Shown piece after piece: positions 1 to 64,000 of a stretch of DNA of 64,000 nt. The notes beneath the pieces were generated by a model. It was not told where the DNA came from. It was given only the letters and a program-made list of their open reading frames with translations, and searched no databases. The position numbers and the translations under genes are program-made. Each line of letters opens with the position of its first letter. Positions within the stretch are counted from its first letter, which is position 1. This stretch comes from Nitrospira sp. (GTDB lineage: Bacteria; Nitrospirota; Nitrospiria; Nitrospirales; Nitrospiraceae), in contig JACOEM010000009.1 in the NCBI GenBank assembly GCA_024998565.1, positions 1 to 64,000 of the forward strand, read 5' to 3'.

Positions 1-661
1 CATTAAAAAAGAGGTTCACCTTGAGGGGGGCTACATCCTTGATCCGCGAAGCCAGACCGGCGGTGGAGATCGTGATGCGGCGGCCCGAGAAGCCCAGGCC
101 CCAGGTTTGGTTGGTGAGGCGGGCGACGGCATCGGCCACGGCATCCAGGTTGGCGAGGGGCTCGCCCATACCCATGAAGACCAGGTTGGTCAGCCGGTGG
201 CCCTCCTGCAAATGGTCCTGGGCGAGGAGGACCTGGTCGATGATCTCATGCGCGCGCAGGTTACGTTGGAGTCCCAGCGTACCGGTCAGACAGAATCCAC
301 AATCGAGCGTGCAGCCGACCTGCGTGGACAGGCAGAGGGTGAGCCGGTCCTCGTCGGGGATGAGCACGCACTCGACTTGGTTGCCGTCGGCCAGTGTGAG
401 CACAAATTTCTTGGTGCCATCCTGCGAGGAAAAGATCTGGACCGCTGAAGTCCGTTCGATACTGCTGCTGCCGGTCAGGTACTCGCGGTCTTTCTGCGAG
501 AGATTGCTCATCTCGGCGAACGTGCGGGCACGTTCCTGATAGAGCCAGCGCAGGATTTGCGACGCGCGATAGGCCGGCCATCCGAGTGACGCGACGAAGG
601 CGGCCATCCCGCTTTCGGTCAGGGCCAGCAGATTGGTGCGACTCTCGGTCTGTTGGAGCAT
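1..661 (-). CDS. rlmN: 23S rRNA (adenine-C2)-methyltransferase RlmN, 3' end outside window
   Basis: Radical-SAM enzyme that methylates C2 of A2503 in 23S rRNA (and A37 of some tRNAs) in the cytosol. Reading the minus strand from the ATG at 659-661 gives an open frame of about 220 residues that runs off the window edge; the family is usually about 350 residues, so roughly the N-terminal two thirds is present. Residues 117, 121 and 124 form the CX3CX2C cluster motif (GCTLDCGFC), and a GMGEPL motif typical of RlmN follows at about residue 164. The N-terminal helical domain (about residues 15-65) also fits RlmN. It is divergent from the lytic transglycosylase gene, with 111 bases between the two starts. 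Identity is secure; only the C-terminus is unseen. Confidence 0.95.
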   Translation of the reverse strand, partial: MLQQTESRTNLLALTESGMAAFVASLGWPAYRASQILRWLYQERARTFAEMSNLSQKDREYLTGSSSIERTSAVQIFSSQDGTKKFVLTLADGNQVECVLIPDEDRLTLCLSTQVGCTLDCGFCLTGTLGLQRNLRAHEIIDQVLLAQDHLQEGHRLTNLVFMGMGEPLANLDAVADAVARLTNQTWGLGFSGRRITISTAGLASRIKDVAPLKVNLFFN

Positions 662-733
662 ACCGGAGCCTAGCACAGGGAAAAAACTTGTGACAAGCAA
701 GGCGAACGTGGTCGCGTTTCTACGGCGTTCAGC

Positions 734-739
734 TATAAT
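734..739 (+). promoter_or_regulatory. -10 hexamer for the lytic transglycosylase gene
   Basis: A perfect TATAAT lies 33 bases before the GTG start at 773. No convincing -35 hexamer is seen at the usual distance, so only the -10 is called. AGGA at 762-765 can serve as the ribosome binding site. Confidence 0.4.
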
Positions 740-772
740 AAGCCCGGTTCACCCTCTTCTCAGGATGAGAAT

Positions 773-3010
773 GTGACCGCACTTCCCTGGCGGATCAGCT
801 TGTCGGCTCTTGCCGTGTGGTCTGTGCTGTCGAGCCTGTTCTTGACGGCCACAGCCGAGTCACCGCGCCCCCTGCCCGTTGCCGCTTCACCCTGCGTCTC
901 TGCGGAAGATTGTTTTCGTTCCGCCGTGGCGCTCAATGAACGTTCGGGCTCGCCCGTTCAACGCGATCAAACGATGATGCTGAAGATCGACCAGCTGCGG
1001 TCGGTGATGGATCTCTATCCTTCCACGATCTGGGCCAAGAGAGCCGGGGTGGTGCTGGGCGTGTTGCTGATCGAGCGCGAGCCGGTCGAAGCGGCACAAC
1101 GGTTGCGGGCCGTGCAGTCCGACTTGCCGGTGCTCGACGACTATCTCCGCCTGTGGATCGGGGAATCGTTGCTGAAGCAGAACGAGCCGATCCAGGCCGC
1201 CGAATTGCTGGAGACAATCCCCAAGGTCGTGCCGGATTCAAACCTGATTGCCAAAGCTGCCTACAGAACAGGCGAAGCCTGGTATAGCGCTAACGTGTGC
1301 TTCCGGGCGGTGGACTGGCTGGGGCGCGCTGTGGTGCTTGCGGAGAAGGATCCGGCGGCTCCGTTGGCGTTGTGGCACCAGGCTGAGTGCCACATCCGGG
1401 AGAATCGACTACCGGAGGCGCGCACCGCGTTGAAGCAACTCTGGCTTCGGTATCCCCATTCGCCTGAAGCACGAGAGGCGAAAGCCCGGTTGGATACCGC
1501 CCTGGGTGGAGAATCCTGGGTGCCGACGGCCGACGATCATTGGATTCGCGCACAGGCCTTTCTCGGGCTGGCCATGCAAGTCGAGTCGGTTGAGGAACTC
1601 CGCCGCTTTCTCACGATGGCTCCCGGGCACCCCCGCCGCTTCGACGCCCGCTTGAAGTTGGGAGTGGCCTATGTCCGGCTCAAGCAATATGACCAGGCTC
1701 GTGAGACGTTTCGTTCGTTAGTGGCGGATCGGGTGCAGGAATCGTCCGAGGCCACAGTATGGTTGGCCCGGGTCTATCTGCGGCAGAGTCAGGGCGACAA
1801 ACTCATCGGCTTGGCGCGATCGGTCGTGCAGGGGGCCCTGGGGGGCGACCAGCGGGCGATGGTGCATCTTTTCGCCGGGGTGTGGTTGGAGGATCAGGGG
1901 CAGTTCGATGAGGCGATCGGGATGTTCCGGCAGGTGGCGAAGTTGGGAGACTCGGCGAGCCAGCGCGCGGAAGGTCTGTGGCGTGCCGGGTGGGCGCAAT
2001 ACCGGACGGCCCGCTATCGGGATGCCGCTGAGACCTTTCGTTCCGTTGTGGAGTTGCATGTCAATGGCTTTGAGCCCCAGGCGATGTATTGGGCGGCACG
2101 GGCGGACGAACGTGAAAAAAACACCACGGCCGCCGATCAATACGTGCGCCTCTGTCAGCGGCACGCATACAGTTACTATTGCCAATTGGCTGCACGGCGA
2201 GTTTCGTTGCCGCCGGTCACCCCGGTTGCGACAGAAGCGGAACGCCCGGTGGGCGATGAGGCGTCACCGTTGCCGCAGAATCGGCGTCCTGAAATCGAAC
2301 GGCACGTGGTCTATCAACGCGGCATCGAGCTCAAAATATTGGGGTTCGCCCAGGATGCGGCTCGCGAACTCGGCTCTCTCACAGAGCAATATAGTCGTGA
2401 CCCTGAGGTGTTGCTGGCCTTCTCAACCTTGCTCAGCGAGGTGGGGGCGTACCACCCGGCCTTACGCGTCGCAAAAGTTCACTTTAAGGACAAGCTGGAA
2501 CGTAGCGGTTTGCCGACGGCACCGTCCCTGTGGACCGTAGCCTACCCGACCGGCCTGCTTCCGACGATCACCGCGCAGGGCGTCACTGCGGTGGACCCCT
2601 ACCTGGCTGCCGCGATCATCCGTGAGGAGAGCCAATACGATGAAAAGGCCGTCTCGGTGGTGGGAGCCGTGGGGTTGATGCAGTTGATGCCGGTCACGGC
2701 GAATGCCGTGGCGCAGCGGTACGGGTTTCCCGCAGTCGGACGGGAAGAACTGTTCGACCAGGAAACGAACATTCGGCTGGGGGTGCGGTATCTGGGGCAG
2801 TTGCTCGAGCAATACGGCGGGAATCTGGCCCATGCGGTCGCGGCCTACAACGCCGGTCCGATTGCCGTGAACAATTGGATTGCGGTGCATCGAGGACGGG
2901 AGCAGGATGAGTTCGTGGAACTCATTCCGTATCAGGAAACGCGGTTGTACGTGAAACGGGTCTTGCGCAGCTATGGAGAATATCGCCGTCTCCATAACGG
3001 CACGTCGTAG
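773..3010 (+). CDS. Lytic murein transglycosylase with TPR repeats (Slt70-like)
   Basis: Periplasmic enzyme expected to cleave the MurNAc-GlcNAc bond of peptidoglycan to give 1,6-anhydro ends. The 745-residue product has an N-terminal signal peptide (hydrophobic residues about 7-28), a long TPR-like helical region rich in A/L/R (about 60-560) and a C-terminal SLT domain (about 595-740). The SLT domain shows the catalytic Glu in REES (about residue 619), GLMQLMP and AAYNAGP, all hallmark motifs. The start is GTG at 773, because the overlapping ATG at 771 runs straight into a stop. Length and layout match soluble lytic transglycosylases; specificity within the family cannot be read from sequence. 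It is followed within 95 bases by the zapBA operon, which has its own promoter. Confidence 0.93.
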   Translation: MTALPWRISLSALAVWSVLSSLFLTATAESPRPLPVAASPCVSAEDCFRSAVALNERSGSPVQRDQTMMLKIDQLRSVMDLYPSTIWAKRAGVVLGVLLIEREPVEAAQRLRAVQSDLPVLDDYLRLWIGESLLKQNEPIQAAELLETIPKVVPDSNLIAKAAYRTGEAWYSANVCFRAVDWLGRAVVLAEKDPAAPLALWHQAECHIRENRLPEARTALKQLWLRYPHSPEAREAKARLDTALGGESWVPTADDHWIRAQAFLGLAMQVESVEELRRFLTMAPGHPRRFDARLKLGVAYVRLKQYDQARETFRSLVADRVQESSEATVWLARVYLRQSQGDKLIGLARSVVQGALGGDQRAMVHLFAGVWLEDQGQFDEAIGMFRQVAKLGDSASQRAEGLWRAGWAQYRTARYRDAAETFRSVVELHVNGFEPQAMYWAARADEREKNTTAADQYVRLCQRHAYSYYCQLAARRVSLPPVTPVATEAERPVGDEASPLPQNRRPEIERHVVYQRGIELKILGFAQDAARELGSLTEQYSRDPEVLLAFSTLLSEVGAYHPALRVAKVHFKDKLERSGLPTAPSLWTVAYPTGLLPTITAQGVTAVDPYLAAAIIREESQYDEKAVSVVGAVGLMQLMPVTANAVAQRYGFPAVGREELFDQETNIRLGVRYLGQLLEQYGGNLAHAVAAYNAGPIAVNNWIAVHRGREQDEFVELIPYQETRLYVKRVLRSYGEYRRLHNGTS

Positions 3011-3023
3011 CGGGGCCGTTTTC

Positions 3024-3052
3024 TTGACAAGCCGGAGCGAACTTTCTATATT
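3024..3052 (+). promoter_or_regulatory. Sigma70-type promoter for zapB-zapA
   Basis: TTGACA (3024-3029), a 17-base spacer and TATATT (3047-3052) make a near-consensus housekeeping promoter. It would start transcription near 3059, 46 bases before zapB. It is the best-matching sigma70 promoter in the window. Confidence 0.8.
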
Positions 3053-3104
3053 TCGCCCCCGTCACCCAACGTGTTCGACCACCACTTTGATATGAGGAAA
3101 TACC

Positions 3105-3359
3105 ATGACTTTAGATCGTCTCGACGCCCTTGAAATTCGGATTCGCGATTTGGTGAAGCTCGTGCAGGATCTCAAACGGAAAAACGCTTCATTGGAAGAC
3201 GATCTTCGGCTGGCGCGTGAACGGGTTGCAGTGCGTGATGACGAAAACCGACGCTGGGAACAGGAGCGGATCGATATCCGTTCTCGGATCGAGAAGGTCC
3301 TGGGTGAGATCGATCTGTTGGAGTGCCTGGATGAACCCAAGGAGGTGGCTGTTGACTAA
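3105..3359 (+). CDS. zapB: Small coiled-coil protein, ZapB-like
   Basis: An 84-residue, highly charged and almost entirely coiled-coil protein (heptad pattern about residues 3-75), matching ZapB/SlyX-type cell-division accessory proteins in size and in its place directly before zapA. In the ZapB model it would bridge ZapA-bound FtsZ to the septal machinery in the cytoplasm. GAGGAA sits about 8 bases before the ATG. Its stop overlaps the proposed zapA start, so translation is probably coupled. The family call rests on coiled-coil nature and position; coiled-coil similarity alone is weak evidence. Confidence 0.75.
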   Translation: MTLDRLDALEIRIRDLVKLVQDLKRKNASLEDDLRLARERVAVRDDENRRWEQERIDIRSRIEKVLGEIDLLECLDEPKEVAVD

Positions 3360-3648
3360 GACCATTGACGTGGAGATCTATGGCCAGCGGTACAGCATCA
3401 ATGGGGAAGCAGACGAGTCGTACGTGAAGCAATTGGCCGATATGGTCGATAAGCAGATGAAGCAGGTGGCGGCCGGCATGCGGTCGGCCACCCCGGCCAA
3501 GTTGGCCGTCCTTGCCGCATTCAATCTTGCCCACGAGTTGATGGAATCAGAACGAAAATCCCGGCAGGGAGAGGCCGACGCGGATCGTCGCGTGGCCTCA
3601 CTCATGGAATCGATCGATCAGCAGATGCCGTCCATCCTGTCCCGGTGA
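3352..3648 (+). CDS. zapA: Cell division protein ZapA
   Basis: FtsZ-binding protein that promotes Z-ring bundling. The 98-residue product starts with a beta strand (TKTIDVEIYGQRY) followed by the conserved 'ADESYVKQLADMVDKQM' helix and a long C-terminal coiled coil, as in ZapA. I take TTG at 3352 as start because GGAGG at 3341-3345 is 6 bases upstream and the domain begins right there. Upstream in-frame codons lie inside zapB. The TTG overlaps the zapB stop (TAA 3357-3359), so the two genes are translationally coupled and share the promoter at 3024-3052. Confidence 0.9.
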   Translation: MTKTIDVEIYGQRYSINGEADESYVKQLADMVDKQMKQVAAGMRSATPAKLAVLAAFNLAHELMESERKSRQGEADADRRVASLMESIDQQMPSILSR

Positions 3649-3854
3649 GTTTCGCCTTGCTTTCACTGTACTGCTTTGTTATCGTTTCCGTGTTGTATTG
3701 ACCTGAGGGTCAACAAGAGCAGGAGAGGAAAGGAAGCTTCGAACAAGGACGGAAAATCTGACGACGGTTTTTGAGCGCTAAACATATGGAATCGCTGGTT
3801 TTTGTGCTGTTTTTCACAGTAGTCGTGATGGTGTGGATGAGAGAAGGCTCCCAG

Positions 3855-4015
3855 GCCGGCATGTCTGTTCGACAGGTGTGTTCGCAACGTGTGGCAAGGG
3901 GCGGAGAGCAGGTGATTGTAGATGTGGTATGGCCTGCGCTGTGCTCGCAACCTGTGACGATCCCCGACCGGGGGCTTTGGTCTGTGCGCCTTCGACGTGA
4001 CAGACGTATGGATTC
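3855..4015 (+). ncRNA. Candidate structured RNA between zapA and rny (possible 6S RNA)
   Basis: The 559 bases between zapA and rny hold no gene I trust. Within them, CAT-GTCTGT (3860-3868) can pair with ACAGAC-gt-ATG (4000-4010), closing a region of about 150 bases. Inside it, GCAGG (about 3908) and CCTGC (about 3933) form a further stem, and CCCCG/GGGGG near 3963-3972 forms a small hairpin. Many bacteria carry 6S RNA directly after zapA, which prompts the guess. I could not match a 6S consensus in sequence, so type and strand are tentative. A 92-codon open frame (3771-4049) overlaps it but has no ribosome binding site. Confidence 0.3.
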
Positions 4016-4207
4016 GGGTCGACGTCGACCACTCCTCCACGTGAATTGACGGCGGCGATTCCACGCTTCGTTTCTACTGGCTCAAGAAGTCAGATGTTTC
4101 CCCTTCACGCGTAGACATTCCTTTCTCACGCTCCATGCTCCCCCTTTAACACTGGCTGTGATTATTCGCAGGGTGACAGCGTCTACTGTCCCGCTGCCGT
4201 AAGGGAG

Positions 4208-5785
4208 GTGGTTCCCATTTCTCTCAGCGTTGTTGCGTACATTTTTGTCGGATTAGTGGGAGCGGTCCTGGGTGCCGGGCTGTACGAAGTCTTTCGCCGT
4301 CGGTCGGCGTTGGCTCGTCGTGCCGAGGCCGAGGATCAGTCGGCGCAGATCGTTCAATCGGCTCAGCGTGAAGCAGAGAATCTCGTCAAAGAGGCCAAGC
4401 TGGAGGCCAAAGATCTGGTCTTTCAGGCCAGGATCGAACTCGAAAAGGAACAAAAGGCGAAGCTTGCCGAAGTTTCCAATTCGGAACGGCGTGTGTCCCA
4501 ACGGGAAGAGGGACTCGATCGCAAGCTCGGCTTGCTTGAGAAGCGGGATCAGGAAGCGCTCAAGCGTGAGCAGGACTTATTGAAGCGTGAAGAGACACTG
4601 GTACAGAAGGACGCGGCCTGCGCGCAGGCGCTGAAACAGCATCGCGAGGCCCTTGAGCGGGTGGCCGGCTTGACGGCTGAGGAAGCGAAGCGGCAACTGA
4701 TTCAGGATCTGGATAGTCAGGCGCGGTTGGAGGCGGCCGGCCTGGCCAAGCGCCTGCTCGAAGAGGCCAAGGAAAATGCCGACCGGGAGGCGCGGGAAAT
4801 CATCGCCAGTTCCATCCAGCGTGTGACGCGGGACTACGTGAATGAAGCGACCATCTCGGTGGTGCCGATTGCCAACGATGCCATGAAGGGTCGGATCATC
4901 GGTCGGGAAGGGCGGAACATCCGGGCGATCGAGGCGGCGACGGGGATCGACCTCATCATCGATGAGACACCGGAAGCGGTCATCATTTCAGGGTTCGATC
5001 CGCTTCGTCGTGAGATCGCGAAGGTCTCGCTTGAGCGGCTGATGCACGACGGCCGAATCCATCCGACGCGTATTGAAGAGATCGTCGAAAAGGTGAAGGT
5101 CGATATCGAGAAGCTGATGATCGAAGAGGCTGAAAAGGTGATCTTCGAGGTTGGCTTGTCTGATTTTCACCCCGAGTTGGTCAAGGTGTTGGGACGGCTC
5201 AAGTATCGAACCAGCTATGGGCAGAATAATCTGTACCATGCGCGGGAAGCGGCCTACATCTGCGGCATCATGGCCTCCGAGTTGAAACTCGACGTGAAGC
5301 TCGCCAAACGCGGCGCCTTGTTGCACGATATCGGCAAGGCCGTCAGTCACGAGGAAGAAGGCCCGCATGCCATGCTGGGTGCGGAGATTGCTAAGAAGTA
5401 CGGCGAAAACGCCAAAGTGGTGAACGCCATTGCGGCGCATCACGAACAGGTTGAGCCTATTTGTCCGGAGACCGTGCTGGTGGCGGCGGCGGAAGCGCTG
5501 TCGGCGGCACGCCCGGGGGCCCGCCGTGAAGCGTTGGAGTCGTATGTAAAGCGGCTGGAGAAATTGGAGTCGCTGGCGACTGTCCACAAGGGTGTGCAGA
5601 AGGCCTATGCGATTCAAGCCGGTCGTGAGATCCGGGTGATTGTGAAGCAGGAAGATCTGACCGACCCGGAATGTTTTCAGTTGTCGCGGGATCTGGCGAA
5701 GAAGATCGAGCAGGAGCTGACGTACCCGGGCCAAATCAAGGTGACGGTGATCCGGGAGAGCCGGTTCGTCGATTTTGCGAAATGA
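4208..5785 (+). CDS. rny: Ribonuclease Y
   Basis: Membrane-anchored endoribonuclease that starts mRNA decay in bacteria lacking or supplementing RNase E. The 525-residue product has one N-terminal membrane segment (about 4-27), a long charged coiled coil (about 35-190), a KH domain containing GRIIGREGRNIR (about 230-245) and an HD domain with LLHDIGK (His-Asp near residues 371-373). Length matches the family (about 520). The GTG at 4208 is nominal: the strong AAGGGAGG at 4201-4208 overlaps it, which is too close. ATT at 4217 has ideal spacing and could be the true start. It is followed directly by ymdB, a widespread rny partner. Confidence 0.95.
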   Translation: MVPISLSVVAYIFVGLVGAVLGAGLYEVFRRRSALARRAEAEDQSAQIVQSAQREAENLVKEAKLEAKDLVFQARIELEKEQKAKLAEVSNSERRVSQREEGLDRKLGLLEKRDQEALKREQDLLKREETLVQKDAACAQALKQHREALERVAGLTAEEAKRQLIQDLDSQARLEAAGLAKRLLEEAKENADREAREIIASSIQRVTRDYVNEATISVVPIANDAMKGRIIGREGRNIRAIEAATGIDLIIDETPEAVIISGFDPLRREIAKVSLERLMHDGRIHPTRIEEIVEKVKVDIEKLMIEEAEKVIFEVGLSDFHPELVKVLGRLKYRTSYGQNNLYHAREAAYICGIMASELKLDVKLAKRGALLHDIGKAVSHEEEGPHAMLGAEIAKKYGENAKVVNAIAAHHEQVEPICPETVLVAAAEALSAARPGARREALESYVKRLEKLESLATVHKGVQKAYAIQAGREIRVIVKQEDLTDPECFQLSRDLAKKIEQELTYPGQIKVTVIRESRFVDFAK

Positions 5786-5795
5786 GTACACGGTT

Positions 5796-6575
5796 ATGAA
5801 AGTTCTGATGATCGGCGACATCATGGGCGAGCCAGGGCGTCGGTCCGTGGCTCGCCTCCTGCCGAAACTTATCGCCAACCATTCCATCGATGTGGTCGTA
5901 GGCAACGGCGAGAATGTGGCCGGCGGGTTCGGTATTACTCCTGACCTGGTGGACGACCTCTTTGATCTCGGGGTGTCGGTCATCACCACGGGGAATCATG
6001 CGTGGGACAAGAAGGAAATCCTCGACGTGTTTCCACGTGAGCCGCGTCTCCTGCGTCCTGCGAACTATCCCGCCGGAGTGCCAGGCCGAGGCAGTTATGT
6101 GTTTACCACGCCCGGTGGCGAGTCCTTGGGTGTCCTGCATTTGATGGGGCGGGCGTTTATGCCTACGATCGATTGCCCGTTTCAGGTCGCGAAGCGGGAG
6201 ATTGAGTCTCTCAAGAAGCAGGTTTCGGCGATCGTGGTCGATATGCATGCCGAGGCGACCTCTGAAAAGATGGCGATGGGGCATTACCTGGACGGGTTGG
6301 TGACGGTTGTGGCGGGGACGCACACCCATGTGCAGACGGCTGATGAGCAAATCCTGCCGAAAGGCACGGCGTACATTACCGATATCGGTATGACCGGCCC
6401 GCTTCATTCGGTGATCGGAATTAAAAAAGAACTGGCGATCGAAAAGTTTCTCACCGGCATGCCGCGGCGCTTTGAAGTGGCCTCGGGTCCCGTCGTGTTC
6501 TGTGCGGTATTGATGGAGCTGGATGCCACGCTCGGCAAGGCTGTGTCGATCGAACGGATCCGAGTGGTGGATTGA
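5796..6575 (+). CDS. ymdB: YmdB-family metallophosphoesterase (2',3'-cyclic nucleotide phosphodiesterase)
   Basis: Dinuclear-metal phosphodiesterase of the YmdB/TIGR00282 family; Bacillus YmdB hydrolyses 2',3'-cAMP. The 259-residue product begins MKVLMIGDIMGEPGR (metal-binding Asp in GD), with GNGENVAGG, a TTGNHAWD motif (metal His) and GTHTHVQTADE near the C-terminus, all family signatures. I choose ATG 5796, 10 bases after the rny stop, because the conserved domain starts there; an in-frame TTG at 5775 inside rny is unlikely. It probably shares the rny transcript, which suggests a common role in RNA turnover. Confidence 0.92.
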   Translation: MKVLMIGDIMGEPGRRSVARLLPKLIANHSIDVVVGNGENVAGGFGITPDLVDDLFDLGVSVITTGNHAWDKKEILDVFPREPRLLRPANYPAGVPGRGSYVFTTPGGESLGVLHLMGRAFMPTIDCPFQVAKREIESLKKQVSAIVVDMHAEATSEKMAMGHYLDGLVTVVAGTHTHVQTADEQILPKGTAYITDIGMTGPLHSVIGIKKELAIEKFLTGMPRRFEVASGPVVFCAVLMELDATLGKAVSIERIRVVD

Positions 6576-6612
6576 TCTGTTCGCCAAGCTATTTTCTCAG
6601 GCTCGGTAAGCT

Positions 6613-7971
6613 ATGACCGGCCACACCCTTCCGCTCCCTCTGCTGCTTTCCGTCTCCGACGTGACGCGACTGATCCGCGATTCCCTGGAAGCCCAGTTCC
6701 GGGATATCTGGATCGAAGGCGAAATTACCAACCTTCGCGCCCCGTCTTCCGGACACCTGTATTTCACCTTGAAAGATGAGCAGAGCCAGCTTCGCGGGGT
6801 ACTCTTTCGGTCCGGGGCCTCACGGCTGCGGTTCACGCTGCAAGAGGGGCTGGCGATTGTCGCGCGCGGACGCATTTCGGTGTACGAGCCGCGGGGCGAG
6901 TACCAACTGATCGTTGACTCGCTGGAACCGAAGGGCGTCGGTGCGTTTCAACTGGCGTTCGAGCAACTCAAGGAGCGGTTGGCGCGAGAGGGATTGTTCG
7001 ACGAGGCGAGAAAGCGTCCTTTGCCTCCCTTCCCGCGCACGGTCGGCGTGGTGACGTCACGCACCGGGGCCGCGGTCCGCGATATTGTGGCAGTCCTCCG
7101 TCGCCGCTGTCCGGTCGCGAATATTCTCATCGCTCCCGTGCCGGTTCAGGGCGAGGGAGCTGCCGAGCACATTGCGGAAGCGATCACGACGTTAAGCGGA
7201 ATGCCCCAGGTTGAGGTGATGATCGTCGGGCGTGGAGGGGGCGCCTCAGAGGACTTGTGGGCGTTCAACGAAGAAGTGGTCGTTCGCGCCATTGTGCAGT
7301 CGAAGGTTCCGATCGTGTCTGCGGTAGGGCACGAAATCGACGTGACCCTTGCAGACTTTGCCGCGGACTATCGGGCCCCGACTCCTTCGGCCGCAGCCGA
7401 GGCGGTCGTTCCCGTGCTGGAAGACATCGTCGAGCGATTAGGTGAGACCTCGAATCGTCTGGATCGAATCGTGCGCACTTTGTTGGAGATGCAGCGTCAT
7501 CGATTCGAGCGTTCGGTCGGAGTGATGCGTGATATGCGCTTTCGAGTGCAGGCGCATGCTCAGCGTCTCGATGAATTGCGAGAGGGTTTGACGCGCACGC
7601 TCACCGAACGGTTGACTCTGCTCCACCGCGGGATGGTGGAACGCCAACATGCTTTGCTGGCTCAAGGACCGCACCGCCGGATTCAGACCGCGCTGGTGGT
7701 GATCCCGCAACTGTATAAACGGTTGGAGCAGGAAGCCAGACGGGGACTTATGTCCAGGCGGCAAGCGGTTGCGTCCTACATGATGGCTTTGGACGCTCTC
7801 AGTCCATTGGCGATCTTAAGCCGCGGGTATAGCGTCATCCAGGCCATTCCGTCCGGGCGGATCGTCCGGCTGGCGTCAGAGGTGGCGGTGGGGGATGTGG
7901 TGCAGGCGCGGCTGGCCGAGGGGCGGCTGTTGTGTCACGTCAATGAGGTGCTGCCGCCTTCGCTGCCTTGA
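6613..7971 (+). CDS. xseA: Exodeoxyribonuclease VII large subunit
   Basis: Catalytic subunit of ExoVII, which degrades single-stranded DNA from both ends in the cytosol. The 452-residue product has an N-terminal OB fold (about 10-110: WIEGEITNLRAPSSGHLYFTLKD), then the Exonuc_VII_L domain with TSRTGAAVRDI, GRGGGASEDLWAFN and SAVGHEIDVTLADFAADYRAPTPSAAAE patterns, then a coiled-coil C-terminal half. Length and motif order are normal. xseB follows after 58 bases, giving both subunits in one operon. Confidence 0.97.
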   Translation: MTGHTLPLPLLLSVSDVTRLIRDSLEAQFRDIWIEGEITNLRAPSSGHLYFTLKDEQSQLRGVLFRSGASRLRFTLQEGLAIVARGRISVYEPRGEYQLIVDSLEPKGVGAFQLAFEQLKERLAREGLFDEARKRPLPPFPRTVGVVTSRTGAAVRDIVAVLRRRCPVANILIAPVPVQGEGAAEHIAEAITTLSGMPQVEVMIVGRGGGASEDLWAFNEEVVVRAIVQSKVPIVSAVGHEIDVTLADFAADYRAPTPSAAAEAVVPVLEDIVERLGETSNRLDRIVRTLLEMQRHRFERSVGVMRDMRFRVQAHAQRLDELREGLTRTLTERLTLLHRGMVERQHALLAQGPHRRIQTALVVIPQLYKRLEQEARRGLMSRRQAVASYMMALDALSPLAILSRGYSVIQAIPSGRIVRLASEVAVGDVVQARLAEGRLLCHVNEVLPPSLP

Positions 7972-8029
7972 CCTCACCGGTGGGGCAGGCAATAATGTTT
8001 CGTTTGATGGATGAGCAAGGGAGTCTGTT

Positions 8030-8278
8030 GTGGCTGCCGTGAAGTTTGAATATGCAATGGCACGATTGGAAACGATTGTTGCTGAGCTTGAAAAGGGCGA
8101 TCTTCCTCTCGATGACTCGCTGAAGATTTTCGAGGAGGGGATTCGGTTGTCCAAGACCTGCCTGAAGATGCTGGAGGATGCCGAGCGGAAGGTTGAAATC
8201 TTGGTGCAAGAGAAGGACGGCAAGAAGCGGATTCAAGCGTTTTCTCCCGGTGAGGATGAGCCGGAGCGCCCTCAGTAA
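8030..8278 (+). CDS. xseB: Exodeoxyribonuclease VII small subunit
   Basis: Small helical subunit that binds the XseA coiled coil. The 82-residue product shows the family pattern FEYAMARLETIVAELEKG followed by LPLDDSLKIFEEG. The start is GTG at 8030, with AAGGGAG about 6 bases upstream. It is the partner of the preceding xseA. A 7-bp GC hairpin (8293-8299 with 8309-8315, no T-run) lies between this gene and tlyA. Confidence 0.95.
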   Translation: MAAVKFEYAMARLETIVAELEKGDLPLDDSLKIFEEGIRLSKTCLKMLEDAERKVEILVQEKDGKKRIQAFSPGEDEPERPQ

Positions 8279-8344
8279 CCGCCTGATCGATGCACGGGCT
8301 ATCACAGGGCCCGTGTCTGTCGCAGTTAAACTTCCACACAGCCT

Positions 8345-9100
8345 ATGAGCCAGAAATTACGCCCAGAGCGGGAACGGCTGGATCGCGTGCTGGTCAGCCG
8401 AGGGCTGGTTGCCAGTCGCGAAGACGCGGCTCGACTCATCCTGGCCGGCCTCGTGCGTGTGGACGGGGTGGTGGTTGATAAGGCGGCGAAACCGATCTTG
8501 TCGGATGCGAAGGTGGAGCTGACCGGGCCGGGGTCGCCCTATGTCGGGCGCGGGGGAGAGAAGTTAGCCGGCGCGCTGGATCAATTTCAGGTCGATCCGA
8601 AAGGGATGATCTGCTTCGACGTCGGGTGCTCGACCGGAGGATTTACCGATTGTCTGCTGCAGCGAGGCGCCGCGTGCGTCTATGCGGTCGATGTGGGGTA
8701 TGGCCAGTTTGAGTGGCGTCTACGGCAGGATCCACGCGTGGTGCTTATGGAGCGGACCAACATCCGGTATCTTGAGCCGGGTGCCATCCGGGATCCGATC
8801 GATTTGATTGTCATCGATGTGTCGTTTATCTCACTGACCCTTGTGCTGCCTTGTGTTGTGCCTTACCTCACTGAGTCTGGGTTTGTGATCACGTTGATCA
8901 AGCCGCAGTTTGAAGTGGGAAAAGGCCTTGTCGGACGGGGTGGGATCGTTCGTGATGATGGTTTGCGGGAAGGGGCGGCCGACAAAGTGGTGGCGTGCGC
9001 GCAGCAGTTGGGGCTGGAGTTGGCGGATCGAATGGAATCGCCCATCGAGGGCCGAAAGGGCAATCGGGAGATCCTGGCCTGGTTTCGGCGCAGAGCGTGA
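8345..9100 (+). CDS. tlyA: TlyA family rRNA (cytidine-2'-O)-methyltransferase
   Basis: SAM-dependent 2'-O-methyltransferase; mycobacterial TlyA modifies 16S and 23S rRNA. The 251 residues contain an N-terminal S4 RNA-binding domain (about 8-65, ERLDRVLVSRGLVASREDAARLILAG) and an FtsJ-type methyltransferase domain with motif I DVGCSTGGFTDCLL (about 94-108), and LIKPQFEVGK supplying the catalytic Lys. There is no clear ribosome binding site before the ATG. TlyA proteins were once called haemolysins; nothing here supports that function. Confidence 0.93.
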   Translation: MSQKLRPERERLDRVLVSRGLVASREDAARLILAGLVRVDGVVVDKAAKPILSDAKVELTGPGSPYVGRGGEKLAGALDQFQVDPKGMICFDVGCSTGGFTDCLLQRGAACVYAVDVGYGQFEWRLRQDPRVVLMERTNIRYLEPGAIRDPIDLIVIDVSFISLTLVLPCVVPYLTESGFVITLIKPQFEVGKGLVGRGGIVRDDGLREGAADKVVACAQQLGLELADRMESPIEGRKGNREILAWFRRRA

Positions 9101-9271
9101 GGCGTGCGAGTATGGATATCCGTGGGTCTGTGGCGGGTTTCGTACGGGGCGTTCACGCGCAAGGGCAACACGAAAACACTTTGCGGAAGCCTGCAGAAGG
9201 TGTAGGCTGACCTTCAATTGTTCGGTCAAGGGAGCGGTACATCCGCAGACGAAGGAGAGGCGAGGAGACGT

Positions 9272-10195
9272 ATGAAAGTCTTGGTCACGGGGGGCGCAGG
9301 GTTCATCGGGTCACATGTCGTGGATCGTTTGCTCCAGGAGGGGCATGATGTTGTGGTGGTCGATAATCTTGTCACAGGAAAGCGGAAAAACGTCCCCAAG
9401 GCGGCCCAATTCTACAAGCTGGATATAGAAAATCCCAAGCTGGAACGGATTTTTCGCAATGAACGGCCGTCGATCGTGTTCCACCTCGCCGCGCAGATGA
9501 ACGTGCGGCGTTCGGTCGAAGATCCGATGTTCGATGCGCAGGTCAATGTGCTCGGGACGCTCAATGTGCTGGAGCAAGCGTCGAAACATGGCGCGCGCAA
9601 GGTCATCTTCTCCTCATCCGGCGGGGCGATCTATGGCGAGCAGCTGGCCTTTCCCGCGCCGGAAACCCACATCACCCAGCCACTGTCCCCTTACGGTATC
9701 AGCAAGTTATGCGGGGAGCATTATCTTGGCTACTACCACCGGTTGAGTGGCATTCAGGTGGTCAGTCTGCGATATGCCAATGTGTACGGCCCGCGGCAGG
9801 ATCCGGAGGGTGAGGCAGGAGTTGTTGCCATTTTCATTCAAAAGATGCTGCGTGGCGAACAGGCGGTGGTCAACGGAAACGGGCGTCAGACTCGCGATTT
9901 TGTGTTTGTCGAGGACGTGGTGGAGTCGAATTTGATGGCGATGGGTCCCGAGGTGGAGGGCGTGTACAACGTGGGCACCGGAATCGAGACGTCCGTGAAC
10001 GACCTCTTCAAAATCGTCGTGGATTTAACCAAGGTAGAGTTTAAGGAAGTGCATGGCCCGGCCAAGCGAGGCGAGCAAGCCAGAAGCGTCATCGACTCCA
10101 CAAAGCTCCACCGTGACCTTGGGTGGGAACCGAAGGTCGATCTGCGCGAGGGACTGCGGCGGACGGTCGAATATTTCCGCGATGGGCTCAGGTAA
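9272..10195 (+). CDS. NAD-dependent epimerase/dehydratase (UDP-glucose 4-epimerase-like, extended SDR)
   Basis: Extended short-chain dehydrogenase of 307 residues. It opens with the NAD-binding GGAGFIGSHVVD fold, has the catalytic Tyr-Lys pair in SPYGISK (about residues 146-150) with an upstream SSSGGAIYGE, and ends with a sugar-nucleotide-binding C-terminal region (RYANVYGPRQDP, GRQTRDFVFVEDV). These fit GalE/WbpP-type UDP-sugar 4-epimerases; the exact sugar cannot be told. ATG 9272 is chosen over an in-frame upstream TTG because GAGGAGA sits a few bases before it and the Rossmann fold starts there. There are no adjacent polysaccharide genes. Confidence 0.88.
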   Translation: MKVLVTGGAGFIGSHVVDRLLQEGHDVVVVDNLVTGKRKNVPKAAQFYKLDIENPKLERIFRNERPSIVFHLAAQMNVRRSVEDPMFDAQVNVLGTLNVLEQASKHGARKVIFSSSGGAIYGEQLAFPAPETHITQPLSPYGISKLCGEHYLGYYHRLSGIQVVSLRYANVYGPRQDPEGEAGVVAIFIQKMLRGEQAVVNGNGRQTRDFVFVEDVVESNLMAMGPEVEGVYNVGTGIETSVNDLFKIVVDLTKVEFKEVHGPAKRGEQARSVIDSTKLHRDLGWEPKVDLREGLRRTVEYFRDGLR

Positions 10196-10204
10196 CCGTT
10201 TAAG

Positions 10205-10525
10205 CTAATAGCGGGGCACGGATGGGTCTACCTGAGTAGACCAGGCATCGATGCCTCCGATCAGGTTTTTCACTTTTCCGAAGCCCTGCTGCAGCAGAAA
10301 CCCTGTCGCGTCCGCACTTCTCATCCCGTGGTGGCACACAGCGACAATCTCAGCGTCACGGTCAAGTTTGCCAAGAGATTGCTGCAGGGTCGCCAGCGGG
10401 ACCAGGATGGATCCCTCCAACTTGGCGATGGCATATTCCCATGGCTCCCGGACGTCTACCAGCACCAGCTTGTCGCCTTTATCCAGCCTCGACTTGAGAT
10501 CCTTAGGGGTAATCGTGAAACTCAT
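10205..10525 (-). CDS. Rhodanese-like sulfurtransferase, single domain
   Basis: A 106-residue stand-alone rhodanese domain, likely cytosolic, that moves sulfane sulfur or takes part in thiol chemistry. The active-site Cys is present in VAVCHHGMRSADAT (about residue 64), and the CH1-like LVDVREPWEY motif is at about residues 22-31. The CHHGMRS loop resembles GlpE/PspE-like rhodaneses. It is convergent with the epimerase, ending 9 bases from it, so the two are not an operon. Confidence 0.92.
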   Translation of the reverse strand: MSFTITPKDLKSRLDKGDKLVLVDVREPWEYAIAKLEGSILVPLATLQQSLGKLDRDAEIVAVCHHGMRSADATGFLLQQGFGKVKNLIGGIDAWSTQVDPSVPRY

Positions 10526-10835
10526 TAGTGCACCTCCATCTATACGGTCGGATCATAAGGAGCTGTAAAATGGGTGTCAACTCTGGTGTGGTCGGCCACC
10601 TGTCGCACGGGGTCTGAGCTCAAGACTTAGCGGTTTCCGACCGAAGCGTAGGGATGAGAGGAAGAGGGCTGGGCCAGGCAATCGGTCGGCAGGTCACGCT
10701 TCTGGAGATGGTCGTTTTTTGTCGAATTGTGCAAATCCTGCCTAGTTTCTTGGGCGTAATCGGCATATAGATGGGGTAAAATTCTGCCCTAAGTGCTTGA
10801 TAACTGAAGCGCAAATAGCATTCGCCGTTTTGTGT
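10526..10835. other. Intergenic stretch between rhodanese and cutA
   Basis: About 310 bases without a convincing gene. A 73-codon minus-strand frame (10620-10841) has no ribosome binding site or recognisable domain. The right end carries the sigma54-type promoter listed next. Confidence 0.5.
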
Positions 10836-10850
10836 CGGCACGCAATTTGC
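10836..10850 (+). promoter_or_regulatory. Sigma54-type (-24/-12) promoter before cutA
   Basis: CGGCACG-CAAT-TTGC matches the RpoN consensus TGGCACG-N4-TTGC in all but the first base. The invariant GG (10837-10838) and GC (10849-10850) are 12 bases apart, as required. Transcription would begin near 10862, just before the cutA GTG. I saw no enhancer-binding site or bEBP gene nearby. Confidence 0.55.
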
Positions 10851-10869
10851 TTGGACTTATGGGGGAGAT

Positions 10870-11199
10870 GTGGGAGCGAACGGTTCTGAGGTAGTGGTGT
10901 TTGTGACCGCGGCAACGGCCGAGGAGGCAGAAAGACTCGGGCGGATTATTGTGGAGTCCAGACTTGCCGCCTGCGCGAATGTCTTAAATGGCGTTCGATC
11001 GATCTTCCGTTGGGAGAATAAGATCAACGTCGAAAATGAGTGTCTGATGCTCATCAAAACAACCCTGGAGCGATACCCGGAGCTCGAAGTAGTCATTCGC
11101 CGGCACCATAGCTATACCATCCCTGAGATCATCGCACTCCCGGTCATTGCGGGATCGGCGCCCTACCTAAAATGGGTCAGGGATGAGGCTCGTAAGTAG
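10870..11199 (+). CDS. cutA: CutA1 divalent-cation tolerance protein
   Basis: Small cytosolic trimer of the CutA1/PII-like fold; it is linked to copper tolerance in E. coli, but its molecular role is debated. The 109 residues show FVTAATAEEAERLGRIIVESRLAACANV and a C-terminal half with HSYTIPEIIALPV, both characteristic of CutA1. The GTG start at 10870 follows GGGGGAG very closely, so the leader may be very short if the sigma54-type promoter at 10836-10850 is used. Downstream neighbours are unrelated. Confidence 0.93.
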   Translation: MGANGSEVVVFVTAATAEEAERLGRIIVESRLAACANVLNGVRSIFRWENKINVENECLMLIKTTLERYPELEVVIRRHHSYTIPEIIALPVIAGSAPYLKWVRDEARK

Positions 11200-11316
11200 T
11201 TGATTCTAATAGCGTAATTTTTGAAAACAAAGGGTTGACCATCGCGCCAGAGATCAGTACACTGCAAAAGTCAGTGGCTGAATTCTTGGTTGAATCCGTG
11301 AAGGGGAGAGCGTCCT

Positions 11317-12336
11317 ATGAGCCAACAAGCGGCCGAAACAAGTGATGCCTATACTGTGGTGGTCTTCCGGGGGTCTTCCTCCAAGCCGTTGCGGTTTAGT
11401 TTTCCACGGAAATTCGTGCGCAAGCTCCTGATCCTGGCTGCGATCCTGGTCGTGGCGGATTTGCTCGTTATCTCTCATTATGTGATTCGGACCGGAGAGG
11501 TTTGGCAATTGTCGGCGTTCCGGGCAGAAGCCATGGGCGCGCGTGAGCAGACGGCTGCATTTTCCGCCGCGATTGATGACCTCAAGAAGCGTCTTTCTGC
11601 TATGGGAGAGGTGAATCAACGGCTTCGGGTCATGCTGGGAATTGACGCCAGCAAGCCGGCTGGGGATTTGGCGAACGGACGGGGCGGCGAGGACGGTCCA
11701 TTGCCGGATGGAAAAACCGGTGTGCAAGGGGGTGGATCAGCCACTTCCGGGCTGGAACCGAGACAGCAGGTCTCCGAAGTGCGTGATGTCAATCAGTCCG
11801 AAGTTGATTATGCTGCGGAGAGTATTGAGGAGGCGACACAGCAGGTCCGCGAAAGCCTTGATGCGCTCGTCCGGGAGGCCAAGCAACAGGAGGAAGCCCT
11901 TGAAAGCCTGACTCAAGTTGCCGAGCAGCGCTCAACTCAGTGGGCGTCAACTCCTTCCATCTGGCCTGTGCGCGGGTGGGTGACCTCGGCGTTTGGTCCG
12001 CGGGTTTCGCCATTCACCGAAAAGCCGGCCTGGCATGACGGTCTGGATATCGGTGCTCAAGCAAATTCCCCCGTCCAGGCTCCGGCGCTCGGGCGTGTCG
12101 TCACCGTGGCCTTTGACTCGAAAATGGGCAATATGGTCAAGCTGGACCATGGCTATGGGATTGAGACGGTCTATGGACACCTTGCCAAGTCGTTGGTGAA
12201 AGAAGGGCAGCGAGTAAAGCGTGGTGATGTGGTCGCGCTTGTTGGCAGCACCGGGCTTTCCACGGGACCGCATCTCCACTATATGGTCAAGAAGAACGGC
12301 CAAGCGTTGGATCCGACCAAGTTTATTCTCGACTAG
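11317..12336 (+). CDS. Membrane-anchored M23 (LytM-type) peptidoglycan endopeptidase
   Basis: 339 residues: a short cytosolic N-terminus, one membrane segment (about 37-58), a coiled coil (about 70-110 and 160-205) separated by a Gly/Pro-rich linker, and a C-terminal M23 domain (about 215-335). The zinc/catalytic pattern is intact, with HDGLDIGA (His and Asp) and the HXH of GPHLHY. It probably cuts peptide cross-links in the periplasm. Because many LytM proteins lack residues and act as amidase activators (EnvC-like), note that here the site is complete. It stands alone, with no FtsEX nearby. Confidence 0.92.
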   Translation: MSQQAAETSDAYTVVVFRGSSSKPLRFSFPRKFVRKLLILAAILVVADLLVISHYVIRTGEVWQLSAFRAEAMGAREQTAAFSAAIDDLKKRLSAMGEVNQRLRVMLGIDASKPAGDLANGRGGEDGPLPDGKTGVQGGGSATSGLEPRQQVSEVRDVNQSEVDYAAESIEEATQQVRESLDALVREAKQQEEALESLTQVAEQRSTQWASTPSIWPVRGWVTSAFGPRVSPFTEKPAWHDGLDIGAQANSPVQAPALGRVVTVAFDSKMGNMVKLDHGYGIETVYGHLAKSLVKEGQRVKRGDVVALVGSTGLSTGPHLHYMVKKNGQALDPTKFILD

Positions 12337-12535
12337 TCTGTTCGCGTTCCTTCCGGATTTCGAATGAAGTGTGCCTGTTTCCTTCCTCTTTCTCCGTCAT
12401 AATCCCCAACTACCCGGGTTAAGGTCCAGCGCTCCCCATCCCTGTCCTACCACGCCTCTGCGTCCGGTGACTTCGTCGAATGCCGTGGTATACTCCGCCC
12501 TTTCCTGAAATTCTTGCTGTCACGAGGAACATCGC

Positions 12536-14218
12536 ATGACTGATCTGGAGATAGCCCGTTCCCTTCCTCACAAGCATATATTCGAAGTCGCACAGTCCTT
12601 GGGCATTCATTCTGATGATCTCATCCCCTTTGGGCGCTACAAGGCGAAGATCGCCCCCACGCTGGGTGAACGAATCCAGAACAGACCGCTGGGACGATAC
12701 ATCCTGGTTACGGCGATCAATCCAACGCCTCTTGGCGAGGGCAAGACTACGACTTCAATCGGGCTGAGCATGGGGTTGTGCCGGTTAGGCCATCGGGCCG
12801 CCGTCACGCTCAGACAGCCTTCTTTGGGACCGGTCTTCGGAATCAAGGGGGGCGGTACCGGAGGCGGGAGAGCCCAGGTCCACCCGATGGAAGATATCAA
12901 CCTGCATTTCACCGGCGATGCGCATGCCGTCTCTGCGAGCCACAATCTTCTTTCCGCATTTGTCGATAATCATCTGTTTCACGGCAATACGCTCAAGGTC
13001 GATCCGAACGGGATTAGATGGCCTCGCACGCTTGGGGTGAGTGATCGCGCACTTCGCGACATTCTCCTGGGAGAGGAAGCCGGGCGGCGGCCTGGAAAGT
13101 TTGTGATTACGGAGGCATCGGAAGTCATGGCAGTGCTGGCCCTGGCAACCGACCATGCAGATCTGCGCCAACGCCTCGGGAGAATTCTGGTGGGCCTGAC
13201 AGAGGGCGGACAGATGGTCCGTGCTGAGGAATTTGGCTGTGCCGGCTCCATGGCCGTCTTGCTGAAGGATGCCTTGTTGCCGAATCTCGTGCAGACCCTG
13301 GAAGGAACTCCGGCATTCGTTCATGCCGGACCGTTCGGCAATATCGCGCACGGGAACTGTTCGATTGTCTCCGATCGGTTGGCATTACGTTGCGCAGACT
13401 ATGTGGTGACTGAAGCTGGATTCGGGAGTGATTTGGGCGCGGAAAAGTTCTTCAATATTAAATGCCGTGCGTCCGGTCTTCGTCCGGATGCCGGGGTCGT
13501 GGTGGCGACCTTGCGTGCGCTCAAGCTTCATGGCGGTGGAGGAATCGTGAAATCCGGTGCTCCGCTGCCTCCCGGTGTGACGGGACCGAATCAGGCGGCA
13601 CTGGAGCAGGGCTTTGCCAACCTCGAACAGCATATCGCCAATGTCCTGGCGCATGGAGTGCCGGTGGTGGTCGCAGTAAACGCGTTCAAGGATGATTCAG
13701 CCGAAGAGCTGAACTGGGTGTGTGAACGGGCATTGGCGGCAGGCGCGTCAGCGGCTGCGGTGTCGACCCATTGGTCCGATGGCGGGCGGGGAGCCGAGGA
13801 ACTGGCCCGGGCGGTCGTCAAGGTCGCTGCCCAAGGTACGCAATTCAATCATCTGTATGAGGTGACCTCGCCCATCAAAAAGAAGATTGAGGCCATCGCC
13901 ACCACGATCTATGGGGCGGCCGGCGTGTCATTCTCGCCTCAAGCGGAGCGGGACGTAGAGCTGGCGACACGATTGGGATTCGATCGACTGCCCATTTGTA
14001 TGGCGAAGACCCCGCTTTCGCTCTCGCACGACCCGGCGGTGAAGGGACGGCCCTCCGGGTTCACGGTGCCGATTCAGGAGTTGCGGATTCTGGCCGGGGC
14101 CGGGTTTCTCACCGCGGTCTGCTCAGGCATTCAGTTGATGCCGGGTCTGCCGAAGAAGCCTGCCGGGGAACGGATCGATGTCGATCCACAGTCGGGTCAA
14201 ATTGTGGGCCTACAGTAG
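12536..14218 (+). CDS. fhs: Formate-tetrahydrofolate ligase
   Basis: ATP-dependent enzyme making 10-formyl-THF from formate and THF, the entry of formate into C1 metabolism. The 560-residue product has the Fhs nucleotide-binding loop [14 protein letters not shown] (about 65-78), then [23 protein letters not shown]-type sequence (here [10 protein letters not shown]) and the conserved [10 protein letters not shown] and PSGFTVPI regions. Length matches the family (about 555-560). Taken alone it does not show direction; it could serve purine synthesis or formate assimilation. It is convergent with hflC, 7 bases apart. Confidence 0.97.
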   Translation: [560 protein letters not shown]

Positions 14219-14225
14219 CGGCGTG

Positions 14226-15086
14226 TTAACGTTGTTTCAGGTACCGGAAGAATTCTGATTCGGGACTGACGAGGATGGTGGTCTTGTCCTTGAGGGTCTT
14301 GCGATAGGCTTCCATGGTACGAGTAAACTCGAAGAAATGTGGATCCTGGCGATAGGCATCGGCATAGATGCGGAACGCTTTGGCATCTCCGCCTCCGCGC
14401 AATTCCTCTGATTCTCGATAGGCCTCTGCGAGGATGATCTCCCGATCTTTCTCCGCCTCCGACTTGATCTTCTGCGCCTCTTCCGCGCCTTCTGCGCGGT
14501 ACTGCTTCGCTTGTCGCTCCCGCTCGGCTTGCATACGCGAGAACACGGCCTTTTCATTCTGCTCAGGCAGGTCGGCTCGTTTAATCCGCACGTCCTGGAT
14601 TTCGATGCCATAGGCAGACGCTTTTTCGTTGGCGCGTTGGGTGACCACGGCCATGAGCTGCGCACGGGCCGATGAGACGATTTCCGCCAGATCGTGCCGG
14701 CCTAATTCCACCCGCAGTTCCGAATAAATAATATCGTGCAACCGCTGGAGCGCGCCGCGCTGACTTTGGAATGCCTGATACACCTTCAGCGGGTCGGTGA
14801 TCCGCCACTTCGCAAAATTATCGAGCAGCAGGGTTTTCTTGTCCTGGGTAATGACGTCCTGCGCATTGGAGTCGTAGTCCAGAAGGCGCTTGTCGAAGTA
14901 GGTGACTTCTTCGATGAACGGCATTTTGAGGTAGAGACCCCCTTCGGTGACGTTCCGGACCGGTTTCCCGAGCTGGACCACGATGGCATTCTGGGTGACA
15001 TCGACGATGTAAAACGGCGATGCACCGAGGACGAGCAGCCCGAGAACAATGCCGACAAATGCCAGGATAAATCCTTGCTTGCTCAT
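14226..15086 (-). CDS. hflC: HflC, regulator of FtsH protease (SPFH/prohibitin family)
   Basis: 286-residue type-II membrane protein with one N-terminal membrane segment (about 6-26) and a periplasmic SPFH domain (VDVTQNAIVVQLGKPVRNV onwards), then a charged coiled coil (about 165-240). With HflK it forms the cage around FtsH that controls membrane-protein degradation. The start ATG overlaps the hflK stop by four bases (ATGA), so the two are translationally coupled. Confidence 0.95.
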   Translation of the reverse strand: MSKQGFILAFVGIVLGLLVLGASPFYIVDVTQNAIVVQLGKPVRNVTEGGLYLKMPFIEEVTYFDKRLLDYDSNAQDVITQDKKTLLLDNFAKWRITDPLKVYQAFQSQRGALQRLHDIIYSELRVELGRHDLAEIVSSARAQLMAVVTQRANEKASAYGIEIQDVRIKRADLPEQNEKAVFSRMQAERERQAKQYRAEGAEEAQKIKSEAEKDREIILAEAYRESEELRGGGDAKAFRIYADAYRQDPHFFEFTRTMEAYRKTLKDKTTILVSPESEFFRYLKQR

Positions 15087-16120
15087 GGCGTGCGCTCCTG
15101 TGTCGAGCCGGACGGGGCCGGTTTGGAGAACCGATCGAGCGGCAGATACGGCAGCGCCCGGTCCGCCCCTTTGCCGTCCAGGACAAATTTATCGATGTGG
15201 GGGAGCACGTCTTCAAGGGTCTCGATATAGATCCGCTTGCTGATAATGTCTTTCGCCTGGTTGTATTCTTTCAGTGTCGCGAGGAATCGATTGGATTCGC
15301 CCTGGGAGCGGTTGAGCCGCGCCTGCGCATACCCTTTGGCCTGGTTCACCAACTGAGCCGCTTCACCCTTGGCTTTGGGGGTAATATCGTTGCGATAGCC
15401 CTGAGCCTGGTTGATCAGCTTTTCACGGTCTTCCTTGGCGTTGGTGACGTCCTTGAACGCGGCGGCCACGGCTTCGGGCGGGTCGACATCCTGCAACTGG
15501 ACGGCGGCAACCTGCACGCCGGTCCTATAGTCGTCGAGGATGTGTTGGAGAAGTTCCTGCGTGTCGTTCTGGATTTGTGCTTTGCCCGTAGTGAGAGCTT
15601 CATCGATTTTGCTCTTGCCGATCACTTCCCGCATAGAGGCTTCAGCTGCCTTCCCGATGGTCTCGTCGATATCGGCCACATTGAAGAGGTACTCGCGCGA
15701 ACTTTTGATTTTATATTGGACGATAAATTCAATTGCCAGAATGTTCATGTCGCCGGTCAGCATCAAGGCTTCTTGCGGCACCATCTGCTGGCGGCCTTGG
15801 CGATCCTTTCGAAATCCGATCTCCACCCGGTGAAGCTTCGCGACCTTCGGTTGCAAGACGCTTTCGATGATGGGAATCTTCATGTGTGGGCCCGGATCCA
15901 CAACGCGCACGGGGATACCGAAGCGTTTCACCACGCCTTCTTCGTCCGGTGCCACAATAAAGGCACTTTGCCAGATGAGGAAGACCGTGAAGGCGACAAG
16001 AAGAAGATTGCGGAAACCGCCGGTAGGTAACAGATTGCGAAGTTGGCCCTGGGCCTGCTTAAAGGCCTGATCCAAATCGTCGCCCTTCTTGCTCCAAGGG
16101 TCTTTGGGGTCCCAGACCAT
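15083..16120 (-). CDS. hflK: HflK, regulator of FtsH protease (SPFH/prohibitin family)
   Basis: About 345 residues with the HflK-specific N-terminus (WDPKDPWSKKGDDLDQAF), one membrane segment (about 38-58), an SPFH domain with PDEEGVVKRFG, and a long coiled coil ending in a Pro-rich tail. It is the partner of hflC in the FtsH-associated cage. I use ATG at 16120; an in-frame TTG at 16132 would add four residues, and neither has a strong ribosome binding site. Confidence 0.95.
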   Translation of the reverse strand: MVWDPKDPWSKKGDDLDQAFKQAQGQLRNLLPTGGFRNLLLVAFTVFLIWQSAFIVAPDEEGVVKRFGIPVRVVDPGPHMKIPIIESVLQPKVAKLHRVEIGFRKDRQGRQQMVPQEALMLTGDMNILAIEFIVQYKIKSSREYLFNVADIDETIGKAAEASMREVIGKSKIDEALTTGKAQIQNDTQELLQHILDDYRTGVQVAAVQLQDVDPPEAVAAAFKDVTNAKEDREKLINQAQGYRNDITPKAKGEAAQLVNQAKGYAQARLNRSQGESNRFLATLKEYNQAKDIISKRIYIETLEDVLPHIDKFVLDGKGADRALPYLPLDRFSKPAPSGSTQERTP

Positions 16121-16210
16121 GTAGTGGCTCAATTCAGTGAGGGTGGCAATGTCGCCAGCGGATCACCTTAGCAAAGTGAGGACCGTCGAGCAACACATAA
16201 AGGCGGCCGG

Positions 16211-16240
16211 TTGACTTATCAAGATTCGTTGATATATATT
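16211..16240 (+). promoter_or_regulatory. arsR promoter with embedded ArsR operator O1
   Basis: TTGACT (16211-16216) and TATATT (16235-16240) are 18 bases apart. The dyad ATCAA-GATTCG-TTGAT (16218-16233) fills the space between them, so a bound repressor would block RNA polymerase. A near-identical dyad recurs at 16587-16602, which supports its being the ArsR site. Transcription would start near 16247. Confidence 0.75.
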
Positions 16241-16261
16241 TTTGTCATGAAGGGAAGCACG

Positions 16262-16567
16262 GTGCGAAATCCAGCGCGGGCGGCGGAGTTGTTTCACGCG
16301 CTTGCGGACCCGACGCGATTGGAGATTCTGGACGAGCTGAAAGAGGGCGAGTGCTGTGTGTGCGAACTGACGGATCGCCTGCAGGCGGGGCAGTCGCGGC
16401 TCTCCTTTCATCTGAAGGTACTTAAGGACGCCGGAATGATCTTGGATCGACGAGAGGGCCGATGGATGTACTACTCCGTGAACGCCGACGCCCTTGCCGA
16501 GCTCGATGACCTCGTCGATTCGCTCAAGCAGGCGAAGCGGGCGCGCCGCGCCACCGACTGCTGTTGA
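16262..16567 (+). CDS. arsR: ArsR/SmtB family arsenic-responsive repressor
   Basis: Winged-helix repressor of about 101 residues that leaves DNA when it binds As(III). It shows LFHALADPTRLEILDEL, the metal-site Cys pair in ECCVCEL (the CVC of ArsR alpha-3), the HTH SRLSFHLKVLKDAGM, and a C-terminal DCC that may add thiol ligands. I choose GTG 16262 because AAGGGA (16250-16255) is 6 bases upstream. ATG 16247 would sit at the predicted transcription start and give a leaderless form 5 residues longer. It heads arsR-arsM-acr3-arsC and most likely represses it through the two operators. Confidence 0.93.
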   Translation: MRNPARAAELFHALADPTRLEILDELKEGECCVCELTDRLQAGQSRLSFHLKVLKDAGMILDRREGRWMYYSVNADALAELDDLVDSLKQAKRARRATDCC

Positions 16568-16586
16568 TTTTTTTTCTGTCTAATAG

Positions 16587-16602
16587 ATCAATGAATCTTG
16601 AT
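16587..16602 (+). promoter_or_regulatory. Second ArsR operator O2, between arsR and arsM
   Basis: ATCAA-TGAATC-TTGAT; its reverse complement differs from O1 (16218-16233) at one base of sixteen. It lies 20 bases after the arsR stop and 22 before the arsM start. It may allow tighter repression, or act as a roadblock that uncouples arsM from arsR. Confidence 0.75.
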
Positions 16603-16624
16603 GAATAAAAGAGGAGGCGACGAA

Positions 16625-17449
16625 ATGGACGCACAAGCGATTCGAGAGCTGGTCAAGGAGAAATACGGTGAAGCGGCCGCTAGAGCCAAGAGCGGAGGCA
16701 GTTCCTGCTGCGGGGCCTCCCCCGCGCTGATGAATGTCGATCCGATCACGTCCAACCTGTATTCAGATCAGGAGCGTCAGGGTTTGCCGGCGGATGCCGT
16801 GGCGGCCTCGCTGGGCTGCGGGAATCCAACGGCTCTGGCAGAACTTCATGCCGGTGAGACGGTGTTGGATCTGGGATCCGGCGGCGGCATCGATGTGTTG
16901 CTCTCTGCCAAGCGAGTCGGTCCGACGGGGAAAGCCTATGGCTTGGATATGACGGAGCAGATGTTGGCGTTGGCCAGAGAAAATCAGCGCGAAGCCGGCG
17001 TGGAGAACGTCGAGTTTCTGAAGGGCGAAATCGAGCACATCCCGCTGCCTGATCGTTCCGTGGATGTGATCATCAGCAATTGCGTCGTGAATTTGTCCGG
17101 CGAAAAGGAGCGCGTGCTGGCGGAAGCCTTTCGCGTCCTGCGTCCGGGAGGCCGGCTGGCGTTGTCCGACATTGTAGTGCGAGGGGCGGTTCCCTCGGAG
17201 ATCCGACGGAATCTCGAATTGTGGGCCGGTTGTGTCGCGGGCGCGTTGGAAGAGACGGAGTATCGGGACATGCTGGCCCAGGCGGGGTTCGTCGAGATCG
17301 GAATCGAGCCGACGCGCATCTATCAGGCCGATGACGTGAAGGAATTGCTGGTCGGCACAGACCTCTCCAGTGATCTGCTCGTGGCCCAAGTCGAGGGCAA
17401 GTTCATGAGCGCATTCATTCGGGCCAAGAAACCGGCCGTGACGGTCTAA
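16625..17449 (+). CDS. arsM: Arsenite S-adenosylmethyltransferase
   Basis: Cytosolic SAM methyltransferase that converts As(III) to methylarsenicals. The 274-residue product has SAM motif I VLDLGSGGGIDVLLSAKRVG (about residues 79-98) and three thiol positions expected for ArsM: the N-terminal SSCCG, the Cys of ISNCVVNLS and the Cys of WAGCVAGALEE. AGAGGAGG is 8 bases before ATG 16625. It follows arsR by 57 bases with operator O2 between. It is shorter than the ArsM at 20084-21271 and lacks that protein's C-terminal extension, so the window has two distinct ArsM types. Confidence 0.92.
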   Translation: MDAQAIRELVKEKYGEAAARAKSGGSSCCGASPALMNVDPITSNLYSDQERQGLPADAVAASLGCGNPTALAELHAGETVLDLGSGGGIDVLLSAKRVGPTGKAYGLDMTEQMLALARENQREAGVENVEFLKGEIEHIPLPDRSVDVIISNCVVNLSGEKERVLAEAFRVLRPGGRLALSDIVVRGAVPSEIRRNLELWAGCVAGALEETEYRDMLAQAGFVEIGIEPTRIYQADDVKELLVGTDLSSDLLVAQVEGKFMSAFIRAKKPAVTV

Positions 17450-17486
17450 CTCCGCCGGGCAGCGCGAGCACGAAGGAGCAGGAGCG

Positions 17487-18581
17487 ATGGAACTCGCATT
17501 ATCGGTCGGTGCGCCGCAGGTGGCTACGAAGCGGCTGTCGTTCTTTGAGCGGTATCTCACGCTCTGGGTGGCGCTCTGCATGGTGGCCGGTGTGCTGATC
17601 GGGCAGGCGGTGCCCGGTTTGGTGTCGAGCCTGCGAGGGGCTGAGATCGGACAGGGCAGCCACATCAATCTGCCGATCGCCGTGCTGATCTGGCTGATGA
17701 TTGTGCCGATGATGATGAAGGTTGAGTTTGCCTCGGTTCGTGACGTGGGCAAGCGGCCGGTCGGCCTGCTGATTACCCTGTTTGTGAATTGGGTGGTGAA
17801 GCCCTTCTCCATGGCGTTCTTTGCCTGGGTGTTTTTCCGGTTCGTCTTCTCAGCCTGGATCTCACCCGCCGAGGCCGACCAATACATCGCGGGCACCATT
17901 ATCCTGGCTGCGGCGCCCTGCACGGCAATGGTGTTTGTGTGGAGTTACCTGACGGACGGAGACCCCGCGTACACGCTCGTCCAGGTGGCCGTGAACGACC
18001 TGATCATGCTCGTGCTGTTTGTTCCGATTGTCGGGTTGCTGGTGAGCGGCGCGTCATCGTTGGCCGTGCCGTTCGACGTGCTGCTCTACTCGGTGGCGAT
18101 CTTTATCGTCATTCCGTTGGTCATCGGCGCCGGGCTCCGGCTCTGGCTGGTGCGCCGGTATGGGCTGCGGTGGATGGAAGAACTGTTTCTGCCCCGATTC
18201 GCGCCGGTGACGATCGCGGCATTGCTCCTCACGTTGGTGTGCATCTTCGCGTTTCAGTCGCAAAACATCCTGGGGAAGACGGTACATGTCGTCCTGATCG
18301 CAGTGCCGATTCTCCTGCAGGTCTACATGAATTCCTCGTTGGCCTATGGCCTGATGCATCGCTGGCGGGTTCCCTACGCGATCGCCGCGCCGGGAGCGCT
18401 CATCGGTGCCAGCAATTTTTTCGAATTGGCTGTGGCGACCGCCATCGCCCTGTTCGGACCGGAGTCCGGTGCCGCGTTGGCGACGGTGGTCGGGGTGTTG
18501 GTGGAAGTGCCGGTCATGTTGTCCGTCTGCAGCGTGTGCAACAAGACCAGGCATTGGTTCAATCAGGAGGTCGGCACATGA
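17487..18581 (+). CDS. acr3: ACR3 family arsenite efflux permease
   Basis: 364-residue inner-membrane protein with about ten hydrophobic segments of the bile/arsenite/riboflavin (BART) superfamily. It has the ACR3-specific AAPCTAMVFVWSYLTDGDP segment containing the conserved Cys needed for As(OH)3 transport, and an N-terminal FFERYLTLWVALCMVAGVLIGQ. It exports arsenite formed by ArsC. Its stop overlaps the arsC start (ATGA), so the two are made together. Confidence 0.95.
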   Translation: MELALSVGAPQVATKRLSFFERYLTLWVALCMVAGVLIGQAVPGLVSSLRGAEIGQGSHINLPIAVLIWLMIVPMMMKVEFASVRDVGKRPVGLLITLFVNWVVKPFSMAFFAWVFFRFVFSAWISPAEADQYIAGTIILAAAPCTAMVFVWSYLTDGDPAYTLVQVAVNDLIMLVLFVPIVGLLVSGASSLAVPFDVLLYSVAIFIVIPLVIGAGLRLWLVRRYGLRWMEELFLPRFAPVTIAALLLTLVCIFAFQSQNILGKTVHVVLIAVPILLQVYMNSSLAYGLMHRWRVPYAIAAPGALIGASNFFELAVATAIALFGPESGAALATVVGVLVEVPVMLSVCSVCNKTRHWFNQEVGT

Positions 18582-19018
18582 AAGCACGAGTGCTATTTCT
18601 CTGTACCGGCAACTCCGCGCGCAGTCAGATGGCGGAGGGGTGGTTGCGGCATCTGGCGGGCGATCGGTTTGAGGTGTTCAGCGCGGGCACTCACCCGGTT
18701 GGCTTGAACCCTGGCTCGGTCGAAGCGATGGCCGAGGTGGGAATCGACATTGCGGGACATCGGTCAAAACATGTCTCTGAATTTCTGACGCAGCCGTTCG
18801 ATTACGTCATTACGGTCTGCGACCGGGCCAAAGAGTCCTGCCCGACCTGGCCGGGGCCCACCCATCTGTTGCATTGGAGTTTTGACGATCCGGCGGCAGT
18901 CACCGACTCTGACGAAGCCCATCGACAGCTGTTTCGACGAGTTCGCGACGAGATTCTTGGCCAGATCAAGGGTTTCCTGGCTCAGGAGGAAAAGTCACTC
19001 GTCTCAGGTCCTTGCTAG
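18578..19018 (+). CDS. arsC: Arsenate reductase, thioredoxin-type (low-MW phosphatase fold)
   Basis: 146 residues with the P-loop CTGNSARSQMAEG (catalytic Cys about residue 9) and two further Cys in the VCDRAKESCP segment, the arrangement of the thioredoxin-coupled ArsC of Gram-positive type. It reduces arsenate to arsenite for export by the overlapping acr3 product. CAGGAGG lies before ATG 18578. The 3' end overlaps that of arsS on the other strand by four bases, so the island's two halves converge tail to tail. Confidence 0.94.
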   Translation: MKARVLFLCTGNSARSQMAEGWLRHLAGDRFEVFSAGTHPVGLNPGSVEAMAEVGIDIAGHRSKHVSEFLTQPFDYVITVCDRAKESCPTWPGPTHLLHWSFDDPAAVTDSDEAHRQLFRRVRDEILGQIKGFLAQEEKSLVSGPC

Positions 19019-20052
19019 GTGACGGCGCCGCCGCAGGAGGAACCGGAGCCGGCTGTGCACCCGTAGCAGTGGTTCCTCGTCACGATCTGCCGATGGTGCA
19101 GGCGTGCGGGATCGAAGTCTCGAATGTGTTGTGGGGTTCCCTGCGAGACCGGCAATTCCAGCATCTGATTGAAGTCGCAATCGTAGAGGGTCCCGTCCCA
19201 TCCGACCGACAGTGTGTAGCGGCACATGACGCCAGCTGCCGCCGCCGGGTTGAAGGCCGCGGCAAGCCGTTCCATGTAGCCTTCGTAGTTGCCGCTTTCG
19301 ATCAGGAACTCCAGAAATCGGCTGATGGGCATATTGGTGATGGTGTACAGGCGCGTGAAGCTGACGCCGTGACGGGAGGCCAGCTCTTTCCGGAACTTCG
19401 CCTCGATCCCTTCCTGCTTCGGCGGAAGAAAGGCGCCGACCGGGTTGTACACCAGGTTGAGCGTCAGTCCACTTCCCTCTTTACCGTAGCCCAGTCGGTT
19501 CAATAACCGAAGGGCCTCCATCGATTTGTCGAAAATACCCTCGCCGCGTTGCGCATCCGTCTGTGTCGCCTGATAGGACGGCAGCGATGCAATCACTTCC
19601 ACGCGGTGCTGCGCGAGAAACTCTCCCAGGTCGGCTTGCGAAGGGATGAGCAGCACGGAAAGATTGCAGCGATCCAGCACCTGACGGCCTAACGATCGGG
19701 CCTGTTCGACGAGCCAGCGAAAGTGCGGATTGAGCTCCGGTGCGCCGCCGGTGATATCCACGGTGGGAATATCCGTACGAGCCAGGGCCTGGAGACAGAG
19801 GTCGAGGGTGTCTTTCGACATGACCTCCGTCCGGTCAGGTCCCGCGTCGACGTGACAGTGGCGACAGGTTTGGTTACACAGCTTTCCCAGGTTGAGTTGG
19901 AACGTCGTGATGCCGGTGGCGTGAAGCGGATAGAGCTCTACCGCATTGAGGGCCGTCTCGAACGGCTGACAGGCCGTCGTCTGGGCCAGGAGTCGCAGCT
20001 GCTCCGACGCGGCTGCGAGCGGATCTCGTCGAGCGAGCAGGCTTAGGCCCAT
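19015..20052 (-). CDS. arsS: ArsS-like radical SAM protein (arsenosugar biosynthesis type)
   Basis: 345-residue radical-SAM enzyme with cluster motif CNQTCRHCH (about residues 61-69), VDITGGAPELN, and a C-terminal Cys-rich domain (CDFNQML; CYGCTAGSGSSCGG) typical of ArsS/DUF3641 proteins. Family knowledge: ArsS adds the 5'-deoxyadenosyl group to dimethylarsenite on the way to arsenosugars. ATG 20052 is chosen because AGGAAGGGA precedes it and the longer in-frame start at 20133 would overlap the upstream gene. It follows arsM2 by 31 bases, which fits a methylate-then-adenosylate route. Confidence 0.88.
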   Translation of the reverse strand: MGLSLLARRDPLAAASEQLRLLAQTTACQPFETALNAVELYPLHATGITTFQLNLGKLCNQTCRHCHVDAGPDRTEVMSKDTLDLCLQALARTDIPTVDITGGAPELNPHFRWLVEQARSLGRQVLDRCNLSVLLIPSQADLGEFLAQHRVEVIASLPSYQATQTDAQRGEGIFDKSMEALRLLNRLGYGKEGSGLTLNLVYNPVGAFLPPKQEGIEAKFRKELASRHGVSFTRLYTITNMPISRFLEFLIESGNYEGYMERLAAAFNPAAAAGVMCRYTLSVGWDGTLYDCDFNQMLELPVSQGTPQHIRDFDPARLHHRQIVTRNHCYGCTAGSGSSCGGAVT

Positions 20053-20083
20053 CGGATCGATCCCTTCCTCATCGTCAGGCGGC

Positions 20084-21271
20084 TCAGCAACAACCGCCGG
20101 TCGGGCTACAGGCGACTTCCGTGCCGTCCACACCTGCCGAGGCTCGTTGGTAGATCGTGAAGTGAGGGCGATAGGCCTCCTGTGTCAGGACCTGGAGGGT
20201 CTTGGAACAAATTTCCAACGGCACGCCGCGGTAGTACTGGTGATGATCGTCGTCCTCGGCACTGATGATTGGCCCGGTGAGAATCGCATAGGCGCCTTGC
20301 CAGACACAGGGTTTCTGTTCCGGATGGATTGCGCACCAGCGTGGATCGGTGGCAGCGAGTGTGACGGGCGTAGGGCCGAGAAGGAACAGCGAACGAAGCG
20401 GCTCGCTCTGCAACAGTTGCGCGCGTTGGGCGTCGATGCTTTGGGGTACGCCGCGTTCGTACCGTTGGCCCAATTCGTCCGTGACGCTCGAGAAGGGGCC
20501 CCGGAGCGTGGCATAGGACGAGGTCTTTTCGTCGGCGATGGCTGGAAACTTGTATCCGGTGAGCGTCACCGAGAGGAAATGGATGCCGTCGATCGACTGC
20601 CAGGGCGTGGACTTGATCTGGTGGACGGCGCGAAATCCCGCATCGACCATCCCGCCGATGTAGTCCTGCACCTGCAAGGCGCCGGACAGACAGTCGCCCC
20701 ACTTGGCTGCGTCATGCACCAGGTATTGCGGCACAACCTGGTCCGACACGATGTCGGAAATCGTAAACCGGCCGCCCGGCTTGATCACGCGGTACATCTC
20801 GCGGAAGACCTTTCGCTTGTCGGGCGCTAGATTGATCACACAATTGGAAATAATCAGATCGACGCTGGCGTCCTCCACCGGCATGGCATCGGCCATCCCC
20901 TTGCGGAACTCGATATTCGATGTCGCGTAGCCCAGGTTTCCGGCCACGATGGGCGCGTTGCGGCGGGCAATCTCCAGCATGGTGTCCGTCATGTCGATGC
21001 CGATGACCCGGCCGGTGGGTCCCACCCGGCGCGCCGCTTCAAAACAATCGATCCCGCCGCCGGAGCCGATATCCAGCACCGTTTCACCCGATTGAACGGT
21101 GTTCAGCCCGGCAGGAGTGCCGCAGCCGTAGGAGATGGTTAGGACTTCTTCCGGAACAAACGATTTGAGGTCGGTAAAGTCATACCCGGTCGGGCAACAC
21201 ATCTGTTCGCCGGTTGCAGCCGCCCGCGCATAGCGGTCGCTGACTTTCTGGGTGATATCGTCGATCGGCAT
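20084..21271 (-). CDS. arsM: Arsenic methyltransferase with C-terminal extension (second ArsM)
   Basis: 395 residues. The N-terminal two thirds is an ArsM domain with motif [21 protein letters not shown] (about 65-84), the Cys of ISNCVINLA and the Cys of [10 protein letters not shown], plus MCCPTGY near the start. The C-terminal extension (about 230-395) carries more Cys and ends in GGCC. This longer type is commonly found beside arsS. GAGGAG is a few bases before ATG 21271. Upstream lie a sigma70-like promoter (21309-21337) and a Crp-type site with a second possible promoter. There is no ArsR operator in front of it, so its control differs from the facing ars operon. Confidence 0.9.
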
Positions 21272-21308
21272 GGTCTCCTCACGGTCAATGATTTTTTGCA
21301 GGCTGGTC

Positions 21309-21337
21309 TATGTACCAATCCTTCCGGCCTACGTCAA
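21309..21337 (-). promoter_or_regulatory. Sigma70-like promoter for arsM2-arsS
   Basis: On the minus strand TTGACG (21337-21332), 17 bases, then TACATA (21314-21309). It would start near 21302, about 30 bases before the ATG. Confidence 0.5.
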
Positions 21338-21399
21338 TCCGGTTCTCGTGAATTGGCGGGTGGTAAATGGTAACTGTACACGACGGACGAGCATGCAAC

Positions 21400-21415
21400 T
21401 GTAAGCTGGCTTACA
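21400..21415. promoter_or_regulatory. Crp/Fnr-type site between arsM2 and merR
   Basis: TGTAA-GCTGGC-TTACA, part of an 18-base palindrome with 8-base perfect arms (CTGTAAGC/GCTTACAG). A -10-like hexamer starts 22 bases beyond each end: TATCGT (21437-21442) towards merR and TACAGT (21378-21373) towards arsM2. One symmetric site could therefore drive two divergent class II promoters. Confidence 0.7.
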
Positions 21416-21519
21416 GTGACTATGCACCCGTCTTTCTATCGTCGAGGCGGCAGATCTGAGTCGCTGGTTCGTGAGGATTCTTACAGGAACGCGAGACAGG
21501 AAAAAAGCTTGTACCCCCA

Positions 21520-21551
21520 TTGACTCAGTACCATGGTACGGGGTGTAGAGT
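21520..21551 (+). promoter_or_regulatory. MerR-type promoter/operator before merR-like gene
   Basis: TTGACT (21520-21525) and TAGAGT (21546-21551) are separated by 20 bases, the overlong spacer that MerR-family activators untwist. The perfect dyad GTACCATGGTAC (21528-21539) lies in the spacer. The regulator's own gene follows directly, so it should regulate itself and the genes behind it. Confidence 0.75.
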
Positions 21552-21569
21552 CTCATCGGAGGTCAGAAG

Positions 21570-22013
21570 ATGACAATTGGGTGCACCATCGGGCAACTCG
21601 CAAAAGCGGTCGGGGTCAATGTCCAGACCGTGCGGTACTACGAACGGCGCAGGCTGCTCGGTCCGTCTGCGCGCCGACCGTCGGGATACCGGATCTATGG
21701 CGAAGAGGAGGAACGACGGCTTCGGTTTATCAAGAACGCCCAAGCGCTGGGCTTCACGCTGCAAGAAATCGCCGAACTGTTGAATCTTCGTGTGAGTGTG
21801 CGGGCGCGTTGTGGCGACGTGCAGCGGAAGGCAGAAGCTAAATTACATGGCGTGGAAGCGAAGCTGGCAGACCTTCAGACGTTGGCCCGCGCGCTGCGCG
21901 GATTGATCCGCACCTGTCAGGCTGGTCAGCCCATCGATCGTTGTCAGATTTTGCACCATATAGAAAAAGCACAACCTGCCTCACATCAATCACAGAAACG
22001 GAGGACATCGTGA
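21570..22013 (+). CDS. MerR family regulator with the MerR-type cysteine triad
   Basis: 147-residue transcription factor. The N-terminal HTH (GQLAKAVGVNVQTVRYYERRRLL) and RPSGYRIY wing are classic MerR family, followed by a coiled-coil dimer helix. Cys81, Cys116 and Cys125 sit at the places of Cys82/117/126 in Tn501 MerR, the three-coordinate Hg(II) site, so a soft metal or metalloid inducer is likely. GGAGG is 7 bases before the ATG. No merT/P/A follows; instead it overlaps an AhpD-like gene. Inducer could be Hg(II), As(III) or another thiophile; sequence does not decide. Confidence 0.88.
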   Translation: MTIGCTIGQLAKAVGVNVQTVRYYERRRLLGPSARRPSGYRIYGEEEERRLRFIKNAQALGFTLQEIAELLNLRVSVRARCGDVQRKAEAKLHGVEAKLADLQTLARALRGLIRTCQAGQPIDRCQILHHIEKAQPASHQSQKRRTS

Positions 22014-22405
22014 CACGTCCGAACGACACACGGTTCATGGAATTGCGTCGCCTTAGTCCGCAAGTGACAGGCGGGTTGCTTCGCATGCGCCAGGCAGCCT
22101 ATCGCGATGGGGCGGTTCCCGCCAAACATAAGCTCCTCACCGCGATGGCTATCTCCATCGCAATCCGATGCGAACCCTGCATTCGCGCCTATGTCCGGAT
22201 GGCGCACGAGAAAGGGAGCACACAAGAAGAACTGATCGAATTCCTTGAGGTGGCCATGACCATGCAAGGTTGTCCCGGCGAGGAATGGGCGCTCAAAGCC
22301 TATGCCGCGTACAAGGAATCTATTGGTCCTGAGACGACTTCGGGTGCCGCAGGTTGCTGCGATCACCAAACGCCAAGCGATACCGATGAGGAGGTGGCCC
22401 CATGA
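22010..22405 (+). CDS. Carboxymuconolactone decarboxylase/AhpD-like protein
   Basis: 131-residue CMD-family protein with the redox CXXC in RCEPCIRAYV (about residues 57-60) followed by the family helix. Most CXXC members are peroxidase-like thiol reductases. GTG 22010 is the start: GGAGG is 5 bases upstream, and the GTGA overlaps the merR stop, giving coupled translation. The C-terminus has another CC (AAGCCDHQ). Being in a MerR-controlled operon with a DsrE-like protein suggests thiol/metal stress chemistry; that is inference. Confidence 0.85.
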   Translation: MTRPNDTRFMELRRLSPQVTGGLLRMRQAAYRDGAVPAKHKLLTAMAISIAIRCEPCIRAYVRMAHEKGSTQEELIEFLEVAMTMQGCPGEEWALKAYAAYKESIGPETTSGAAGCCDHQTPSDTDEEVAP

Positions 22406-22891
22406 AACGGCGAATTGTTCCCGTCCTGCTCATGAGCTTCACAGCACTCGCCTGGAACATTGGATTTTGGATTCAGCCAGTATCCGCAGCCAACATCCTG
22501 ATCCATATGGAAACGTCGCTTGCCGTGGACGATACACAGATCTGCGCGGTGCCGAATGTCGCGTGGGCGGCGGTCATGGCGGGCCACAAGGTCACGATTC
22601 TGGTGGATGCGAGCGCCGTCACGCCAGTGACCAAGGGATTCGGGTGGTTCAGGAAGCTGACTGGGAGTAAGACCACCGCGCTTGATCGTGCCGGTTTGCC
22701 TGAGCGAGAATGGCAGAGCCTCTCCGAACAGATGGGCGTCCCGTTGGGACAGGTCCCGCACAATTACGGCGAGTATTTCGACGTTCTCAAGAGCAAGCTG
22801 GGCGTCGAGATCTATGGGAATCAGACCATGATGTCGCTCTACAAGATCGATCCGGACCGGGTCGCCGCTGCGGTCACCCCAATTCCACTAG
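22402..22891 (+). pseudogene. Secreted DsrE-like protein, 5' part, interrupted by an IS
   Basis: The frame starts with ATG 22402 overlapping the previous stop (ATGA). It encodes a signal peptide (about residues 1-30, ending VSAAN) and a DsrE/DsrF-like fold (NILIHMETSLAVDDTQICAVPNVAWAAVMAGHKVTILVDASAV pattern). At codon 163 an IS enters the gene. With the IS and one CTAG copy removed, the frame continues through 24274-24323 as LAKMVQLFEAAEQILIY and stops, giving a 179-residue original. The current product would gain only GC before a stop in the IS. It lacks the last 16 residues, so partial function is possible. Confidence 0.85.
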
Positions 22892-24269
22892 CAGGCTGTT
22901 GACAAACTCGCCGTTTGAAACAGTTTCATTGGCACGGCGGTACTCACTCAGGTCTCTGTGTGGCGATTGGTCTGTCTGTTCTGGAGTGTGAGCCGTCCAT
23001 TTTCTGTTCTCTCCTGTCCCCCCCCGCATAGCCCCAGCCCCTGTGGCTCCCTTAGGCCGGTGCCTGGAGTACGTTCGCCAGCCGTTTCAGATTCAGCAAC
23101 CAGCCCATGAGATAGGCTTCGTCTCGGACCTGCAGGAGCCCTCGCCGTTGAAAGCGCCGGAAGCCGTGCCAGCATTTCGCCTCGCCCCAGAGTTCTTCGA
23201 TCTTCTTCCGTGCCCGCTGCGAGAGGCGGTAGCCCACCGTCCGGCTCAGTCGTCGCACCCGCTGATGCACAGCCTCCCGGCCGGTGGTTTTGGTCGCAAT
23301 GTGCGGCCAGATCCGCCGTCGCACAAGAGCCCTCAGGAATGGCTTCGCAAAATACCCCTTGTCCGCGCCCACGGTCTGAATCCGAAGATCGTGCTTCTTA
23401 TGGAAAGTATCAATCAAGACCCGCCCGCCGTCCGTCTCGGAGGCCGGCCCTCGAAACGACTCGACATTGATCCCCAGCAGTAGCCGATGCCGATTCTCCA
23501 TCAGGCCGTTCACGGTGTAGCCGACCATGGCCGCGGTCCCATTGCCTTTGTTGGCCAACTTGGCATCGGGATCCGTCGTGGAGACATGCGTCTGGTTCGA
23601 GCGCCGTTCCCCACGAAACGTGACCGTGGGATTCCCCGAATCCGGGTCCGGCTCCGACCCCGCATCGAGTGATCGAATCCGTTGCTTATAGTCCTCTGGC
23701 TTCAGCCATACTTCCATCGGAACAAAGCTCTTGTGCGAGGCATTGGCCTGGACCAGCGTCCCATCGAGTGTCGTATGATGCGACACTAGCTTCTGCGTGA
23801 TCGCCAAGGCGACCGTCTCATCAAACAACCGTTCGAGCAGCCCACTCTCGGTAAAGCGCCGCTTCCGATTCTGTGAGAACGTCGAGTGCTCCCACGGCAT
23901 CTGATCTAAATCCAGACCCACAAACCAGCGGAGCACCAGGTTCCCGCTCAGCTCGCGCACCAAGGCCCGTTCCGAGGTCACGCCCAGCAGATACCCGTCC
24001 AGGAGAGCCAGGAACAGTTGCTCGGGCGGAATGGACGGCCGCCCGGTCTCGGCATAGAGCGGCTCACAGAGCTGCCGGATTCGCACCGTGTCGATCAACG
24101 GGCGGATCTTCCGCATCGGATGATCGGCGGTCACATACTGCGCTAGATTGATGTGATAGAACATCGACGGCTGCGGATCGGCTGTGCCCATCATAGGGAA
24201 GGTCCTCCTGATGGAGAATCCTCTTATCATATCTCTCGCGAATGAGGGAGAGGGTTTGTCAACAGCCTG
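22892..24269. mobile_element. 1378-bp insertion sequence, IS1182-like
   Basis: Both ends carry the perfect 16-base inverted repeat CAGGCTGTTGACAAAC (22892-22907 and, inverted, 24254-24269). The 4-base target CTAG is duplicated on each side (22888-22891 and 24270-24273). A single minus-strand transposase fills the element. Perfect ends, an intact transposase and a clean duplication point to recent movement. Family assignment (IS1182 group of IS5-like DDE elements) is by transposase look and target choice, without a database check. Confidence 0.92.
23052..24194 (-). CDS. DDE transposase of the IS at 22892-24269
   Basis: 380 residues from ATG 24194, which has AGGAGG about 8 bases upstream; an in-frame start 12 codons earlier lacks a site. 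It opens with the N-terminal domain YHINLAQYVTADHPMRKIRPLID seen in IS1182-type transposases, has STFSQNRKRRF and the DDE core (TTLDGTLVQANASHKS; VGADKGYFAK; a late Glu in KIEELWGEAKCWHG). No frameshift, so probably active. Confidence 0.9.
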   Translation of the reverse strand: MMGTADPQPSMFYHINLAQYVTADHPMRKIRPLIDTVRIRQLCEPLYAETGRPSIPPEQLFLALLDGYLLGVTSERALVRELSGNLVLRWFVGLDLDQMPWEHSTFSQNRKRRFTESGLLERLFDETVALAITQKLVSHHTTLDGTLVQANASHKSFVPMEVWLKPEDYKQRIRSLDAGSEPDPDSGNPTVTFRGERRSNQTHVSTTDPDAKLANKGNGTAAMVGYTVNGLMENRHRLLLGINVESFRGPASETDGGRVLIDTFHKKHDLRIQTVGADKGYFAKPFLRALVRRRIWPHIATKTTGREAVHQRVRRLSRTVGYRLSQRARKKIEELWGEAKCWHGFRRFQRRGLLQVRDEAYLMGWLLNLKRLANVLQAPA

Positions 24270-24273
24270 CTAG

Positions 24274-24323
24274 CCAAGATGGTGCAGTTGTTCGAGGCAG
24301 CGGAACAGATCCTGATCTATTAG
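24274..24323 (+). pseudogene. DsrE-like protein, 3' remnant beyond the IS
   Basis: Seventeen codons to the TAG at 24321-24323 that continue exactly in the frame of 22402-22891 once the IS and one CTAG are removed. It has no start of its own. Confidence 0.85.
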
Positions 24324-24333
24324 GCAGTGGGTT

Positions 24334-24711
24334 TTAGAGGCGCGCCCGGCTTCTGAAGTAGTTCCAAACATCAATCGTATCGAGCACCAAGGACATGCCC
24401 ATGGAGACCGATAAGACCAGCAAATAGCGTTTGAACGACGCCTCAGCGGCAGGGATCTGTGTCACGACATAGGCCAGCAGTGGAATCCATGGGAAGTGGC
24501 CGAGCCCGAGAATCTTTGTGAATCCATATCGTGCATAAAGTCCCATCATCAGCATAGCGCTCGCGAGAAAATTCAAAAGGATGAGCTGCGTGACCGCTTC
24601 CTGCCAGAAGGCGAGACTCGCCATGTTGACGAGCATGAGAAACAGCACCCACAGCGAAACCCAGAGGGGTTGCTGCAGCAAGTCGATGAAAAATCGTAAC
24701 GGGTTTCTCAT
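24334..24711 (-). CDS. Small membrane protein of unknown function
   Basis: 125 residues with about four hydrophobic segments (near 14-32, 38-60, 65-88, 95-112) and a basic C-terminus (YFRSRARL). I do not recognise a family. Weak AGG before the ATG. It ends 10 bases past the interrupted DsrE-like gene on the opposite strand, and is downstream of the intact DsrE gene (24820-25176) with two hairpins between, so it is probably separately controlled. Confidence 0.7.
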   Translation of the reverse strand: MRNPLRFFIDLLQQPLWVSLWVLFLMLVNMASLAFWQEAVTQLILLNFLASAMLMMGLYARYGFTKILGLGHFPWIPLLAYVVTQIPAAEASFKRYLLVLSVSMGMSLVLDTIDVWNYFRSRARL

Positions 24712-24733
24712 GGCCTGGATTTCTTTCCGACGT

Positions 24734-24805
24734 GAGCGTCAACCTATTGACGCTCAGCGAAAGGGACGGGCATCCGACCGTGGTGGTAGCGCCGGCTGGA
24801 TGCCC
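24734..24805. other. Two adjacent strong stem-loops
   Basis: GAGCGTCAA-CCTA-TTGACGCTC (24734-24755; 9-bp perfect arms) and GGGCATCC...GGATGCCC (24768-24775 with 24798-24805; 8-bp arms). They lie just after the minus-strand DsrE gene. Neither is followed by a T-run, so they may be processing or Rho-independent-like pause structures rather than classic terminators. Confidence 0.5.
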
Positions 24806-24819
24806 GAAGGTTCACGACA

Positions 24820-25176
24820 TTAGAACGTGATGACCTGATACCCCTGGGATACGAGTGTTTTAAAGCTCGGATGACCGTCGTATTCTCCCGTCAGCTTCAC
24901 GCCGCAGGCCACGACCTGATCCTTCACCCCGAACGCGCCCGCGCAAAAGTCGCAGGCTCCGCTGATTCGATCCTTCACCGCCACGTACAGCCCGTGGGCC
25001 ATGTGATCGGGCTTTTCCAGTGCCGGAATCCACTTGGGCCCGGCGCCGTCGAAAATGAGTTGGACGTCGTCGTGGGCGTCCTTGAACTCTTTGACGGCTT
25101 CCATCGCGTTCACCACACGACCCAACCCTTCATGCGTGTCTGTGTCGGCTAATACCACGATTGCAACTTTGGACAT
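24820..25176 (-). CDS. DsrE family protein
   Basis: 118-residue cytosolic protein of the DsrE/DsrF/TusD fold, with MSKVAIVVLADTDTHEG and ALEKPD, and a CXXC-containing CDFCAGAFG (about residues 75-83) plus a later VACGVKL Cys. DsrE-family proteins carry persulfides in sulfur relay; no dsr genes are nearby, so a sulfur or thiol stress role is inference. AAAGGAG precedes the ATG. A Crp-type site (25298-25313) with TAGAGT at 25276-25271 points at this gene. Confidence 0.85.
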   Translation of the reverse strand: MSKVAIVVLADTDTHEGLGRVVNAMEAVKEFKDAHDDVQLIFDGAGPKWIPALEKPDHMAHGLYVAVKDRISGACDFCAGAFGVKDQVVACGVKLTGEYDGHPSFKTLVSQGYQVITF

Positions 25177-25297
25177 ACGGCACTCCTTTCAGAACGAACA
25201 GGTGAATAGTAAGAGGTTGCTCCGTCTCATCGGCGGGACGGCTGCGGCGCGATACCGCAATAATCCGGGCACTCTACTGTGCAGCACACAAAATTTC

Positions 25298-25313
25298 TGT
25301 GGGCTGGATTACA
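25298..25313 (-). promoter_or_regulatory. Crp/Fnr-type site with class II promoter for the DsrE gene
   Basis: On the plus strand TGTGG-GCTGGA-TTACA (9 of 10 bases of TGTRA/TYACA). On the minus strand TAGAGT (25276-25271) begins 22 bases past the site, placing the site at about -41.5 of a start near 25264. Confidence 0.65.
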
Positions 25314-25339
25314 AGTGCACGAAGAAAGAAGGGCGAACA

Positions 25340-25355
25340 CGTGAGGTGCCTTACA
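25340..25355 (+). promoter_or_regulatory. Crp/Fnr-type site with class II promoter for the Zn-ribbon gene
   Basis: CGTGA-GGTGCC-TTACA. TAGGAT (25377-25382) begins 22 bases past it, again placing the site at -41.5. Its centre is 42 bases (four helical turns) from the divergent site at 25298-25313. Confidence 0.65.
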
Positions 25356-25428
25356 GATCGGCGGTGAGGCATCCATTAGGATCGCACGCAAGGTAATCAC
25401 ATGTGTCCTACCCTCAAGGAGGTGAGCT

Positions 25429-25641
25429 GTGACTTGTGAACGATGCAACGGACTCATGGTCCGCGAACAGATTTTCGATCTTCAGGGGCGGAGCAGGAGC
25501 CTGTGCGTAGACGGCTACCGCTGCCTGATCTGCGGTGATGTGGTCGATACACTGATTCTTGAACGCCGAGAAGGGGCCACGGCTTCGGCCGGGCCCGTTC
25601 CGGTGACCAGTCCCCGTATGTCGCGGCAGGCGGCGGTTTAA
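25429..25641 (+). CDS. Small zinc-ribbon protein
   Basis: 70 residues with two CXXC knuckles, MTCERCNG (Cys 3 and 6) and YRCLICGD (about 32 and 35), and an unstructured tail. It resembles stand-alone zinc ribbons of unknown function. GTG start with GGAGG about 9 bases upstream. It is placed behind the Crp-type site at 25340-25355 and followed by another CXXC mini-gene. Confidence 0.7.
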   Translation: MTCERCNGLMVREQIFDLQGRSRSLCVDGYRCLICGDVVDTLILERREGATASAGPVPVTSPRMSRQAAV

Positions 25642-25695
25642 GTCGAGAGTGATCGAAACGCAGACCACGCATCCCGTTCAACAGGGAGGCTCGCC

Positions 25696-25873
25696 ATGAC
25701 AGTGCTCGACGACCCATTGATGGCTTTACGTATTCAGCTCCAACAATTTCCCTGTCCTGCCTGTGGAGCCCACGAACTGATGCCGAGACTACAGTACGAT
25801 TACTATCCTGATGGTGGGAAATCGTCGCTGGCAAGCTGTATCTCAATTACGATTCGACCATCCAAAGAAAATG
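25696..25873 (+). pseudogene. Small CXXC protein gene truncated by an ISL3-type element
   Basis: An ATG with GGAGG about 10 bases upstream opens a frame with QFPCPACGAHELMPRLQYDY, a single zinc-knuckle like the preceding gene. The genomic part ends at the IS boundary after about 59 codons; the frame then reads 10 codons of IS end before a stop. No continuation is seen on the far side of the IS, so the 3' part was lost or sits elsewhere. Function unknown. Confidence 0.6.
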
Positions 25874-27180
25874 GGGCGCTTCCGGGTTCAGCATGGGTAG
25901 GCTGAAAGGATAGCATGGTCGGCGAAGGAGGGACCGACCATGCAAGACACCGCGCTCTATCAGTACCTGCTGGGCCTGCAGTCGCCGTGGACCGTGAGCC
26001 GCGTGAACCTGGACGTGACAGGGCAACGCGTAGACGTGTGGGCCGAGCACCCGGAGGACGGGGCGGGGGCGTGTCCGCACTGCGCGAAGACGCTGCCGCT
26101 CTACGACCACGCCGAGGAGCGGACGTGGCGGCATCTGGACAGTTGCCAGTTCCAGACGTACTTGCATGCGCGCATTCCCCGCGTGAAGTGTGCCGAGCAT
26201 GGCGTGGTGCAGGTCCTGGTGCCGTGGGCGGAACCGCGGTCGCGGTTCACGCTGCTCTTCGAGCGCCTGGCCATCGATGTGCTGCGGCAATGTGACGTGA
26301 GCGGCGCCACGCGGATCTTGCGGATCAGCTGGGACGAGGCGTGGGGGCTGATGGAGCGGGCGGTCAAGCGCGGCCGCCATCGCAAGACGCGCACGGTTGT
26401 GCGGCGGATCGGCGTCGATGAGAAGGCGGCCGCCAAGGGCCATCGCTACCTGACGCTGGTCTGCGACTTGGAGGAGGGGACGGTGAAGCACATCGCCGAA
26501 GACCGCAAGCAGGAGAGCCTGGAAGGCTACTACGCAGGGCTGTCACAGGAGCAGCTCGACGGCATCCAGGCGCTGGCCATGGACATGTGGGAGCCCTACA
26601 TCCAGGCGACGCGGGCGCGGGGGCCCAAAGCAGCGGAGAAGATCGTCTTCGACCGCTTCCACGTCATGGGTCATGTCGGCAAGGCGGTGGACACGGTGCG
26701 TAAGCAGGAGCACCGGGACCTGATGGCGTCAGGCGACGAGACGCTGAAGGGCAGCAAGTACCTGTGGCTCTACAGCCGGGAGAACGTGCCGGAGCGGCGG
26801 CGCGACGAGTTCGACGCGCTGATGCGCCAGGAGTTAAAAGTCGGGCGGGCGTGGGCGATCAAAGAGGCCCTACGCCGTCTGTGGCACTACGTCTACCCCG
26901 CGTCAGGCTGGAAGTTCTGGAAACGGTGGTACTTCTGGGCAACGCATAGCCGTCTTGAGCCGATCCGCAAGGCAGCCGAGACCGTCTGCCGGCACATCGA
27001 TAACATCCTGACCTACTCCCAGCATCCGGTCACCAACGCGATGAGCGAGGGGCTCAACAGCCAGATCCAGAAGATCAAGAGCATGGCCTGCGGCTTCCGC
27101 AATACCGAGCACTTCAAGACGGCGATCTACTTCCACTGCGGAGGACTCGATCTGTACCCATGCTGAACCCGGAAGCGCCC
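25874..27180. mobile_element. About 1.3-kb ISL3-family insertion sequence
   Basis: Ends share the inverted repeat GGGCGCTTCCGGGTTCAGCA (25874-25893, and inverted 27161-27180), continuing TGGGTA on the inner side. An intact transposase fills it. The 8-base flanks are not direct repeats (left ends AAAATG, right begins ATTTTTT), so no target duplication is visible. Outer bases AAAATGGG are themselves inverted, with one G inserted at the left. Either the true tips lie a few bases further out or a flank was deleted. Confidence 0.85.
25940..27166 (+). CDS. ISL3 family transposase
   Basis: 408 residues: N-terminal zinc finger with CPHC (about residues 36-39) and the RTWRHLD motif, then the ISL3 DDE core with RRIGVDEKAAAKGHRYLTLV (first Asp), ALAMDMWEPYI (second Asp) and SEGLNSQIQKIKSMACGFRN near the C-terminus. 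Complete frame, GGAGGG before the ATG. Confidence 0.93.
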   Translation: MQDTALYQYLLGLQSPWTVSRVNLDVTGQRVDVWAEHPEDGAGACPHCAKTLPLYDHAEERTWRHLDSCQFQTYLHARIPRVKCAEHGVVQVLVPWAEPRSRFTLLFERLAIDVLRQCDVSGATRILRISWDEAWGLMERAVKRGRHRKTRTVVRRIGVDEKAAAKGHRYLTLVCDLEEGTVKHIAEDRKQESLEGYYAGLSQEQLDGIQALAMDMWEPYIQATRARGPKAAEKIVFDRFHVMGHVGKAVDTVRKQEHRDLMASGDETLKGSKYLWLYSRENVPERRRDEFDALMRQELKVGRAWAIKEALRRLWHYVYPASGWKFWKRWYFWATHSRLEPIRKAAETVCRHIDNILTYSQHPVTNAMSEGLNSQIQKIKSMACGFRNTEHFKTAIYFHCGGLDLYPC

Positions 27181-27191
27181 ATTTTTTCAAC

Positions 27192-27207
27192 TGTAAGGCA
27201 GCTCACA
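27192..27207 (+). promoter_or_regulatory. Crp/Fnr-type site before the Met/Cys/His micropeptide
   Basis: TGTAA-GGCAGC-TCACA. The hexamer at the standard place (27229-27234, CAAGTT) keeps only the key A and T; TATATT at about 27247 would put the site near -60 instead (class I). Confidence 0.55.
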
Positions 27208-27335
27208 GACCTTTCATGTGGCTGATGGCAAGTTATGTATGAAGAATATATTTGCAAGTCTAGATGTATGCATGCGCTTTCGATGGACGAAAACGCATCA
27301 ACCCGTCTACCACTATCACAAAGGAGGGGCAACCC

Positions 27336-27461
27336 ATGTCAATGATGTGCAGTATGCAGGGATGCACGAAGGAGCACGGAATGTGCGGACACGAAAAGAT
27401 GATGCTCGCGATGGTGGTGATGTTCATGAGCGGAGCAGCGGCCTACTGGCTTCTCGGGTAA
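27336..27461 (+). CDS. 41-residue Met/Cys/His-rich membrane micropeptide
   Basis: From ATG 27336, with AAAGGAGG 9 bases upstream. The N-terminal half holds Met, His and three Cys (MMCSMQGCTKEHGMCGHEK), and the C-terminal half is one membrane helix with more Met (MMLAMVVMFMSGAAAYWLL). The composition suits Cu(I) or another soft metal at the membrane. Longer in-frame starts lack a ribosome site. It lies behind a Crp-type site and 256 bases before the bufferin operon. I do not recognise a family. Confidence 0.7.
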   Translation: MSMMCSMQGCTKEHGMCGHEKMMLAMVVMFMSGAAAYWLLG

Positions 27462-27528
27462 CCGGTCGGCGGCTTCTCCATACCACTCGCAGCGAGGCAT
27501 GGGCGGCGCCTGGATGCGGATTGCCAAC

Positions 27529-27544
27529 TGTAAGCTGCCTCACA
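27529..27544 (+). promoter_or_regulatory. Crp/Fnr-type site with class II promoter for the bufferin operon
   Basis: TGTAA-GCTGCC-TCACA, then TAGCCT at 27566-27571 (22 bases past the site), predicting a start near 27578 and a leader of about 140 bases before bufA. Confidence 0.7.
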
Positions 27545-27615
27545 GCGGCCAGGCCGCATCGGTAGTAGCCTATCGAAACAATGAGTAGCTCCAGAACACA
27601 TCTCTCGCCGTACTG

Positions 27616-27634
27616 AAAGGAGGATCGTATGTAG
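27616..27634 (+). promoter_or_regulatory. Ribosome binding site followed by a start-stop codon pair in the bufA leader
   Basis: AAAGGAGG (27616-27623) is followed at ideal spacing by ATG (27629-27631) and immediately by TAG (27632-27634). This is a minimal ORF in the leader, 84 bases before the bufA ATG. It may hold a ribosome, or be the relic of a gene. Confidence 0.5.
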
Positions 27635-27717
27635 CCGAACTAAATCCGTCCTGAACTGCGCATGTTCGGTATCGAGTGTCATTTCCAATAGCATTGCAAC
27701 TAACAAAGGAGACTCCC

Positions 27718-28053
27718 ATGAACGCAACGACGAAGAAGCGTGCCATGATTCATTCCGCACTGTTGGTGGCCTTGAGTCTTGCAGGCGCCGAAGCCGCGAA
27801 TGCCGCACCGAAGATGGCGGAAATGCCGGCCGGCTGGGAGGCTTGCGGGGGCGTGGCCAAGGCGGGCATGAACGATTGCGCGGTCAAGACCAGCCTCCAT
27901 TCCTGTGTGGGCCAGTCCAAGACCGACAATGAGGCCGATTCCTATGTGTTCCTGCCGAAAGGATTGTGCGCGAAGATCGCGAAGGGCGCCGTGTTGCCCA
28001 TTACGAAAGACGATCTGGCGAAGATGAAAGAAATGATGATGAAGAAGATGTAG
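27718..28053 (+). CDS. bufA: Bufferin precursor (DUF2282), copper-binding RiPP
   Basis: 111 residues: Sec signal peptide (about 1-29, ending AANA), then the DUF2282 core with four Cys (43, 54, 63, 84) in the family spacing: WEACGGVAKAGMNDC, HSCVGQ, PKGLC. Family knowledge: bufferins are modified by MNIO enzymes on Cys to thiooxazoles and bind copper in the periplasm. Here a 27-residue tail rich in Lys and Met (KMKEMMMKKM) follows the last Cys; most relatives as I know them end soon after it. AAAGGAG before ATG 27718. bufB, bufC and doxX follow. Confidence 0.88.
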   Translation: MNATTKKRAMIHSALLVALSLAGAEAANAAPKMAEMPAGWEACGGVAKAGMNDCAVKTSLHSCVGQSKTDNEADSYVFLPKGLCAKIAKGAVLPITKDDLAKMKEMMMKKM

Positions 28054-28064
28054 GACGACCAGCG

Positions 28065-28910
28065 ATGTCTGTTCAACATCCCGCCCCGATCCCGGCACAG
28101 GCCGGGATCGGACTGCGGGCACATCATTTTCGTGAAATTCTGGACGCGCCGCCGCCGGTCGCTTGGATGGAAACCTATCCGGAGAATTATTTCGGCGATG
28201 GCGGCGCGCCCCTGCGCATCCTCGAACGCATCAGAGCCCGATACCCGCTGAGCTTTCACGGCGTCGGCTTGTCGTTAGGCTCCACTGATCCGATGGACCA
28301 TGCCCATATCGGCAAACTGAACGCCTTGATCGATCGCTTCGAGCCGGCATTCGTGTCGGAACATCTGTCTTGGAGTTCCGTCGGCGGTCGCTTCTTCAAC
28401 GATCTCTTGCCGCTTCCCTATACCGCAGAGAGTCTCGACCATATTTGCGCCAGGATCGACGAAGCCCAGAATCTGTTGAAGCGCCCCTTGCTGATCGAGA
28501 ATATCACTCGGTATCTGACCTGGCAGGATTCGCCGATTTCTGAAGGCGCCTTCCTGTCCGAGATGGCCGGGAGAACCGGCTGCGGCATTCTGCTCGATCT
28601 CAACAACGTTTACGTCAACGCCGTCAACTTCCATACTGATCCGCTGGATATGCTGATGGCGATTCCGGCTGAGGCCGTCTGGGAGATCCATCTGGCGGGA
28701 TTCGATCGCTTCGGTCGCATGCTGATCGATACCCACGGTCAGCCCGTGTACCCGGAAGTCTGGGGCCTGTATGAGTGGACGATCCACCACTTCGGCCCGC
28801 GCCCGACGTTGATTGAGTGGGATACCAATCTCCCGCCGCTGTCCGTACTGGTCGAGCAAGCCACACAGGCGGATGCCATTCTGGGGGCATGCCATGTCAC
28901 GACTGCGTGA
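28065..28910 (+). CDS. bufB: BufB, MNIO family (DUF692) multinuclear iron oxidase
   Basis: 281-residue TIM-barrel enzyme that installs Cys-derived heterocycles on the bufferin precursor. Metal-ligand segments are all visible: SFHGVGLSLGS, VSEHLSW, LIENITRY, LLDLNNVYVN, EIHLAGF, DTHGQPV and IEWDTNLPP. ATG 28065 is 11 bases after the bufA stop; the longer in-frame start inside bufA is rejected. bufC overlaps its end by 17 bases. Confidence 0.93.
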   Translation: MSVQHPAPIPAQAGIGLRAHHFREILDAPPPVAWMETYPENYFGDGGAPLRILERIRARYPLSFHGVGLSLGSTDPMDHAHIGKLNALIDRFEPAFVSEHLSWSSVGGRFFNDLLPLPYTAESLDHICARIDEAQNLLKRPLLIENITRYLTWQDSPISEGAFLSEMAGRTGCGILLDLNNVYVNAVNFHTDPLDMLMAIPAEAVWEIHLAGFDRFGRMLIDTHGQPVYPEVWGLYEWTIHHFGPRPTLIEWDTNLPPLSVLVEQATQADAILGACHVTTA

Positions 28911-29670
28911 ACAACAGCAAGCCTTTGGCGAGGCGATCGTCGAAGGGAAGTCCCATGCGGCCACGGCAGCGATGGCGGCGGATGGGTTAGCTCTACGAAG
29001 CGTGGCGCTCTACCGCCGGCTGATTCGTAACAACTATACTCAGGTGCTGAAGATCACCTATCCAGTGCTGCATCGGTTTACCGGCGACTGCTATTTCGGT
29101 GTGCTCGCGCGCGGGTATATCAAGAAATATCCCTCGACCAGCGGCGATCTGTTTTTCTATGGACGCCACCTCCCGGCCTGGCTGCAACAGATCGACGCTC
29201 CCTTGCTCCTCATCGCGCTGGCACGGCTCGAATGGGCCTGTCACGAGGTGTATCAAGCGGCGGATTCGTCCTCGCTGTCTTCTGACCAACTGCAGGCCAT
29301 GGTCTCGGCGGATCCCTCGCGCGTCAGGGTCCAGTTTCATCAGACTGCGCGGTTCCAGTCCTTTCCCGTACCAGTCCATCGAGTTTGGCTGGCACTGCAA
29401 CCGGGCGCATCGCCGGACGATGTCGTCGACTTGCCGCTTCCTGAGGAACAGACCGGCGTCATCGTAACGCGAAGCGACGGGAAGGTGCAGGTGACGCCGC
29501 TGGCCTGGCTGGACTATCGGGTGGCAGAAGTCTTGTCGCAAGGCGCCGATGTGGCGTCGATCGAGCAGATGGCGTTGGAGTTCGAGCCTGAGTTCGATTT
29601 CGCCAAATTGATGACCACTCTGCTGAGCCTGCATGTGATTGCCGGATGTTCCGTAGAGGAGGATCGATGA
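28894..29670 (+). CDS. bufC: BufC, DUF2063 partner protein of the MNIO enzyme
   Basis: 258 residues with the N-terminal DUF2063 domain (LREQQQAFGEAI, ALYRRLIRNNYTQVLKITYPVLHRFTG) and a winged-helix-like C-terminus. Family knowledge: this partner recruits the precursor peptide for BufB. ATG 28894 lies inside the bufB end (17-base overlap). The doxX start overlaps its stop. Confidence 0.9.
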   Translation: MSRLREQQQAFGEAIVEGKSHAATAAMAADGLALRSVALYRRLIRNNYTQVLKITYPVLHRFTGDCYFGVLARGYIKKYPSTSGDLFFYGRHLPAWLQQIDAPLLLIALARLEWACHEVYQAADSSSLSSDQLQAMVSADPSRVRVQFHQTARFQSFPVPVHRVWLALQPGASPDDVVDLPLPEEQTGVIVTRSDGKVQVTPLAWLDYRVAEVLSQGADVASIEQMALEFEPEFDFAKLMTTLLSLHVIAGCSVEEDR

Positions 29671-30200
29671 TACGCCACCAGAGCCTGTCGAGACGCGCGG
29701 TCGATTGTGCCGTGCCAGCCTATCTGCGACTGGTGCAGGGGCTGGAGGCGCTGATTCCCCTGTTCGACCTCTCCGTCCGCCTGTACCTTGCGAACATCTT
29801 TTGGAAAGGCGGGATGGTCAAGCTTTCCAGTTGGATGTCCACCGTGATGCTCTTCACCATGGTCTACGATGTGCCCGTCCTGCCGCCCGAAATGGCGGCC
29901 TACCTGTCCACGGCCGTTGAACTCGGTGGCTCGTTTCTGCTGGCGATCGGCCTGGCCGGACGATGGGCGGCCCTCTCGCTCTTCGGACTGAACATCGTCG
30001 CCGCGCTCTCCTATGGCCAGCTGTCCGAGGCCGCGTTGCAAGAGGCCTTCTATTGGGGAGTTCTGTTTCTGTACCTCGTCCTGCATGGACCGGGGTTGAT
30101 CTCAGTAGATGCCTTGCTGGATCGCTTCTATCGGCGAAGGCGCGCCATGAGCATTGCCAATGAAACTGTATACAAACAGCCCGTCCCTCACAATGCGTGA
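29667..30200 (+). CDS. DoxX family membrane protein of the bufferin operon
   Basis: 177 residues with four to five membrane segments and the DoxX signature (LFDLSVRLYLANIFWKGGMVKLSSW, then AAYLSTAVELGGSFLLAIGLAGRWAA). DoxX proteins often close bufferin operons; their role is unknown, perhaps quinone or thiol redox. ATG overlaps the bufC stop (ATGA) with GAGGAGG upstream. Confidence 0.88.
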   Translation: MIRHQSLSRRAVDCAVPAYLRLVQGLEALIPLFDLSVRLYLANIFWKGGMVKLSSWMSTVMLFTMVYDVPVLPPEMAAYLSTAVELGGSFLLAIGLAGRWAALSLFGLNIVAALSYGQLSEAALQEAFYWGVLFLYLVLHGPGLISVDALLDRFYRRRRAMSIANETVYKQPVPHNA

Positions 30201-30308
30201 TGTGGCAATGCCGGCGCTTACAATATTTCGTTTTTCAGACATTTGCTTCATCACAGCCACAGAGGTCAGACTGATTGATGCGAAACCCCTGACTTAATCG
30301 GTGGACAC

Positions 30309-31571
30309 ATGAGCTCACCCGATCAAGAGAAGTCCGATCCTTCGAATCGAGAAACACCAGAAGAGGAACCCGTCGGCCGGCGGATATGGTTGACTCGCGC
30401 CGTTTCGGCAATGGGCCTCACAGCCGCTGGCTGGATCGCCCCGTCGCTGCTACCGGCCGTGGAACAGAACCACACCGATCCCACGCGGATCCCGGGCCGC
30501 ATGCCCAGCCCCTATGGCTCCCGCGCATCGACAGAAACCACCCAGCGCCTGACTACCGCGACCCATTCTCTGACGCCGCACCAATCCTTGCACGGCATCA
30601 TCACCCCCTCCGCACTGCACTTCGAGCGCCACCACAACGGCGTGCCGGCCATCGATTCCGATCGCCACCGGCTCCTGATTCATGGACTGGTCGAACGGCC
30701 GCTCAGCTTTTCCATAAACAATCTCATGCGGTTCCCTTCCGTGACGCGCACGATGTTCATTGAATGCTCCGGCAACTCGGGGAAAGAGTGGAAAGGTCCG
30801 ACGGGGAAAACGGTCCAAGAGACGCATGGGCTCATGAGCACCAGCGAGTGGACGGGCGTGCCGCTTGCGACGGTGTTGACGGAGGCAGGCATCAAGCCGG
30901 ACGCTACCTGGGTACTGGCCGAAGGCAGCGATGCCGCCGTCATGACGCGCAGCCTGCCGCTGGCGGACGTGCTGAAGGACGCACTCCTCTGCTATGGGCA
31001 AAATGGCGAGGCGCTTAGGCCTGAGCAAGGCTATCCGCTCCGGCTGGTGATCCCCGGCTGGGAAGGCAACACCTGCATCAAGTGGTTGCGACGGCTCAAA
31101 CTCGGCGCCGCGCCCTTCATGACACGCGAGGAAACGTCGCGCTATACCGATCTCATGCCGGATGGCGCCGCTCGGCAATTTACCTTCGTCATGGAAGCCA
31201 AGTCGGTCATCACGAGTCCGTCGGGTGGCCAGCGGATCGAGCCGGGCTTCGTCGAGATTCGTGGGCTTGCCTGGAGCGGGCGGGGCTTGGTGAAAGCGGT
31301 TGAAGTCAGCACGGACGGAGGACAGACCTGGCAGCCGGCGCAGCTCCAAGAACCGGTGCTTTCACACTGTCACACGCGCTTCCGGTTTGGATGGCGTTGG
31401 GACGGCGAAGAAACGATCCTGCAAAGCCGCTGCACTGATGACAGCGGCTATGTCCAGCCGACCAGAGCCGCGCTCGTCGCTGCCAGGGGAGTCCATTCGT
31501 CGTATCACTACAATGCGATTCAGAGTTGGAAAGTGGGGCGAGACGGACAGGTGACGAATGTACACGTCTAA
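30309..31571 (+). CDS. soxC: SoxC/SorA-like sulfite (sulfane) dehydrogenase, molybdopterin subunit
   Basis: 420 residues: a twin-arginine-like leader (GRRIWLTRAVSAMGLTAAGWIA, RR near residues 25-26), the sulfite-oxidase molybdopterin domain with the Mo-ligand Cys in FIECSGNSG (about residue 157), and a C-terminal Mo-co dimerisation domain (about 295-415). It is exported folded to the periplasm and oxidises sulfite or protein-bound sulfane sulfur. The cytochrome c gene overlaps its end by 14 bases. No soxAXYZB nearby, so it may be a free sulfite detoxifying pair (SorAB-like) rather than part of Sox. Confidence 0.88.
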   Translation: MSSPDQEKSDPSNRETPEEEPVGRRIWLTRAVSAMGLTAAGWIAPSLLPAVEQNHTDPTRIPGRMPSPYGSRASTETTQRLTTATHSLTPHQSLHGIITPSALHFERHHNGVPAIDSDRHRLLIHGLVERPLSFSINNLMRFPSVTRTMFIECSGNSGKEWKGPTGKTVQETHGLMSTSEWTGVPLATVLTEAGIKPDATWVLAEGSDAAVMTRSLPLADVLKDALLCYGQNGEALRPEQGYPLRLVIPGWEGNTCIKWLRRLKLGAAPFMTREETSRYTDLMPDGAARQFTFVMEAKSVITSPSGGQRIEPGFVEIRGLAWSGRGLVKAVEVSTDGGQTWQPAQLQEPVLSHCHTRFRFGWRWDGEETILQSRCTDDSGYVQPTRAALVAARGVHSSYHYNAIQSWKVGRDGQVTNVHV

Positions 31572-32115
31572 TACAGCCTCGCGCCTGCTATCAGCCCTCG
31601 GATTGTTTTTGCTTCTTGGTGGAGTTGCTAGGGCTGAGGAGCCGCCGTTGTATGGATTTGGACGCATGGCCACCCCTGCAGAAATCAGCGCATGGAATAT
31701 CGACATCGATCCGACCGGGGCAGGGTTGCCGCCAGGCCGGGGGACCGTTCCACAAGGAGCAGGCATCTACGCAAACAAGTGCGCCATCTGCCACGGACCA
31801 ACCGGCACCGAAGGGCCCAAGGATCGACTGGTCGGCGGCCACGGTTCGCTGGCCACAGACCAGCCCATCAAAACCATCGGCAGCTACTGGCCCTATGCGA
31901 CGACTCTGTACGACTATATCTATCGCGCCATGCCGTTGACGGCGCCACAATCCCTGACGCCTGACGAGAGCTATTCGGTCGTCGCCTGGCTGTTGCATCA
32001 AAACGGCATCGTCCCCGCCGACGCCGTGATCGATGCGCAGACACTTCCGCGCGTCACGATGCCCAATCGTGCGGGGTTCGTCTCGGACCCACAACCAGAT
32101 GTGCCGTTTCGCTGA
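31558..32115 (+). CDS. soxD: Periplasmic monohaem cytochrome c, partner of the SoxC-like enzyme
   Basis: 185 residues with signal peptide (about 1-26, GVARA) and one haem site CAICH (about residues 77-81); Met in YRAMPLTAP can be the axial ligand. It resembles SoxD/SorB cytochromes that take electrons from the molybdenum subunit. The start lies within the soxC-like gene, so both are co-translated. The symbol is by analogy; SorB is equally possible. Confidence 0.85.
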   Translation: MYTSNTASRLLSALGLFLLLGGVARAEEPPLYGFGRMATPAEISAWNIDIDPTGAGLPPGRGTVPQGAGIYANKCAICHGPTGTEGPKDRLVGGHGSLATDQPIKTIGSYWPYATTLYDYIYRAMPLTAPQSLTPDESYSVVAWLLHQNGIVPADAVIDAQTLPRVTMPNRAGFVSDPQPDVPFR

Positions 32116-32147
32116 TGGCTCAAGCGTCCACCCTATCTCTGCCCTGA

Positions 32148-32915
32148 CTACTCCACCCTCTTCTTGAACGCGATATCCCCATAGTAGGCCTCGGCTGACT
32201 CACCGGTATTGTCCGTATCCGTCATGATCGCCACGCCGGAAATCATCGGCGGGTCTTGGCCGAACGCCCGCTTGTAGTCTTCATAGACATTGCGCTCTTC
32301 GGTAATCCAGATGTCGCGTTTGGCCGGCCCGCTTTCTACCACGATCATGTGGACTTGATCGGTATAGGGATTCGGCACCGTGGTGCCTACCGGCGCGCGG
32401 CTTTCCCAGATATAGTTGATGGCGCCCAGCGGCGGATATTGGCCATAGATCAGCCTGGCCGCTTCGTATTTTGCCTTGCCGAAGAGCCCGACTTCCTGGC
32501 TGTCGTATTGGAAGGTGACATAGAGGCGGGCGGGGTAATCGTCTCCTTCTTTCTTGGCCACGTCCCCGGCCTTCAAGATATTCGAGACTTTCCACTGCCA
32601 TTGAATGATCGGATATTCCTTCGGATCGATCAGAATTTCTTTCGTCAGTCCCGAAGAGGAGGCCTGACTGGCTGCTTTGACGGCGACGCGGTCGCTGTCT
32701 TTCACGAGGCGGTACGTCGTGTGCTGGGAGATCTTCGGAAAGGTGAGTGGCTTCCAGCCGTTGGGCCAAGGCCCATCCGGCGTTGCCGCAGAAAACGTGC
32801 CGATCTCTACTCTCGCTGGGGATTCAGCTTGCAGGAAATTCGGCTCACCGAGAATCGTACCGGCGGCAACCAGAAATGCGATGCTGATCATGAAGATCGA
32901 AATACGGAATGCCAT
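32148..32915 (-). CDS. Secreted DUF3047 protein
   Basis: 255 residues from ATG 32915 (GAGAGGA upstream): signal peptide (about 1-25), then a DUF3047 domain with WQWKVSNILKAGD, DDYPARLYVTFQYD and a late ESAEAYYGDIAFKK. Function of the family is unknown; the fold is probably a beta-sandwich carbohydrate-binding type. Convergent with the cytochrome c gene; it begins 54 bases after the end of the flavoprotein gene on the same strand and may be co-transcribed. Confidence 0.82.
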   Translation of the reverse strand: MAFRISIFMISIAFLVAAGTILGEPNFLQAESPARVEIGTFSAATPDGPWPNGWKPLTFPKISQHTTYRLVKDSDRVAVKAASQASSSGLTKEILIDPKEYPIIQWQWKVSNILKAGDVAKKEGDDYPARLYVTFQYDSQEVGLFGKAKYEAARLIYGQYPPLGAINYIWESRAPVGTTVPNPYTDQVHMIVVESGPAKRDIWITEERNVYEDYKRAFGQDPPMISGVAIMTDTDNTGESAEAYYGDIAFKKRVE

Positions 32916-32968
32916 ACGCTGTGTCCTCTCGTCCAATGGTGTGAAAAGTCCCTGAACCGTCCCCACTT

Positions 32969-34522
32969 CTATTTTCTCGTCCACGAAAACCACTTACTGA
33001 GGATGTTCTTTTGTCGTGAGGTGAAGGTGGTCTTGCGCCAGGCATTGGCCACCCTCTTCACGACTTCGCCCTGTGTGGGATAGGGATGAATCGTCGACGC
33101 CAGGGTCTTCAAGCCCAGTCCGGCGTTCATGGCAAGTGTGAACTCATTGATCAAATCGCCGGCATGGGCCGCGACAATCGTGGCCCCCAAAATGCGATCC
33201 GTTCCTGCCTCCACATGGACCTTGGCAAAGCCCTCTGCTTCACCATCGAGCACCGCCCGGTCCACCTCGTCTAAGCGATGCGTGAACGTCTCCACCTTGT
33301 GCCCCTTCTCCTTCGCCTCAGCTTCGTAGAGGCCGACGTGGGCGATCTCCGGATCGGTGTAGGTTGCCCAGGGAATGACCAGCGAACTGACCCGTGCTGT
33401 GCCGAGCCCGAAGGGATGGGGAAAGAGCGCGCTCTGAATGACGATCTGAGCCATGGCGTCCGCCGCATGCGTAAACTTGTAGCGGGAGCAAATATCCCCG
33501 GCCGCATAGATATTCGGATTGGTCGTGCGGAGATGGTCGTTGACCGTGACGCCCGTCTTGTCGTAGTCAACACCGGCAGCCTCCAAGCCAAGACCGTCCA
33601 CGTTCGGCTTACGCCCTGCGCCCACGAGTATGTGGTCGACCGTAATGTCATACGCCCGGCCATGCGAACCGCCCGTCAGCCGCTTGCCGGTCTCCGTCTT
33701 CTGGATCGTCAACTCCTTGCCGCAACAGAATAAGGTCACCCCGTCGCGAACCAGGGCTTGCTCGACAAGGTCCGCCGCATCGCGATCTTCATTCGGCATG
33801 ATCCCGTGTAACGCCTCAATGAGGTACACCTGACTACCGAACCGGGCAAAGGCTTGCGCCAGCTCACAGCCGATGGGCCCTGCTCCAATGATCGCCAGCC
33901 TCGCCGGCAGCTCGGTTAACGAAAAGATGGTTTCGTTGGTCAAATAGCCCGCCTCTTGTAGTCCTGGGATGGGTGGCGCGGAGGCCCGTGCGCCGGTGCA
34001 GATGACGGCCTTGGCGAAGTCTAATGTCGCGCTGCCGACCTGCACGGTCTGCGCGCTGGTGAATTGCGCCTGGCCCAGGTATACATCGACGCCCAGGCCG
34101 GTAAACCGCTGAGCCGAATCCGTCCGGCTGAGTTGGGCGCGCAGTGTCCGCATGCGCGTCATGACGGCGGGGAAATCCTCCTTCGCCGCGCCAGGGAAGT
34201 GGATGCCGAACTCCTCACCTTTTCGAACATCAGCCCAAGCACGCGAGGCCCGGATTAAGGCTTTGGAGGGCACGCATCCGACGTTCAAGCAGTCGCCGCC
34301 CATGAGGTGCCGTTCGATCAGTGCGACTTTTGCCCCTAGGCCGGCCGCAATGGCCGCCGTCACGAGTCCGGCCGTTCCACCTCCAATGACCACCAGGTTA
34401 TATTGACCAGTCGGTGTCGGGTTCACCCAATTTGGTGGATGGACGTAGTTGATCAAGCGTTGATTATGTTCATCGTCGGGTAGCATCACGTTGGAAGAAA
34501 CAGTCTTCTCAGGCGCGCTCAT
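32969..34522 (-). CDS. FAD-dependent pyridine nucleotide-disulfide oxidoreductase (MerA/Lpd-like)
   Basis: 517 residues: FAD site VVIGGGTAGLVTAAIAAGLG (about 44-63), redox CLNVGC (about 79-84), NAD(P) site IIGAGPIGCELA, second FAD motif IYAAGDI, and a dimer domain ending HPYPTQGEVVKRVANAW. It has an N-terminal extension of about 40 residues. It lacks the HMA domain and the C-terminal Cys pair of mercuric reductase, so it is probably a disulfide reductase of other kind. AAAGGA before the ATG. VTT gene (34565-35383) lies just upstream and may be co-transcribed; the pairing of this reductase type with a VTT/TVP38 protein is common. Confidence 0.88.
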   Translation of the reverse strand: MSAPEKTVSSNVMLPDDEHNQRLINYVHPPNWVNPTPTGQYNLVVIGGGTAGLVTAAIAAGLGAKVALIERHLMGGDCLNVGCVPSKALIRASRAWADVRKGEEFGIHFPGAAKEDFPAVMTRMRTLRAQLSRTDSAQRFTGLGVDVYLGQAQFTSAQTVQVGSATLDFAKAVICTGARASAPPIPGLQEAGYLTNETIFSLTELPARLAIIGAGPIGCELAQAFARFGSQVYLIEALHGIMPNEDRDAADLVEQALVRDGVTLFCCGKELTIQKTETGKRLTGGSHGRAYDITVDHILVGAGRKPNVDGLGLEAAGVDYDKTGVTVNDHLRTTNPNIYAAGDICSRYKFTHAADAMAQIVIQSALFPHPFGLGTARVSSLVIPWATYTDPEIAHVGLYEAEAKEKGHKVETFTHRLDEVDRAVLDGEAEGFAKVHVEAGTDRILGATIVAAHAGDLINEFTLAMNAGLGLKTLASTIHPYPTQGEVVKRVANAWRKTTFTSRQKNILSKWFSWTRK

Positions 34523-34564
34523 GGGAAGGGTCCTTTCGGTTGATGAGGGGGCAACGAGTCTCGT

Positions 34565-35383
34565 TCATGGGTGAAAGGGAGCCTCTGTACGATTCGCCGG
34601 TTCAACCGGCTTGCCGGCGAATCGTCGGTACAGCATCGGCACCAGGGCAAGCAGTCCCAGCAAGGTGAACGCCAGGATCACATTGGGCGACGCAATTTCT
34701 TTGAGCGAATTGATGGTCCCCAGCTGCCGCCCGGCGTAGGCATAGACGAAGCTGCCCGGCACAATGCCCAGAGCCGTTGCGATCACGTAGGTGCCGAGGC
34801 GGACCCGCGTCAGGCCCGACACCAAGTTGACCAAGAAAAATGGAAATAACGGAACAAGTCGAAGCGTCACGAGGTAGCTGAAGGCGTTCTTTGCAAACCC
34901 CTCTTGAATCGGACCCAGCTTCTGGCCGAACTTCTGCTCGACCCACCCGCGCAAGAGATAGCGAGCGGTCAAAAACGCGAGCGTGGCTCCGCCGGTCGCC
35001 CCGAGATTCACGAAGGCTGTGCCCCACAGGCTCCCGAAGAGAAAGCCTCCGACGAGGGTCAATATCGTGGCGCCTGGAAGCGACAAGCCGGTGACCAGAC
35101 TGTAGGTGACGATAAAGCTCGCCACGGCGGCGGCGTGATGTTCGTCAGTGAAGGCCAGGAGCCGATCACGGTTCGCTTTCACCGTATCCAGCGTGAGATA
35201 CGCATCCAGGTCAAACCAGAAGAATGCGCCGATGGCGAGTCCGATCGCTGCGGCGAAGATAATTTTGCCGAAGCGTGCCTCGTTCGACGATTCGGAGGGC
35301 AATGAACCTTGATGAGATGGTTGCGTCGGACGTGCTGTCTCGCACGTGCCCGAATGTTCTACGGCACAGGGTATTTCCTTCAT
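34565..35383 (-). CDS. TVP38/TMEM64 (VTT domain) membrane protein
   Basis: 272 residues. After a 45-residue Cys/Ser-rich cytosolic head come about six membrane segments with the VTT core (LSLPGATILTLVGGFLFGSLWGTAFVNLGATGGATLAFLTARYLLRGWVE and LRLVPLFPFFLVNLVSGLTRV patterns). VTT/DedA relatives move lipids or ions; substrate unknown. ATG 35383 has GAAGGGAG upstream. A Crp-type site at 35625-35640 with TACCCT (35603-35598) points at this gene. Confidence 0.87.
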   Translation of the reverse strand: MKEIPCAVEHSGTCETARPTQPSHQGSLPSESSNEARFGKIIFAAAIGLAIGAFFWFDLDAYLTLDTVKANRDRLLAFTDEHHAAAVASFIVTYSLVTGLSLPGATILTLVGGFLFGSLWGTAFVNLGATGGATLAFLTARYLLRGWVEQKFGQKLGPIQEGFAKNAFSYLVTLRLVPLFPFFLVNLVSGLTRVRLGTYVIATALGIVPGSFVYAYAGRQLGTINSLKEIASPNVILAFTLLGLLALVPMLYRRFAGKPVEPANRTEAPFHP

Positions 35384-35624
35384 GGTGCTCCCTTCGATCG
35401 GCAGATTAAGGCCAAGCATCTGGTCTGGCTTAGCAGCCCGGAAAAAATCCGCCAGCGGCGTTCTCGCGGCATTCAGAGGCTCACCGTACGGCGTGAGTAC
35501 GATTCGCCGCTTCGCTTGCTGCGGCCTTGCGGGAAGCCTTTTTGCGCAACCTGGTAGATCGGTCTGTTCGTGAGGAATGTTCTCTCGTCATGGCGTCAGG
35601 GTAACTCAATTCCTGAAGTGAATC

Positions 35625-35640
35625 TGTGAGCCAATTCACA
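35625..35640 (-). promoter_or_regulatory. Crp/Fnr-type site with class II promoter for the VTT gene
   Basis: TGTGA-GCCAAT-TCACA, an exact match to the E. coli CRP core. On the minus strand TACCCT (35603-35598) begins 22 bases past it. Confidence 0.7.
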
Positions 35641-35708
35641 AAGCAAAGGGTAGATGGAATACGAGGAAAGGCTGCGTCTTTTATGGAGCGTTGCCGGTCG
35701 GCTGGAAC

Positions 35709-35724
35709 TGTAAGCTACCTTACG
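35709..35724 (+). promoter_or_regulatory. Crp/Fnr-type site in front of the crp/fnr gene
   Basis: TGTAA-GCTACC-TTACG, 105 bases before the regulator's ATG. GACAAT (35747-35752) begins 23 bases past it, one base off the spacing seen elsewhere. Suggests autoregulation. Confidence 0.6.
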
Positions 35725-35828
35725 GTTTGTTTCGGGCCAGAGCGAAGACAATCTGGGGCGAAAATTACTGCGCTTGCCTTCATGCAGGCAAGCGAGTAGG
35801 GTGATACCACCTCAGCGAGCCGATTCTT

Positions 35829-36530
35829 ATGAGCCAACCACAAACCGCTCCCAACAAGCTCTGGTTCCTCAAGCACATACGATTGTTCGACGGGGTTTCT
35901 CCTTCCGAAATGCAAGAGATGGAGAAGATCACCCGCATGGAAGAGGTCAAGAAACGACAGCCGTTGTATCTTCCCGGCGATCCGAGCAGCAACGTGTATC
36001 TTCTTAAAAAGGGGCGTGTCAAGATTGCCAATACCGCGCCCAACGGGAAAGAAGTCACCTTCGACATCCTGGAGCCGGGAGAAGTCTTTGGTGAACTTGA
36101 CGTATTAGACGACGCCCCCCGATCGACTTCGGCCGAAACGCTCGATGACGCAGTCATCTGTGTGATCCCGCGAAAAGATTTCGATCAATATTTGGCCATG
36201 CATCCCACCGTCATGTTCAAGCTGACCAAGCTTATCGGTCTGCGGCTCAAAAAAATCCAAAGCCGCGTCGAAGATCTCGTCTTTCGTGATGTGCCGGCCC
36301 GCCTGGCGCACTTGCTCCTGGAGTTGAGCAAAAGCGATGGCGTGGCTGAGAACCAGGGAATTCGTCTCAAAGTCAAGTTGACTCATCAGGAAATGGCCAA
36401 CCTGATCGGCTGTAGCCGTGAGACCGTGAGTGCCAGTATGGGGCAGTTCCGGGACGATGGCCTGATAGAGATGGACGGCCGCACGATCACCCTCGTGAAT
36501 GAAAAGGGGTTGACCGACCTCCTTGGCTGA
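35829..36530 (+). CDS. Crp/Fnr family transcription factor
   Basis: 233 residues: N-terminal cyclic-nucleotide-binding-like barrel (about 12-125, with GEVFGELDVLDDAPRSTSAE), dimer helix (about 128-155) and C-terminal winged helix (about 165-228) with recognition helix GCSRETVSASMGQF. The SRETV segment keeps the Arg and Glu with which E. coli CRP reads TGTGA, which matches the TGTRA sites in this window. There is no N-terminal Cys cluster, so it is not an oxygen-sensing FNR. The two residues of the CRP dimer helix that touch cAMP adenine (Thr-Ser) are Ile-Gln, so the ligand may not be cAMP. Likely activator of the regulon described in the findings. Confidence 0.93.
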   Translation: MSQPQTAPNKLWFLKHIRLFDGVSPSEMQEMEKITRMEEVKKRQPLYLPGDPSSNVYLLKKGRVKIANTAPNGKEVTFDILEPGEVFGELDVLDDAPRSTSAETLDDAVICVIPRKDFDQYLAMHPTVMFKLTKLIGLRLKKIQSRVEDLVFRDVPARLAHLLLELSKSDGVAENQGIRLKVKLTHQEMANLIGCSRETVSASMGQFRDDGLIEMDGRTITLVNEKGLTDLLG

Positions 36531-36649
36531 TCCCGATACCTCGCGCTGCAGGCCCCTGCCTTCCAAGTCCCGGCCGACGAGGGGGGAGGTGTCCTGAGAA
36601 TCTTACCGAAGCGGAGCCACTTCAGGTAAAAGTCATCTGGTTCAGGCGC

Positions 36650-37612
36650 TCACTCTCGAACCGCCTTCGCGCGCTTCTGCAAGTACGCGTTACGGACCGC
36701 CGCATAGAGATCGAGCGTCGCTTCTTCCACGCCTTGGAATTTTTCCAGGTTGAGAGCACGGTCGTTCGTGATTTCTTCAACGCGCCTTCCAATCTGCGCA
36801 ATGGACGTCGTCATCCGATTCTTATGAGCGATGACCGATGGTACTCCTTTGACCTCAATGAGCGGCAAGACCAGCCAGTTGATAGGGTCCAGGAAGACGT
36901 CCACGGTGTATCCGAACGCGTCGCGGAGACTGAACGGTGGCATAAGCGGAAGGACCAGATAGGGACCCGGTGCGACGCCATAGAAACCGAGCGTCTGGCC
37001 GGTGTCCTCTTCCGGCGTCTGCAAATCCATGTGCGTGGCGATATCCAGGAAGCCTCCGACGCCGAGCGTCGAGTTTATGAGGAATCGGCCCATCTCCACG
37101 CCGGCCCCTGTGACCTTACCTTGAAAGAGGTTGTTCATGAAGCGCGGCACGAATCGCAGGCTGAAGAAAAAGTTGCTGACGCCGATTTGCGCCACGTCGG
37201 GCATGACAATATCGTAGCCTTGGGCGACCGGTTTCAGTACGAACCGGTCTATCTTGTGGTTAAGCTCGAACATTACGACATTAAACGGCTCCCACGGGTC
37301 GTATTCCACGCCCGTCGTTCCTTCCGATGCAGCGAAGGGATCGAAAAACTCATCGTGATCGGACGTCTTGCCTACGGCCTCAGGGGATCCCTCACGGGGT
37401 GAGGTCGGCTGAGGCTCCAAGGCCACGTGTGAGGACGCCGAGATGGGCGTTGCGTCTCCGGGATGAGCGACGGCGCGGGCCATGCTGCATCCCGCGATCA
37501 TCGCGGCGCTCATTGCCACAACACCGGAGAGCGCCCACACGAGGGCATTCCGTCCTGGCTCGACTTCGGAGTCCGAATTAACCCTCCTGAACCTCACACC
37601 TTCTTCTGACAT
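36650..37612 (-). CDS. mlaA: MlaA (VacJ) outer-membrane lipid-asymmetry lipoprotein
   Basis: About 320 residues. A hydrophobic N-terminal segment ends in a lipobox-like AGCSMA, then a low-complexity linker and the MlaA domain (YDPWEPFNVVMFELNHKIDRFVLKPVAQGYD to NEDR-like end). MlaA removes phospholipids from the outer leaflet of the outer membrane and passes them to MlaC. ATG 37612 is chosen; a longer in-frame start has no site. No other mla genes here. Same strand and short gaps link it to DUF2934, VTT and PagL genes upstream. Confidence 0.9.
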   Translation of the reverse strand: MSEEGVRFRRVNSDSEVEPGRNALVWALSGVVAMSAAMIAGCSMARAVAHPGDATPISASSHVALEPQPTSPREGSPEAVGKTSDHDEFFDPFAASEGTTGVEYDPWEPFNVVMFELNHKIDRFVLKPVAQGYDIVMPDVAQIGVSNFFFSLRFVPRFMNNLFQGKVTGAGVEMGRFLINSTLGVGGFLDIATHMDLQTPEEDTGQTLGFYGVAPGPYLVLPLMPPFSLRDAFGYTVDVFLDPINWLVLPLIEVKGVPSVIAHKNRMTTSIAQIGRRVEEITNDRALNLEKFQGVEEATLDLYAAVRNAYLQKRAKAVRE

Positions 37613-37710
37613 CGTCCGTGTTGCCTTTCTTCTTGCATATGTGGTCGCTCCCTTCCGACACGGGATTCGGAGCATGATCAGCCATGCACAGGTCGCCAAG
37701 TACGACGGGG

Positions 37711-37920
37711 CTATCCCCGTCGGTTGAGTCGGCCCCGGTACTGTTCGAGAACTCTCCGTTCCGCCTTCAGCCAGTGCTCGAGATCGTGGCCGTCCTCATA
37801 GCCGCACTGGCAGTAGAACTGATGGGCGAGTTGCTGGATCTCCTCTCGTATCTGTGCTGAGAGCGGAAGCTCCGGTGTGGTGACTCGCGTGCTCTCTTTA
37901 CCGGGCGTCTTGATTTTCAT
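37711..37920 (-). CDS. DUF2934 small protein
   Basis: 69 residues with the DUF2934 pattern of a helix containing AHQFYCQCGYEDGHDLEHWLKAERRVL. Function unknown; the same domain occurs at 43644-43868 near stress genes. AGGAGG is 5 bases before ATG 37920. Confidence 0.82.
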   Translation of the reverse strand: MKIKTPGKESTRVTTPELPLSAQIREEIQQLAHQFYCQCGYEDGHDLEHWLKAERRVLEQYRGRLNRRG

Positions 37921-37962
37921 CACATCCTCCTATTGGTGAACGGGTTTGGGATTCAGCTCATA

Positions 37963-38709
37963 TTACGGCAGCGGTCTTCCACATGAGGCGCAGGGGCCCT
38001 CAACCGTCGTCGCGAGGGAAGCCTGAAGCACAGGCATGTCTCCGCGTAGCAGCCGAACCCAGCGCGCCGTTGGGTATCGGACTACCAATTTCGGAAGCAG
38101 GAGCAGCAAGGCCACCATGGCGCCGCCAAGCAGGATCAACACCCATTCGCCTGAGACCACGTGGTTTCCGGCATAGGTCAACAGCACGGTGGGACCGATC
38201 ATCCCCAGCAACGTAGCCACCGCGAAGGTGCGAAGGGACATCGTGGTGAGTCCCGCTCCATAACTGACGAGGTCGAAGGAAAACACCGGCAGAAGTCGGG
38301 ATAAAAAGACAAAGATCGCCAAGTGCCGATCGGAGCAGCGTTCGCAGAATCTGATTTCCGTCCTGAGTATTCTCGTGAGCGCCGCCCGCCCCAAAAAACG
38401 ACCGATCAGAAAGCTGAGGACGGCTCCGAATTCCGCGCCGATGACGGCATAGGTAGTGCCAAGTGGCACGCCGAACGCTGCGCCGGCCGCCAAGTCCAAG
38501 GGCAAACTGGGGATCGGGCTAATGACGACGGCCGCGGCCATGAGGAGCATGAACAGCAGAGGCCCGAAGGCGCCTGCCTCGCGAAGCCAGCCTGCAAGCC
38601 GGTCGGGATGGAGCCATTCTCCAAGATCCAGCGCCGTCGCCGTCCCATAAATTCCGAGCGCCAAAACGAGTAACACTCCAAGCTTGAACCAGGCGGTTCT
38701 GTGTCTCAT
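37963..38709 (-). CDS. TVP38/TMEM64 (VTT domain) membrane protein with C-terminal Cys pair
   Basis: 248 residues with about six membrane segments and the VTT core (SPIPSLPLDLAAGAAFGVPLGTTYAVIGAEFGAVLSFLIGRFLGR pattern; LPVFSFDLVSYGAGLT). It differs from the VTT protein at 34565 in lacking the long head and in ending with CASCGRPLP, a possible metal knuckle. GGAGG before the ATG; pagL ends 18 bases upstream, so co-transcription is likely. Confidence 0.87.
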   Translation of the reverse strand: MRHRTAWFKLGVLLVLALGIYGTATALDLGEWLHPDRLAGWLREAGAFGPLLFMLLMAAAVVISPIPSLPLDLAAGAAFGVPLGTTYAVIGAEFGAVLSFLIGRFLGRAALTRILRTEIRFCERCSDRHLAIFVFLSRLLPVFSFDLVSYGAGLTTMSLRTFAVATLLGMIGPTVLLTYAGNHVVSGEWVLILLGGAMVALLLLLPKLVVRYPTARWVRLLRGDMPVLQASLATTVEGPCASCGRPLP

Positions 38710-38727
38710 TCCTCTATCCCTCCAGTG

Positions 38728-39441
38728 TCAGAATGGCTCTGGCAAGAACCACGATAGCCCGACATAGGGCAAGACGGCGTTGATTCCGGTGTTGCGCTCG
38801 CCGAGCCCGCCATTCGATATGTGGTGATATCGCACACCCATGGTCCACGTCAGGTGGTTTGTCAGGGCGTATTGGACTCCGGGACCTGTTTCCAGCACGA
38901 ATTCAAATTGTGTGCTCTGTTCCGGAATCCGCGGAGCCAAATCGGTCCAAATCATTCCGGCACCGGCATCCCAAAAGGGTATCCAGCGTCCGAATGAAAG
39001 AAAGTTGTATTTCAGAACCACCGATCCTCCGACTGCCTCGGCGGCGAAGGGCCGTGTGAATCGGGCGTATACCGGTTCCAGCAACAGTTCGACATTGCCT
39101 CGGTACCATCCCTCTCCCTGAGGATCGGTCAGCACAATTCCAATGCGTGGCAGCACCAACAGGGCGCTCCGATTGGCCGATGGACTATCGCCGATCGCCG
39201 TCGTCGCTTGCGCGTATCCCGCGGCAATGCCGACCTCAATCGTTCCCTTTTCCATTCGCGCGTGATCCGGTCGGAAGGAATTTGCCAGGGCAGGGGCCCC
39301 GACCCCGGCTGGAAGGCATGAGAGGATCAGGATCAAGAAAAGGAGGCGTTCGGGTCGTTGTTGCGTTGCGGCGGCCCCTTCGGAACGACGCTCTCTTGCC
39401 GCCTTGAGTCGCTGATCATTCGGCGCCCATGTCTGGATCAT
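38728..39441 (-). CDS. pagL: PagL-type lipid A 3-O-deacylase (acyloxyacyl hydrolase)
   Basis: Outer-membrane beta-barrel that removes the 3-O acyl chain of lipid A. From ATG 39441 the protein has about 237 residues: a long basic N-terminus, hydrophobic signal (about 38-55) and a barrel with the catalytic segment RYHHISNGGLGERNTGIN (His-Ser of PagL). Strong GGGGGGAGG stands before ATG 39441. A Crp-type class II promoter lies directly upstream. It heads pagL-VTT-DUF2934-mlaA, a run that would remodel the outer membrane. Confidence 0.85.
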   Translation of the reverse strand: MIQTWAPNDQRLKAARERRSEGAAATQQRPERLLFLILILSCLPAGVGAPALANSFRPDHARMEKGTIEVGIAAGYAQATTAIGDSPSANRSALLVLPRIGIVLTDPQGEGWYRGNVELLLEPVYARFTRPFAAEAVGGSVVLKYNFLSFGRWIPFWDAGAGMIWTDLAPRIPEQSTQFEFVLETGPGVQYALTNHLTWTMGVRYHHISNGGLGERNTGINAVLPYVGLSWFLPEPF

Positions 39442-39506
39442 CCCGCCTCCCCCCATCTTTGTATTCGTTGCGTGGGCCTATGGTATGCGAGGTAGGACGA
39501 GGCGTC

Positions 39507-39522
39507 TGTGAGGCATCTTACA
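39507..39522 (-). promoter_or_regulatory. Crp/Fnr-type site with class II promoter for pagL
   Basis: TGTGA-GGCATC-TTACA; minus-strand TACCAT (39485-39480) begins 22 bases past it, giving a start near 39473, 32 bases before the pagL ATG. Confidence 0.7.
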
Positions 39523-39737
39523 AGCGGGACAGGAGATACCGTTCAAGCAGAATCGAAACGTGATCCCAGAGAAGTTCGGCCTTTGCATCGGAGTTGGACT
39601 GCGGTGCGGCGTGGAGACAGCATGGGGCGGGAGTCTTGAGAGATGCGAGACCAGCCGGGTTGGTGATTCAGGTAAGAGCCCGGGAACAGCGCGTAGGAGG
39701 AATACTCGCGGTCCGATCGAATGGTCGATTCCTGAGA

Positions 39738-39992
39738 CTAGCGATGGCCACGCTCCCATGCGTGTAATTGTGCCAAGAGCCACTCTTTTTGTGGAACGCC
39801 GGTGACCAGCACGCGTCCCTCTAGGACCACCGCAGGAAATACGAAAATCTCTAATATTTCGGTGTCCCGTTTTTCCGCAGGACGGACATCGACTCTCCAT
39901 TCGGGAAGCGCCTGCCGGAGTTCGTCAGCCAACGTTCGAGCCGATTGTTCGGACAAGCATCCTCGATGGACGAGAATTTCAAGATGGGCCAT
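39738..39992 (-). CDS. Small thioredoxin-fold protein with a single Cys
   Basis: 84 residues: MAHLEILVHRGCLSEQSARTLADEL (Cys12 in the active-site loop position), a central FVFPAVVLEGRVLVTGVP with the cis-Pro of thioredoxin folds, and a C-terminal helix. It resembles small glutaredoxin-like proteins; with one Cys it may act by glutathionylation or metal binding. No ribosome site, and the ATG coincides with the predicted transcription start, so it may be translated from a leaderless mRNA. Confidence 0.75.
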   Translation of the reverse strand: MAHLEILVHRGCLSEQSARTLADELRQALPEWRVDVRPAEKRDTEILEIFVFPAVVLEGRVLVTGVPQKEWLLAQLHAWERGHR

Positions 39993-40025
39993 GCTCTGAG
40001 CATAGAGAGAATGTTTCCGGCAATC

Positions 40026-40041
40026 TGTGAGGCACCTTACA
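40026..40041 (-). promoter_or_regulatory. Crp/Fnr-type site with class II promoter for the thioredoxin-like gene
   Basis: TGTGA-GGCACC-TTACA within an 18-base palindrome. Minus-strand TATGCT (40004-39999) begins 22 bases past it; the predicted start at about 39992 is the A of the ATG. Confidence 0.7.
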
Positions 40042-40137
40042 GTTCAGTACAGAGGGTTGGCAGGCGTGGACGTCGCAGGGCGGGGGCAGCCGGTTCGACT
40101 GCCCCCGCAGATCACGAGCCTAGGCATCCTGTCCTGA

Positions 40138-40614
40138 CTACTGCATCGAGGCCATCGGCTTCTCGACGATGTCGCTCTTCATCGGGCCCAATGCGCCCAA
40201 CAGCTCGTTCTTTTCCCGTTCAGGCACTTTGAATTTGTTCAACGTGGCGACGAGGTCTCCGACCAGCGCATCGAAGTCACTGCTGCTGACGCCCATGCCG
40301 GCATGGGTGCTCTTCATGTCCCGACCGGTGTAAGTGCAGGGCCCGCCTGAGGCCTGACAGATTTGATCGACCAGCATCGATTTCAGGCGCGGGATGTTGG
40401 CGTTGGCAAACTTCCCATTGATGCGATTGTCCGCTGCCACGCGGCCGACGAAGTCATCCACCACTGCGGTGATGGCGGTCTTTCCGCCCAGCCGGTCATA
40501 GAGAGATTTCTCCATCGTTGCCGGGCCGGCGGGGGCCGAGCCCAGGCTGTTACAGGCCGAGACGGTCAGCGCGAGACCGAGGACCATGGCGAATGATGCA
40601 ATGCGGTGAGTCAT
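40138..40614 (-). CDS. Group 1 truncated haemoglobin, predicted lipoprotein
   Basis: 158 residues: lipoprotein signal with lipobox VSAC (Cys21), then a trHbN-like domain (about 35-150) starting LYDRLGGKTAITAVVDDFVGRV. The proximal-His region is MKSTHAGMGVSSSDFDALVGDL, with the haem His at about residue 104. Such proteins bind O2 or NO. Membrane anchoring outside the cytosol is unusual for the family and points to an NO or redox role in the periplasm. GGAGGAAG before the ATG. Confidence 0.87.
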   Translation of the reverse strand: MTHRIASFAMVLGLALTVSACNSLGSAPAGPATMEKSLYDRLGGKTAITAVVDDFVGRVAADNRINGKFANANIPRLKSMLVDQICQASGGPCTYTGRDMKSTHAGMGVSSSDFDALVGDLVATLNKFKVPEREKNELLGALGPMKSDIVEKPMASMQ

Positions 40615-40806
40615 GATGCTTCCTCCTGGTTAAGGGTCTGTGTGGCGGGCCGGGATCGTTTCGACATCAACCGGTCCTCTGTCTGTGAATACGAGGGCAA
40701 TGTGAGGTTGGATCTACGGCCGGCGAAAAAAAAGCGTCGTTGCACGGCGCCAACCCCGATGCTAGAGTTCCGGCACAATCCGGCTGAGACAAACATCCAA
40801 TGGAGC

Positions 40807-40838
40807 GGGTGTCCTCGTAGGACCTTACGAGGACGCCC
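40807..40838 (+). promoter_or_regulatory. 13-bp hairpin abutting the ECF sigma start codon
   Basis: GGGTGTCCTCGTA (40807-40819) pairs with TACGAGGACGCCC (40826-40838) with one G-U pair and a 6-base loop GGACCT. The ATG is at 40839. The ribosome binding site (GAGGA, 40829-40833) is fully inside the stem. It could control translation, or, as DNA, be an operator (TCGTA-N6-TACGA). Confidence 0.65.
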
Positions 40839-41444
40839 ATGTGTCATACCCAAACTGTGGCCAACGCACCTTCACTAGACGAGCAGGAATGGTCGGGGTT
40901 CCTCGCGCGCATTGCCGCGGGAGATCAATCTGCCCTGGCGGAGCTTTATGATGCGAGCAGTGCCAAAGTATTTGGGTTGGCGATGAAGATCCTCGGTGAT
41001 CGGGACGCCGCGGAAGAGATCACGGTGGATGTCTACACCCAGGTGTGGCGAAAGATTGCGAGTTACGATGCGCAGCGGGGTACGCCGGGAAGTTGGCTCA
41101 TGACGATGACGAAGAATCGGGCCATCGACGGCTTCCGCAGCAGGTATTTGGAGCGGGGGCGGCAAGTCCCTCTCGATCAAGCGGCGGAGTTGCCGGGTGA
41201 TGCGGCGACTCCTGAACAATACAGTGCCGACCTGGAACGGCAGCGGCTGGTGCAGGAGGCCATGGCGAGTCTCTCCGCCGAGCAGCGCCAGGCGATTGCG
41301 TTGGCGTATTATTGGGGCTTGAGTCAGAGTGAAATCGCCGATCGGTTGAGGCTGCCGTTGGGGACCGTGAAGACGCGAATGAGACTGGGGATGATCCGAT
41401 TGCGAGAAGTGTTGGCTCCGCACGGGGAAGGGTTGCGTTCATGA
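40839..41444 (+). CDS. ECF (RpoE-like) sigma factor
   Basis: 201 residues with sigma region 2 (LAELYDASSAKVFGLAMKILGDRDAAEEITVDVYTQVW, about 28-75) and region 4 (LSAEQRQAIALAYYWGLSQSEIADRLRLPLGTVKTRMR, about 145-185). The following gene encodes its anti-sigma factor and overlaps the stop (ATGA). Pairing with a cupin anti-sigma matches the RpoE-ChrR type (ECF11 group), which answers singlet oxygen or peroxides. Confidence 0.93.
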   Translation: MCHTQTVANAPSLDEQEWSGFLARIAAGDQSALAELYDASSAKVFGLAMKILGDRDAAEEITVDVYTQVWRKIASYDAQRGTPGSWLMTMTKNRAIDGFRSRYLERGRQVPLDQAAELPGDAATPEQYSADLERQRLVQEAMASLSAEQRQAIALAYYWGLSQSEIADRLRLPLGTVKTRMRLGMIRLREVLAPHGEGLRS

Positions 41445-42025
41445 CCGATCCACGTCACCAGGAAGACCTGTCAGAACTTGCGGCACTCTATGCCTTGGAG
41501 GCCCTGGGGGATGATGAGCAGCGGCAATTCAAACAGTCTCTTGAGACGGCTCCTGCCGAGGTCCGGCAGCAGGTCGCAGCGTTTCAGGAGGTGGTTCAGG
41601 AGTTGGCCTTCAGCGGTCCCGCCATCGCGCCTCCGGCGTCGCTTAAGGCCAGGCTCATGGCGCGCATCGCGCAAGAACCGCAGGAGCGGGAAGGCGTGGA
41701 GGACTTTACGTGTGTCCGATCGGGGCAGGTGGAGTGGCGAGACCTGGGTCCTGGTGTGTCCATGAAACTGCTGTTCAACGATTCGGCCGGAGCACGGGCC
41801 ACGATGCTGCTGCGGCTGGCTCCGGGTGGAAAACTGCTGGCGCACCGTCACCGGCAGGTCGAAGAGTTCTACGTGTTGGAAGGGAACTGCATCTGCGCCG
41901 GGGAATTCCTCCAGGCGGGGGACTACCATCGCGCCGAGGCCGGGAGCGTTCATCCCATCACATCGAGCGAGCAGGGTTGCCTGGCCCTGGTGATGACCTC
42001 GACACAGAACGAACCAGCCGGGTAA
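41441..42025 (+). CDS. Cupin-type anti-sigma factor (ChrR-like)
   Basis: 194 residues: N-terminal helical anti-sigma part (LSELAALYALEALGDDEQRQF, closer to RskA-like heads than to the zinc HXXXCXXC type) and C-terminal ChrR cupin (about 105-190) with the metal cluster HRHRQVEEFYVLEG. The zinc Cys pair of classic ChrR heads is absent. Overlaps the sigma gene by four bases. Confidence 0.88.
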   Translation: MTDPRHQEDLSELAALYALEALGDDEQRQFKQSLETAPAEVRQQVAAFQEVVQELAFSGPAIAPPASLKARLMARIAQEPQEREGVEDFTCVRSGQVEWRDLGPGVSMKLLFNDSAGARATMLLRLAPGGKLLAHRHRQVEEFYVLEGNCICAGEFLQAGDYHRAEAGSVHPITSSEQGCLALVMTSTQNEPAG

Positions 42026-42036
42026 TCCATTCACTT

Positions 42037-42408
42037 CTATTGCCGTCGCCTTGACGGTTTTCCGAAGACCAGCCAATAGATCGTCACATTCACCAGCACC
42101 ACCGCGGTTCCCAGCAGCATCTGCACGGGGCGTGTCAGCCCTGCCGGATACATCAGGGGCAGGAGGTAATGGCCGATGAAGTCTGAGCTGTAGGCCGACT
42201 CTCCGGTCATGGCCCGCAGAGTGTGTTCAATCGGGGTGAGGGGACAGATCCAGCCGGTGTACTCGACAATCGCTCCCCAGATCGCCGCCGGCAGATGCAG
42301 CCATGCCAGGCGAGGCCATTTCAATAGCAGCAGCGCGCCCGTCACGACGAAGAGCACAAAGGCCAGGTGGAGCAGCAGCACGAGATCCGCGCCGATTCGG
42401 TACCACAT
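42037..42408 (-). CDS. DUF2784 membrane protein
   Basis: About 123 residues with four membrane segments and the DUF2784 features LLLHLAFVLFVVTG, WPRLAWLHLPAAIWGAIVEYTGWICPLTPIE. Function unknown. ATG 42408 is used; a TTG 12 codons upstream is possible. Convergent with the anti-sigma gene. Confidence 0.82.
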   Translation of the reverse strand: MWYRIGADLVLLLHLAFVLFVVTGALLLLKWPRLAWLHLPAAIWGAIVEYTGWICPLTPIEHTLRAMTGESAYSSDFIGHYLLPLMYPAGLTRPVQMLLGTAVVLVNVTIYWLVFGKPSRRRQ

Positions 42409-42479
42409 GTGCGGCAGTCTGAAGAAACGGCGCGATGAAGGCAATCAGGAGACGGCGAGCGTAGCCGGTTGCCGCGTCC

Positions 42480-42884
42480 CTAGATCTGAGCGGGAAGGTC
42501 GTAGCCCTGCGGCGTGGCGGTGAAGGGGAGGGGTAACTGCGCGGTCGGTAATGTCACGGCGCTGCGGGCCCAGACGATCAGGTGGTCCGGGTCTTCAAGA
42601 ATGTCGGTGGGTACTTCGTAATACTGTGCGAGCGTGTGCTTGGCGTTCGGGCGGAAGGGATGCATGCCGCGCGCGCGATAGAGCGCTTGCGTCACGTCGT
42701 TGGTTTTGAAATAGAGCCGACCCTTGTGGATGATGCCGAAGAAGGTGGTCCGTTGGTAGAGGCCATAGCCGCCGAACATGGCTTTCCATGTGAGTTCAGG
42801 CATCTCACCGAGTTGATCCAGGACGAAGTCTTTGAAGCTGTCGTGGCGCATGCGTCGAGACTGATTGGGTGGACCGCTGCTCAT
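42480..42884 (-). CDS. TfoX/Sxy N-terminal domain protein
   Basis: About 134 residues with a TfoX_N domain (DFVLDQLGEMPELTWKAMFGGYGLYQRTTFFGII and LYFKTNDVTQALY). In E. coli and Haemophilus, Sxy/TfoX promotes competence with CRP; single-domain versions like this are widespread and not tied to competence. Start uncertain (ATG 42884 or 42851). Confidence 0.83.
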   Translation of the reverse strand: MSSGPPNQSRRMRHDSFKDFVLDQLGEMPELTWKAMFGGYGLYQRTTFFGIIHKGRLYFKTNDVTQALYRARGMHPFRPNAKHTLAQYYEVPTDILEDPDHLIVWARSAVTLPTAQLPLPFTATPQGYDLPAQI

Positions 42885-43113
42885 GTCGGCCGTATCGATT
42901 CGGCGCACTCTGCACCGATGACTGAATTATTTCAACTGCCGAGCCGTGCGAGTCGTTGAACGTGTGGAAGGTGGAGGCTGAAACCAGGATGTGCGGTCTC
43001 TGTGCTGCAGCAGTCCCCGTCGCGCGTGAACCCGGTCGCCCCGTGGATGCGCTATTGCGTGATCTGAGCACATCCCACGAGGCGCAAGCGATTCAGGTCT
43101 CAGCGGCAGGAGG

Positions 43114-43587
43114 CTAGGACACCTTGATCTCGATCGATTTCGGTTTCGCTTTCTCGGATTTCGGGAGATGCACGTGGAGCACCCCGTCTTTGTAGTCGGC
43201 TGTGACCTTGCTCCCGTCCGCATCCTCCGGGAGCGAGAAGCTGCGGACGAAACTCCCGTAGGCGCGTTCGATCCGGTGATGCTTCTCCCTTTTCTCTTCC
43301 TGCTCGTATTTCCGTTCGCCGGAAATCGTCAGCACCCCGTTGTCCACGGTGAGTCGCACGTCTTCTCTTTTCATGGCCGGCAACTCCGCCGTGATGCGGT
43401 ATTCATTCTCATCTTCCACGATGTCCACCAACGGCGACCACTCGGCAACCGTCAGGGCTTCCTTGCCCCCATTCCCGGTCGATGCCCGATGTCCCAGGAG
43501 GGTCGATAATCGGTTTTCCAGTTCGTCCCGTTCTTTCAAAGGATTCCACTGAACTCGAAACGGATCCCAACGTATGAGTGTGCTCAT
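43114..43587 (-). CDS. hsp20: Hsp20 small heat-shock chaperone
   Basis: 157-residue alpha-crystallin-type chaperone: N-terminal RWDPFRVQWNPLKERDELENRL, crystallin domain (about 50-140) with DENEYRITAELPAMKREDVRLTV and GVLTISGERKYE, and the A-x-x-x-G-V-L motif replaced by YKDGVLHVHLPK. C-terminal IEIKV extension. Holds unfolding proteins without ATP. AGGAGA before the ATG. First of a stress-protein run on this strand. Confidence 0.95.
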   Translation of the reverse strand: MSTLIRWDPFRVQWNPLKERDELENRLSTLLGHRASTGNGGKEALTVAEWSPLVDIVEDENEYRITAELPAMKREDVRLTVDNGVLTISGERKYEQEEKREKHHRIERAYGSFVRSFSLPEDADGSKVTADYKDGVLHVHLPKSEKAKPKSIEIKVS

Positions 43588-43643
43588 GGCTTCATCTCCT
43601 CTTATGGTCGAAATGGCATGATGACGACTCGATGTCGGTGCGA

Positions 43644-43868
43644 TTAGTGGCCCGCTGCGGCAGCCAGCTGACGTTCGGCATTTAACCAGTCCTCCAGAGC
43701 CTGCCCGTCTTGCCGCCCTCGTTTCTCATAGAGTTCGTAGGCGCGTAAGGCGATCGCAGCGGTTCTTTTTACGGCCTGCCTCGCCTGCGCGGTTTTTTCA
43801 TGGCTCGGGCTCGTGTGGGCTGTGCCAACTCGCTGCGGGGTGGTTCGACTCACATTCGTATCCATCAT
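43644..43868 (-). CDS. DUF2934 small protein
   Basis: 74 residues; C-terminal half has the DUF2934 helix pattern (AYELYEKRGRQDGQALEDWLNAERQL). Second copy of this domain in the window. AAGGAGA before the ATG. Located 56 bases upstream of hsp20 on the same strand. Confidence 0.8.
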   Translation of the reverse strand: MMDTNVSRTTPQRVGTAHTSPSHEKTAQARQAVKRTAAIALRAYELYEKRGRQDGQALEDWLNAERQLAAAAGH

Positions 43869-43991
43869 AGTGTATCTCCTTGTTGACCCGCGTGTGTCAT
43901 GGCTGAAACCAACAGAGGCTCTGTCGTCCGTCGAGACCCTGCTATCAGATCTCGACGGACGACGAGCGGGTCTGTGTGATGAAGAGAAGGG

Positions 43992-44549
43992 TTAGGCCTT
44001 TTCCTTCACCGTGAGATCGTTTTTCACCGCCTTCACGCCGGGCACTCGCCAGGCCGACCAAGAGGCTTCGGCGCTGGTCGCCAGGTCCTGAACTTCGCCG
44101 GTGAGCGAGACGACGCCTGCGTTCGTCTGAGCATGAATGCCGGCTTTCTTTAGGTGTGCGTCCTTCTCCATATGCTCGTGGACGCGGGCAGTGATGGCGT
44201 CATCCTTGTCGTCCGTCGCCTCACGTTTAGAGGGGGCCACGACCTGCAGATCGTTCTTCACGGTTTTGACCCCGTCGATCCCTTTGGCAATCCCTTCTGC
44301 AGCCTGCTTGGCCGCATCCGAATCGACCTTGCCGCGGATCATGACTGCGCCCTGGGCGGTCTCCACGTTGATCTCGCTTCCCTTCACCCGGGAATCGGCA
44401 AACAGCGCGATCTTGGTCTTCGCCGTAATCCAGGAGTCATTGATGGGGGTCTTCTCGTCGGCCTTGCCGATGGCATGCGCCGATCCGGTGATCATCGCCC
44501 CGCCAAGAACCAATGCTGCGCAGAGGGTCAGTACATTGCGTGTGGTCAT
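43992..44549 (-). CDS. Periplasmic protein with two BON domains (OsmY-like)
   Basis: 185 residues: signal peptide (about 1-26, GSAHA), BON domain 1 (about 38-105, ITAKTKIALFADSRVKGSEINVETAQGAVMIRGKV) and BON domain 2 (about 118-183). BON proteins bind membranes and stabilise the envelope under osmotic stress. AAGGAG is 5 bases before ATG 44549. Confidence 0.9.
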   Translation of the reverse strand: MTTRNVLTLCAALVLGGAMITGSAHAIGKADEKTPINDSWITAKTKIALFADSRVKGSEINVETAQGAVMIRGKVDSDAAKQAAEGIAKGIDGVKTVKNDLQVVAPSKREATDDKDDAITARVHEHMEKDAHLKKAGIHAQTNAGVVSLTGEVQDLATSAEASWSAWRVPGVKAVKNDLTVKEKA

Positions 44550-44611
44550 CAAGTCTCCTTAAGCGAACAGTGAAAGTGTGCGGCGAAATCTGTTTCGCCG
44601 ATGGTGTCGAT

Positions 44612-44839
44612 TCAGGGAGCCTTCGTTCCCTCGGCGTCCGGCTTCGCCTGCTCATGCCAGTGGGAAGCCCACTTCATCAGCTCGGCCTTCTTCTCGCCGT
44701 ACCGTTCCTGCACTTTTCCGACAAAGGTGTCGTAATTGCCGGCGATCTGCTGCAAGTCGTCTTCGGTAAACTTGCCCCATTGTTGTTTCAGATCCCCTTT
44801 GAACTGGAGCCATTTTCCTTTGAGTTGATCTGCGTTCAT
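44612..44839 (-). CDS. CsbD family stress protein
   Basis: 75 residues with the CsbD motif LKGKWLQFKGDLKQQWGKFTEDDLQQIAG. Expressed in general stress in other bacteria; function unknown. AAAGGAGG before ATG. Confidence 0.92.
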   Translation of the reverse strand: MNADQLKGKWLQFKGDLKQQWGKFTEDDLQQIAGNYDTFVGKVQERYGEKKAELMKWASHWHEQAKPDAEGTKAP

Positions 44840-44932
44840 ACCGCCTCCTTTCGTGTGTCAGCCATAAAACCTCGGCCGGGTGTGACTGTCGGGCCTTTAT
44901 ATGGTGAACGGCTCAGACCGCCTGAACCGTTG

Positions 44933-45100
44933 TCAGGTGGTTCGCGGAGTCCGTCCCGACACCAGGTGCACCACCAGCAACACCACCCCGATCAAGAACA
45001 AGATCCAAGACATCTGGACGGCAACTGCGGAGACCCCCAAAAGATTGAGGGCGTTGGCAATCAAGCCGACTACTAAGAACATCAGCGCGTAGTAGAGCAT
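44933..45100 (-). CDS. DUF1328 small membrane protein
   Basis: 55 residues read from ATG 45100 (AAAGGAG 8 bases upstream) to TGA 44933: MLYYALMFLVVGLIANALNL, then a second membrane helix WILFLIGVVLLVVHLVSGR. Two membrane segments and this motif match the YtjA/DUF1328 family, common in stress clusters with CsbD and BON proteins. Function unknown. Confidence 0.88.
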   Translation of the reverse strand: MLYYALMFLVVGLIANALNLLGVSAVAVQMSWILFLIGVVLLVVHLVSGRTPRTT

Positions 45101-45518
45101 TGGGCACTCCTTTCATGGAGTCACCGGCGTGAGTCGAACAATTCTCTTAGGCCTCGACGAATGCCGGTTGGGCTCCACGAACGGACCGGCACATCGGACA
45201 GGCGGCACCTCAGAGAGATCCTGGGACAGGAGCGGCGGAGACCGGGGAATCAGTCACGCGCACGAAGGAACGGGAAGCGCGAGGATGGGACAGTCAGCGG
45301 AGCTTCATCAAGCACATCTTCACGCTAAGCGCAATCGGCAGTGACGTCAAGCACTATAATGTGAGGCCGGAACGCGGAGGTTTAAAGCCAAGTGGAAACA
45401 CGAGTCGCAAGAATTGAGGGAATCTCGTAACAGACGGCTAGGGGTTTCGCTAGTGCTGGCCGCTCGGTGATGGCGCTACAAAGGACTATAGGCAATTCAC
45501 CACACGTGGAGGACGGGT
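45101..45518. other. Intergenic region before the KE-rich secreted protein
   Basis: 418 bases. TATAAT at 45355-45360 is a good -10 without a clear -35. A 71-codon frame at 45129-45344 lacks a ribosome site and domain, and is not called. Confidence 0.45.
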
Positions 45519-45797
45519 ATGCGCACATTCATTATTGCGGCTGTCGCGGGGTTCTGTCTGGTAACGGGGTTGTCGCTTTCCGCAGGAGCGGGGGAAACCA
45601 AAGCCAAGATCGAAAAGGGCAAGGGGGAGCTGAAGGGCGATCTCGAAGAAATGAAGGGCGAAACCAAGGCGATGAAGGAAGAGTTGAAGGGGAACGATAC
45701 GAAAGCAGAGATGGAGCGGGCGAAGGGCAAAATAAAGGGCGCCGGCGAACGGGCCAAAGGGAAGATGAAGGAGTTGAAGGAAAAGGTAACGGACTAG
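45519..45797 (+). CDS. Secreted Lys/Glu-rich helical protein
   Basis: 92 residues: signal peptide (about 1-23, LSAGA) followed by a repeated, highly charged helix with many KGE/KGK/EMKGE units, like LEA or CsbD-type disordered stress proteins. TGGAGGA before the ATG. Divergent from the stress cluster; likely a periplasmic desiccation or osmotic protectant, by composition only. Confidence 0.7.
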   Translation: MRTFIIAAVAGFCLVTGLSLSAGAGETKAKIEKGKGELKGDLEEMKGETKAMKEELKGNDTKAEMERAKGKIKGAGERAKGKMKELKEKVTD

Positions 45798-45872
45798 TGC
45801 GAGTTCGTGAGCCGCCCGCCGGTCTGGCAGGACCGGCGGGCACGGTATGGTGCGAGTGCTGCCGTGCGACGG

Positions 45873-46730
45873 CTACTGCGGCTTGCGCGCGCTCACGATC
45901 CTCACCGCAATCGGCAACGAGACCCCCTGGGGCCCGCGATATTCATTCACGGCCTTGATGATGCCCCGCTCTGCCTCCGCCTGTTGCTCCTGCGTCAATT
46001 TGGCGAATAGGTTTTGAATCGGAGCGGCGATATCCATCAGACCGCGAAAGAATTCTTCCGCGGTGGCATAGGTCACCTCCGCTGTGAATTCTTCATCGTC
46101 GAGCGGCTTGAGGCCCGCCCGTTCGAAGATGCCGGCCAGGTCCCCCGGCTTCGCAAGCCGGAAGATGCCGGGCGCGTCCGGGTCCGGCGGCGGCAGGGGC
46201 GTGATGGTCTTGATCACGTCCATCGGAATACGAATGAACGGATTCTTATCGGGCGCGGACCAGACGGCGGCCGCGACATACCCTCCTGGTTTCAGTACGC
46301 GGGCGATCTCCGCGGCAGCCTTGGGAATTTCCGGCAGGAACATCAGGCAGAACCGGCTGATCACGGCATCGATCGAGGCGGTCTCGAACGGCAGCGAAGT
46401 GACATCCCCGGTACGAAACGCCACGTGCTCCAGACCGAGCGTTTTGGCTTTGCGTGTGGCGACCGCCAGCATGGATTCAGCGAGATCGATCCCGACCACG
46501 CTGCCATCCGACCCCACCACCTCGCCGGCCAGGAGCGCTGGATAGCCGGTGCCCGATCCAAGATCCAACACTCGAAGCCCGGGCCGCACCCGCGCATCGG
46601 CCACCAGCCGGTGGTTGATGAAGGCCATGTTGCGGTTGAAAAACTGATCCCATTTGTCCCAACCGGCGGCAACGCGATTCCAGTCCTGGCGTTGAGCCTC
46701 GATCACAGCCTCTGGTGTTTGTGACGGCAT
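45873..46730 (-). CDS. Class I SAM-dependent methyltransferase (UbiE-like)
   Basis: 285 residues with motif I VLDLGSGTGYPALLAGEVVG (about 54-73), post I VVGIDLAESML and motif II/III regions FETASIDAVISRFCLMFLPE, LKPGGYVAAAVW. Substrate unknown; a small molecule is likely. AAGGAGT upstream of the ATG. Confidence 0.85.
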   Translation of the reverse strand: MPSQTPEAVIEAQRQDWNRVAAGWDKWDQFFNRNMAFINHRLVADARVRPGLRVLDLGSGTGYPALLAGEVVGSDGSVVGIDLAESMLAVATRKAKTLGLEHVAFRTGDVTSLPFETASIDAVISRFCLMFLPEIPKAAAEIARVLKPGGYVAAAVWSAPDKNPFIRIPMDVIKTITPLPPPDPDAPGIFRLAKPGDLAGIFERAGLKPLDDEEFTAEVTYATAEEFFRGLMDIAAPIQNLFAKLTQEQQAEAERGIIKAVNEYRGPQGVSLPIAVRIVSARKPQ

Positions 46731-46767
46731 CGGAGCGACTCCTTGTCGGACAAAGTGGAGAGGAAGA

Positions 46768-47271
46768 TTATTTCACGCGCTCAAAGGTAAACACCTTCGG
46801 CACGTCTTTTCCGGCCTTGCTCAAGGTCCAGGTTTGGGTGAAGTGATCGTGATCTTTGACGTCGATGGTCAGCTGGCGCATATGTACATCGGTCGGGTTT
46901 TTCAGATTCGTGGCATCCACAAAGGCAAAGGTAATGGCCTTGTCGCCCTCTTTGATGGCGGCGGCGCGCATGCGCGGCTGGTTATTGAGGGAGCAATAGT
47001 GCGTCAACATCAGTTGGTCGCCGTCGCTGTAGTACATGGTCGTCATCGGGGGGCTGTCGGGCGGGGTGAGCGTTTCGGTCAGACTGGTGCCTCCCGAACT
47101 GAGCGCAAAGGCGATCTTGTGGGCCTTCCCTTCCGCGTCGGCCCCCTTCCATTCTCCCACGAGGAACTTTAAGGGACTCAGGCTTGTATCCGGGATATCG
47201 GCGGCTTGGGTGAAGAGCGGGACAAGGAGTAGGACGAGACCACAGAGAGTACGAAGAATTCCACGCGGCAT
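46768..47271 (-). CDS. Secreted protein of unknown function
   Basis: 167 residues from ATG 47271 (GGAGGG upstream): signal peptide (about 1-24, FTQAA) then a beta-rich domain beginning LKFLVGEWKGADAEGKAHKIAF, reminiscent of lipocalin-like DUF1579 proteins. Not firmly assigned. It follows the methyltransferase gene upstream in map order but is transcribed first. Confidence 0.7.
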   Translation of the reverse strand: MPRGILRTLCGLVLLLVPLFTQAADIPDTSLSPLKFLVGEWKGADAEGKAHKIAFALSSGGTSLTETLTPPDSPPMTTMYYSDGDQLMLTHYCSLNNQPRMRAAAIKEGDKAITFAFVDATNLKNPTDVHMRQLTIDVKDHDHFTQTWTLSKAGKDVPKVFTFERVK

Positions 47272-47679
47272 GCACAACCCTCCATGAAACAAGAAGATGC
47301 CGAACACAAGTCAGTCAAGCATGTCTCCAAGGTCGAGATCAAGACTTTTTCCGACGCTGTCGCAGAACGGGACAACAGGAACGTCGGAGTGACTCAGAAA
47401 TACACGTATACCGAATGTGACCGAAGGGAAAGACGGGAGTCTTGGGCGGGCGGGAATTCCCGGGAGAGCGGGAACGGCCGCCATGAATTTGATAGAGCGG
47501 GCCGGTCTCGAACAGACCTGCGGGCTTTGCGCCAGGCAGGGCTGTTTGAACTGCACCTGCGACTGATTGCTCGTCCTACCGGTGGTGTGAGGAGAATGGC
47601 CGGCGCTCTGTAATAATTCCCGCCGTGCTCCGTCTGTAGGGGTGAACGACTGATTTCACCACACACAGGGAGGACTTAC
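47272..47679. other. Intergenic region before the DUF4396 gene
   Basis: 408 bases with no sure gene. A 109-codon plus-strand frame (47284-47613) lacks a ribosome site and looks random. A 27-codon Cys-rich frame within it is listed separately. Confidence 0.45.
47483..47566 (+). CDS. Candidate 27-residue Cys-rich peptide
   Basis: ATG 47483 opens a short frame with five Cys in 14 residues, TCGLCARQGCLNCTCD, ending at TGA 47564-47566. The CXXC-X4-CXXCXC order suits metal binding. The ribosome site is weak (GGGAACGG, about 8 bases upstream). It may be chance; listed because of the Cys density and its place before a His-rich membrane protein gene. Confidence 0.3.
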   Translation: MNLIERAGLEQTCGLCARQGCLNCTCD

Positions 47680-48276
47680 ATGGCTCATCACCAATCAGCG
47701 ACGATCACCGCACCGCGTCACCCAGCGCCGCGAAGTCACGATCACCACATCAACGGGCATGACGGTGTGCAGGCTCACGGCGATCACCTTGGCCGTCATC
47801 AGCCTCATGAGCATCGGGACGCGACCCACCGGGCCACCTCGCTCGACCGAACGGCGCTCATGGCGACCCTGCACTGCCTGAGCGGCTGCACCATCGGCGA
47901 AGTGCTCGGGATGGCGATCGGCACGGCGTTGGGCTGGAGCAATTGGCCGACGGTCGGCCTTGCGGTTGTGCTGGCATTCTTCTTCGGGTATGCCATGACC
48001 TTGTATCCGTTGCGTCGGGCAGGGATGGCTTGGGGAACGGCGCTGGGACTGGCCTTTGCGTCCGATACCCTCTCCATGGCGACCATGGAACTGGTGGACA
48101 ATGCGATCATGGTGATGATTCCCGGTGCGATGGACGCCGGGTTGCCGGATCCGCTGTTTTGGGGCAGTCTGGTCTTGTCCCTGCTTCTGGCCGGAGCGGC
48201 GGCATTTCCCGTCAACCGCTGGTTGATCGCACGGGGCAAAGGGCATGCGCTGGTGCATGGACAGCACTGCCACTGA
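47680..48276 (+). CDS. DUF4396 membrane protein with His-rich head
   Basis: 198 residues. The first 55 residues hold about 15 His (PRSHDHHINGHDG, HRQPHEHRD-like), then DUF4396 with LHCLSGCTIGEVLGMAIGTALG (CXXXC) and four membrane helices, ending in HGQHCH. The His-rich soluble head plus CXXXC at the membrane suggests metal handling. GGGAGGA before the ATG. Confidence 0.82.
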   Translation: MAHHQSATITAPRHPAPRSHDHHINGHDGVQAHGDHLGRHQPHEHRDATHRATSLDRTALMATLHCLSGCTIGEVLGMAIGTALGWSNWPTVGLAVVLAFFFGYAMTLYPLRRAGMAWGTALGLAFASDTLSMATMELVDNAIMVMIPGAMDAGLPDPLFWGSLVLSLLLAGAAAFPVNRWLIARGKGHALVHGQHCH

Positions 48277-48345
48277 GACGGCTCGGCTGCAATCGTCGAT
48301 CCGCTGTTGCGACATGCCTGGCTGCTGATGAGGGACAGCCAGCCA

Positions 48346-48418
48346 GGCGGGCGGGCTCGTCGTTCAGTCCTTTGACGTACTTCACAGTACGCCTCAGTCC
48401 CTCACGACTCCGCCCGCC
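48346..48418. repeat. REP-like structured intergenic palindrome
   Basis: GGCGGGCGG (48346-48354) pairs with CCGCCCGCC (48410-48418), enclosing a perfect hairpin CGTACT-TCAC-AGTACG (48376-48391). Looks like a repetitive extragenic palindrome; only one copy is in the window. Confidence 0.5.
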
Positions 48419-48460
48419 CGTCTCGCGACGCGGCTTGACGATGTCGCAACGAACCGTCGT

Positions 48461-48639
48461 TAGCCCGGATTATTTATGAATGTCGTCGCGAGGCGTTCGA
48501 GACCGAAGCCCGCCGGGGCTTCTCGCAAGCGAGGCTGACGCAGGCGTACTTGCAGTCCGTGGAGGAGGCCGAACGAGAACAGCCCCGCCGGGGGAGAGAA
48601 CCGAACGACGGAGCAGGTATTCATGAATAGTCCGGGCTA
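48461..48639. repeat. MITE-like element with 21-bp inverted ends
   Basis: Left end TAGCCCGGATTATTTATGAA (48461-48480, plus T) and right end ATTCATGAATAGTCCGGGCT (48619-48638, plus A) are inverted copies differing at two positions. The 179-base body holds an internal hairpin GAAGCCC-GCCG-GGGCTTC and no gene. Non-autonomous mobile element by structure. Confidence 0.65.
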
Positions 48640-48674
48640 GGGTTTTGATCAATGTGATTGAGGAGTGATTCAGC

Positions 48675-49622
48675 ATGGCGATTGGGAAATATATGCGCAT
48701 GCTGGCGATCGTGGCCACGGCCACGGTCGCCGTCGCGCTGGCGGGGTGCAGCCGGTTCGAGCCGCGCGACAAGCGCTTCTATTACCGTGCGATGTGGAAT
48801 TTTTCGTTGCGGGAAGATCTGGCCGAACTCGACAGTGAGTTCAACGGCGTGGACTTCGGCCATTCCAATCTGTACGAGAATCTGTTGCTGACCGGCGGTC
48901 AGGACGTGCCGGCCATTGAGGAGCGGGCGCGCAAGCAGACGCTCGCGTTTATCGCGACCAAACCCCGGCTGAACCCGAACGAGGAGGCGATTGCGCCGAC
49001 CTACATGAAGTTGGCCTGGCGCGCGCAGAACACGTTCGACGAAGCCCATGCGCTGCACCGCGCCACGTACGACATTGCGGTGTCGGACGAGCCGGAGAAG
49101 GATCGGGCGATCCGCAATGTGTTGGCCTACTATAAGGACAGCGCCTACGCGATCACCTCGAAGCGATTGGATCACCATCGGCTGGACCGGTTTCCCTATT
49201 CCAAGGCCTTCAGGACCCGCTTCCCCCTGTTCAACGCGACGATCTGGTCGTACCACTACTTGCAGGTGGCCGTGTACGACCCGTTGCAGGCCGCGCGTGA
49301 CCTGGCCGCCAAGACGCAAGCGGTCCGGCCCATTCTTGCGACCTATCGGCGGTATCTCGAACAGCCGCCGGTGCAGTGGACGTTCATGCCGCTCACGGCG
49401 GAACTGAGTCCGCAGTTTGCCGCGCGGTATCCCGAATTGGCCAACATCTTCGACAATCTCCATATGCTGCACGACAACATCAGCGATATCCTCACCAGCG
49501 AGCGGCTCCCGACCTGGGAGGCGAAGCGGGTTGAAATTTATCGCCTGCTGAATCACTACTATCTGGCGAGTGCGGATGCGACCAATCCGATGATCGTGCG
49601 AGGACAGGAGCATCACCATTGA
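48675..49622 (+). CDS. Lipoprotein of unknown function, partner of an outer-membrane barrel
   Basis: 315 residues: lipobox ALAGC (Cys25), then an all-helical domain with no recognised family (FEPRDKRFYYRAMWNFSLRED; YYLASADATNPMIVRGQEHHH at the end). It may be preceded by a run of family-specific operons; here it overlaps the next gene (TTGA). No Ala-Gln charge at +2 (Ser26), so it goes to the outer membrane by the Lol rule. Confidence 0.75.
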   Translation: MAIGKYMRMLAIVATATVAVALAGCSRFEPRDKRFYYRAMWNFSLREDLAELDSEFNGVDFGHSNLYENLLLTGGQDVPAIEERARKQTLAFIATKPRLNPNEEAIAPTYMKLAWRAQNTFDEAHALHRATYDIAVSDEPEKDRAIRNVLAYYKDSAYAITSKRLDHHRLDRFPYSKAFRTRFPLFNATIWSYHYLQVAVYDPLQAARDLAAKTQAVRPILATYRRYLEQPPVQWTFMPLTAELSPQFAARYPELANIFDNLHMLHDNISDILTSERLPTWEAKRVEIYRLLNHYYLASADATNPMIVRGQEHHH

Positions 49623-50404
49623 AGCTGAGAGGTACGCGATTCCTTGCGCTCTTGTTCGGCGTAGTCCTGGCGGTCACGCCCGCGCCGATATTTGCCTTGG
49701 ACCATGACAACCTCGATCCCAACCGTCCGATCGGAATGGAGGATGCCTATGCCATTCCGAAAGGGGAGATCGGCTTGGAGGGCGGCGTGCGGTTCAACGA
49801 CCGCCGAGAAGGCCGCACGCAGGTGACGTTTCAACCGCAAATCATCTACGGCGCCTTCGCCAATACGCAGATCGAAATCCAGGGGGATTTGTTTACCGAC
49901 CCGCGTTCCATCGTGGGGGCGAACAAGTCCGGCGATTTGCACCTGGGGGTCCTCTACAACTTCAATACGGAAACGTTGATGCTGCCGGCGTTCGCCGTCC
50001 GGGTCGAGGCGGATTTGCCCACCGGCGTGAACTCCAAAGGTGTGGACACGCAGCTCACCGGCATCCTGACCCGGTCGTTCGGACGGCTGCGAGTGCACCT
50101 CAATGCGGGCTATACCGTGATCGGGTCGCCGCAAGGGCAGGAGCGGCCCGGCGCCTATCGGGCCGTCGCCGCCGTCAGTTACCCTTTGGGCTACCCCACG
50201 AGCTTTCGCGACACGCTGATTGCCAGTATCTATACCCGCCAATCGGACCTGCGCGGGCAACAGAACCACACTGGCATTGAAGTCGGCATCCGGCACCAAT
50301 TGACCTCGCGTGTCGTACTCGACGGGGGGCTCGGCACCGAATTTGTCGGGCCGGCGGATCGCGCCGCGCTGCTGGGGACGATGGGGGTCTCAGTCGGATT
50401 TTAG
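49619..50404 (+). CDS. Outer-membrane beta-barrel protein
   Basis: 261 residues: signal peptide (about 1-26, IFALD), then alternating strands ending in Phe (MGVSVGF), the mark of Bam-inserted barrels. Pattern EDAYAIPKGEIGLEGGVRF and VRVEADLPTGVNSKG resembles MetA/phenol-type 'transporter' OM proteins. TTG start overlapping the lipoprotein stop implies coupling; the two may act together. Confidence 0.75.
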   Translation: MKLRGTRFLALLFGVVLAVTPAPIFALDHDNLDPNRPIGMEDAYAIPKGEIGLEGGVRFNDRREGRTQVTFQPQIIYGAFANTQIEIQGDLFTDPRSIVGANKSGDLHLGVLYNFNTETLMLPAFAVRVEADLPTGVNSKGVDTQLTGILTRSFGRLRVHLNAGYTVIGSPQGQERPGAYRAVAAVSYPLGYPTSFRDTLIASIYTRQSDLRGQQNHTGIEVGIRHQLTSRVVLDGGLGTEFVGPADRAALLGTMGVSVGF

Positions 50405-50456
50405 GGGTGGGGGGCGGAGTCCGGCGTTGCTCCGTGCACCGAAGGGACGGGGCGTC

Positions 50457-51167
50457 TTAGCGTGCCAGGCTCAGTTTCGCCATGTGCCAGAGACTCTCCG
50501 CCAACCAGCGGCTGTCTTTGAACAGATGGGCCAGTTCGGACGTGAGGATGAAGAAAGCGGGGTAAAACAGGTGCGGACTGGTTTTACTCCAGGCCAGGGC
50601 CGGTTCCACGAGCTTCAAAAAGACAGCACGCCATTTCCAGATCACGGCCACGGCCGTCACACCGAGGCACGCGCCGGACAGGATGTCCGTCGGAAAGTGG
50701 AGACCGACATAAATTCTCGGGAGGGACACAAGCACCGCTGCATGGAGAAAGGCGAAGGCGCCCACCAGCGGGGACACCAACCAAAGGCCGGCGGCAAGGG
50801 CAAAGAACAGAGATGCATGGTCGCTGGGAAAGGAACTCCACCCGGCCAGGAAATCGGCCGGCATGGTGTAGGGCAGGGTGAAATCCAATCCTGCGGTGTG
50901 CACCGGACGTGCGCGGTAGGGGAGGACGAGCTGAAGTGCGCGGGCGACTGCCATCGCCGCGAAGGCTGCGAGGATCGTCAGGAGGACGGTTTGTCGATGG
51001 TCCTCACGATGGGGGACGCGAAACCAGGCCCACCAGATGAGCGGCAGCGAGAGATACCCCTTCAGCGCATCGCTGTCGCTGATCGTCATGATCAGGCTGT
51101 CGATGGCCCAGGACCGTTGGGCAAACTGGTTGAAGAAACCTAAGACGGTCGTGTCGAATCCGTTCAT
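50457..51167 (-). CDS. PAP2 family membrane phosphatase
   Basis: 236 residues with six membrane segments and the PAP2 catalytic motifs: LPYRARP (variant of KX6RP), PSDHA, and RIYVGLHFPTD. Removes phosphate from lipid phosphates such as undecaprenyl-PP or phosphatidate. Convergent with the barrel gene. Confidence 0.88.
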   Translation of the reverse strand: MNGFDTTVLGFFNQFAQRSWAIDSLIMTISDSDALKGYLSLPLIWWAWFRVPHREDHRQTVLLTILAAFAAMAVARALQLVLPYRARPVHTAGLDFTLPYTMPADFLAGWSSFPSDHASLFFALAAGLWLVSPLVGAFAFLHAAVLVSLPRIYVGLHFPTDILSGACLGVTAVAVIWKWRAVFLKLVEPALAWSKTSPHLFYPAFFILTSELAHLFKDSRWLAESLWHMAKLSLAR

Positions 51168-51499
51168 GTGCGCGTCATCTGCAGGGTGGAGTCCTTGTCG
51201 CGTGAGTCAGAGGTCATGAGGCTCGGCTCATGCCGGGGCGCAGGTGCGCGGCAGCGGCAAGATAGCGGAGGTCAGGGCTGTTGTAAATGCTTATAAGCCA
51301 GACCGGTGAAAATCGAAAAATGTTTTCGTCATTCGAGCGCCCGACGTGAGACTCGCGTCCGTACCGGCCAGGGCCGATGTGCCCTGGTCAAAGGCCCTCC
51401 GGGAGGGACTGAATCTGCTCGTCGCAGTGGATCGATCACCACCTTATTGACGGCCATTCGGCCCTAGGCAGATAATGCGCCCGTCGCCAGGAGGCAGGC
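51168..51499. other. Intergenic region without identified gene
   Basis: 332 bases between divergent genes. CCCTCC-G-GGAGGG (about 51397-51409) is the only clear palindrome; no promoter stands out. Confidence 0.4.
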
Positions 51500-52393
51500 A
51501 TGGGACGGGCCGGCCGGATCGCACGCGGAATCATGGTACTTGGCAGTGTCCTGCTGGTCGCCGCCTGCGGCGATTCCTTCAATGACGCGTATTGCGAAGC
51601 GAACAACCACCGCAATCAGCAAACCGTCGAACACCTCACCAACGTCCTCGAGCAAAAGCGCAATCAGCCCGGACTCTATCTCGCGCGTGCCCGCTGCCAC
51701 TACTTTCTCGGCGCCTATGCACAAGCCCTACAAGACGCGTCGGAGGTCATTCGCCGTCTGCCCAATAAAGCCGATGCCTACCTCCTTCGCGCCAAGGCAG
51801 GGAAGATGCTCGGGCAGATTCCACAGGCGCTGCAAGACTACAGCGCTGCCATTAAATTCCAGCCGACCGCCGAAGCCCATTATGGCCGCGGATTGACCTA
51901 TGTGCGGGAGTATCAGGGGAAGGATCGCGAAGCCCTGGAGGATTTCACCGCCGCCATTCGCCTGGATCCCAAACATGTCGGCGCCCATGCATTCCGCGCT
52001 CAGATCTACAGCCGCCACGAACAGTTTCAGCACGCACTGGCGGATTCGGAGACAGTGCTCAAGCTCGATCCCACCACCCCCAATGCCTACTGCAATGTCG
52101 GCTTTGCGCACTATGCGCTGGGGCATGACGCCGAGGGCCGCAAGTTTCTCACCACCTGCTACCAGAAAGATCCCGATCCCCAGACGCGCGGCTATTACGA
52201 AACGGAAGTGAATAAGGTGCTGTATGCGCGGAAGCCGAAGCGGAATTCCGGCGGAAATTACGTCGCTGAAGGTGGGGTGAAGACGCCCTACGATCGGGAA
52301 ATGGAACGCCAGCAGAATGTGTACGAAAGCCTGCGCAATTCAGGCTTCAACGATCGGGCCGAGGCTTGTCGGACGGATGGGTCGAAATGTTGA
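51500..52393 (+). CDS. TPR-repeat lipoprotein
   Basis: 297 residues: lipoprotein signal with lipobox VAAC (Cys23), then about five TPR motifs (about 40-215; e.g. PGLYLARARCHYFLGAYAQAL, PTAEAHYGRGLTYVREYQGKDREALEDF) and a charged tail with Cys. Protein-interaction role at the envelope; partner unknown. GGAGGCAGGC before the ATG. Confidence 0.82.
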   Translation: MGRAGRIARGIMVLGSVLLVAACGDSFNDAYCEANNHRNQQTVEHLTNVLEQKRNQPGLYLARARCHYFLGAYAQALQDASEVIRRLPNKADAYLLRAKAGKMLGQIPQALQDYSAAIKFQPTAEAHYGRGLTYVREYQGKDREALEDFTAAIRLDPKHVGAHAFRAQIYSRHEQFQHALADSETVLKLDPTTPNAYCNVGFAHYALGHDAEGRKFLTTCYQKDPDPQTRGYYETEVNKVLYARKPKRNSGGNYVAEGGVKTPYDREMERQQNVYESLRNSGFNDRAEACRTDGSKC

Positions 52394-52725
52394 GAGAGGG
52401 AGCAGCCGCCCCGTCCTTCTTGCTCGCAGACCGCGCACGATCAGAATGTGCTCGGCCCATGCGCGCAGTGAAGGCCGATGCGGCTACTCCCAAGGGGAAT
52501 GAAGGAGGTAAGTGGCGGGAGCATTAGATTTTGACGCGCCGCCTGAGAAGGCCCTCGTTGGGCGGCGCGCAGTGGGGGCTCACTCAGGCCGCCCTGTGGC
52601 TGATAGGCTCTATAGGTTGGCGCTCTCAGTGGTATACATCTAGCCAACGGCCACTGGCGATCATTAATTTTCTTCGATGAGAATCTGGTCGGTTCTATTC
52701 TAGGAAGTGATTTAGTGAATTTACG
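52394..52725. other. Intergenic region carrying a hairpin repeat
   Basis: 332 bases with no gene; includes the repeat copy at 52533-52573. A shift to lower GC begins near 52640 and runs through the next gene. Confidence 0.45.
52533..52573 (+). repeat. Hairpin repeat, copy A
   Basis: GCGCCGCC (about 52537-52544) and GGCGGCGC (about 52561-52568) are perfect 8-bp arms around a 16-base loop with AGAAGGCCCTCGTTG. The same loop lies between different arms at 60921-60960 (copy B). Confidence 0.6.
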
Positions 52726-53703
52726 GTGGGCCTAATCTTGAATAGCCCGATCCAGCATCATTACGTGCCACAGGTTTACCTCTCTTTTTTTGAAAGCTCG
52801 GAGAAGCCTGGCTCCGTCTATTTCTATCGGAGAGGCGCTGGGCCTCGGCTGGTAAGTACCAGAAAGGTTGCCAAAGAGAGGCATTTATATTCCTTTACTG
52901 ACAAAGCAGGCAAACTGAATACATTTGTCGAGACCGCTCTTAGTAAATTGGAGAGCGATGTAAAACCCATATTGGTGAGACTAAACGCTGCAAAGGAAAG
53001 TATCTCCCTCTCCACAGATGAAACCAGTCTCTTGTTTACGTTTATTAGCGTTCAGGCTGCAAGGACACCCGCATTCAGGAAGGTGATCAAGCAAATGTCC
53101 GTGAATCTTGCACAAATGACTCTGCAACAAGCCGTACAGAATATTGATTGGCTTAGGGATAGGCTTGCCGAACAAAATCAATCGGATATTACTGCTGAAG
53201 AATTGCAAGAATTCATATTGGATGACAGCAAGTACACAATTGAAACGGATGGGGACTATTATCTCCTAGAACAATTGAGGTTGCAGATGGAGATTCATAA
53301 GGCCATCAGCATCAAGAATCCCGTCCTTCTCAAAAGTGAAGAATCGCCCTTTATCACGTCTGACTTTCCGGTAACCCTTGTTAAAGACCCGCGAGCACCA
53401 TCCTACTATGGCGCTGGGTTTCTAACCTCGACGATATACCTACCCTTGGGGCAACATACCTGCCTGCTACTGGTTAATCCGCCTGTGCCTGAGTGCTCTG
53501 ATCCCAGCGAAATGTGGGTTGGTTTATCGAAGATCCCTCCCAGCAAAGTCAGATGGATCAATAAGTTGATGGTACTCTCTGCGGAAAAGTATCTGTTTGC
53601 CAGCAATTATAATCAGAAGATACAAAAGATATTTGATGCGACTACGAATCCCGAACGAGTCGAATTTTCTAGTCCATTTACTCGAGCCAGGAAGAACCAG
53701 TGA
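52726..53703 (+). CDS. DUF4238 protein, low-GC and probably acquired
   Basis: 325 residues with the DUF4238 start QHHYVPQVYLSFF and a later ITSDFPVTLV. The base composition (nearer 47% GC) and A/T-ending codons differ sharply from neighbours, pointing to recent transfer. DUF4238 genes are often stand-alone and sporadic; a defence role is possible but unproven. Start GTG 52726 or TTG 52738. Confidence 0.82.
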   Translation: MGLILNSPIQHHYVPQVYLSFFESSEKPGSVYFYRRGAGPRLVSTRKVAKERHLYSFTDKAGKLNTFVETALSKLESDVKPILVRLNAAKESISLSTDETSLLFTFISVQAARTPAFRKVIKQMSVNLAQMTLQQAVQNIDWLRDRLAEQNQSDITAEELQEFILDDSKYTIETDGDYYLLEQLRLQMEIHKAISIKNPVLLKSEESPFITSDFPVTLVKDPRAPSYYGAGFLTSTIYLPLGQHTCLLLVNPPVPECSDPSEMWVGLSKIPPSKVRWINKLMVLSAEKYLFASNYNQKIQKIFDATTNPERVEFSSPFTRARKNQ

Positions 53704-53867
53704 CCACAATTGCCTATCGCTGGGCTTTTGTCCGCGCTGAGACACCTCAAGAGCGCTGATATAACTCTACAGCTTGGGTGGCAATTAGATGTCCAACGAG
53801 CCGTCATTTTCCCGGTGAATCGAAAGGGGTGCGAGGTTTTGACATGCGCCGACTACAAATGCCTTGA

Positions 53868-53897
53868 TTGACAGGAGCCCCTAGTAGCCCATAAATT
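53868..53897 (+). promoter_or_regulatory. Sigma70-type promoter for the gene at 53919
   Basis: TTGACA (53868-53873), 18 bases, TAAATT (53892-53897); start near 53904. Confidence 0.6.
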
Positions 53898-53918
53898 AAG
53901 TACAAGGGAGGATCCGTG

Positions 53919-54215
53919 ATGGCACTTCTTCTCGCGTTCTACCTCATCTTTTCCGCAGTCATTCCAGCATCAGCGTTAGAGGGTTCTCCGGCCGCCGCCG
54001 CGTTGGTCATCAAGGCCGATGTTCTGTATTGGGAAGGCGAGGAACTCATTGTGAAGGAGTTCTCCGGTCACGAAGAGCGTCTGCTGGTCACCCCGGAAAC
54101 CAAAATCGAAGGCGTGGTGGGTGGGCGATTGAAAACCGGCGATAAGATCGTGGCGCAGATTACCGACGACCGTAAGGCGCTCTCGATCAAGTTGCAGGTT
54201 CCGGGCGGCATGTAG
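53919..54215 (+). CDS. Small secreted protein of unknown function
   Basis: 98 residues: signal peptide (about 1-20, PASAL), then a short beta-rich domain (KADVLYWEGEELIVKEFSGHEERLLVTPETKI). Similar small 'DUF5666-like' OB-type domains handle no known substrate. ATG 53919 has AGGGAGGA 6 bases upstream. Confidence 0.7.
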   Translation: MALLLAFYLIFSAVIPASALEGSPAAAALVIKADVLYWEGEELIVKEFSGHEERLLVTPETKIEGVVGGRLKTGDKIVAQITDDRKALSIKLQVPGGM

Positions 54216-54242
54216 GGTCCTCTCCTCCGAATGTTCCGATGT

Positions 54243-54399
54243 AGGAGGTTCAAAATGGCCGCCCTCTTCGTTCGTCGTTCGTGAAACGTCGTTCGTATCT
54301 CGTTTCAGAGCGGACGGTGACATGTTCGCGAGATACGTTTCACGCTTCACGGATCGGCAAGTAACGGAGAACGCTGCTGGCGGCCATTTTCAACATCCT
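54243..54399. repeat. MITE-like element with 21-bp inverted ends (second type)
   Basis: AGGAGGTTCAAAATGGCCGCC-type left end (54243-54263) and its inverted copy (54379-54399) agree at 19 of 21 bases. Inside, GTGAAACG/CGTTTCAC and GTATCTCG/CGAGATAC form nested stems. It lies 1 base from the stop of the next gene. Unrelated in sequence to the element at 48461. Confidence 0.65.
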
Positions 54400-54400
54400 G

Positions 54401-55117
54401 CTAATCGAGGATTGAGAAGGCGCCGATAAAATACGGCCCGTTCGCCGCCTGCGCGCCTCTGACCCGCACTTCGGTCACATCGAACACCCATCCGCCGACC
54501 AACCAGGGATTGGGGGCCAGGTTCGACCAGTACCACCAGCTGCCGTTCGATTTCCTGAACCAGAATTGAATCGGCTCGGTGCCGGTCACTCTGATGATCG
54601 GCATGTCGAACACCCTGGGCTGGTGCGTGACTCGATCCTCCATCCAGATCTTGATCCAGTGATCCTTGCCATGTGTGCCGAGCGTTCTCGGTTCATGAAT
54701 CCAATCGGCGGCGATGCAGTCGTCGCCGACGTTCCGTCCAAAGCCCGCGCCGGGGCCGTCGCCGGGATCGACAAAGCAGGGGGTGAGCAGACTTGGACTG
54801 TCAAAGACCAGGTGGATGTGGCCATAGGTCATGTCTTCGACATTGATGTAGTTACCGAAGCAACGATGGCGGTAGGTCCAGCAGGCCTGATGGGTGGCAT
54901 TACACGGTTGCAACTCGCCTGAATTGTCGATGCCGGTGGGGTAACCGAAGTTCCCTCTTGCCTGCCCGTAGATATAGGTCAGCGCAAACGTATTATCGAA
55001 GTCGACCACGCAGTCACCCAGCCAATCGTGGGCTTCGGCCGGTGTGGATGTCGGTAAGAGTCCGCCCAGGATGACGGTTGTGAAGAGCAGCAGCGTGCCG
55101 AGTGGTATCCGCTTCAT
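54401..55117 (-). CDS. Secreted Cys/Trp-rich protein of unknown function
   Basis: 238 residues: signal peptide (about 1-29, AEAHD), then a domain with six Cys (disulfides likely) and many Trp, e.g. WFRKSNGSWWYWSNLAPNPWLVGGW. No family recognised. AAAGGA before ATG. Downstream end touches a MITE-like element. Confidence 0.7.
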   Translation of the reverse strand: MKRIPLGTLLLFTTVILGGLLPTSTPAEAHDWLGDCVVDFDNTFALTYIYGQARGNFGYPTGIDNSGELQPCNATHQACWTYRHRCFGNYINVEDMTYGHIHLVFDSPSLLTPCFVDPGDGPGAGFGRNVGDDCIAADWIHEPRTLGTHGKDHWIKIWMEDRVTHQPRVFDMPIIRVTGTEPIQFWFRKSNGSWWYWSNLAPNPWLVGGWVFDVTEVRVRGAQAANGPYFIGAFSILD

Positions 55118-55157
55118 GGTCCGTTCCTTTCTCGCTCAGGTCGGGTGCCGTTCACGG

Positions 55158-55502
55158 TCACTTGCCGATCGCGTCTCGTAACCGGTGAAACGCCTGATCA
55201 CGCTCGGCTTCCGGCAGAAGCAGGGCCGCATGGTGATACCGATCCACCAAACGCTGCTTCTGCCGAAAGTTTGTGGCTTGGGTAATCTGTGTGAGCAATC
55301 TGTTCAAATCGACAGGCCCGGCGGGATTCTGCTGGTGCAGCGACGATTCCGCCAACATGGCGCGTACTTCCTCATCGCTCGCCTGGCGAGGGCCTTGTAG
55401 GGTTTGTCCGGCTTCGCCGAGCGGCCTTCCCGGCACGAACTGGTGTGGAGGAGGCGGGACACATCCGTAGAGAAGCAGCATCAGCAGGGTGATCCGGCGC
55501 AT
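55158..55502 (-). CDS. Small lipoprotein of unknown function
   Basis: 114 residues: short signal with lipobox LLYGC (Cys14), Pro-rich linker (VPPPPHQFVPGRP), helical C-terminus. AAGGAGGG before ATG. Same strand as the preceding secreted protein and just upstream, so possibly co-transcribed. Confidence 0.72.
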   Translation of the reverse strand: MRRITLLMLLLYGCVPPPPHQFVPGRPLGEAGQTLQGPRQASDEEVRAMLAESSLHQQNPAGPVDLNRLLTQITQATNFRQKQRLVDRYHHAALLLPEAERDQAFHRLRDAIGK

Positions 55503-55871
55503 CGTTCCCTCCTTGTCTTCTGCCGGCGATCCTTGAAGCGTGGCCAGAAAGCTCGCTCCGCAGGAGGTCTGGTCACGACTTCACCTCACGCAAACTCTGC
55601 GCCATCGAACTCAGACAGAACCTCTGCGCGTAATAACAATCGCTTGGGTACAGCGACTGAAAGTGCTGGTATTTGTGTGAGGTTGTGGCGGTATCGCATC
55701 GGATACAGATCCGTATCCCATCCGATACGACTACGTAGATGTGCGCGGGAAGGCGAGGCGGCGTTCTGTCGTGAACTGGTTATGGGTGGTGGATCAGGAA
55801 CTGCTGAGGACCCAGGCCGGTCGGTGCCTCGGTTGGGTGGAGTTCTGTCCGGCGACGGTGGAAGTGCGGCG
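55503..55871. other. Intergenic region with a nested hairpin
   Basis: 369 bases, no sure gene. GTATCG (55691-55696)/CGATAC (55723-55728) enclose GGATAC (55701-55706)/GTATCC (55713-55718), with symmetric CATC internal loops. Confidence 0.45.
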
Positions 55872-56000
55872 TTAGCGCCGTCTCCGCAGTCGCACGGGCT
55901 GCCGCCGCTGGATCCAATCCCGGATGAGGGTGCCGATGACCAGCACGGGAAGCGCCAACAGCCAAACATACCAACTTGCCCAGAGCATAGGGTCGTGCAT
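55872..56000 (-). CDS. 42-residue single-pass membrane peptide
   Basis: ATG 55998-56000 with GGAGG about 7 bases upstream opens MHDPMLWASWYVWLLALPVL followed by VIGTLIRDWI and a basic tail ending in RRRR. One membrane helix with a positive C-terminus (C-in). No family known to me. The strong ribosome site is the main reason to call it. Confidence 0.6.
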   Translation of the reverse strand: MHDPMLWASWYVWLLALPVLVIGTLIRDWIQRRQPVRLRRRR

Positions 56001-56271
56001 GATTGTGCCTCCAGTGAATTCGGCACCTGGTAGAGCAAGCACCATACCGTCGCTCATTGTTTTGAGGGATTGTCCTACCGTCAGCGAAATCGCTTGCCAT
56101 TCGCATAGATGCAAGGTTGTGGCGTCGATGTTCTCTGTGGCAACGCGCGCCAGGCAAATTTTGCCCGTCGCATAAACCTCACAATACGTGACGCCATTCC
56201 CACAGGTGCCGGATGGAGACAACCTGAGGAGGTCTACGGAGCCGATACATCGGAGCAGGGATTTGACTCGT

Positions 56272-57186
56272 TTATCCCGCCAGGAAGAAGACGAGTTGCG
56301 GCAGCCAGGGTAGCAACGCCACACCGACGCAGATCGAGAGGGCGACAATCGAGGTGACGAGGTCTTCGTCCAATCCCGTGTCGGTTGCGAAAATGACCGC
56401 CGTCACGGCGGACGGCATGGCGGCGACGAGGATGACGATCGCCCGTTCCATGCCCGAAAGGTCGAGCCCGTAGGCGACCGCAAACCCGAGGAGCAATCCG
56501 CCGATCATCCGCATGCCCACGCCCAGCAATGCCAGGGCCCAGGTTCGGCGCACGGCCGAGAAACTGATCGACAGGCCCAGTACCAGACTTGCCAGGGGTG
56601 TCGTGGTGAGGTGGATGGGGGTGAGTGTGTCGTGGAGCCAGCCGGGAAGATGGCGTTCAAGCAGGGTGAGCAGCAGGCTGAGACAGAGGGCCCAGAGCGG
56701 CGGAGACGACACAAACCGCCGCATGGCTGATCGGGCGGTGGCGCTCTTCGCCCCGTGCCAGACCGCCACTGCATAAATCACCGTGAGCGTGAGGGTGGTT
56801 TGCCCCAGGTCGAACAGGATCGCCTGCGCCAGTCCCTTGTCGCCGAGAGTTGCGAGGACGACGGGATAGGCGAAATAGACAGAGTTGATACAGGCGGTGC
56901 CGAGGAGAAATCCCCCTTGTGTGGCGCGGGGTAGATGCAGCAGGCGGGCGACCGGCCAGGAGCAGAACAGCATCGAGAGGGTCACCAGGCAGGCGGCCAA
57001 CGGGAGCTTCCAGGCTGTGGGGGCAAAGACCACTCGATCCAGCGACACCAATATTGTGGCCGGCAGGCTGATCGAAAAAACTACGAAGGCCAGACGTTCC
57101 GCATGGATTTTCCCGAGCAGGCCGGATGACCGGAGCAGCGCACCGAGCAGGAAGATGGCGATGAAGGCTTGGAGGGTGGCGGGCAT
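56272..57186 (-). CDS. AEC family (auxin efflux carrier-like) transporter
   Basis: 304 residues with about ten membrane segments and AEC features (SLPATILVSL, GTACINSVYFAYPVVLATLG). Bacterial members export malate or other acids; substrate unknown. Divergent from the MFS gene by 98 bases. Confidence 0.88.
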   Translation of the reverse strand: MPATLQAFIAIFLLGALLRSSGLLGKIHAERLAFVVFSISLPATILVSLDRVVFAPTAWKLPLAACLVTLSMLFCSWPVARLLHLPRATQGGFLLGTACINSVYFAYPVVLATLGDKGLAQAILFDLGQTTLTLTVIYAVAVWHGAKSATARSAMRRFVSSPPLWALCLSLLLTLLERHLPGWLHDTLTPIHLTTTPLASLVLGLSISFSAVRRTWALALLGVGMRMIGGLLLGFAVAYGLDLSGMERAIVILVAAMPSAVTAVIFATDTGLDEDLVTSIVALSICVGVALLPWLPQLVFFLAG

Positions 57187-57284
57187 CGACGGGAGGGTAG
57201 CAGAAAACCCGTTCGAAGAGGAGGTGCGCCGTCCGACTGATCCCCGCGTCTTTTTCTATGCGCCTGAACGGCGGGCCTGCTACC

Positions 57285-58523
57285 ATGGCCCATCCCATGA
57301 CGCACCCGGAGAGCTCAACACAACCGCGGCAAGCGGCGGTCTTCTTCATCCTTGTCACGGTCGTGCTCGACATGTTGTCGTTCGGGATCATCATTCCCGT
57401 CTTGCCGAAACTGGTCGAAGAGTTTCTCGGCGGCGATACCGCGCAGGCCGCGGAAATCTACGGCCTGATGGGCACGTCCTGGGCCTTGATGCAGTTTGTC
57501 TGTTCGCCGATTCAAGGCGCGCTGTCCGATCGCTTCGGGCGGCGTCCGGTCGTGCTCTTATCTAACCTGGGTCTCGGTCTCGATTTCATCCTCATGGCGC
57601 TGGCGCCCAGTCTCACCTGGCTCTTTGCAGGCCGGGTCATCTCCGGTATCGCGTCATCGAGTTTCAGCACGGCCGGTGCCTACATCGCCGACGTGACGCC
57701 GCCGGACAAACGCGCTGCTGCATTCGGCATGATGGGGGCCTCGTTCGGCCTCGGGTTTGTGTTGGGTCCTGCGGTGGGAGGGTTGCTGGGCGCCGTCGAT
57801 CCCCGCTGGCCCTTTTGGGGCGCGGCGGCGACGAGTCTGCTCAACGCCTGTTACGGGTTCTTTGTGCTCCCGGAATCGCTCCCGCTGGAGAAGCGGGCGC
57901 CGTTCCGCTGGAAACGGGCCAATCCGGCCGGCGCGTTGATTCTGTTGCGCTCACATCATGAGCTGTTCGGTCTGGCGACGGCGAACTTCCTGATGAACCT
58001 GGCCCACGGGGTGTTGCCCAGTGTAGCGGTGCTGTATCTGGGGTATCGGTATGGCTGGGGGCCGTCGGCCGTGGGGTTCACGCTCGCAGCGGTCGGGGTC
58101 TGCGCCATGATTGTGCAGGGCACGCTGGTGAGGCCGATCACGGCGCGGCTGGGAGAGCGGCGCACGTTGATCACCGGGCTGCTGTGCGGGGCCACCGGTT
58201 TCGCCATCTATGGACTCGCGCCTACACCGCTCATCTATTGCTTAGGCATTCCGGTGATGGCGTTTTGGGGACTCGCCGGTCCGTCCGCGCAAATGTTTAT
58301 GACGCGCCGCGTGAGTGCGTCCGAGCAGGGACAATTACAAGGCGCCATTGCCAGCCTGACCGGCATCGCCGGCTTGATCGGCCCCATGCTCTTCACGCAG
58401 ACCTTCGCCGCGTTCATCGGCCCGCAGGCCGACTGGCACCTGCCGGGGGCGCCCTATCTGTTATCGACGCTGCTGTTGCTGATCGGGGCAGGCATCGCCT
58501 GGCGTGCGACCAGAGCCGTCTGA
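57285..58523 (+). CDS. MFS drug efflux protein, TCR/Tet-type
   Basis: 412 residues, twelve membrane segments, motif A GALSDRFGRRPVVLLS after helix 2 and the TCR-type start VVLDMLSFGIIIPVLPKLVEEF. Resembles tetracycline-type H+ antiporters; drug range cannot be told and housekeeping roles are common. ATG 57285 chosen over 57258. Confidence 0.88.
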   Translation: MAHPMTHPESSTQPRQAAVFFILVTVVLDMLSFGIIIPVLPKLVEEFLGGDTAQAAEIYGLMGTSWALMQFVCSPIQGALSDRFGRRPVVLLSNLGLGLDFILMALAPSLTWLFAGRVISGIASSSFSTAGAYIADVTPPDKRAAAFGMMGASFGLGFVLGPAVGGLLGAVDPRWPFWGAAATSLLNACYGFFVLPESLPLEKRAPFRWKRANPAGALILLRSHHELFGLATANFLMNLAHGVLPSVAVLYLGYRYGWGPSAVGFTLAAVGVCAMIVQGTLVRPITARLGERRTLITGLLCGATGFAIYGLAPTPLIYCLGIPVMAFWGLAGPSAQMFMTRRVSASEQGQLQGAIASLTGIAGLIGPMLFTQTFAAFIGPQADWHLPGAPYLLSTLLLLIGAGIAWRATRAV

Positions 58524-58527
58524 CGGG

Positions 58528-59541
58528 CTACCGGTTCCCGTGCACGGACAACTCGCGGTTGCGGTAGATCGCCAGCGCATGGGTGTCCGCATCCTGAGAC
58601 TCCGTGGCTTGCCCCAGTTGCCCATAGAGATCGGCCAGGAGCGACCAGGCTTCCGCCTCGGCGGCGGTGTCGTGGACTGCTTGCGCAATCTGCAGGGCGC
58701 GTTTCCCTTGGGCGACGCGATCGTTCAGGGAGGCCTTGTCTCCATCCAGCCGCGCGAGCCGCAGTTGCATCATGCCTTCGAACGGCAGGTGATGTTCCGC
58801 TTCCGCCAGGTTGAGGGCGTCGAGATAGGCGCTGCGCGCGTCACTGGTGTGGCCGAGCAGCCAATGGGCATCCCCGAGCGCGACCGTGGCGGTGAACTGC
58901 TGGTCCACGTGCCGTCTCGTACGGGCCTCTTCCGCGGCCTGCTGCAACGTGGTCAGCCCCGCGCCGTTCTCTCCGTTCGCGATCTGTAACAACCCCAACT
59001 GCACCATCGTGTCGTTCCATCCCCGGGCATTTCTCACGCGCGTGAAGAGGGCGGCGGCCTGGGTGAGGGCGTCGCGCGATTCGTCGGAGAACCCCAGCTG
59101 CGCCGAGACACGACCGATGGCGAGCAGCGACTCGGCATGGGCGGAGCGATCCGACGCCTTGGCGAACAGCGCCACCGCTTCCTTGAGGGAAGTGTGGGCC
59201 CGCTGCAGATGGCCCTGGCGTTCATCGATCCGCGCGATCTTCACCAGTGTGGTGGCGATGCCTTGGGGCTGTCTTTTCTCCCGGAATTTCGACAAGGCCA
59301 GGTTGTAGTACGTCAGCGACTCCGGGAAATGTTCCTGCTGATCGTGGATCGTCCCGATGCGAAGCAGTTCATGGCCTGACAGGGTATTGGGAGACGCGGC
59401 CGGGGCGGCCGGTTCTGCGGAGAACGCCCGGTCCGCCCCTTGGCCGGATAGGCACCCGAGTAGGAGGAGCGAGCAGCCGATCACGATGCGGCGGTTCACA
59501 ACGGGCACTGGGCGGTGATGTGGTGCTGACCGGTGATGCAT
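58528..59541 (-). CDS. TPR-repeat secreted protein
   Basis: 337 residues: signal with a lipobox-like LLLGC (about Cys30), then seven or so TPR units (about 60-330). Convergent with the MFS gene (4 bases). Scaffold function at the envelope by analogy. Confidence 0.8.
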   Translation of the reverse strand: MHHRSAPHHRPVPVVNRRIVIGCSLLLLGCLSGQGADRAFSAEPAAPAASPNTLSGHELLRIGTIHDQQEHFPESLTYYNLALSKFREKRQPQGIATTLVKIARIDERQGHLQRAHTSLKEAVALFAKASDRSAHAESLLAIGRVSAQLGFSDESRDALTQAAALFTRVRNARGWNDTMVQLGLLQIANGENGAGLTTLQQAAEEARTRRHVDQQFTATVALGDAHWLLGHTSDARSAYLDALNLAEAEHHLPFEGMMQLRLARLDGDKASLNDRVAQGKRALQIAQAVHDTAAEAEAWSLLADLYGQLGQATESQDADTHALAIYRNRELSVHGNR

Positions 59542-59663
59542 GGCCTAAACATGCACGTGCCGGTTGCCAAGGTCAAGTCGGTGCGGTTCCATGAGGCCGG
59601 CGCTTGCCTCGCCTGTTCCGGAGGGGTAAGATCGGTCATCCCGCCATACAGAGAGGAGGTGCC

Positions 59664-60434
59664 ATGTCTACGACACGCGCGACTCCCAAACGAGCCCGGA
59701 TCTCCCTCGACCGCAGCATCGAGCGTTTACGCAAGCAGTTAGCCGATCTGGCCGCCTATCTCGGCAGGGGCCTTCCCACCCGCAGCCTGGAAGAGTTCGA
59801 TCAGGACACCGAAAACCTGATTGCCGAATTGCTCGGCGACACCTCCGAGTTGCTGGAGGCGTATGAATATGCCGAGTTCGGCGAAGCAGCCGGCCTGGTG
59901 AATCTGACGGATGAAGCGCCGGAAAGCGCCGGTGTGGAGAGCCAGCGCCAGCGCCTCTTGCAACGCAGCCGGGTGCTGGAAAGTTGCATTGCCGAACTCG
60001 AAGCCCGACGCGCCGCTGAACCGAAACAATCGCAAGCCAGCCGGCAGACTCTCATCGGTCCTCAGGTCGCCGAACATATGTCGTCCGAGATCCGTAGCCT
60101 GTCCCAGGATGCCAGCCTCAAGGACGCTGGTCAGGCTATGGAGCAATGGAAACTGGGCTCGCTGTTGCTGACCGACAAGCAGGCCTATGTCGGATTCATC
60201 ACCGATTCAGACCTCGCCCGCGCGGTGGTCGCCAAAGGGGTGAATCCCGCGACGCCGGTCAAAGCCTGTATGCGAAGACCGGTGGTGTCGATCGCCGGCG
60301 ACCGTCCGATTATCGAGGCGGTGCGCATGATGAAAGACCAGGCGACCAGGCATCTGGCCGTGACGCAGGATGGCTCGATCATCGGTGTGGTGTCGGTGTC
60401 CAATATTTTGCGCTACTACTCGGGTGTGGTGTAG
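59664..60434 (+). CDS. CBS-domain pair protein with coiled-coil head
   Basis: 256 residues: N-terminal coiled coil with acidic stretch (about 10-125) and a C-terminal pair of CBS domains (about 140-255; SLKDAGQAMEQWKLGSLLLTD, RRPVVSIAGDRPIIEAVRMM, ATRHLAVTQDGSIIGVVSVSNIL). CBS pairs bind adenine nucleotides. The head has no known domain. GAGAGGAGG before ATG 59664. Confidence 0.85.
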   Translation: MSTTRATPKRARISLDRSIERLRKQLADLAAYLGRGLPTRSLEEFDQDTENLIAELLGDTSELLEAYEYAEFGEAAGLVNLTDEAPESAGVESQRQRLLQRSRVLESCIAELEARRAAEPKQSQASRQTLIGPQVAEHMSSEIRSLSQDASLKDAGQAMEQWKLGSLLLTDKQAYVGFITDSDLARAVVAKGVNPATPVKACMRRPVVSIAGDRPIIEAVRMMKDQATRHLAVTQDGSIIGVVSVSNILRYYSGVV

Positions 60435-60523
60435 CCGCAAGAGCAGAGCGCATAGCGTATGGCCGATAGCTGATGGAAAGAACGGAATCGCGTGATTTCG
60501 TCAATAGCCGTGGGAGGTGGAAA

Positions 60524-60883
60524 ATGGGTCCGACCAAGGCGATCGTGAAGGGACAGTCGCTCCACGAAGCCGTGAGCGGCAAGCTGATACGGGACGGATT
60601 TGCGAGCCGGCAGGCGATGGAAGATTACGTGCGGCAGCACTATATCGTCATGCCGGTGCGCGACAATGCCGGACAGCCTTGGCAGTTGGACGGGAAACCG
60701 GTCTACTGTCTGCACGGCGTGCAATACGAAACGGTCGATGACCAGAAGGTGCATCTTTCCCGATGCCCGGATTGTGGCGGCATGGGGATCAGGGCGGATG
60801 AACTCACGGTCGACTCCGACTGTATTCGCTGCACGGCTTGTGGCCATGAGTTCGATGCGCGGTTGGAGATGATGGAGACGTAG
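60524..60883 (+). CDS. Small protein with C-terminal zinc ribbon
   Basis: 119 residues ending in CPDCGG...CTACGHEF (two CXXC). The first half has no known domain. GGGAGGTGG before ATG 60524. Ninety bases after the CBS gene, same strand; possible operon. Confidence 0.72.
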   Translation: MGPTKAIVKGQSLHEAVSGKLIRDGFASRQAMEDYVRQHYIVMPVRDNAGQPWQLDGKPVYCLHGVQYETVDDQKVHLSRCPDCGGMGIRADELTVDSDCIRCTACGHEFDARLEMMET

Positions 60884-61202
60884 GAGAGGAGCTTACCAGC
60901 TCAGTGTCTTTTGCTCGTGCAACGCGCGGCCTTAGAAGGCCCTCGTTGGACGCGCGCAGTGAGACACCGAGCAGGCAGGCCCCGGAAAGAGATGGCTCTC
61001 AGCGATACGCTCTTATTCCCTGCGAGATTCGTTTCACGTCTTACGTCTGAGGTTTCACGCTCGACGCTTCACGATTGATCTGCCTTCCGGAGGAGCAAGA
61101 AGAAATTCAGCGACAGGAATGAGAACCGGTTATACTCAGTGCCTGCCCCTCATGAGGGGCAGGCCACGTGGTTCATACTAGAATCGGAAAGGGACGAAGG
61201 AC
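60884..61202. other. Intergenic region with hairpin repeat and TTTCACG repeats
   Basis: 319 bases, no gene. Holds hairpin copy B (60898-60973) and, at 61025-61075, several CG-TTTCACG/CTTCACG units like those inside the element at 54243. Confidence 0.5.
60898..60973 (+). repeat. Hairpin repeat, copy B, with long outer stem
   Basis: Outer stem GCTCAGTGTCT (60898-60908) with AGACACCGAGC (60963-60973), one mismatch; inner GCGCG/CGCGC around the loop TTAGAAGGCCCTCGTTG shared with copy A. GGCCTT-AG-AAGGCC inside is a further palindrome. Confidence 0.6.
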
Positions 61203-61778
61203 ATGGCAGGTGCAACGGTGACTCGGCAACGCAAGAACGCTCCGCAGCAGAACAAGAAGGCGCCTGCGAGAAAAACCAGGAAGGCTCGTGTGCAGGAGCC
61301 GTCCGGTGCGGTGATCGTGCTGTCCGGAGCCACGCCGCTTCGCCGGCAGAAGGCCGCGGAGGTCTTGGCCGCAGAACTGCAACTGGACCTGGCCAGCGTG
61401 GATTTGTCGGCGGTGGTGAGCAAACACGCCGGCGAAACTGAAAAAAATGTCAATCGCGTGTTCGACATGGCGAACCGCCATGGGTCGATCCTTTTTTTCG
61501 ATGAGGCCGACGCACTCTTCGGCAAGCGCACTCAGGGGCATGACGCCCACGATCGGTACGCCAATGCCGAGGTGTCCCATCTCATTCAGTGCATCGAAGA
61601 CCACCAGGGGCTTGTCATCCTGACGACCAACGGAAAGAGTCGCATTGAAGAAGCCTTCTCCCCCGAGAAGCCGGTGATTGTGCTGGGTGGAGCCTCAAAG
61701 AAAAAGACCACCACCAAGCCGAAGCCGACAGCCAAAACCGTATCCAAACCCAAAAAGAAGGTGGCGAAAAACAAGTAA
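61203..61778 (+). CDS. Minimal AAA-type ATPase core with degenerate P-loop and basic tails
   Basis: 191 residues: basic head (about 1-30), AAA core (about 35-160) with Walker B ILFFDEADALFGKR intact, sensor-1 VILTTNG, and the pore-like ADALFGKRTQ; but at the Walker A place there is SGATPLRRQKAAEVLA with no GKT/S. Tail of about 30 residues almost only K, T, P. It looks like a lone AAA module of the ARC/FtsH group which may not hydrolyse ATP. Confidence 0.75.
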   Translation: MAGATVTRQRKNAPQQNKKAPARKTRKARVQEPSGAVIVLSGATPLRRQKAAEVLAAELQLDLASVDLSAVVSKHAGETEKNVNRVFDMANRHGSILFFDEADALFGKRTQGHDAHDRYANAEVSHLIQCIEDHQGLVILTTNGKSRIEEAFSPEKPVIVLGGASKKKTTTKPKPTAKTVSKPKKKVAKNK

Positions 61779-61866
61779 GCAAGGGCGGAAGGTGATGACG
61801 GTCAGTGGTGCACGCGACTGCAGTGCAGACGTGGCTTGGTGAGTGTAAGCCCTGCCTCCGAAGAGA

Positions 61867-62115
61867 TCACGACATCGATGCGATCAGGGCTACCTTGCCG
61901 GCGCGATCCAGTGACTTGATTGCGGCTTCACGTTGTAAGGCGGCTCCCTTGCTGTCGAGTGATTCGGTATACCGGACCGTGAACGGTCCGCGGCGTTTCG
62001 TGTATTTCGCCCCCTTTCCGGTCGCATGCGCCTTCATGCGCCGTTCCAAATCATTCGTGATCCCGGTGTAGAGGCTGCCGTCGATACACTCGAGGATGTA
62101 GACAATCCAAATCAT
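61867..62115 (-). CDS. GIY-YIG nuclease superfamily protein
   Basis: 82 residues: VYILECIDGSLYTGITNDLERRMKAHATGKGAKYT is the GIY-YIG core (here VYI/YTG), with Arg and the late Glu of LQREAAIKSLDR. YhbQ/UPF0213-type. ATG 62115 chosen, 19 codons inside the longest frame. Confidence 0.85.
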   Translation of the reverse strand: MIWIVYILECIDGSLYTGITNDLERRMKAHATGKGAKYTKRRGPFTVRYTESLDSKGAALQREAAIKSLDRAGKVALIASMS

Positions 62116-62199
62116 GTGGTGTGACGCGGGGGTCTCCGTGCCCAGCGAAGGTCGTTCGCCAGGCTGGCTCATGATAGCGAAAAAGATCCGGCGTGGCGA

Positions 62200-62358
62200 T
62201 TATTTGGGAAAAGCGTGGGGGAAGTCGAGCACCAGTCCTGAAAGGATGGCCGTCAAGATGAGGGCTGAGGCTAGTGCCACGATCAGGAATTTTCGGTCTT
62301 TGCGCACCGAATCGTGGAATCGATATCTGCTGGATCTGTGTAGAGACTGACTTGCCAT
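62200..62358 (-). CDS. Possible 52-residue membrane peptide
   Basis: A frame from ATG 62358 with a basic head and one membrane helix (FLIVALASALILTAILSGLVL). No clear ribosome site; low confidence. Confidence 0.4.
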   Translation of the reverse strand: MASQSLHRSSRYRFHDSVRKDRKFLIVALASALILTAILSGLVLDFPHAFPK

Positions 62359-62588
62359 GCGGCCGTACCCCTGGAGTCTATGAAATGGCCCGTGCACTAT
62401 GCCTGGCTGATGCGTAGGCTGGAATAGGGGTTTTCCTGAAAGGCTCTGGAATTATTACTGTCTCGAATTTATTCGGTCCTGTTCACTGTTCTGCATACTC
62501 GTCCCATGGGTCTCCGGTATCGAGCTGAGTTCCTGCCGATGTGGCCCTGATTGACAGCTCAGTCGGCGGCCACGTAGCGTACCCATTC

Positions 62589-62936
62589 ATGTCTGAGGCA
62601 ACGATGATCGATCGAGAACTCGCCGCAGCTGAAGTTGCGTGGACACAAGGCAATGCAGGCAAGGCGCGGGTCTGCGCGCGCCGGGCCGTGGCGCTGGCTG
62701 CCGCAGCCTGGTGGGCGCGCTCTGGCCGCTCACTCCGGCGCGGTGATGCCCTGGAGCATTTGCGCCGGATTCAGCAGCAGGAGGCCTTCCCATCGCCTGT
62801 CCGGCAGGCGGCGGAGCGATTGACCACCGCCGTAACCAAGCGGCATGACGCGCCCTTTACGAGTGATCCGATCGGTGACGCCCGGTTGATTGTGGGCTAC
62901 CTTGCCGCGGCTACGACAGACGGGCGGCTTGCTTGA
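62589..62936 (+). CDS. Helical protein of unknown function
   Basis: 115 residues from ATG 62589, Ala/Arg-rich and helical (AWTQGNAGKARVCARRAVALAAAAWWAR). This recalls HEPN-like proteins, without the RX4-6H motif. No strong ribosome site; ATG 62604 is possible. Confidence 0.6.
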   Translation: MSEATMIDRELAAAEVAWTQGNAGKARVCARRAVALAAAAWWARSGRSLRRGDALEHLRRIQQQEAFPSPVRQAAERLTTAVTKRHDAPFTSDPIGDARLIVGYLAAATTDGRLA

Positions 62937-63002
62937 CGGTTGGCCCCGGCGGGTGGAACAGCGCCTATCCGTCCAGCCGCAGGTCGAACGAAGTGGAGGA
63001 TT

Positions 63003-63506
63003 GTGGTCATTCTGGTCATGGGCGTATCGGGAGCGGGGAAGACGACGATCGGCCGTCGCTTGGCGGACGAATTGGGCTGGCAGTTTTCCGACGGCGATGA
63101 CTTCCATCCGGCAGCGAATCTCGAGAAGATGCGGAATGGCCATGCGCTGACGGATGTTGATCGTCAGCCATGGCTGGAGCGGATGCATGCTGCGATCGTC
63201 GATCGGATCAGTCGGAACCAGCCGGCGGTGCTTGCCTGTTCCGTCTTGAAGGCGAGTTACCGCGCGATCGTGGAGGAGGGCTGTCGCGCACATTTGCGAC
63301 TGGTCTACCTGAAAGGTAGCTTCGATTTATTCCATCAACGCCTGATCCACCGCCGGGATCATTTCATGCCCCGGGAATTGTTGGCCAGTCAGTTTGCCAT
63401 CCTTGAAGAGCCGGCCGATGCCCTGGTGATCGACGCGGCTCTCCCGCCGAACGAGATCATCCGGCAGATCCGTCTCGGTATTCCGGTTGACGCGGCGAAA
63501 CACTGA
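63003..63506 (+). CDS. gntK: Gluconokinase (GntK type)
   Basis: 167 residues: P-loop MGVSGAGKTTIG at residues 6-17, DGDDFHPAANLEKM and YLKGSFDLFHQRLIHRRDHFMP, the GntK signatures. Phosphorylates gluconate to 6-phosphogluconate. GTG 63003 with GGAGG 4-5 bases upstream. No gluconate transporter here. Confidence 0.93.
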   Translation: MVILVMGVSGAGKTTIGRRLADELGWQFSDGDDFHPAANLEKMRNGHALTDVDRQPWLERMHAAIVDRISRNQPAVLACSVLKASYRAIVEEGCRAHLRLVYLKGSFDLFHQRLIHRRDHFMPRELLASQFAILEEPADALVIDAALPPNEIIRQIRLGIPVDAAKH

Positions 63507-63589
63507 GGACGGATCAGGCTGCGATGTCAGAAATCATGTGTCCCGTTCCGACAGCGCCATCGTGACGTTTCCATTTCCATCCAGTCCCG

Positions 63590-63949
63590 TCACTCCTTGA
63601 CGTAATGGACGCGCACCGTCTGAATCTGCCCCTCTTCGTTGATGAGCATCATCTCCGCAGCCAGCAATCCCTTGACGCTCCGATAATACAGCAACAGACT
63701 GTCGACGCCGATCAGGGTGTGGATCAGCTCGAAGTGCAGGTCCGGGTAGGCTTGGAGTCCTTTCCGAAAATAGGCGCTCAATGCTTCTCGGCCGCAGATG
63801 GTGCCGGACGCTTCTCCGGATAGCGTCGTCACAAACGGACTGGTAAACTCCACCTCTGCCGCGTAATGGTGCACAATGGCGTCCAGATCGTGCCGGTTCC
63901 AGGCGTCGATCCAGGCCTGGGCCAGGCGGGTGGCCTGCTGTTCGTTCAT
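63590..63949 (-). CDS. SnoaL/NTF2-like protein
   Basis: 119 residues: RLAQAWIDAWNRHDLDAIVHHYAAEVEFTSPF and AYFRKGLQAYPDLHFEL fit SnoaL-like polyketide-cyclase folds of the NTF2 superfamily. Function unknown. ATG 63949 with AAAGG about 10 bases upstream; TTG 63970 is possible. Confidence 0.82.
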   Translation of the reverse strand: MNEQQATRLAQAWIDAWNRHDLDAIVHHYAAEVEFTSPFVTTLSGEASGTICGREALSAYFRKGLQAYPDLHFELIHTLIGVDSLLLYYRSVKGLLAAEMMLINEEGQIQTVRVHYVKE

Positions 63950-64000
63950 GACGGTCAGACCTTTCGTCAATGGGTGATGGGCCTAGCCTAGGCGCGGCCG

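Follow-up and report, generated by a model that had tools for sequence, protein, structure and literature searches.

The ECF sigma gene considered here lies in a 64,000-nucleotide stretch of Nitrospira sp. DNA (the window; the genome measures 4.13 Mb in 19 contigs), and its Shine-Dalgarno (SD) sequence is hidden in a hairpin (40807-40838, + strand) that adjoins its ATG (40839). We think it likely that this hairpin is part of a two-promoter translational switch on an autoregulated sigma gene. Computation on this genome and its relatives establishes the hairpin, its conservation, the partial covariation of its arms, and the conserved promoter-like elements with their geometry. The scheme that we infer, from promoter use and the start of the inner transcript through autoregulation and anti-sigma release to an effect on protein yield, would run as follows. 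An upstream, sigma-70-like promoter (P1) would make a longer mRNA, with a leader of about 60-95 nt in which the SD is folded into the hairpin, and this basal message would be poorly translated. The 5' arm of the hairpin would be encoded in the spacer of an inner promoter (P2) and, in this genus, also in its -10, P2 being the putative promoter of the sigma factor itself. Once the cupin anti-sigma factor releases sigma, P2 transcription would begin within the 3' arm or immediately before it, and the short mRNA, having no 5' arm, would expose its SD and be well translated. Positive feedback would then operate at both levels, transcription and translation, with basal output remaining low.

The hairpin and the sigma operon

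The features of the region are the following, the hairpin arms and loop being read from the sequence.

40726-40733, + strand: A-tract just 5' of P1
40740-40768, + strand: P1, sigma-70-like candidate promoter
40794-40798, + strand: candidate P2 -35 element, CATCC (AATCC in most relatives)
40799-40813, + strand: P2 spacer, 15 nt
40807-40819, + strand: hairpin 5' arm, GGGTGTCCTCGTA
40814-40819, + strand: candidate P2 -10 element, CTCGTA, which here doubles as the inner 5' arm
40820-40825, + strand: hairpin loop, GGACCT, 6 nt
40826-40838, + strand: hairpin 3' arm, TACGAGGACGCCC
40827 (+/-2), + strand: predicted P2 start, placed by its distance from the -10
40829-40833, + strand: Shine-Dalgarno GAGGA, 5 nt 5' of the ATG, within the hairpin 3' arm
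40839-41444, + strand: ECF sigma factor, 201 aa
41441-42025, + strand: soluble anti-sigma factor, 194 aa, RskA_N plus ChrR-type cupin

A first-pass annotation, made from the letters of this DNA, had described a 13-bp stem with a 6-base loop that hides GAGGA, and the arms, loop and GAGGA are indeed all found at 40807-40838, the stem having 13 pairs, one of them T·G. It had also placed the end of the stem one base before the ATG, and this needs correction: the 3' arm runs to 40838 and directly abuts the start codon. Stems of this kind (at least 13 pairs, at most one wobble, loop of 3-12) occur at two places on the + strand and two on the - strand (three registers) of the 64 kb window, and none appeared in five first-order Markov random sequences. 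The RNA of 40760-40880 folds at -41.3 kcal/mol (z -2.9; 2 of 200 shuffles equally good), and the sigma reading frame shows the strongest pairing between positions -40 to -20 and -19 to -1 among the 52 frames tested (z -4.6). An upstream reading frame in the long leader, ATGGAGCGGGTGTCCTCGTAG, was dropped as a candidate, being absent from relatives (read by eye).

The sigma protein matches Sigma70_r2 (51.7 bits, cut-off 24) and Sigma70_r4_2 (46.8 bits, cut-off 25.7), and the region-3 model is not among its matches; it is an ECF sigma factor in the sense of having sigma-2 and sigma-4 with no sigma-3. Its best NCBIfam model, SigK (NF007228), scores 179 bits, below the cut-off of 226. The start of the anti-sigma gene overlaps the sigma stop as ATGA. 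Its product is above cut-off for both Cupin_7 and RskA_N and, judged by eye, has no membrane span; on the ChrR anti-sigma model TIGR02451 it scores 41.7 bits, below the cut-off of 124.5, and the zinc motif of ChrR anti-sigma factors, HxxxCxxC, was not found in its translation. On the - strand, at 40138-40614, a divergent truncated-globin-like gene (Bac_globin) with a lipoprotein-like N-terminus has its upstream region in common with the sigma operon.

Two candidate promoters and their conservation

The candidate P1 of the window consists of TTGCAC (40740-40745), 17 nt, and an extended -10, TGC-TAGAGT (40760-40768), with a start predicted at about 40775. The A-tract just 5' of it, which we take to be UP-element-like, belongs to an A run seen in 21 genus loci, where A17-A19 are invariant and A16 and A20 nearly so. 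P1 is weak against the sigma-70 consensus in this window, and a consensus scan at a threshold of 9/12 gave no site there. Across the relatives described below, an extended -10 of the form TGN(T/C)ANNNT stands within 80 nt 5' of the P2 motif in 61 of 66 loci, with TTG 17 nt 5' of it in 47 of the 66, and from this pattern P1 would be used as a promoter.

The P2 elements have the form of a pentamer and a CGTA about one and a half turns apart, presumably that of an ECF promoter. The 3' part of the spacer, GGGTGTC, forms the outer portion of the 5' arm (an anti-SD), and the -10, CTCGTA, is invariant across the 21 genus loci. Since the motif stands directly before the sigma gene, it suggests autoregulation. 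Transcription from P2 is predicted to begin about 7-8 nt 3' of the -10, in or just before the hairpin 3' arm, with a leader of 12 nt and no 5' arm; because the 5' arm holds the P2 -10 and spacer, and this start would lie in the 3' arm, the stem should act only on the P1 transcript.

The exact P2 string has five matches in its own genome; all four outside the sigma gene fall within large reading frames, and none of these looks promoter-like. In 29 genus and 8 other family genomes the matches besides sigma genes are mostly intragenic or unrelated sites, 14 of the genus matches having been read in context. At two loci (L114 and L115) CATCT or AATCC, N15 and CTCGTA stand directly 5' of the start of a response-regulator-like gene, a possible regulon member.

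Protein searches, first of 29 genus genomes and next of 175 from the family (E up to 1e-50), gave 72 places in 70 genomes, or 71 loci once L024, which starts at a contig edge, is left out. The motif NATCY-N14/15-YYCGTA lies just 5' of the sigma gene in 66 of these 71 orthologous Nitrospira-family loci, with a spacer of 14 or 15 nt in all 66; these loci are related by descent, and their counts are not counts of independent events. Among the five loci lacking the motif, one is N-masked (L063) and one is cut by a contig end (L079). A third, L019 in genome G011, has neither P1, P2 nor hairpin, its upstream region being unrelated to that of other genus members, which may reflect a rearrangement or an assembly join. 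The last two (L052 and L062, in genomes G061 and G060) are second sigma copies in which GTTAC occupies the -35 position (by eye) and a hairpin over the start still folds; GTTAC in place of AATCC possibly points to a sigma factor with changed promoter specificity. In one further locus, L070 (G077), the sigma frame runs for 18 codons from its expected start and then ends in a TAG, either decay or a sequence error.

A helix joins the strand of the spacer and -10 to the SD segment of the leader in all 66 motif loci. Among the loci of the core genus set, the -10 serves as the inner 5' arm (its CTCGT pairs with the ACGAG of the SD) and the spacer supplies the outer one; the outer arms read GGGTG/CACCC, GGGCA/TGCTC or GGGTA/TGCCC. 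The layout is another in the remaining genera, where the 5' arm as a whole falls mostly within the spacer and the loop carries the -10, as in TCTTCCCTAT with ATGGGGAAGA; TCTTCCC/GGGGAAGA is another arm type found outside the core genus set. The only letters kept across genera are those of the -10, the -35 and the SD.

Further out, ATCY-N14..18-CGTA is found upstream in 20 of 28 remoter homologues drawn from 80 loci, its reverse complement in 3 and the reversed string in none. This evidence is not clean, some acidobacterial matches falling within possible in-frame N-terminal extensions (by eye). Eight remoter homologues (L177, L179, L184, L186, L194, L195, L196 and L198) have ATG or GTG in frame at exactly 9 nt downstream of CGTA; their mRNAs could be leaderless, or their proteins could extend N-terminally across the motif. 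Pairing of the spacer with downstream sequence beyond that of shuffles is absent in 18 outgroup loci that have the motif (z -1.21 to 2.19, mean about 0.2). The promoter-like motif thus appears to be spread more widely than the hairpin, and because the outgroup motif loci have no spacer pairing, the hairpin looks like an addition made in the Nitrospira family. One locus listed under another family (L240, G278) has the motif, with a spacer rich in C and a leader rich in G, and a helix folds over its SD stretch.

The genome also holds a paralogous ECF gene (L235, G000:C3, about 145.7-146.0 kb), 48% identical, in which a CATCC...CGTA motif stands 3 nt 5' of an extended sigma-70 -10, with no hairpin layout. 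In L025-L031 and L241-L245, as in this paralogue, NATCY...CGTA ends some 3 nt short of an extended sigma-70 -10, for example TGTTATAGT; such loci may have two overlapping promoters that share one leader.

Pairing of the arms and access to the ribosome site

Arms of the same locus pair better than arms exchanged between loci. With 16 representatives of less than 75% identity the mean energies are -15.7 for cognate and -12.3 kcal/mol for swapped arms, and none of 20000 permutations did as well with 55, 30 or 16 representatives (4130 of 20000 with 4). Outside the core genus set 2 to 131 of 20000 permutations were as good; inside it the figures were 28, 39, 436 and 2682 of 20000 with 18, 17, 12 and 6 representatives. 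The genus alignment has 18 distinct rows; of its 180 cells 99.4% are paired, and 8 cells carry double changes (0 of 500 shuffles). In the alignment of other genera (20 distinct rows from 22 loci with a spacer of 15 and a leader of 21, picked for gap-free alignment) 86.5% are paired and 11 cells carry double changes (18 of 500 shuffles). Counted by themselves, pairs with both partners changed are no more numerous than in shuffles (340 of 500 in the genus set, 324 of 500 in the other). Among 32 disjoint pairs of closest relatives, hybrids were worse in 10, equal in 14 and better in 8 (p 0.098), so that recent arm changes show no covariation. Because the double-change counts and the nearest-pair test are both null, the case for selection on pairing comes more from contrasts among groups than from recent compensatory changes. 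Our reading is that the arms partly covary, their sequences differing between genera while the pairing stays.

These results bear on the possibility that the helix is a by-product, with no regulatory role, of a pyrimidine-preferring (or anti-SD-like) spacer meeting a purine-rich leader. Swapped arms outside the core genus set still pair at about -13.5 kcal/mol, and the null result for nearest pairs fits as well. When the spacer alone is shuffled, the mean z is -2.05 over the 66 loci, with 57 below -1 and 38 at p<0.05, and the 28 that fail to beat shuffled spacers at that level are in keeping with a by-product. Such an origin would not, however, explain the advantage of cognate over swapped arms in the group tests, nor the genus outer arms GGGTG/CACCC or GGGCA/TGCTC, which pair though they are not pyrimidine-rich, nor the outgroups, where the same motif occurs in 18 loci with a mean z of only about 0.2. 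We consider a by-product unlikely.

The two predicted transcripts differ in the accessibility of the ribosome site. As computed for the 66 loci, opening positions -13 to +3 costs on average 13.42 kcal/mol in the long leader (62-94 nt) and 5.51 in the short one (10-28 nt), the long start having been set 25 nt 5' of the motif in the five loci with no recognised P1. The difference exceeds 3 kcal/mol in 60 of the 66 loci and is reversed in three (L021, L054 and L057), where the short leader opens no more easily. Long leaders with shuffled spacers cost 10.88 kcal/mol, and for the locus in the window the values are 18.9 (long) and 6.8 (short). In computed folding, then, a helix hides the SD in the longer transcript, as in a switch of the T4 gene e type.

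The first-pass annotation had read the stem as a riboregulator, in which heat, a ligand or a protein opens the stem and sets sigma synthesis independently of promoter choice. The SD-burying stem of the sigma gene has held up, being conserved, partly covarying and family-wide, and a long transcript could in principle be regulated in this way too. It is the opening by temperature, ligand or protein that we think improbable, slightly more so than a by-product. Among relatives the arm duplexes vary in energy between -9.3 and -25.3 kcal/mol, which is not a tuned melting point; the SD hairpin is present, but so wide a variation in stability speaks against an RNA thermometer. Rfam covariance models gave no match in 40500-41100 at E up to 1, neither a ligand pocket nor a conserved loop was seen beyond the promoter and SD elements, and the constant position of the 5' arm upstream of the predicted P2 start would be left unexplained. 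Transcription starting inside the stem, which the annotation had counted against its own reading, is predicted here for one (P2) of the two promoters.

Its alternative, a DNA dyad overlapping P2 that binds a repressor of the sigma gene, could draw on the nearly perfect dyad of the window, which covers the -10; we give it very little credence, because outside the core genus set the arms differ in sequence while pairing is kept and the -10 lies in the loop, only the letters of the -10, -35 and SD are conserved, and G-U-type pairs are frequent in both alignments, which fits RNA and not an operator. That P2 alone is active, the upstream element being no promoter and the hairpin insulating the sigma gene from read-through transcripts, is equally hard to credit: P1 is weak in the window, but the frequency of its extended -10 (61/66) and of the TTG at 17 nt (47/66) argues otherwise, and the logic would be unchanged, read-through being merely another source of long RNA.

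Comparison with known systems

Control by start site, as in T4 gene e, seems to us the most economical reading of this arrangement. RNA thermometers and riboswitch-like leaders also tie up the SD in base pairs directly 5' of the start codon; unlike in these, the release proposed here would come from the choice of start site and not from melting or ligand binding. An autoregulated sigma factor must avoid firing on basal leakage, and a promoter spacer serving as 5' arm would give low basal and high induced synthesis from one short piece of DNA with no further regulator.

SigK-RskA and other autoregulated ECF/anti-sigma operons, with cupin ChrR-like or RskA-type anti-sigma factors, have the same pairing of sigma and anti-sigma genes and the same presumed autoregulation, and an SD hairpin in the promoter spacer is not mentioned in the passages of PMC7509140 that deal with them. 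The Nitrospira anti-sigma factor differs from theirs in joining an RskA_N-like domain to a ChrR cupin with no membrane span. In open-licence PMC papers we found no report of a promoter-in-hairpin switch on a cellular sigma gene, and its proposed use on such a gene, whose product is the presumed factor of the inner promoter, is new as far as our searches show.

If the proposed switch is real, it would extend a phage trick to a chromosomal stress regulator and offer ready parts for low-leak synthetic circuits, and transcript abundance alone would not suffice to read sigma regulation in Nitrospira nitrite oxidizers. On balance we also favour, a little more cautiously, the wider view that about 110 bp hold a two-layer positive feedback: with its promoter set into the SD-hiding hairpin, sigma would activate its own transcription and, by the choice of start site, its translation too. 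Such a design, present at 66 of the 71 family loci with arms rewritten between genera, would amount to a low-leak circuit of natural origin and, among bacteria, to a conserved equivalent of the T4 lysozyme switch.

For T4 genes e and I-TevI such a mechanism is established, which counts in favour of the proposed switch. The relevant passages of PMC3014915 describe structures that sequester the ribosome-binding site in T4 genes e, soc, 49 and I-TevI; two of these genes, e and I-TevI, also have a late promoter located at the 5' strand. In gene e the site is hidden in long early transcripts, synthesis falls about 100-fold, and the late promoters start past the 5' strand. As described there for e and I-TevI, so in our proposal for Nitrospira a long transcript would hide the SD and a downstream promoter for another sigma factor would give an unstructured, well-translated mRNA. 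The Nitrospira case differs in being a chromosomal stress-type sigma operon and not a set of phage late genes, in having as its product the presumed sigma factor of the inner promoter, which would close a feedback loop, and in the double duty of the spacer and -10 as the 5' arm of the hairpin.
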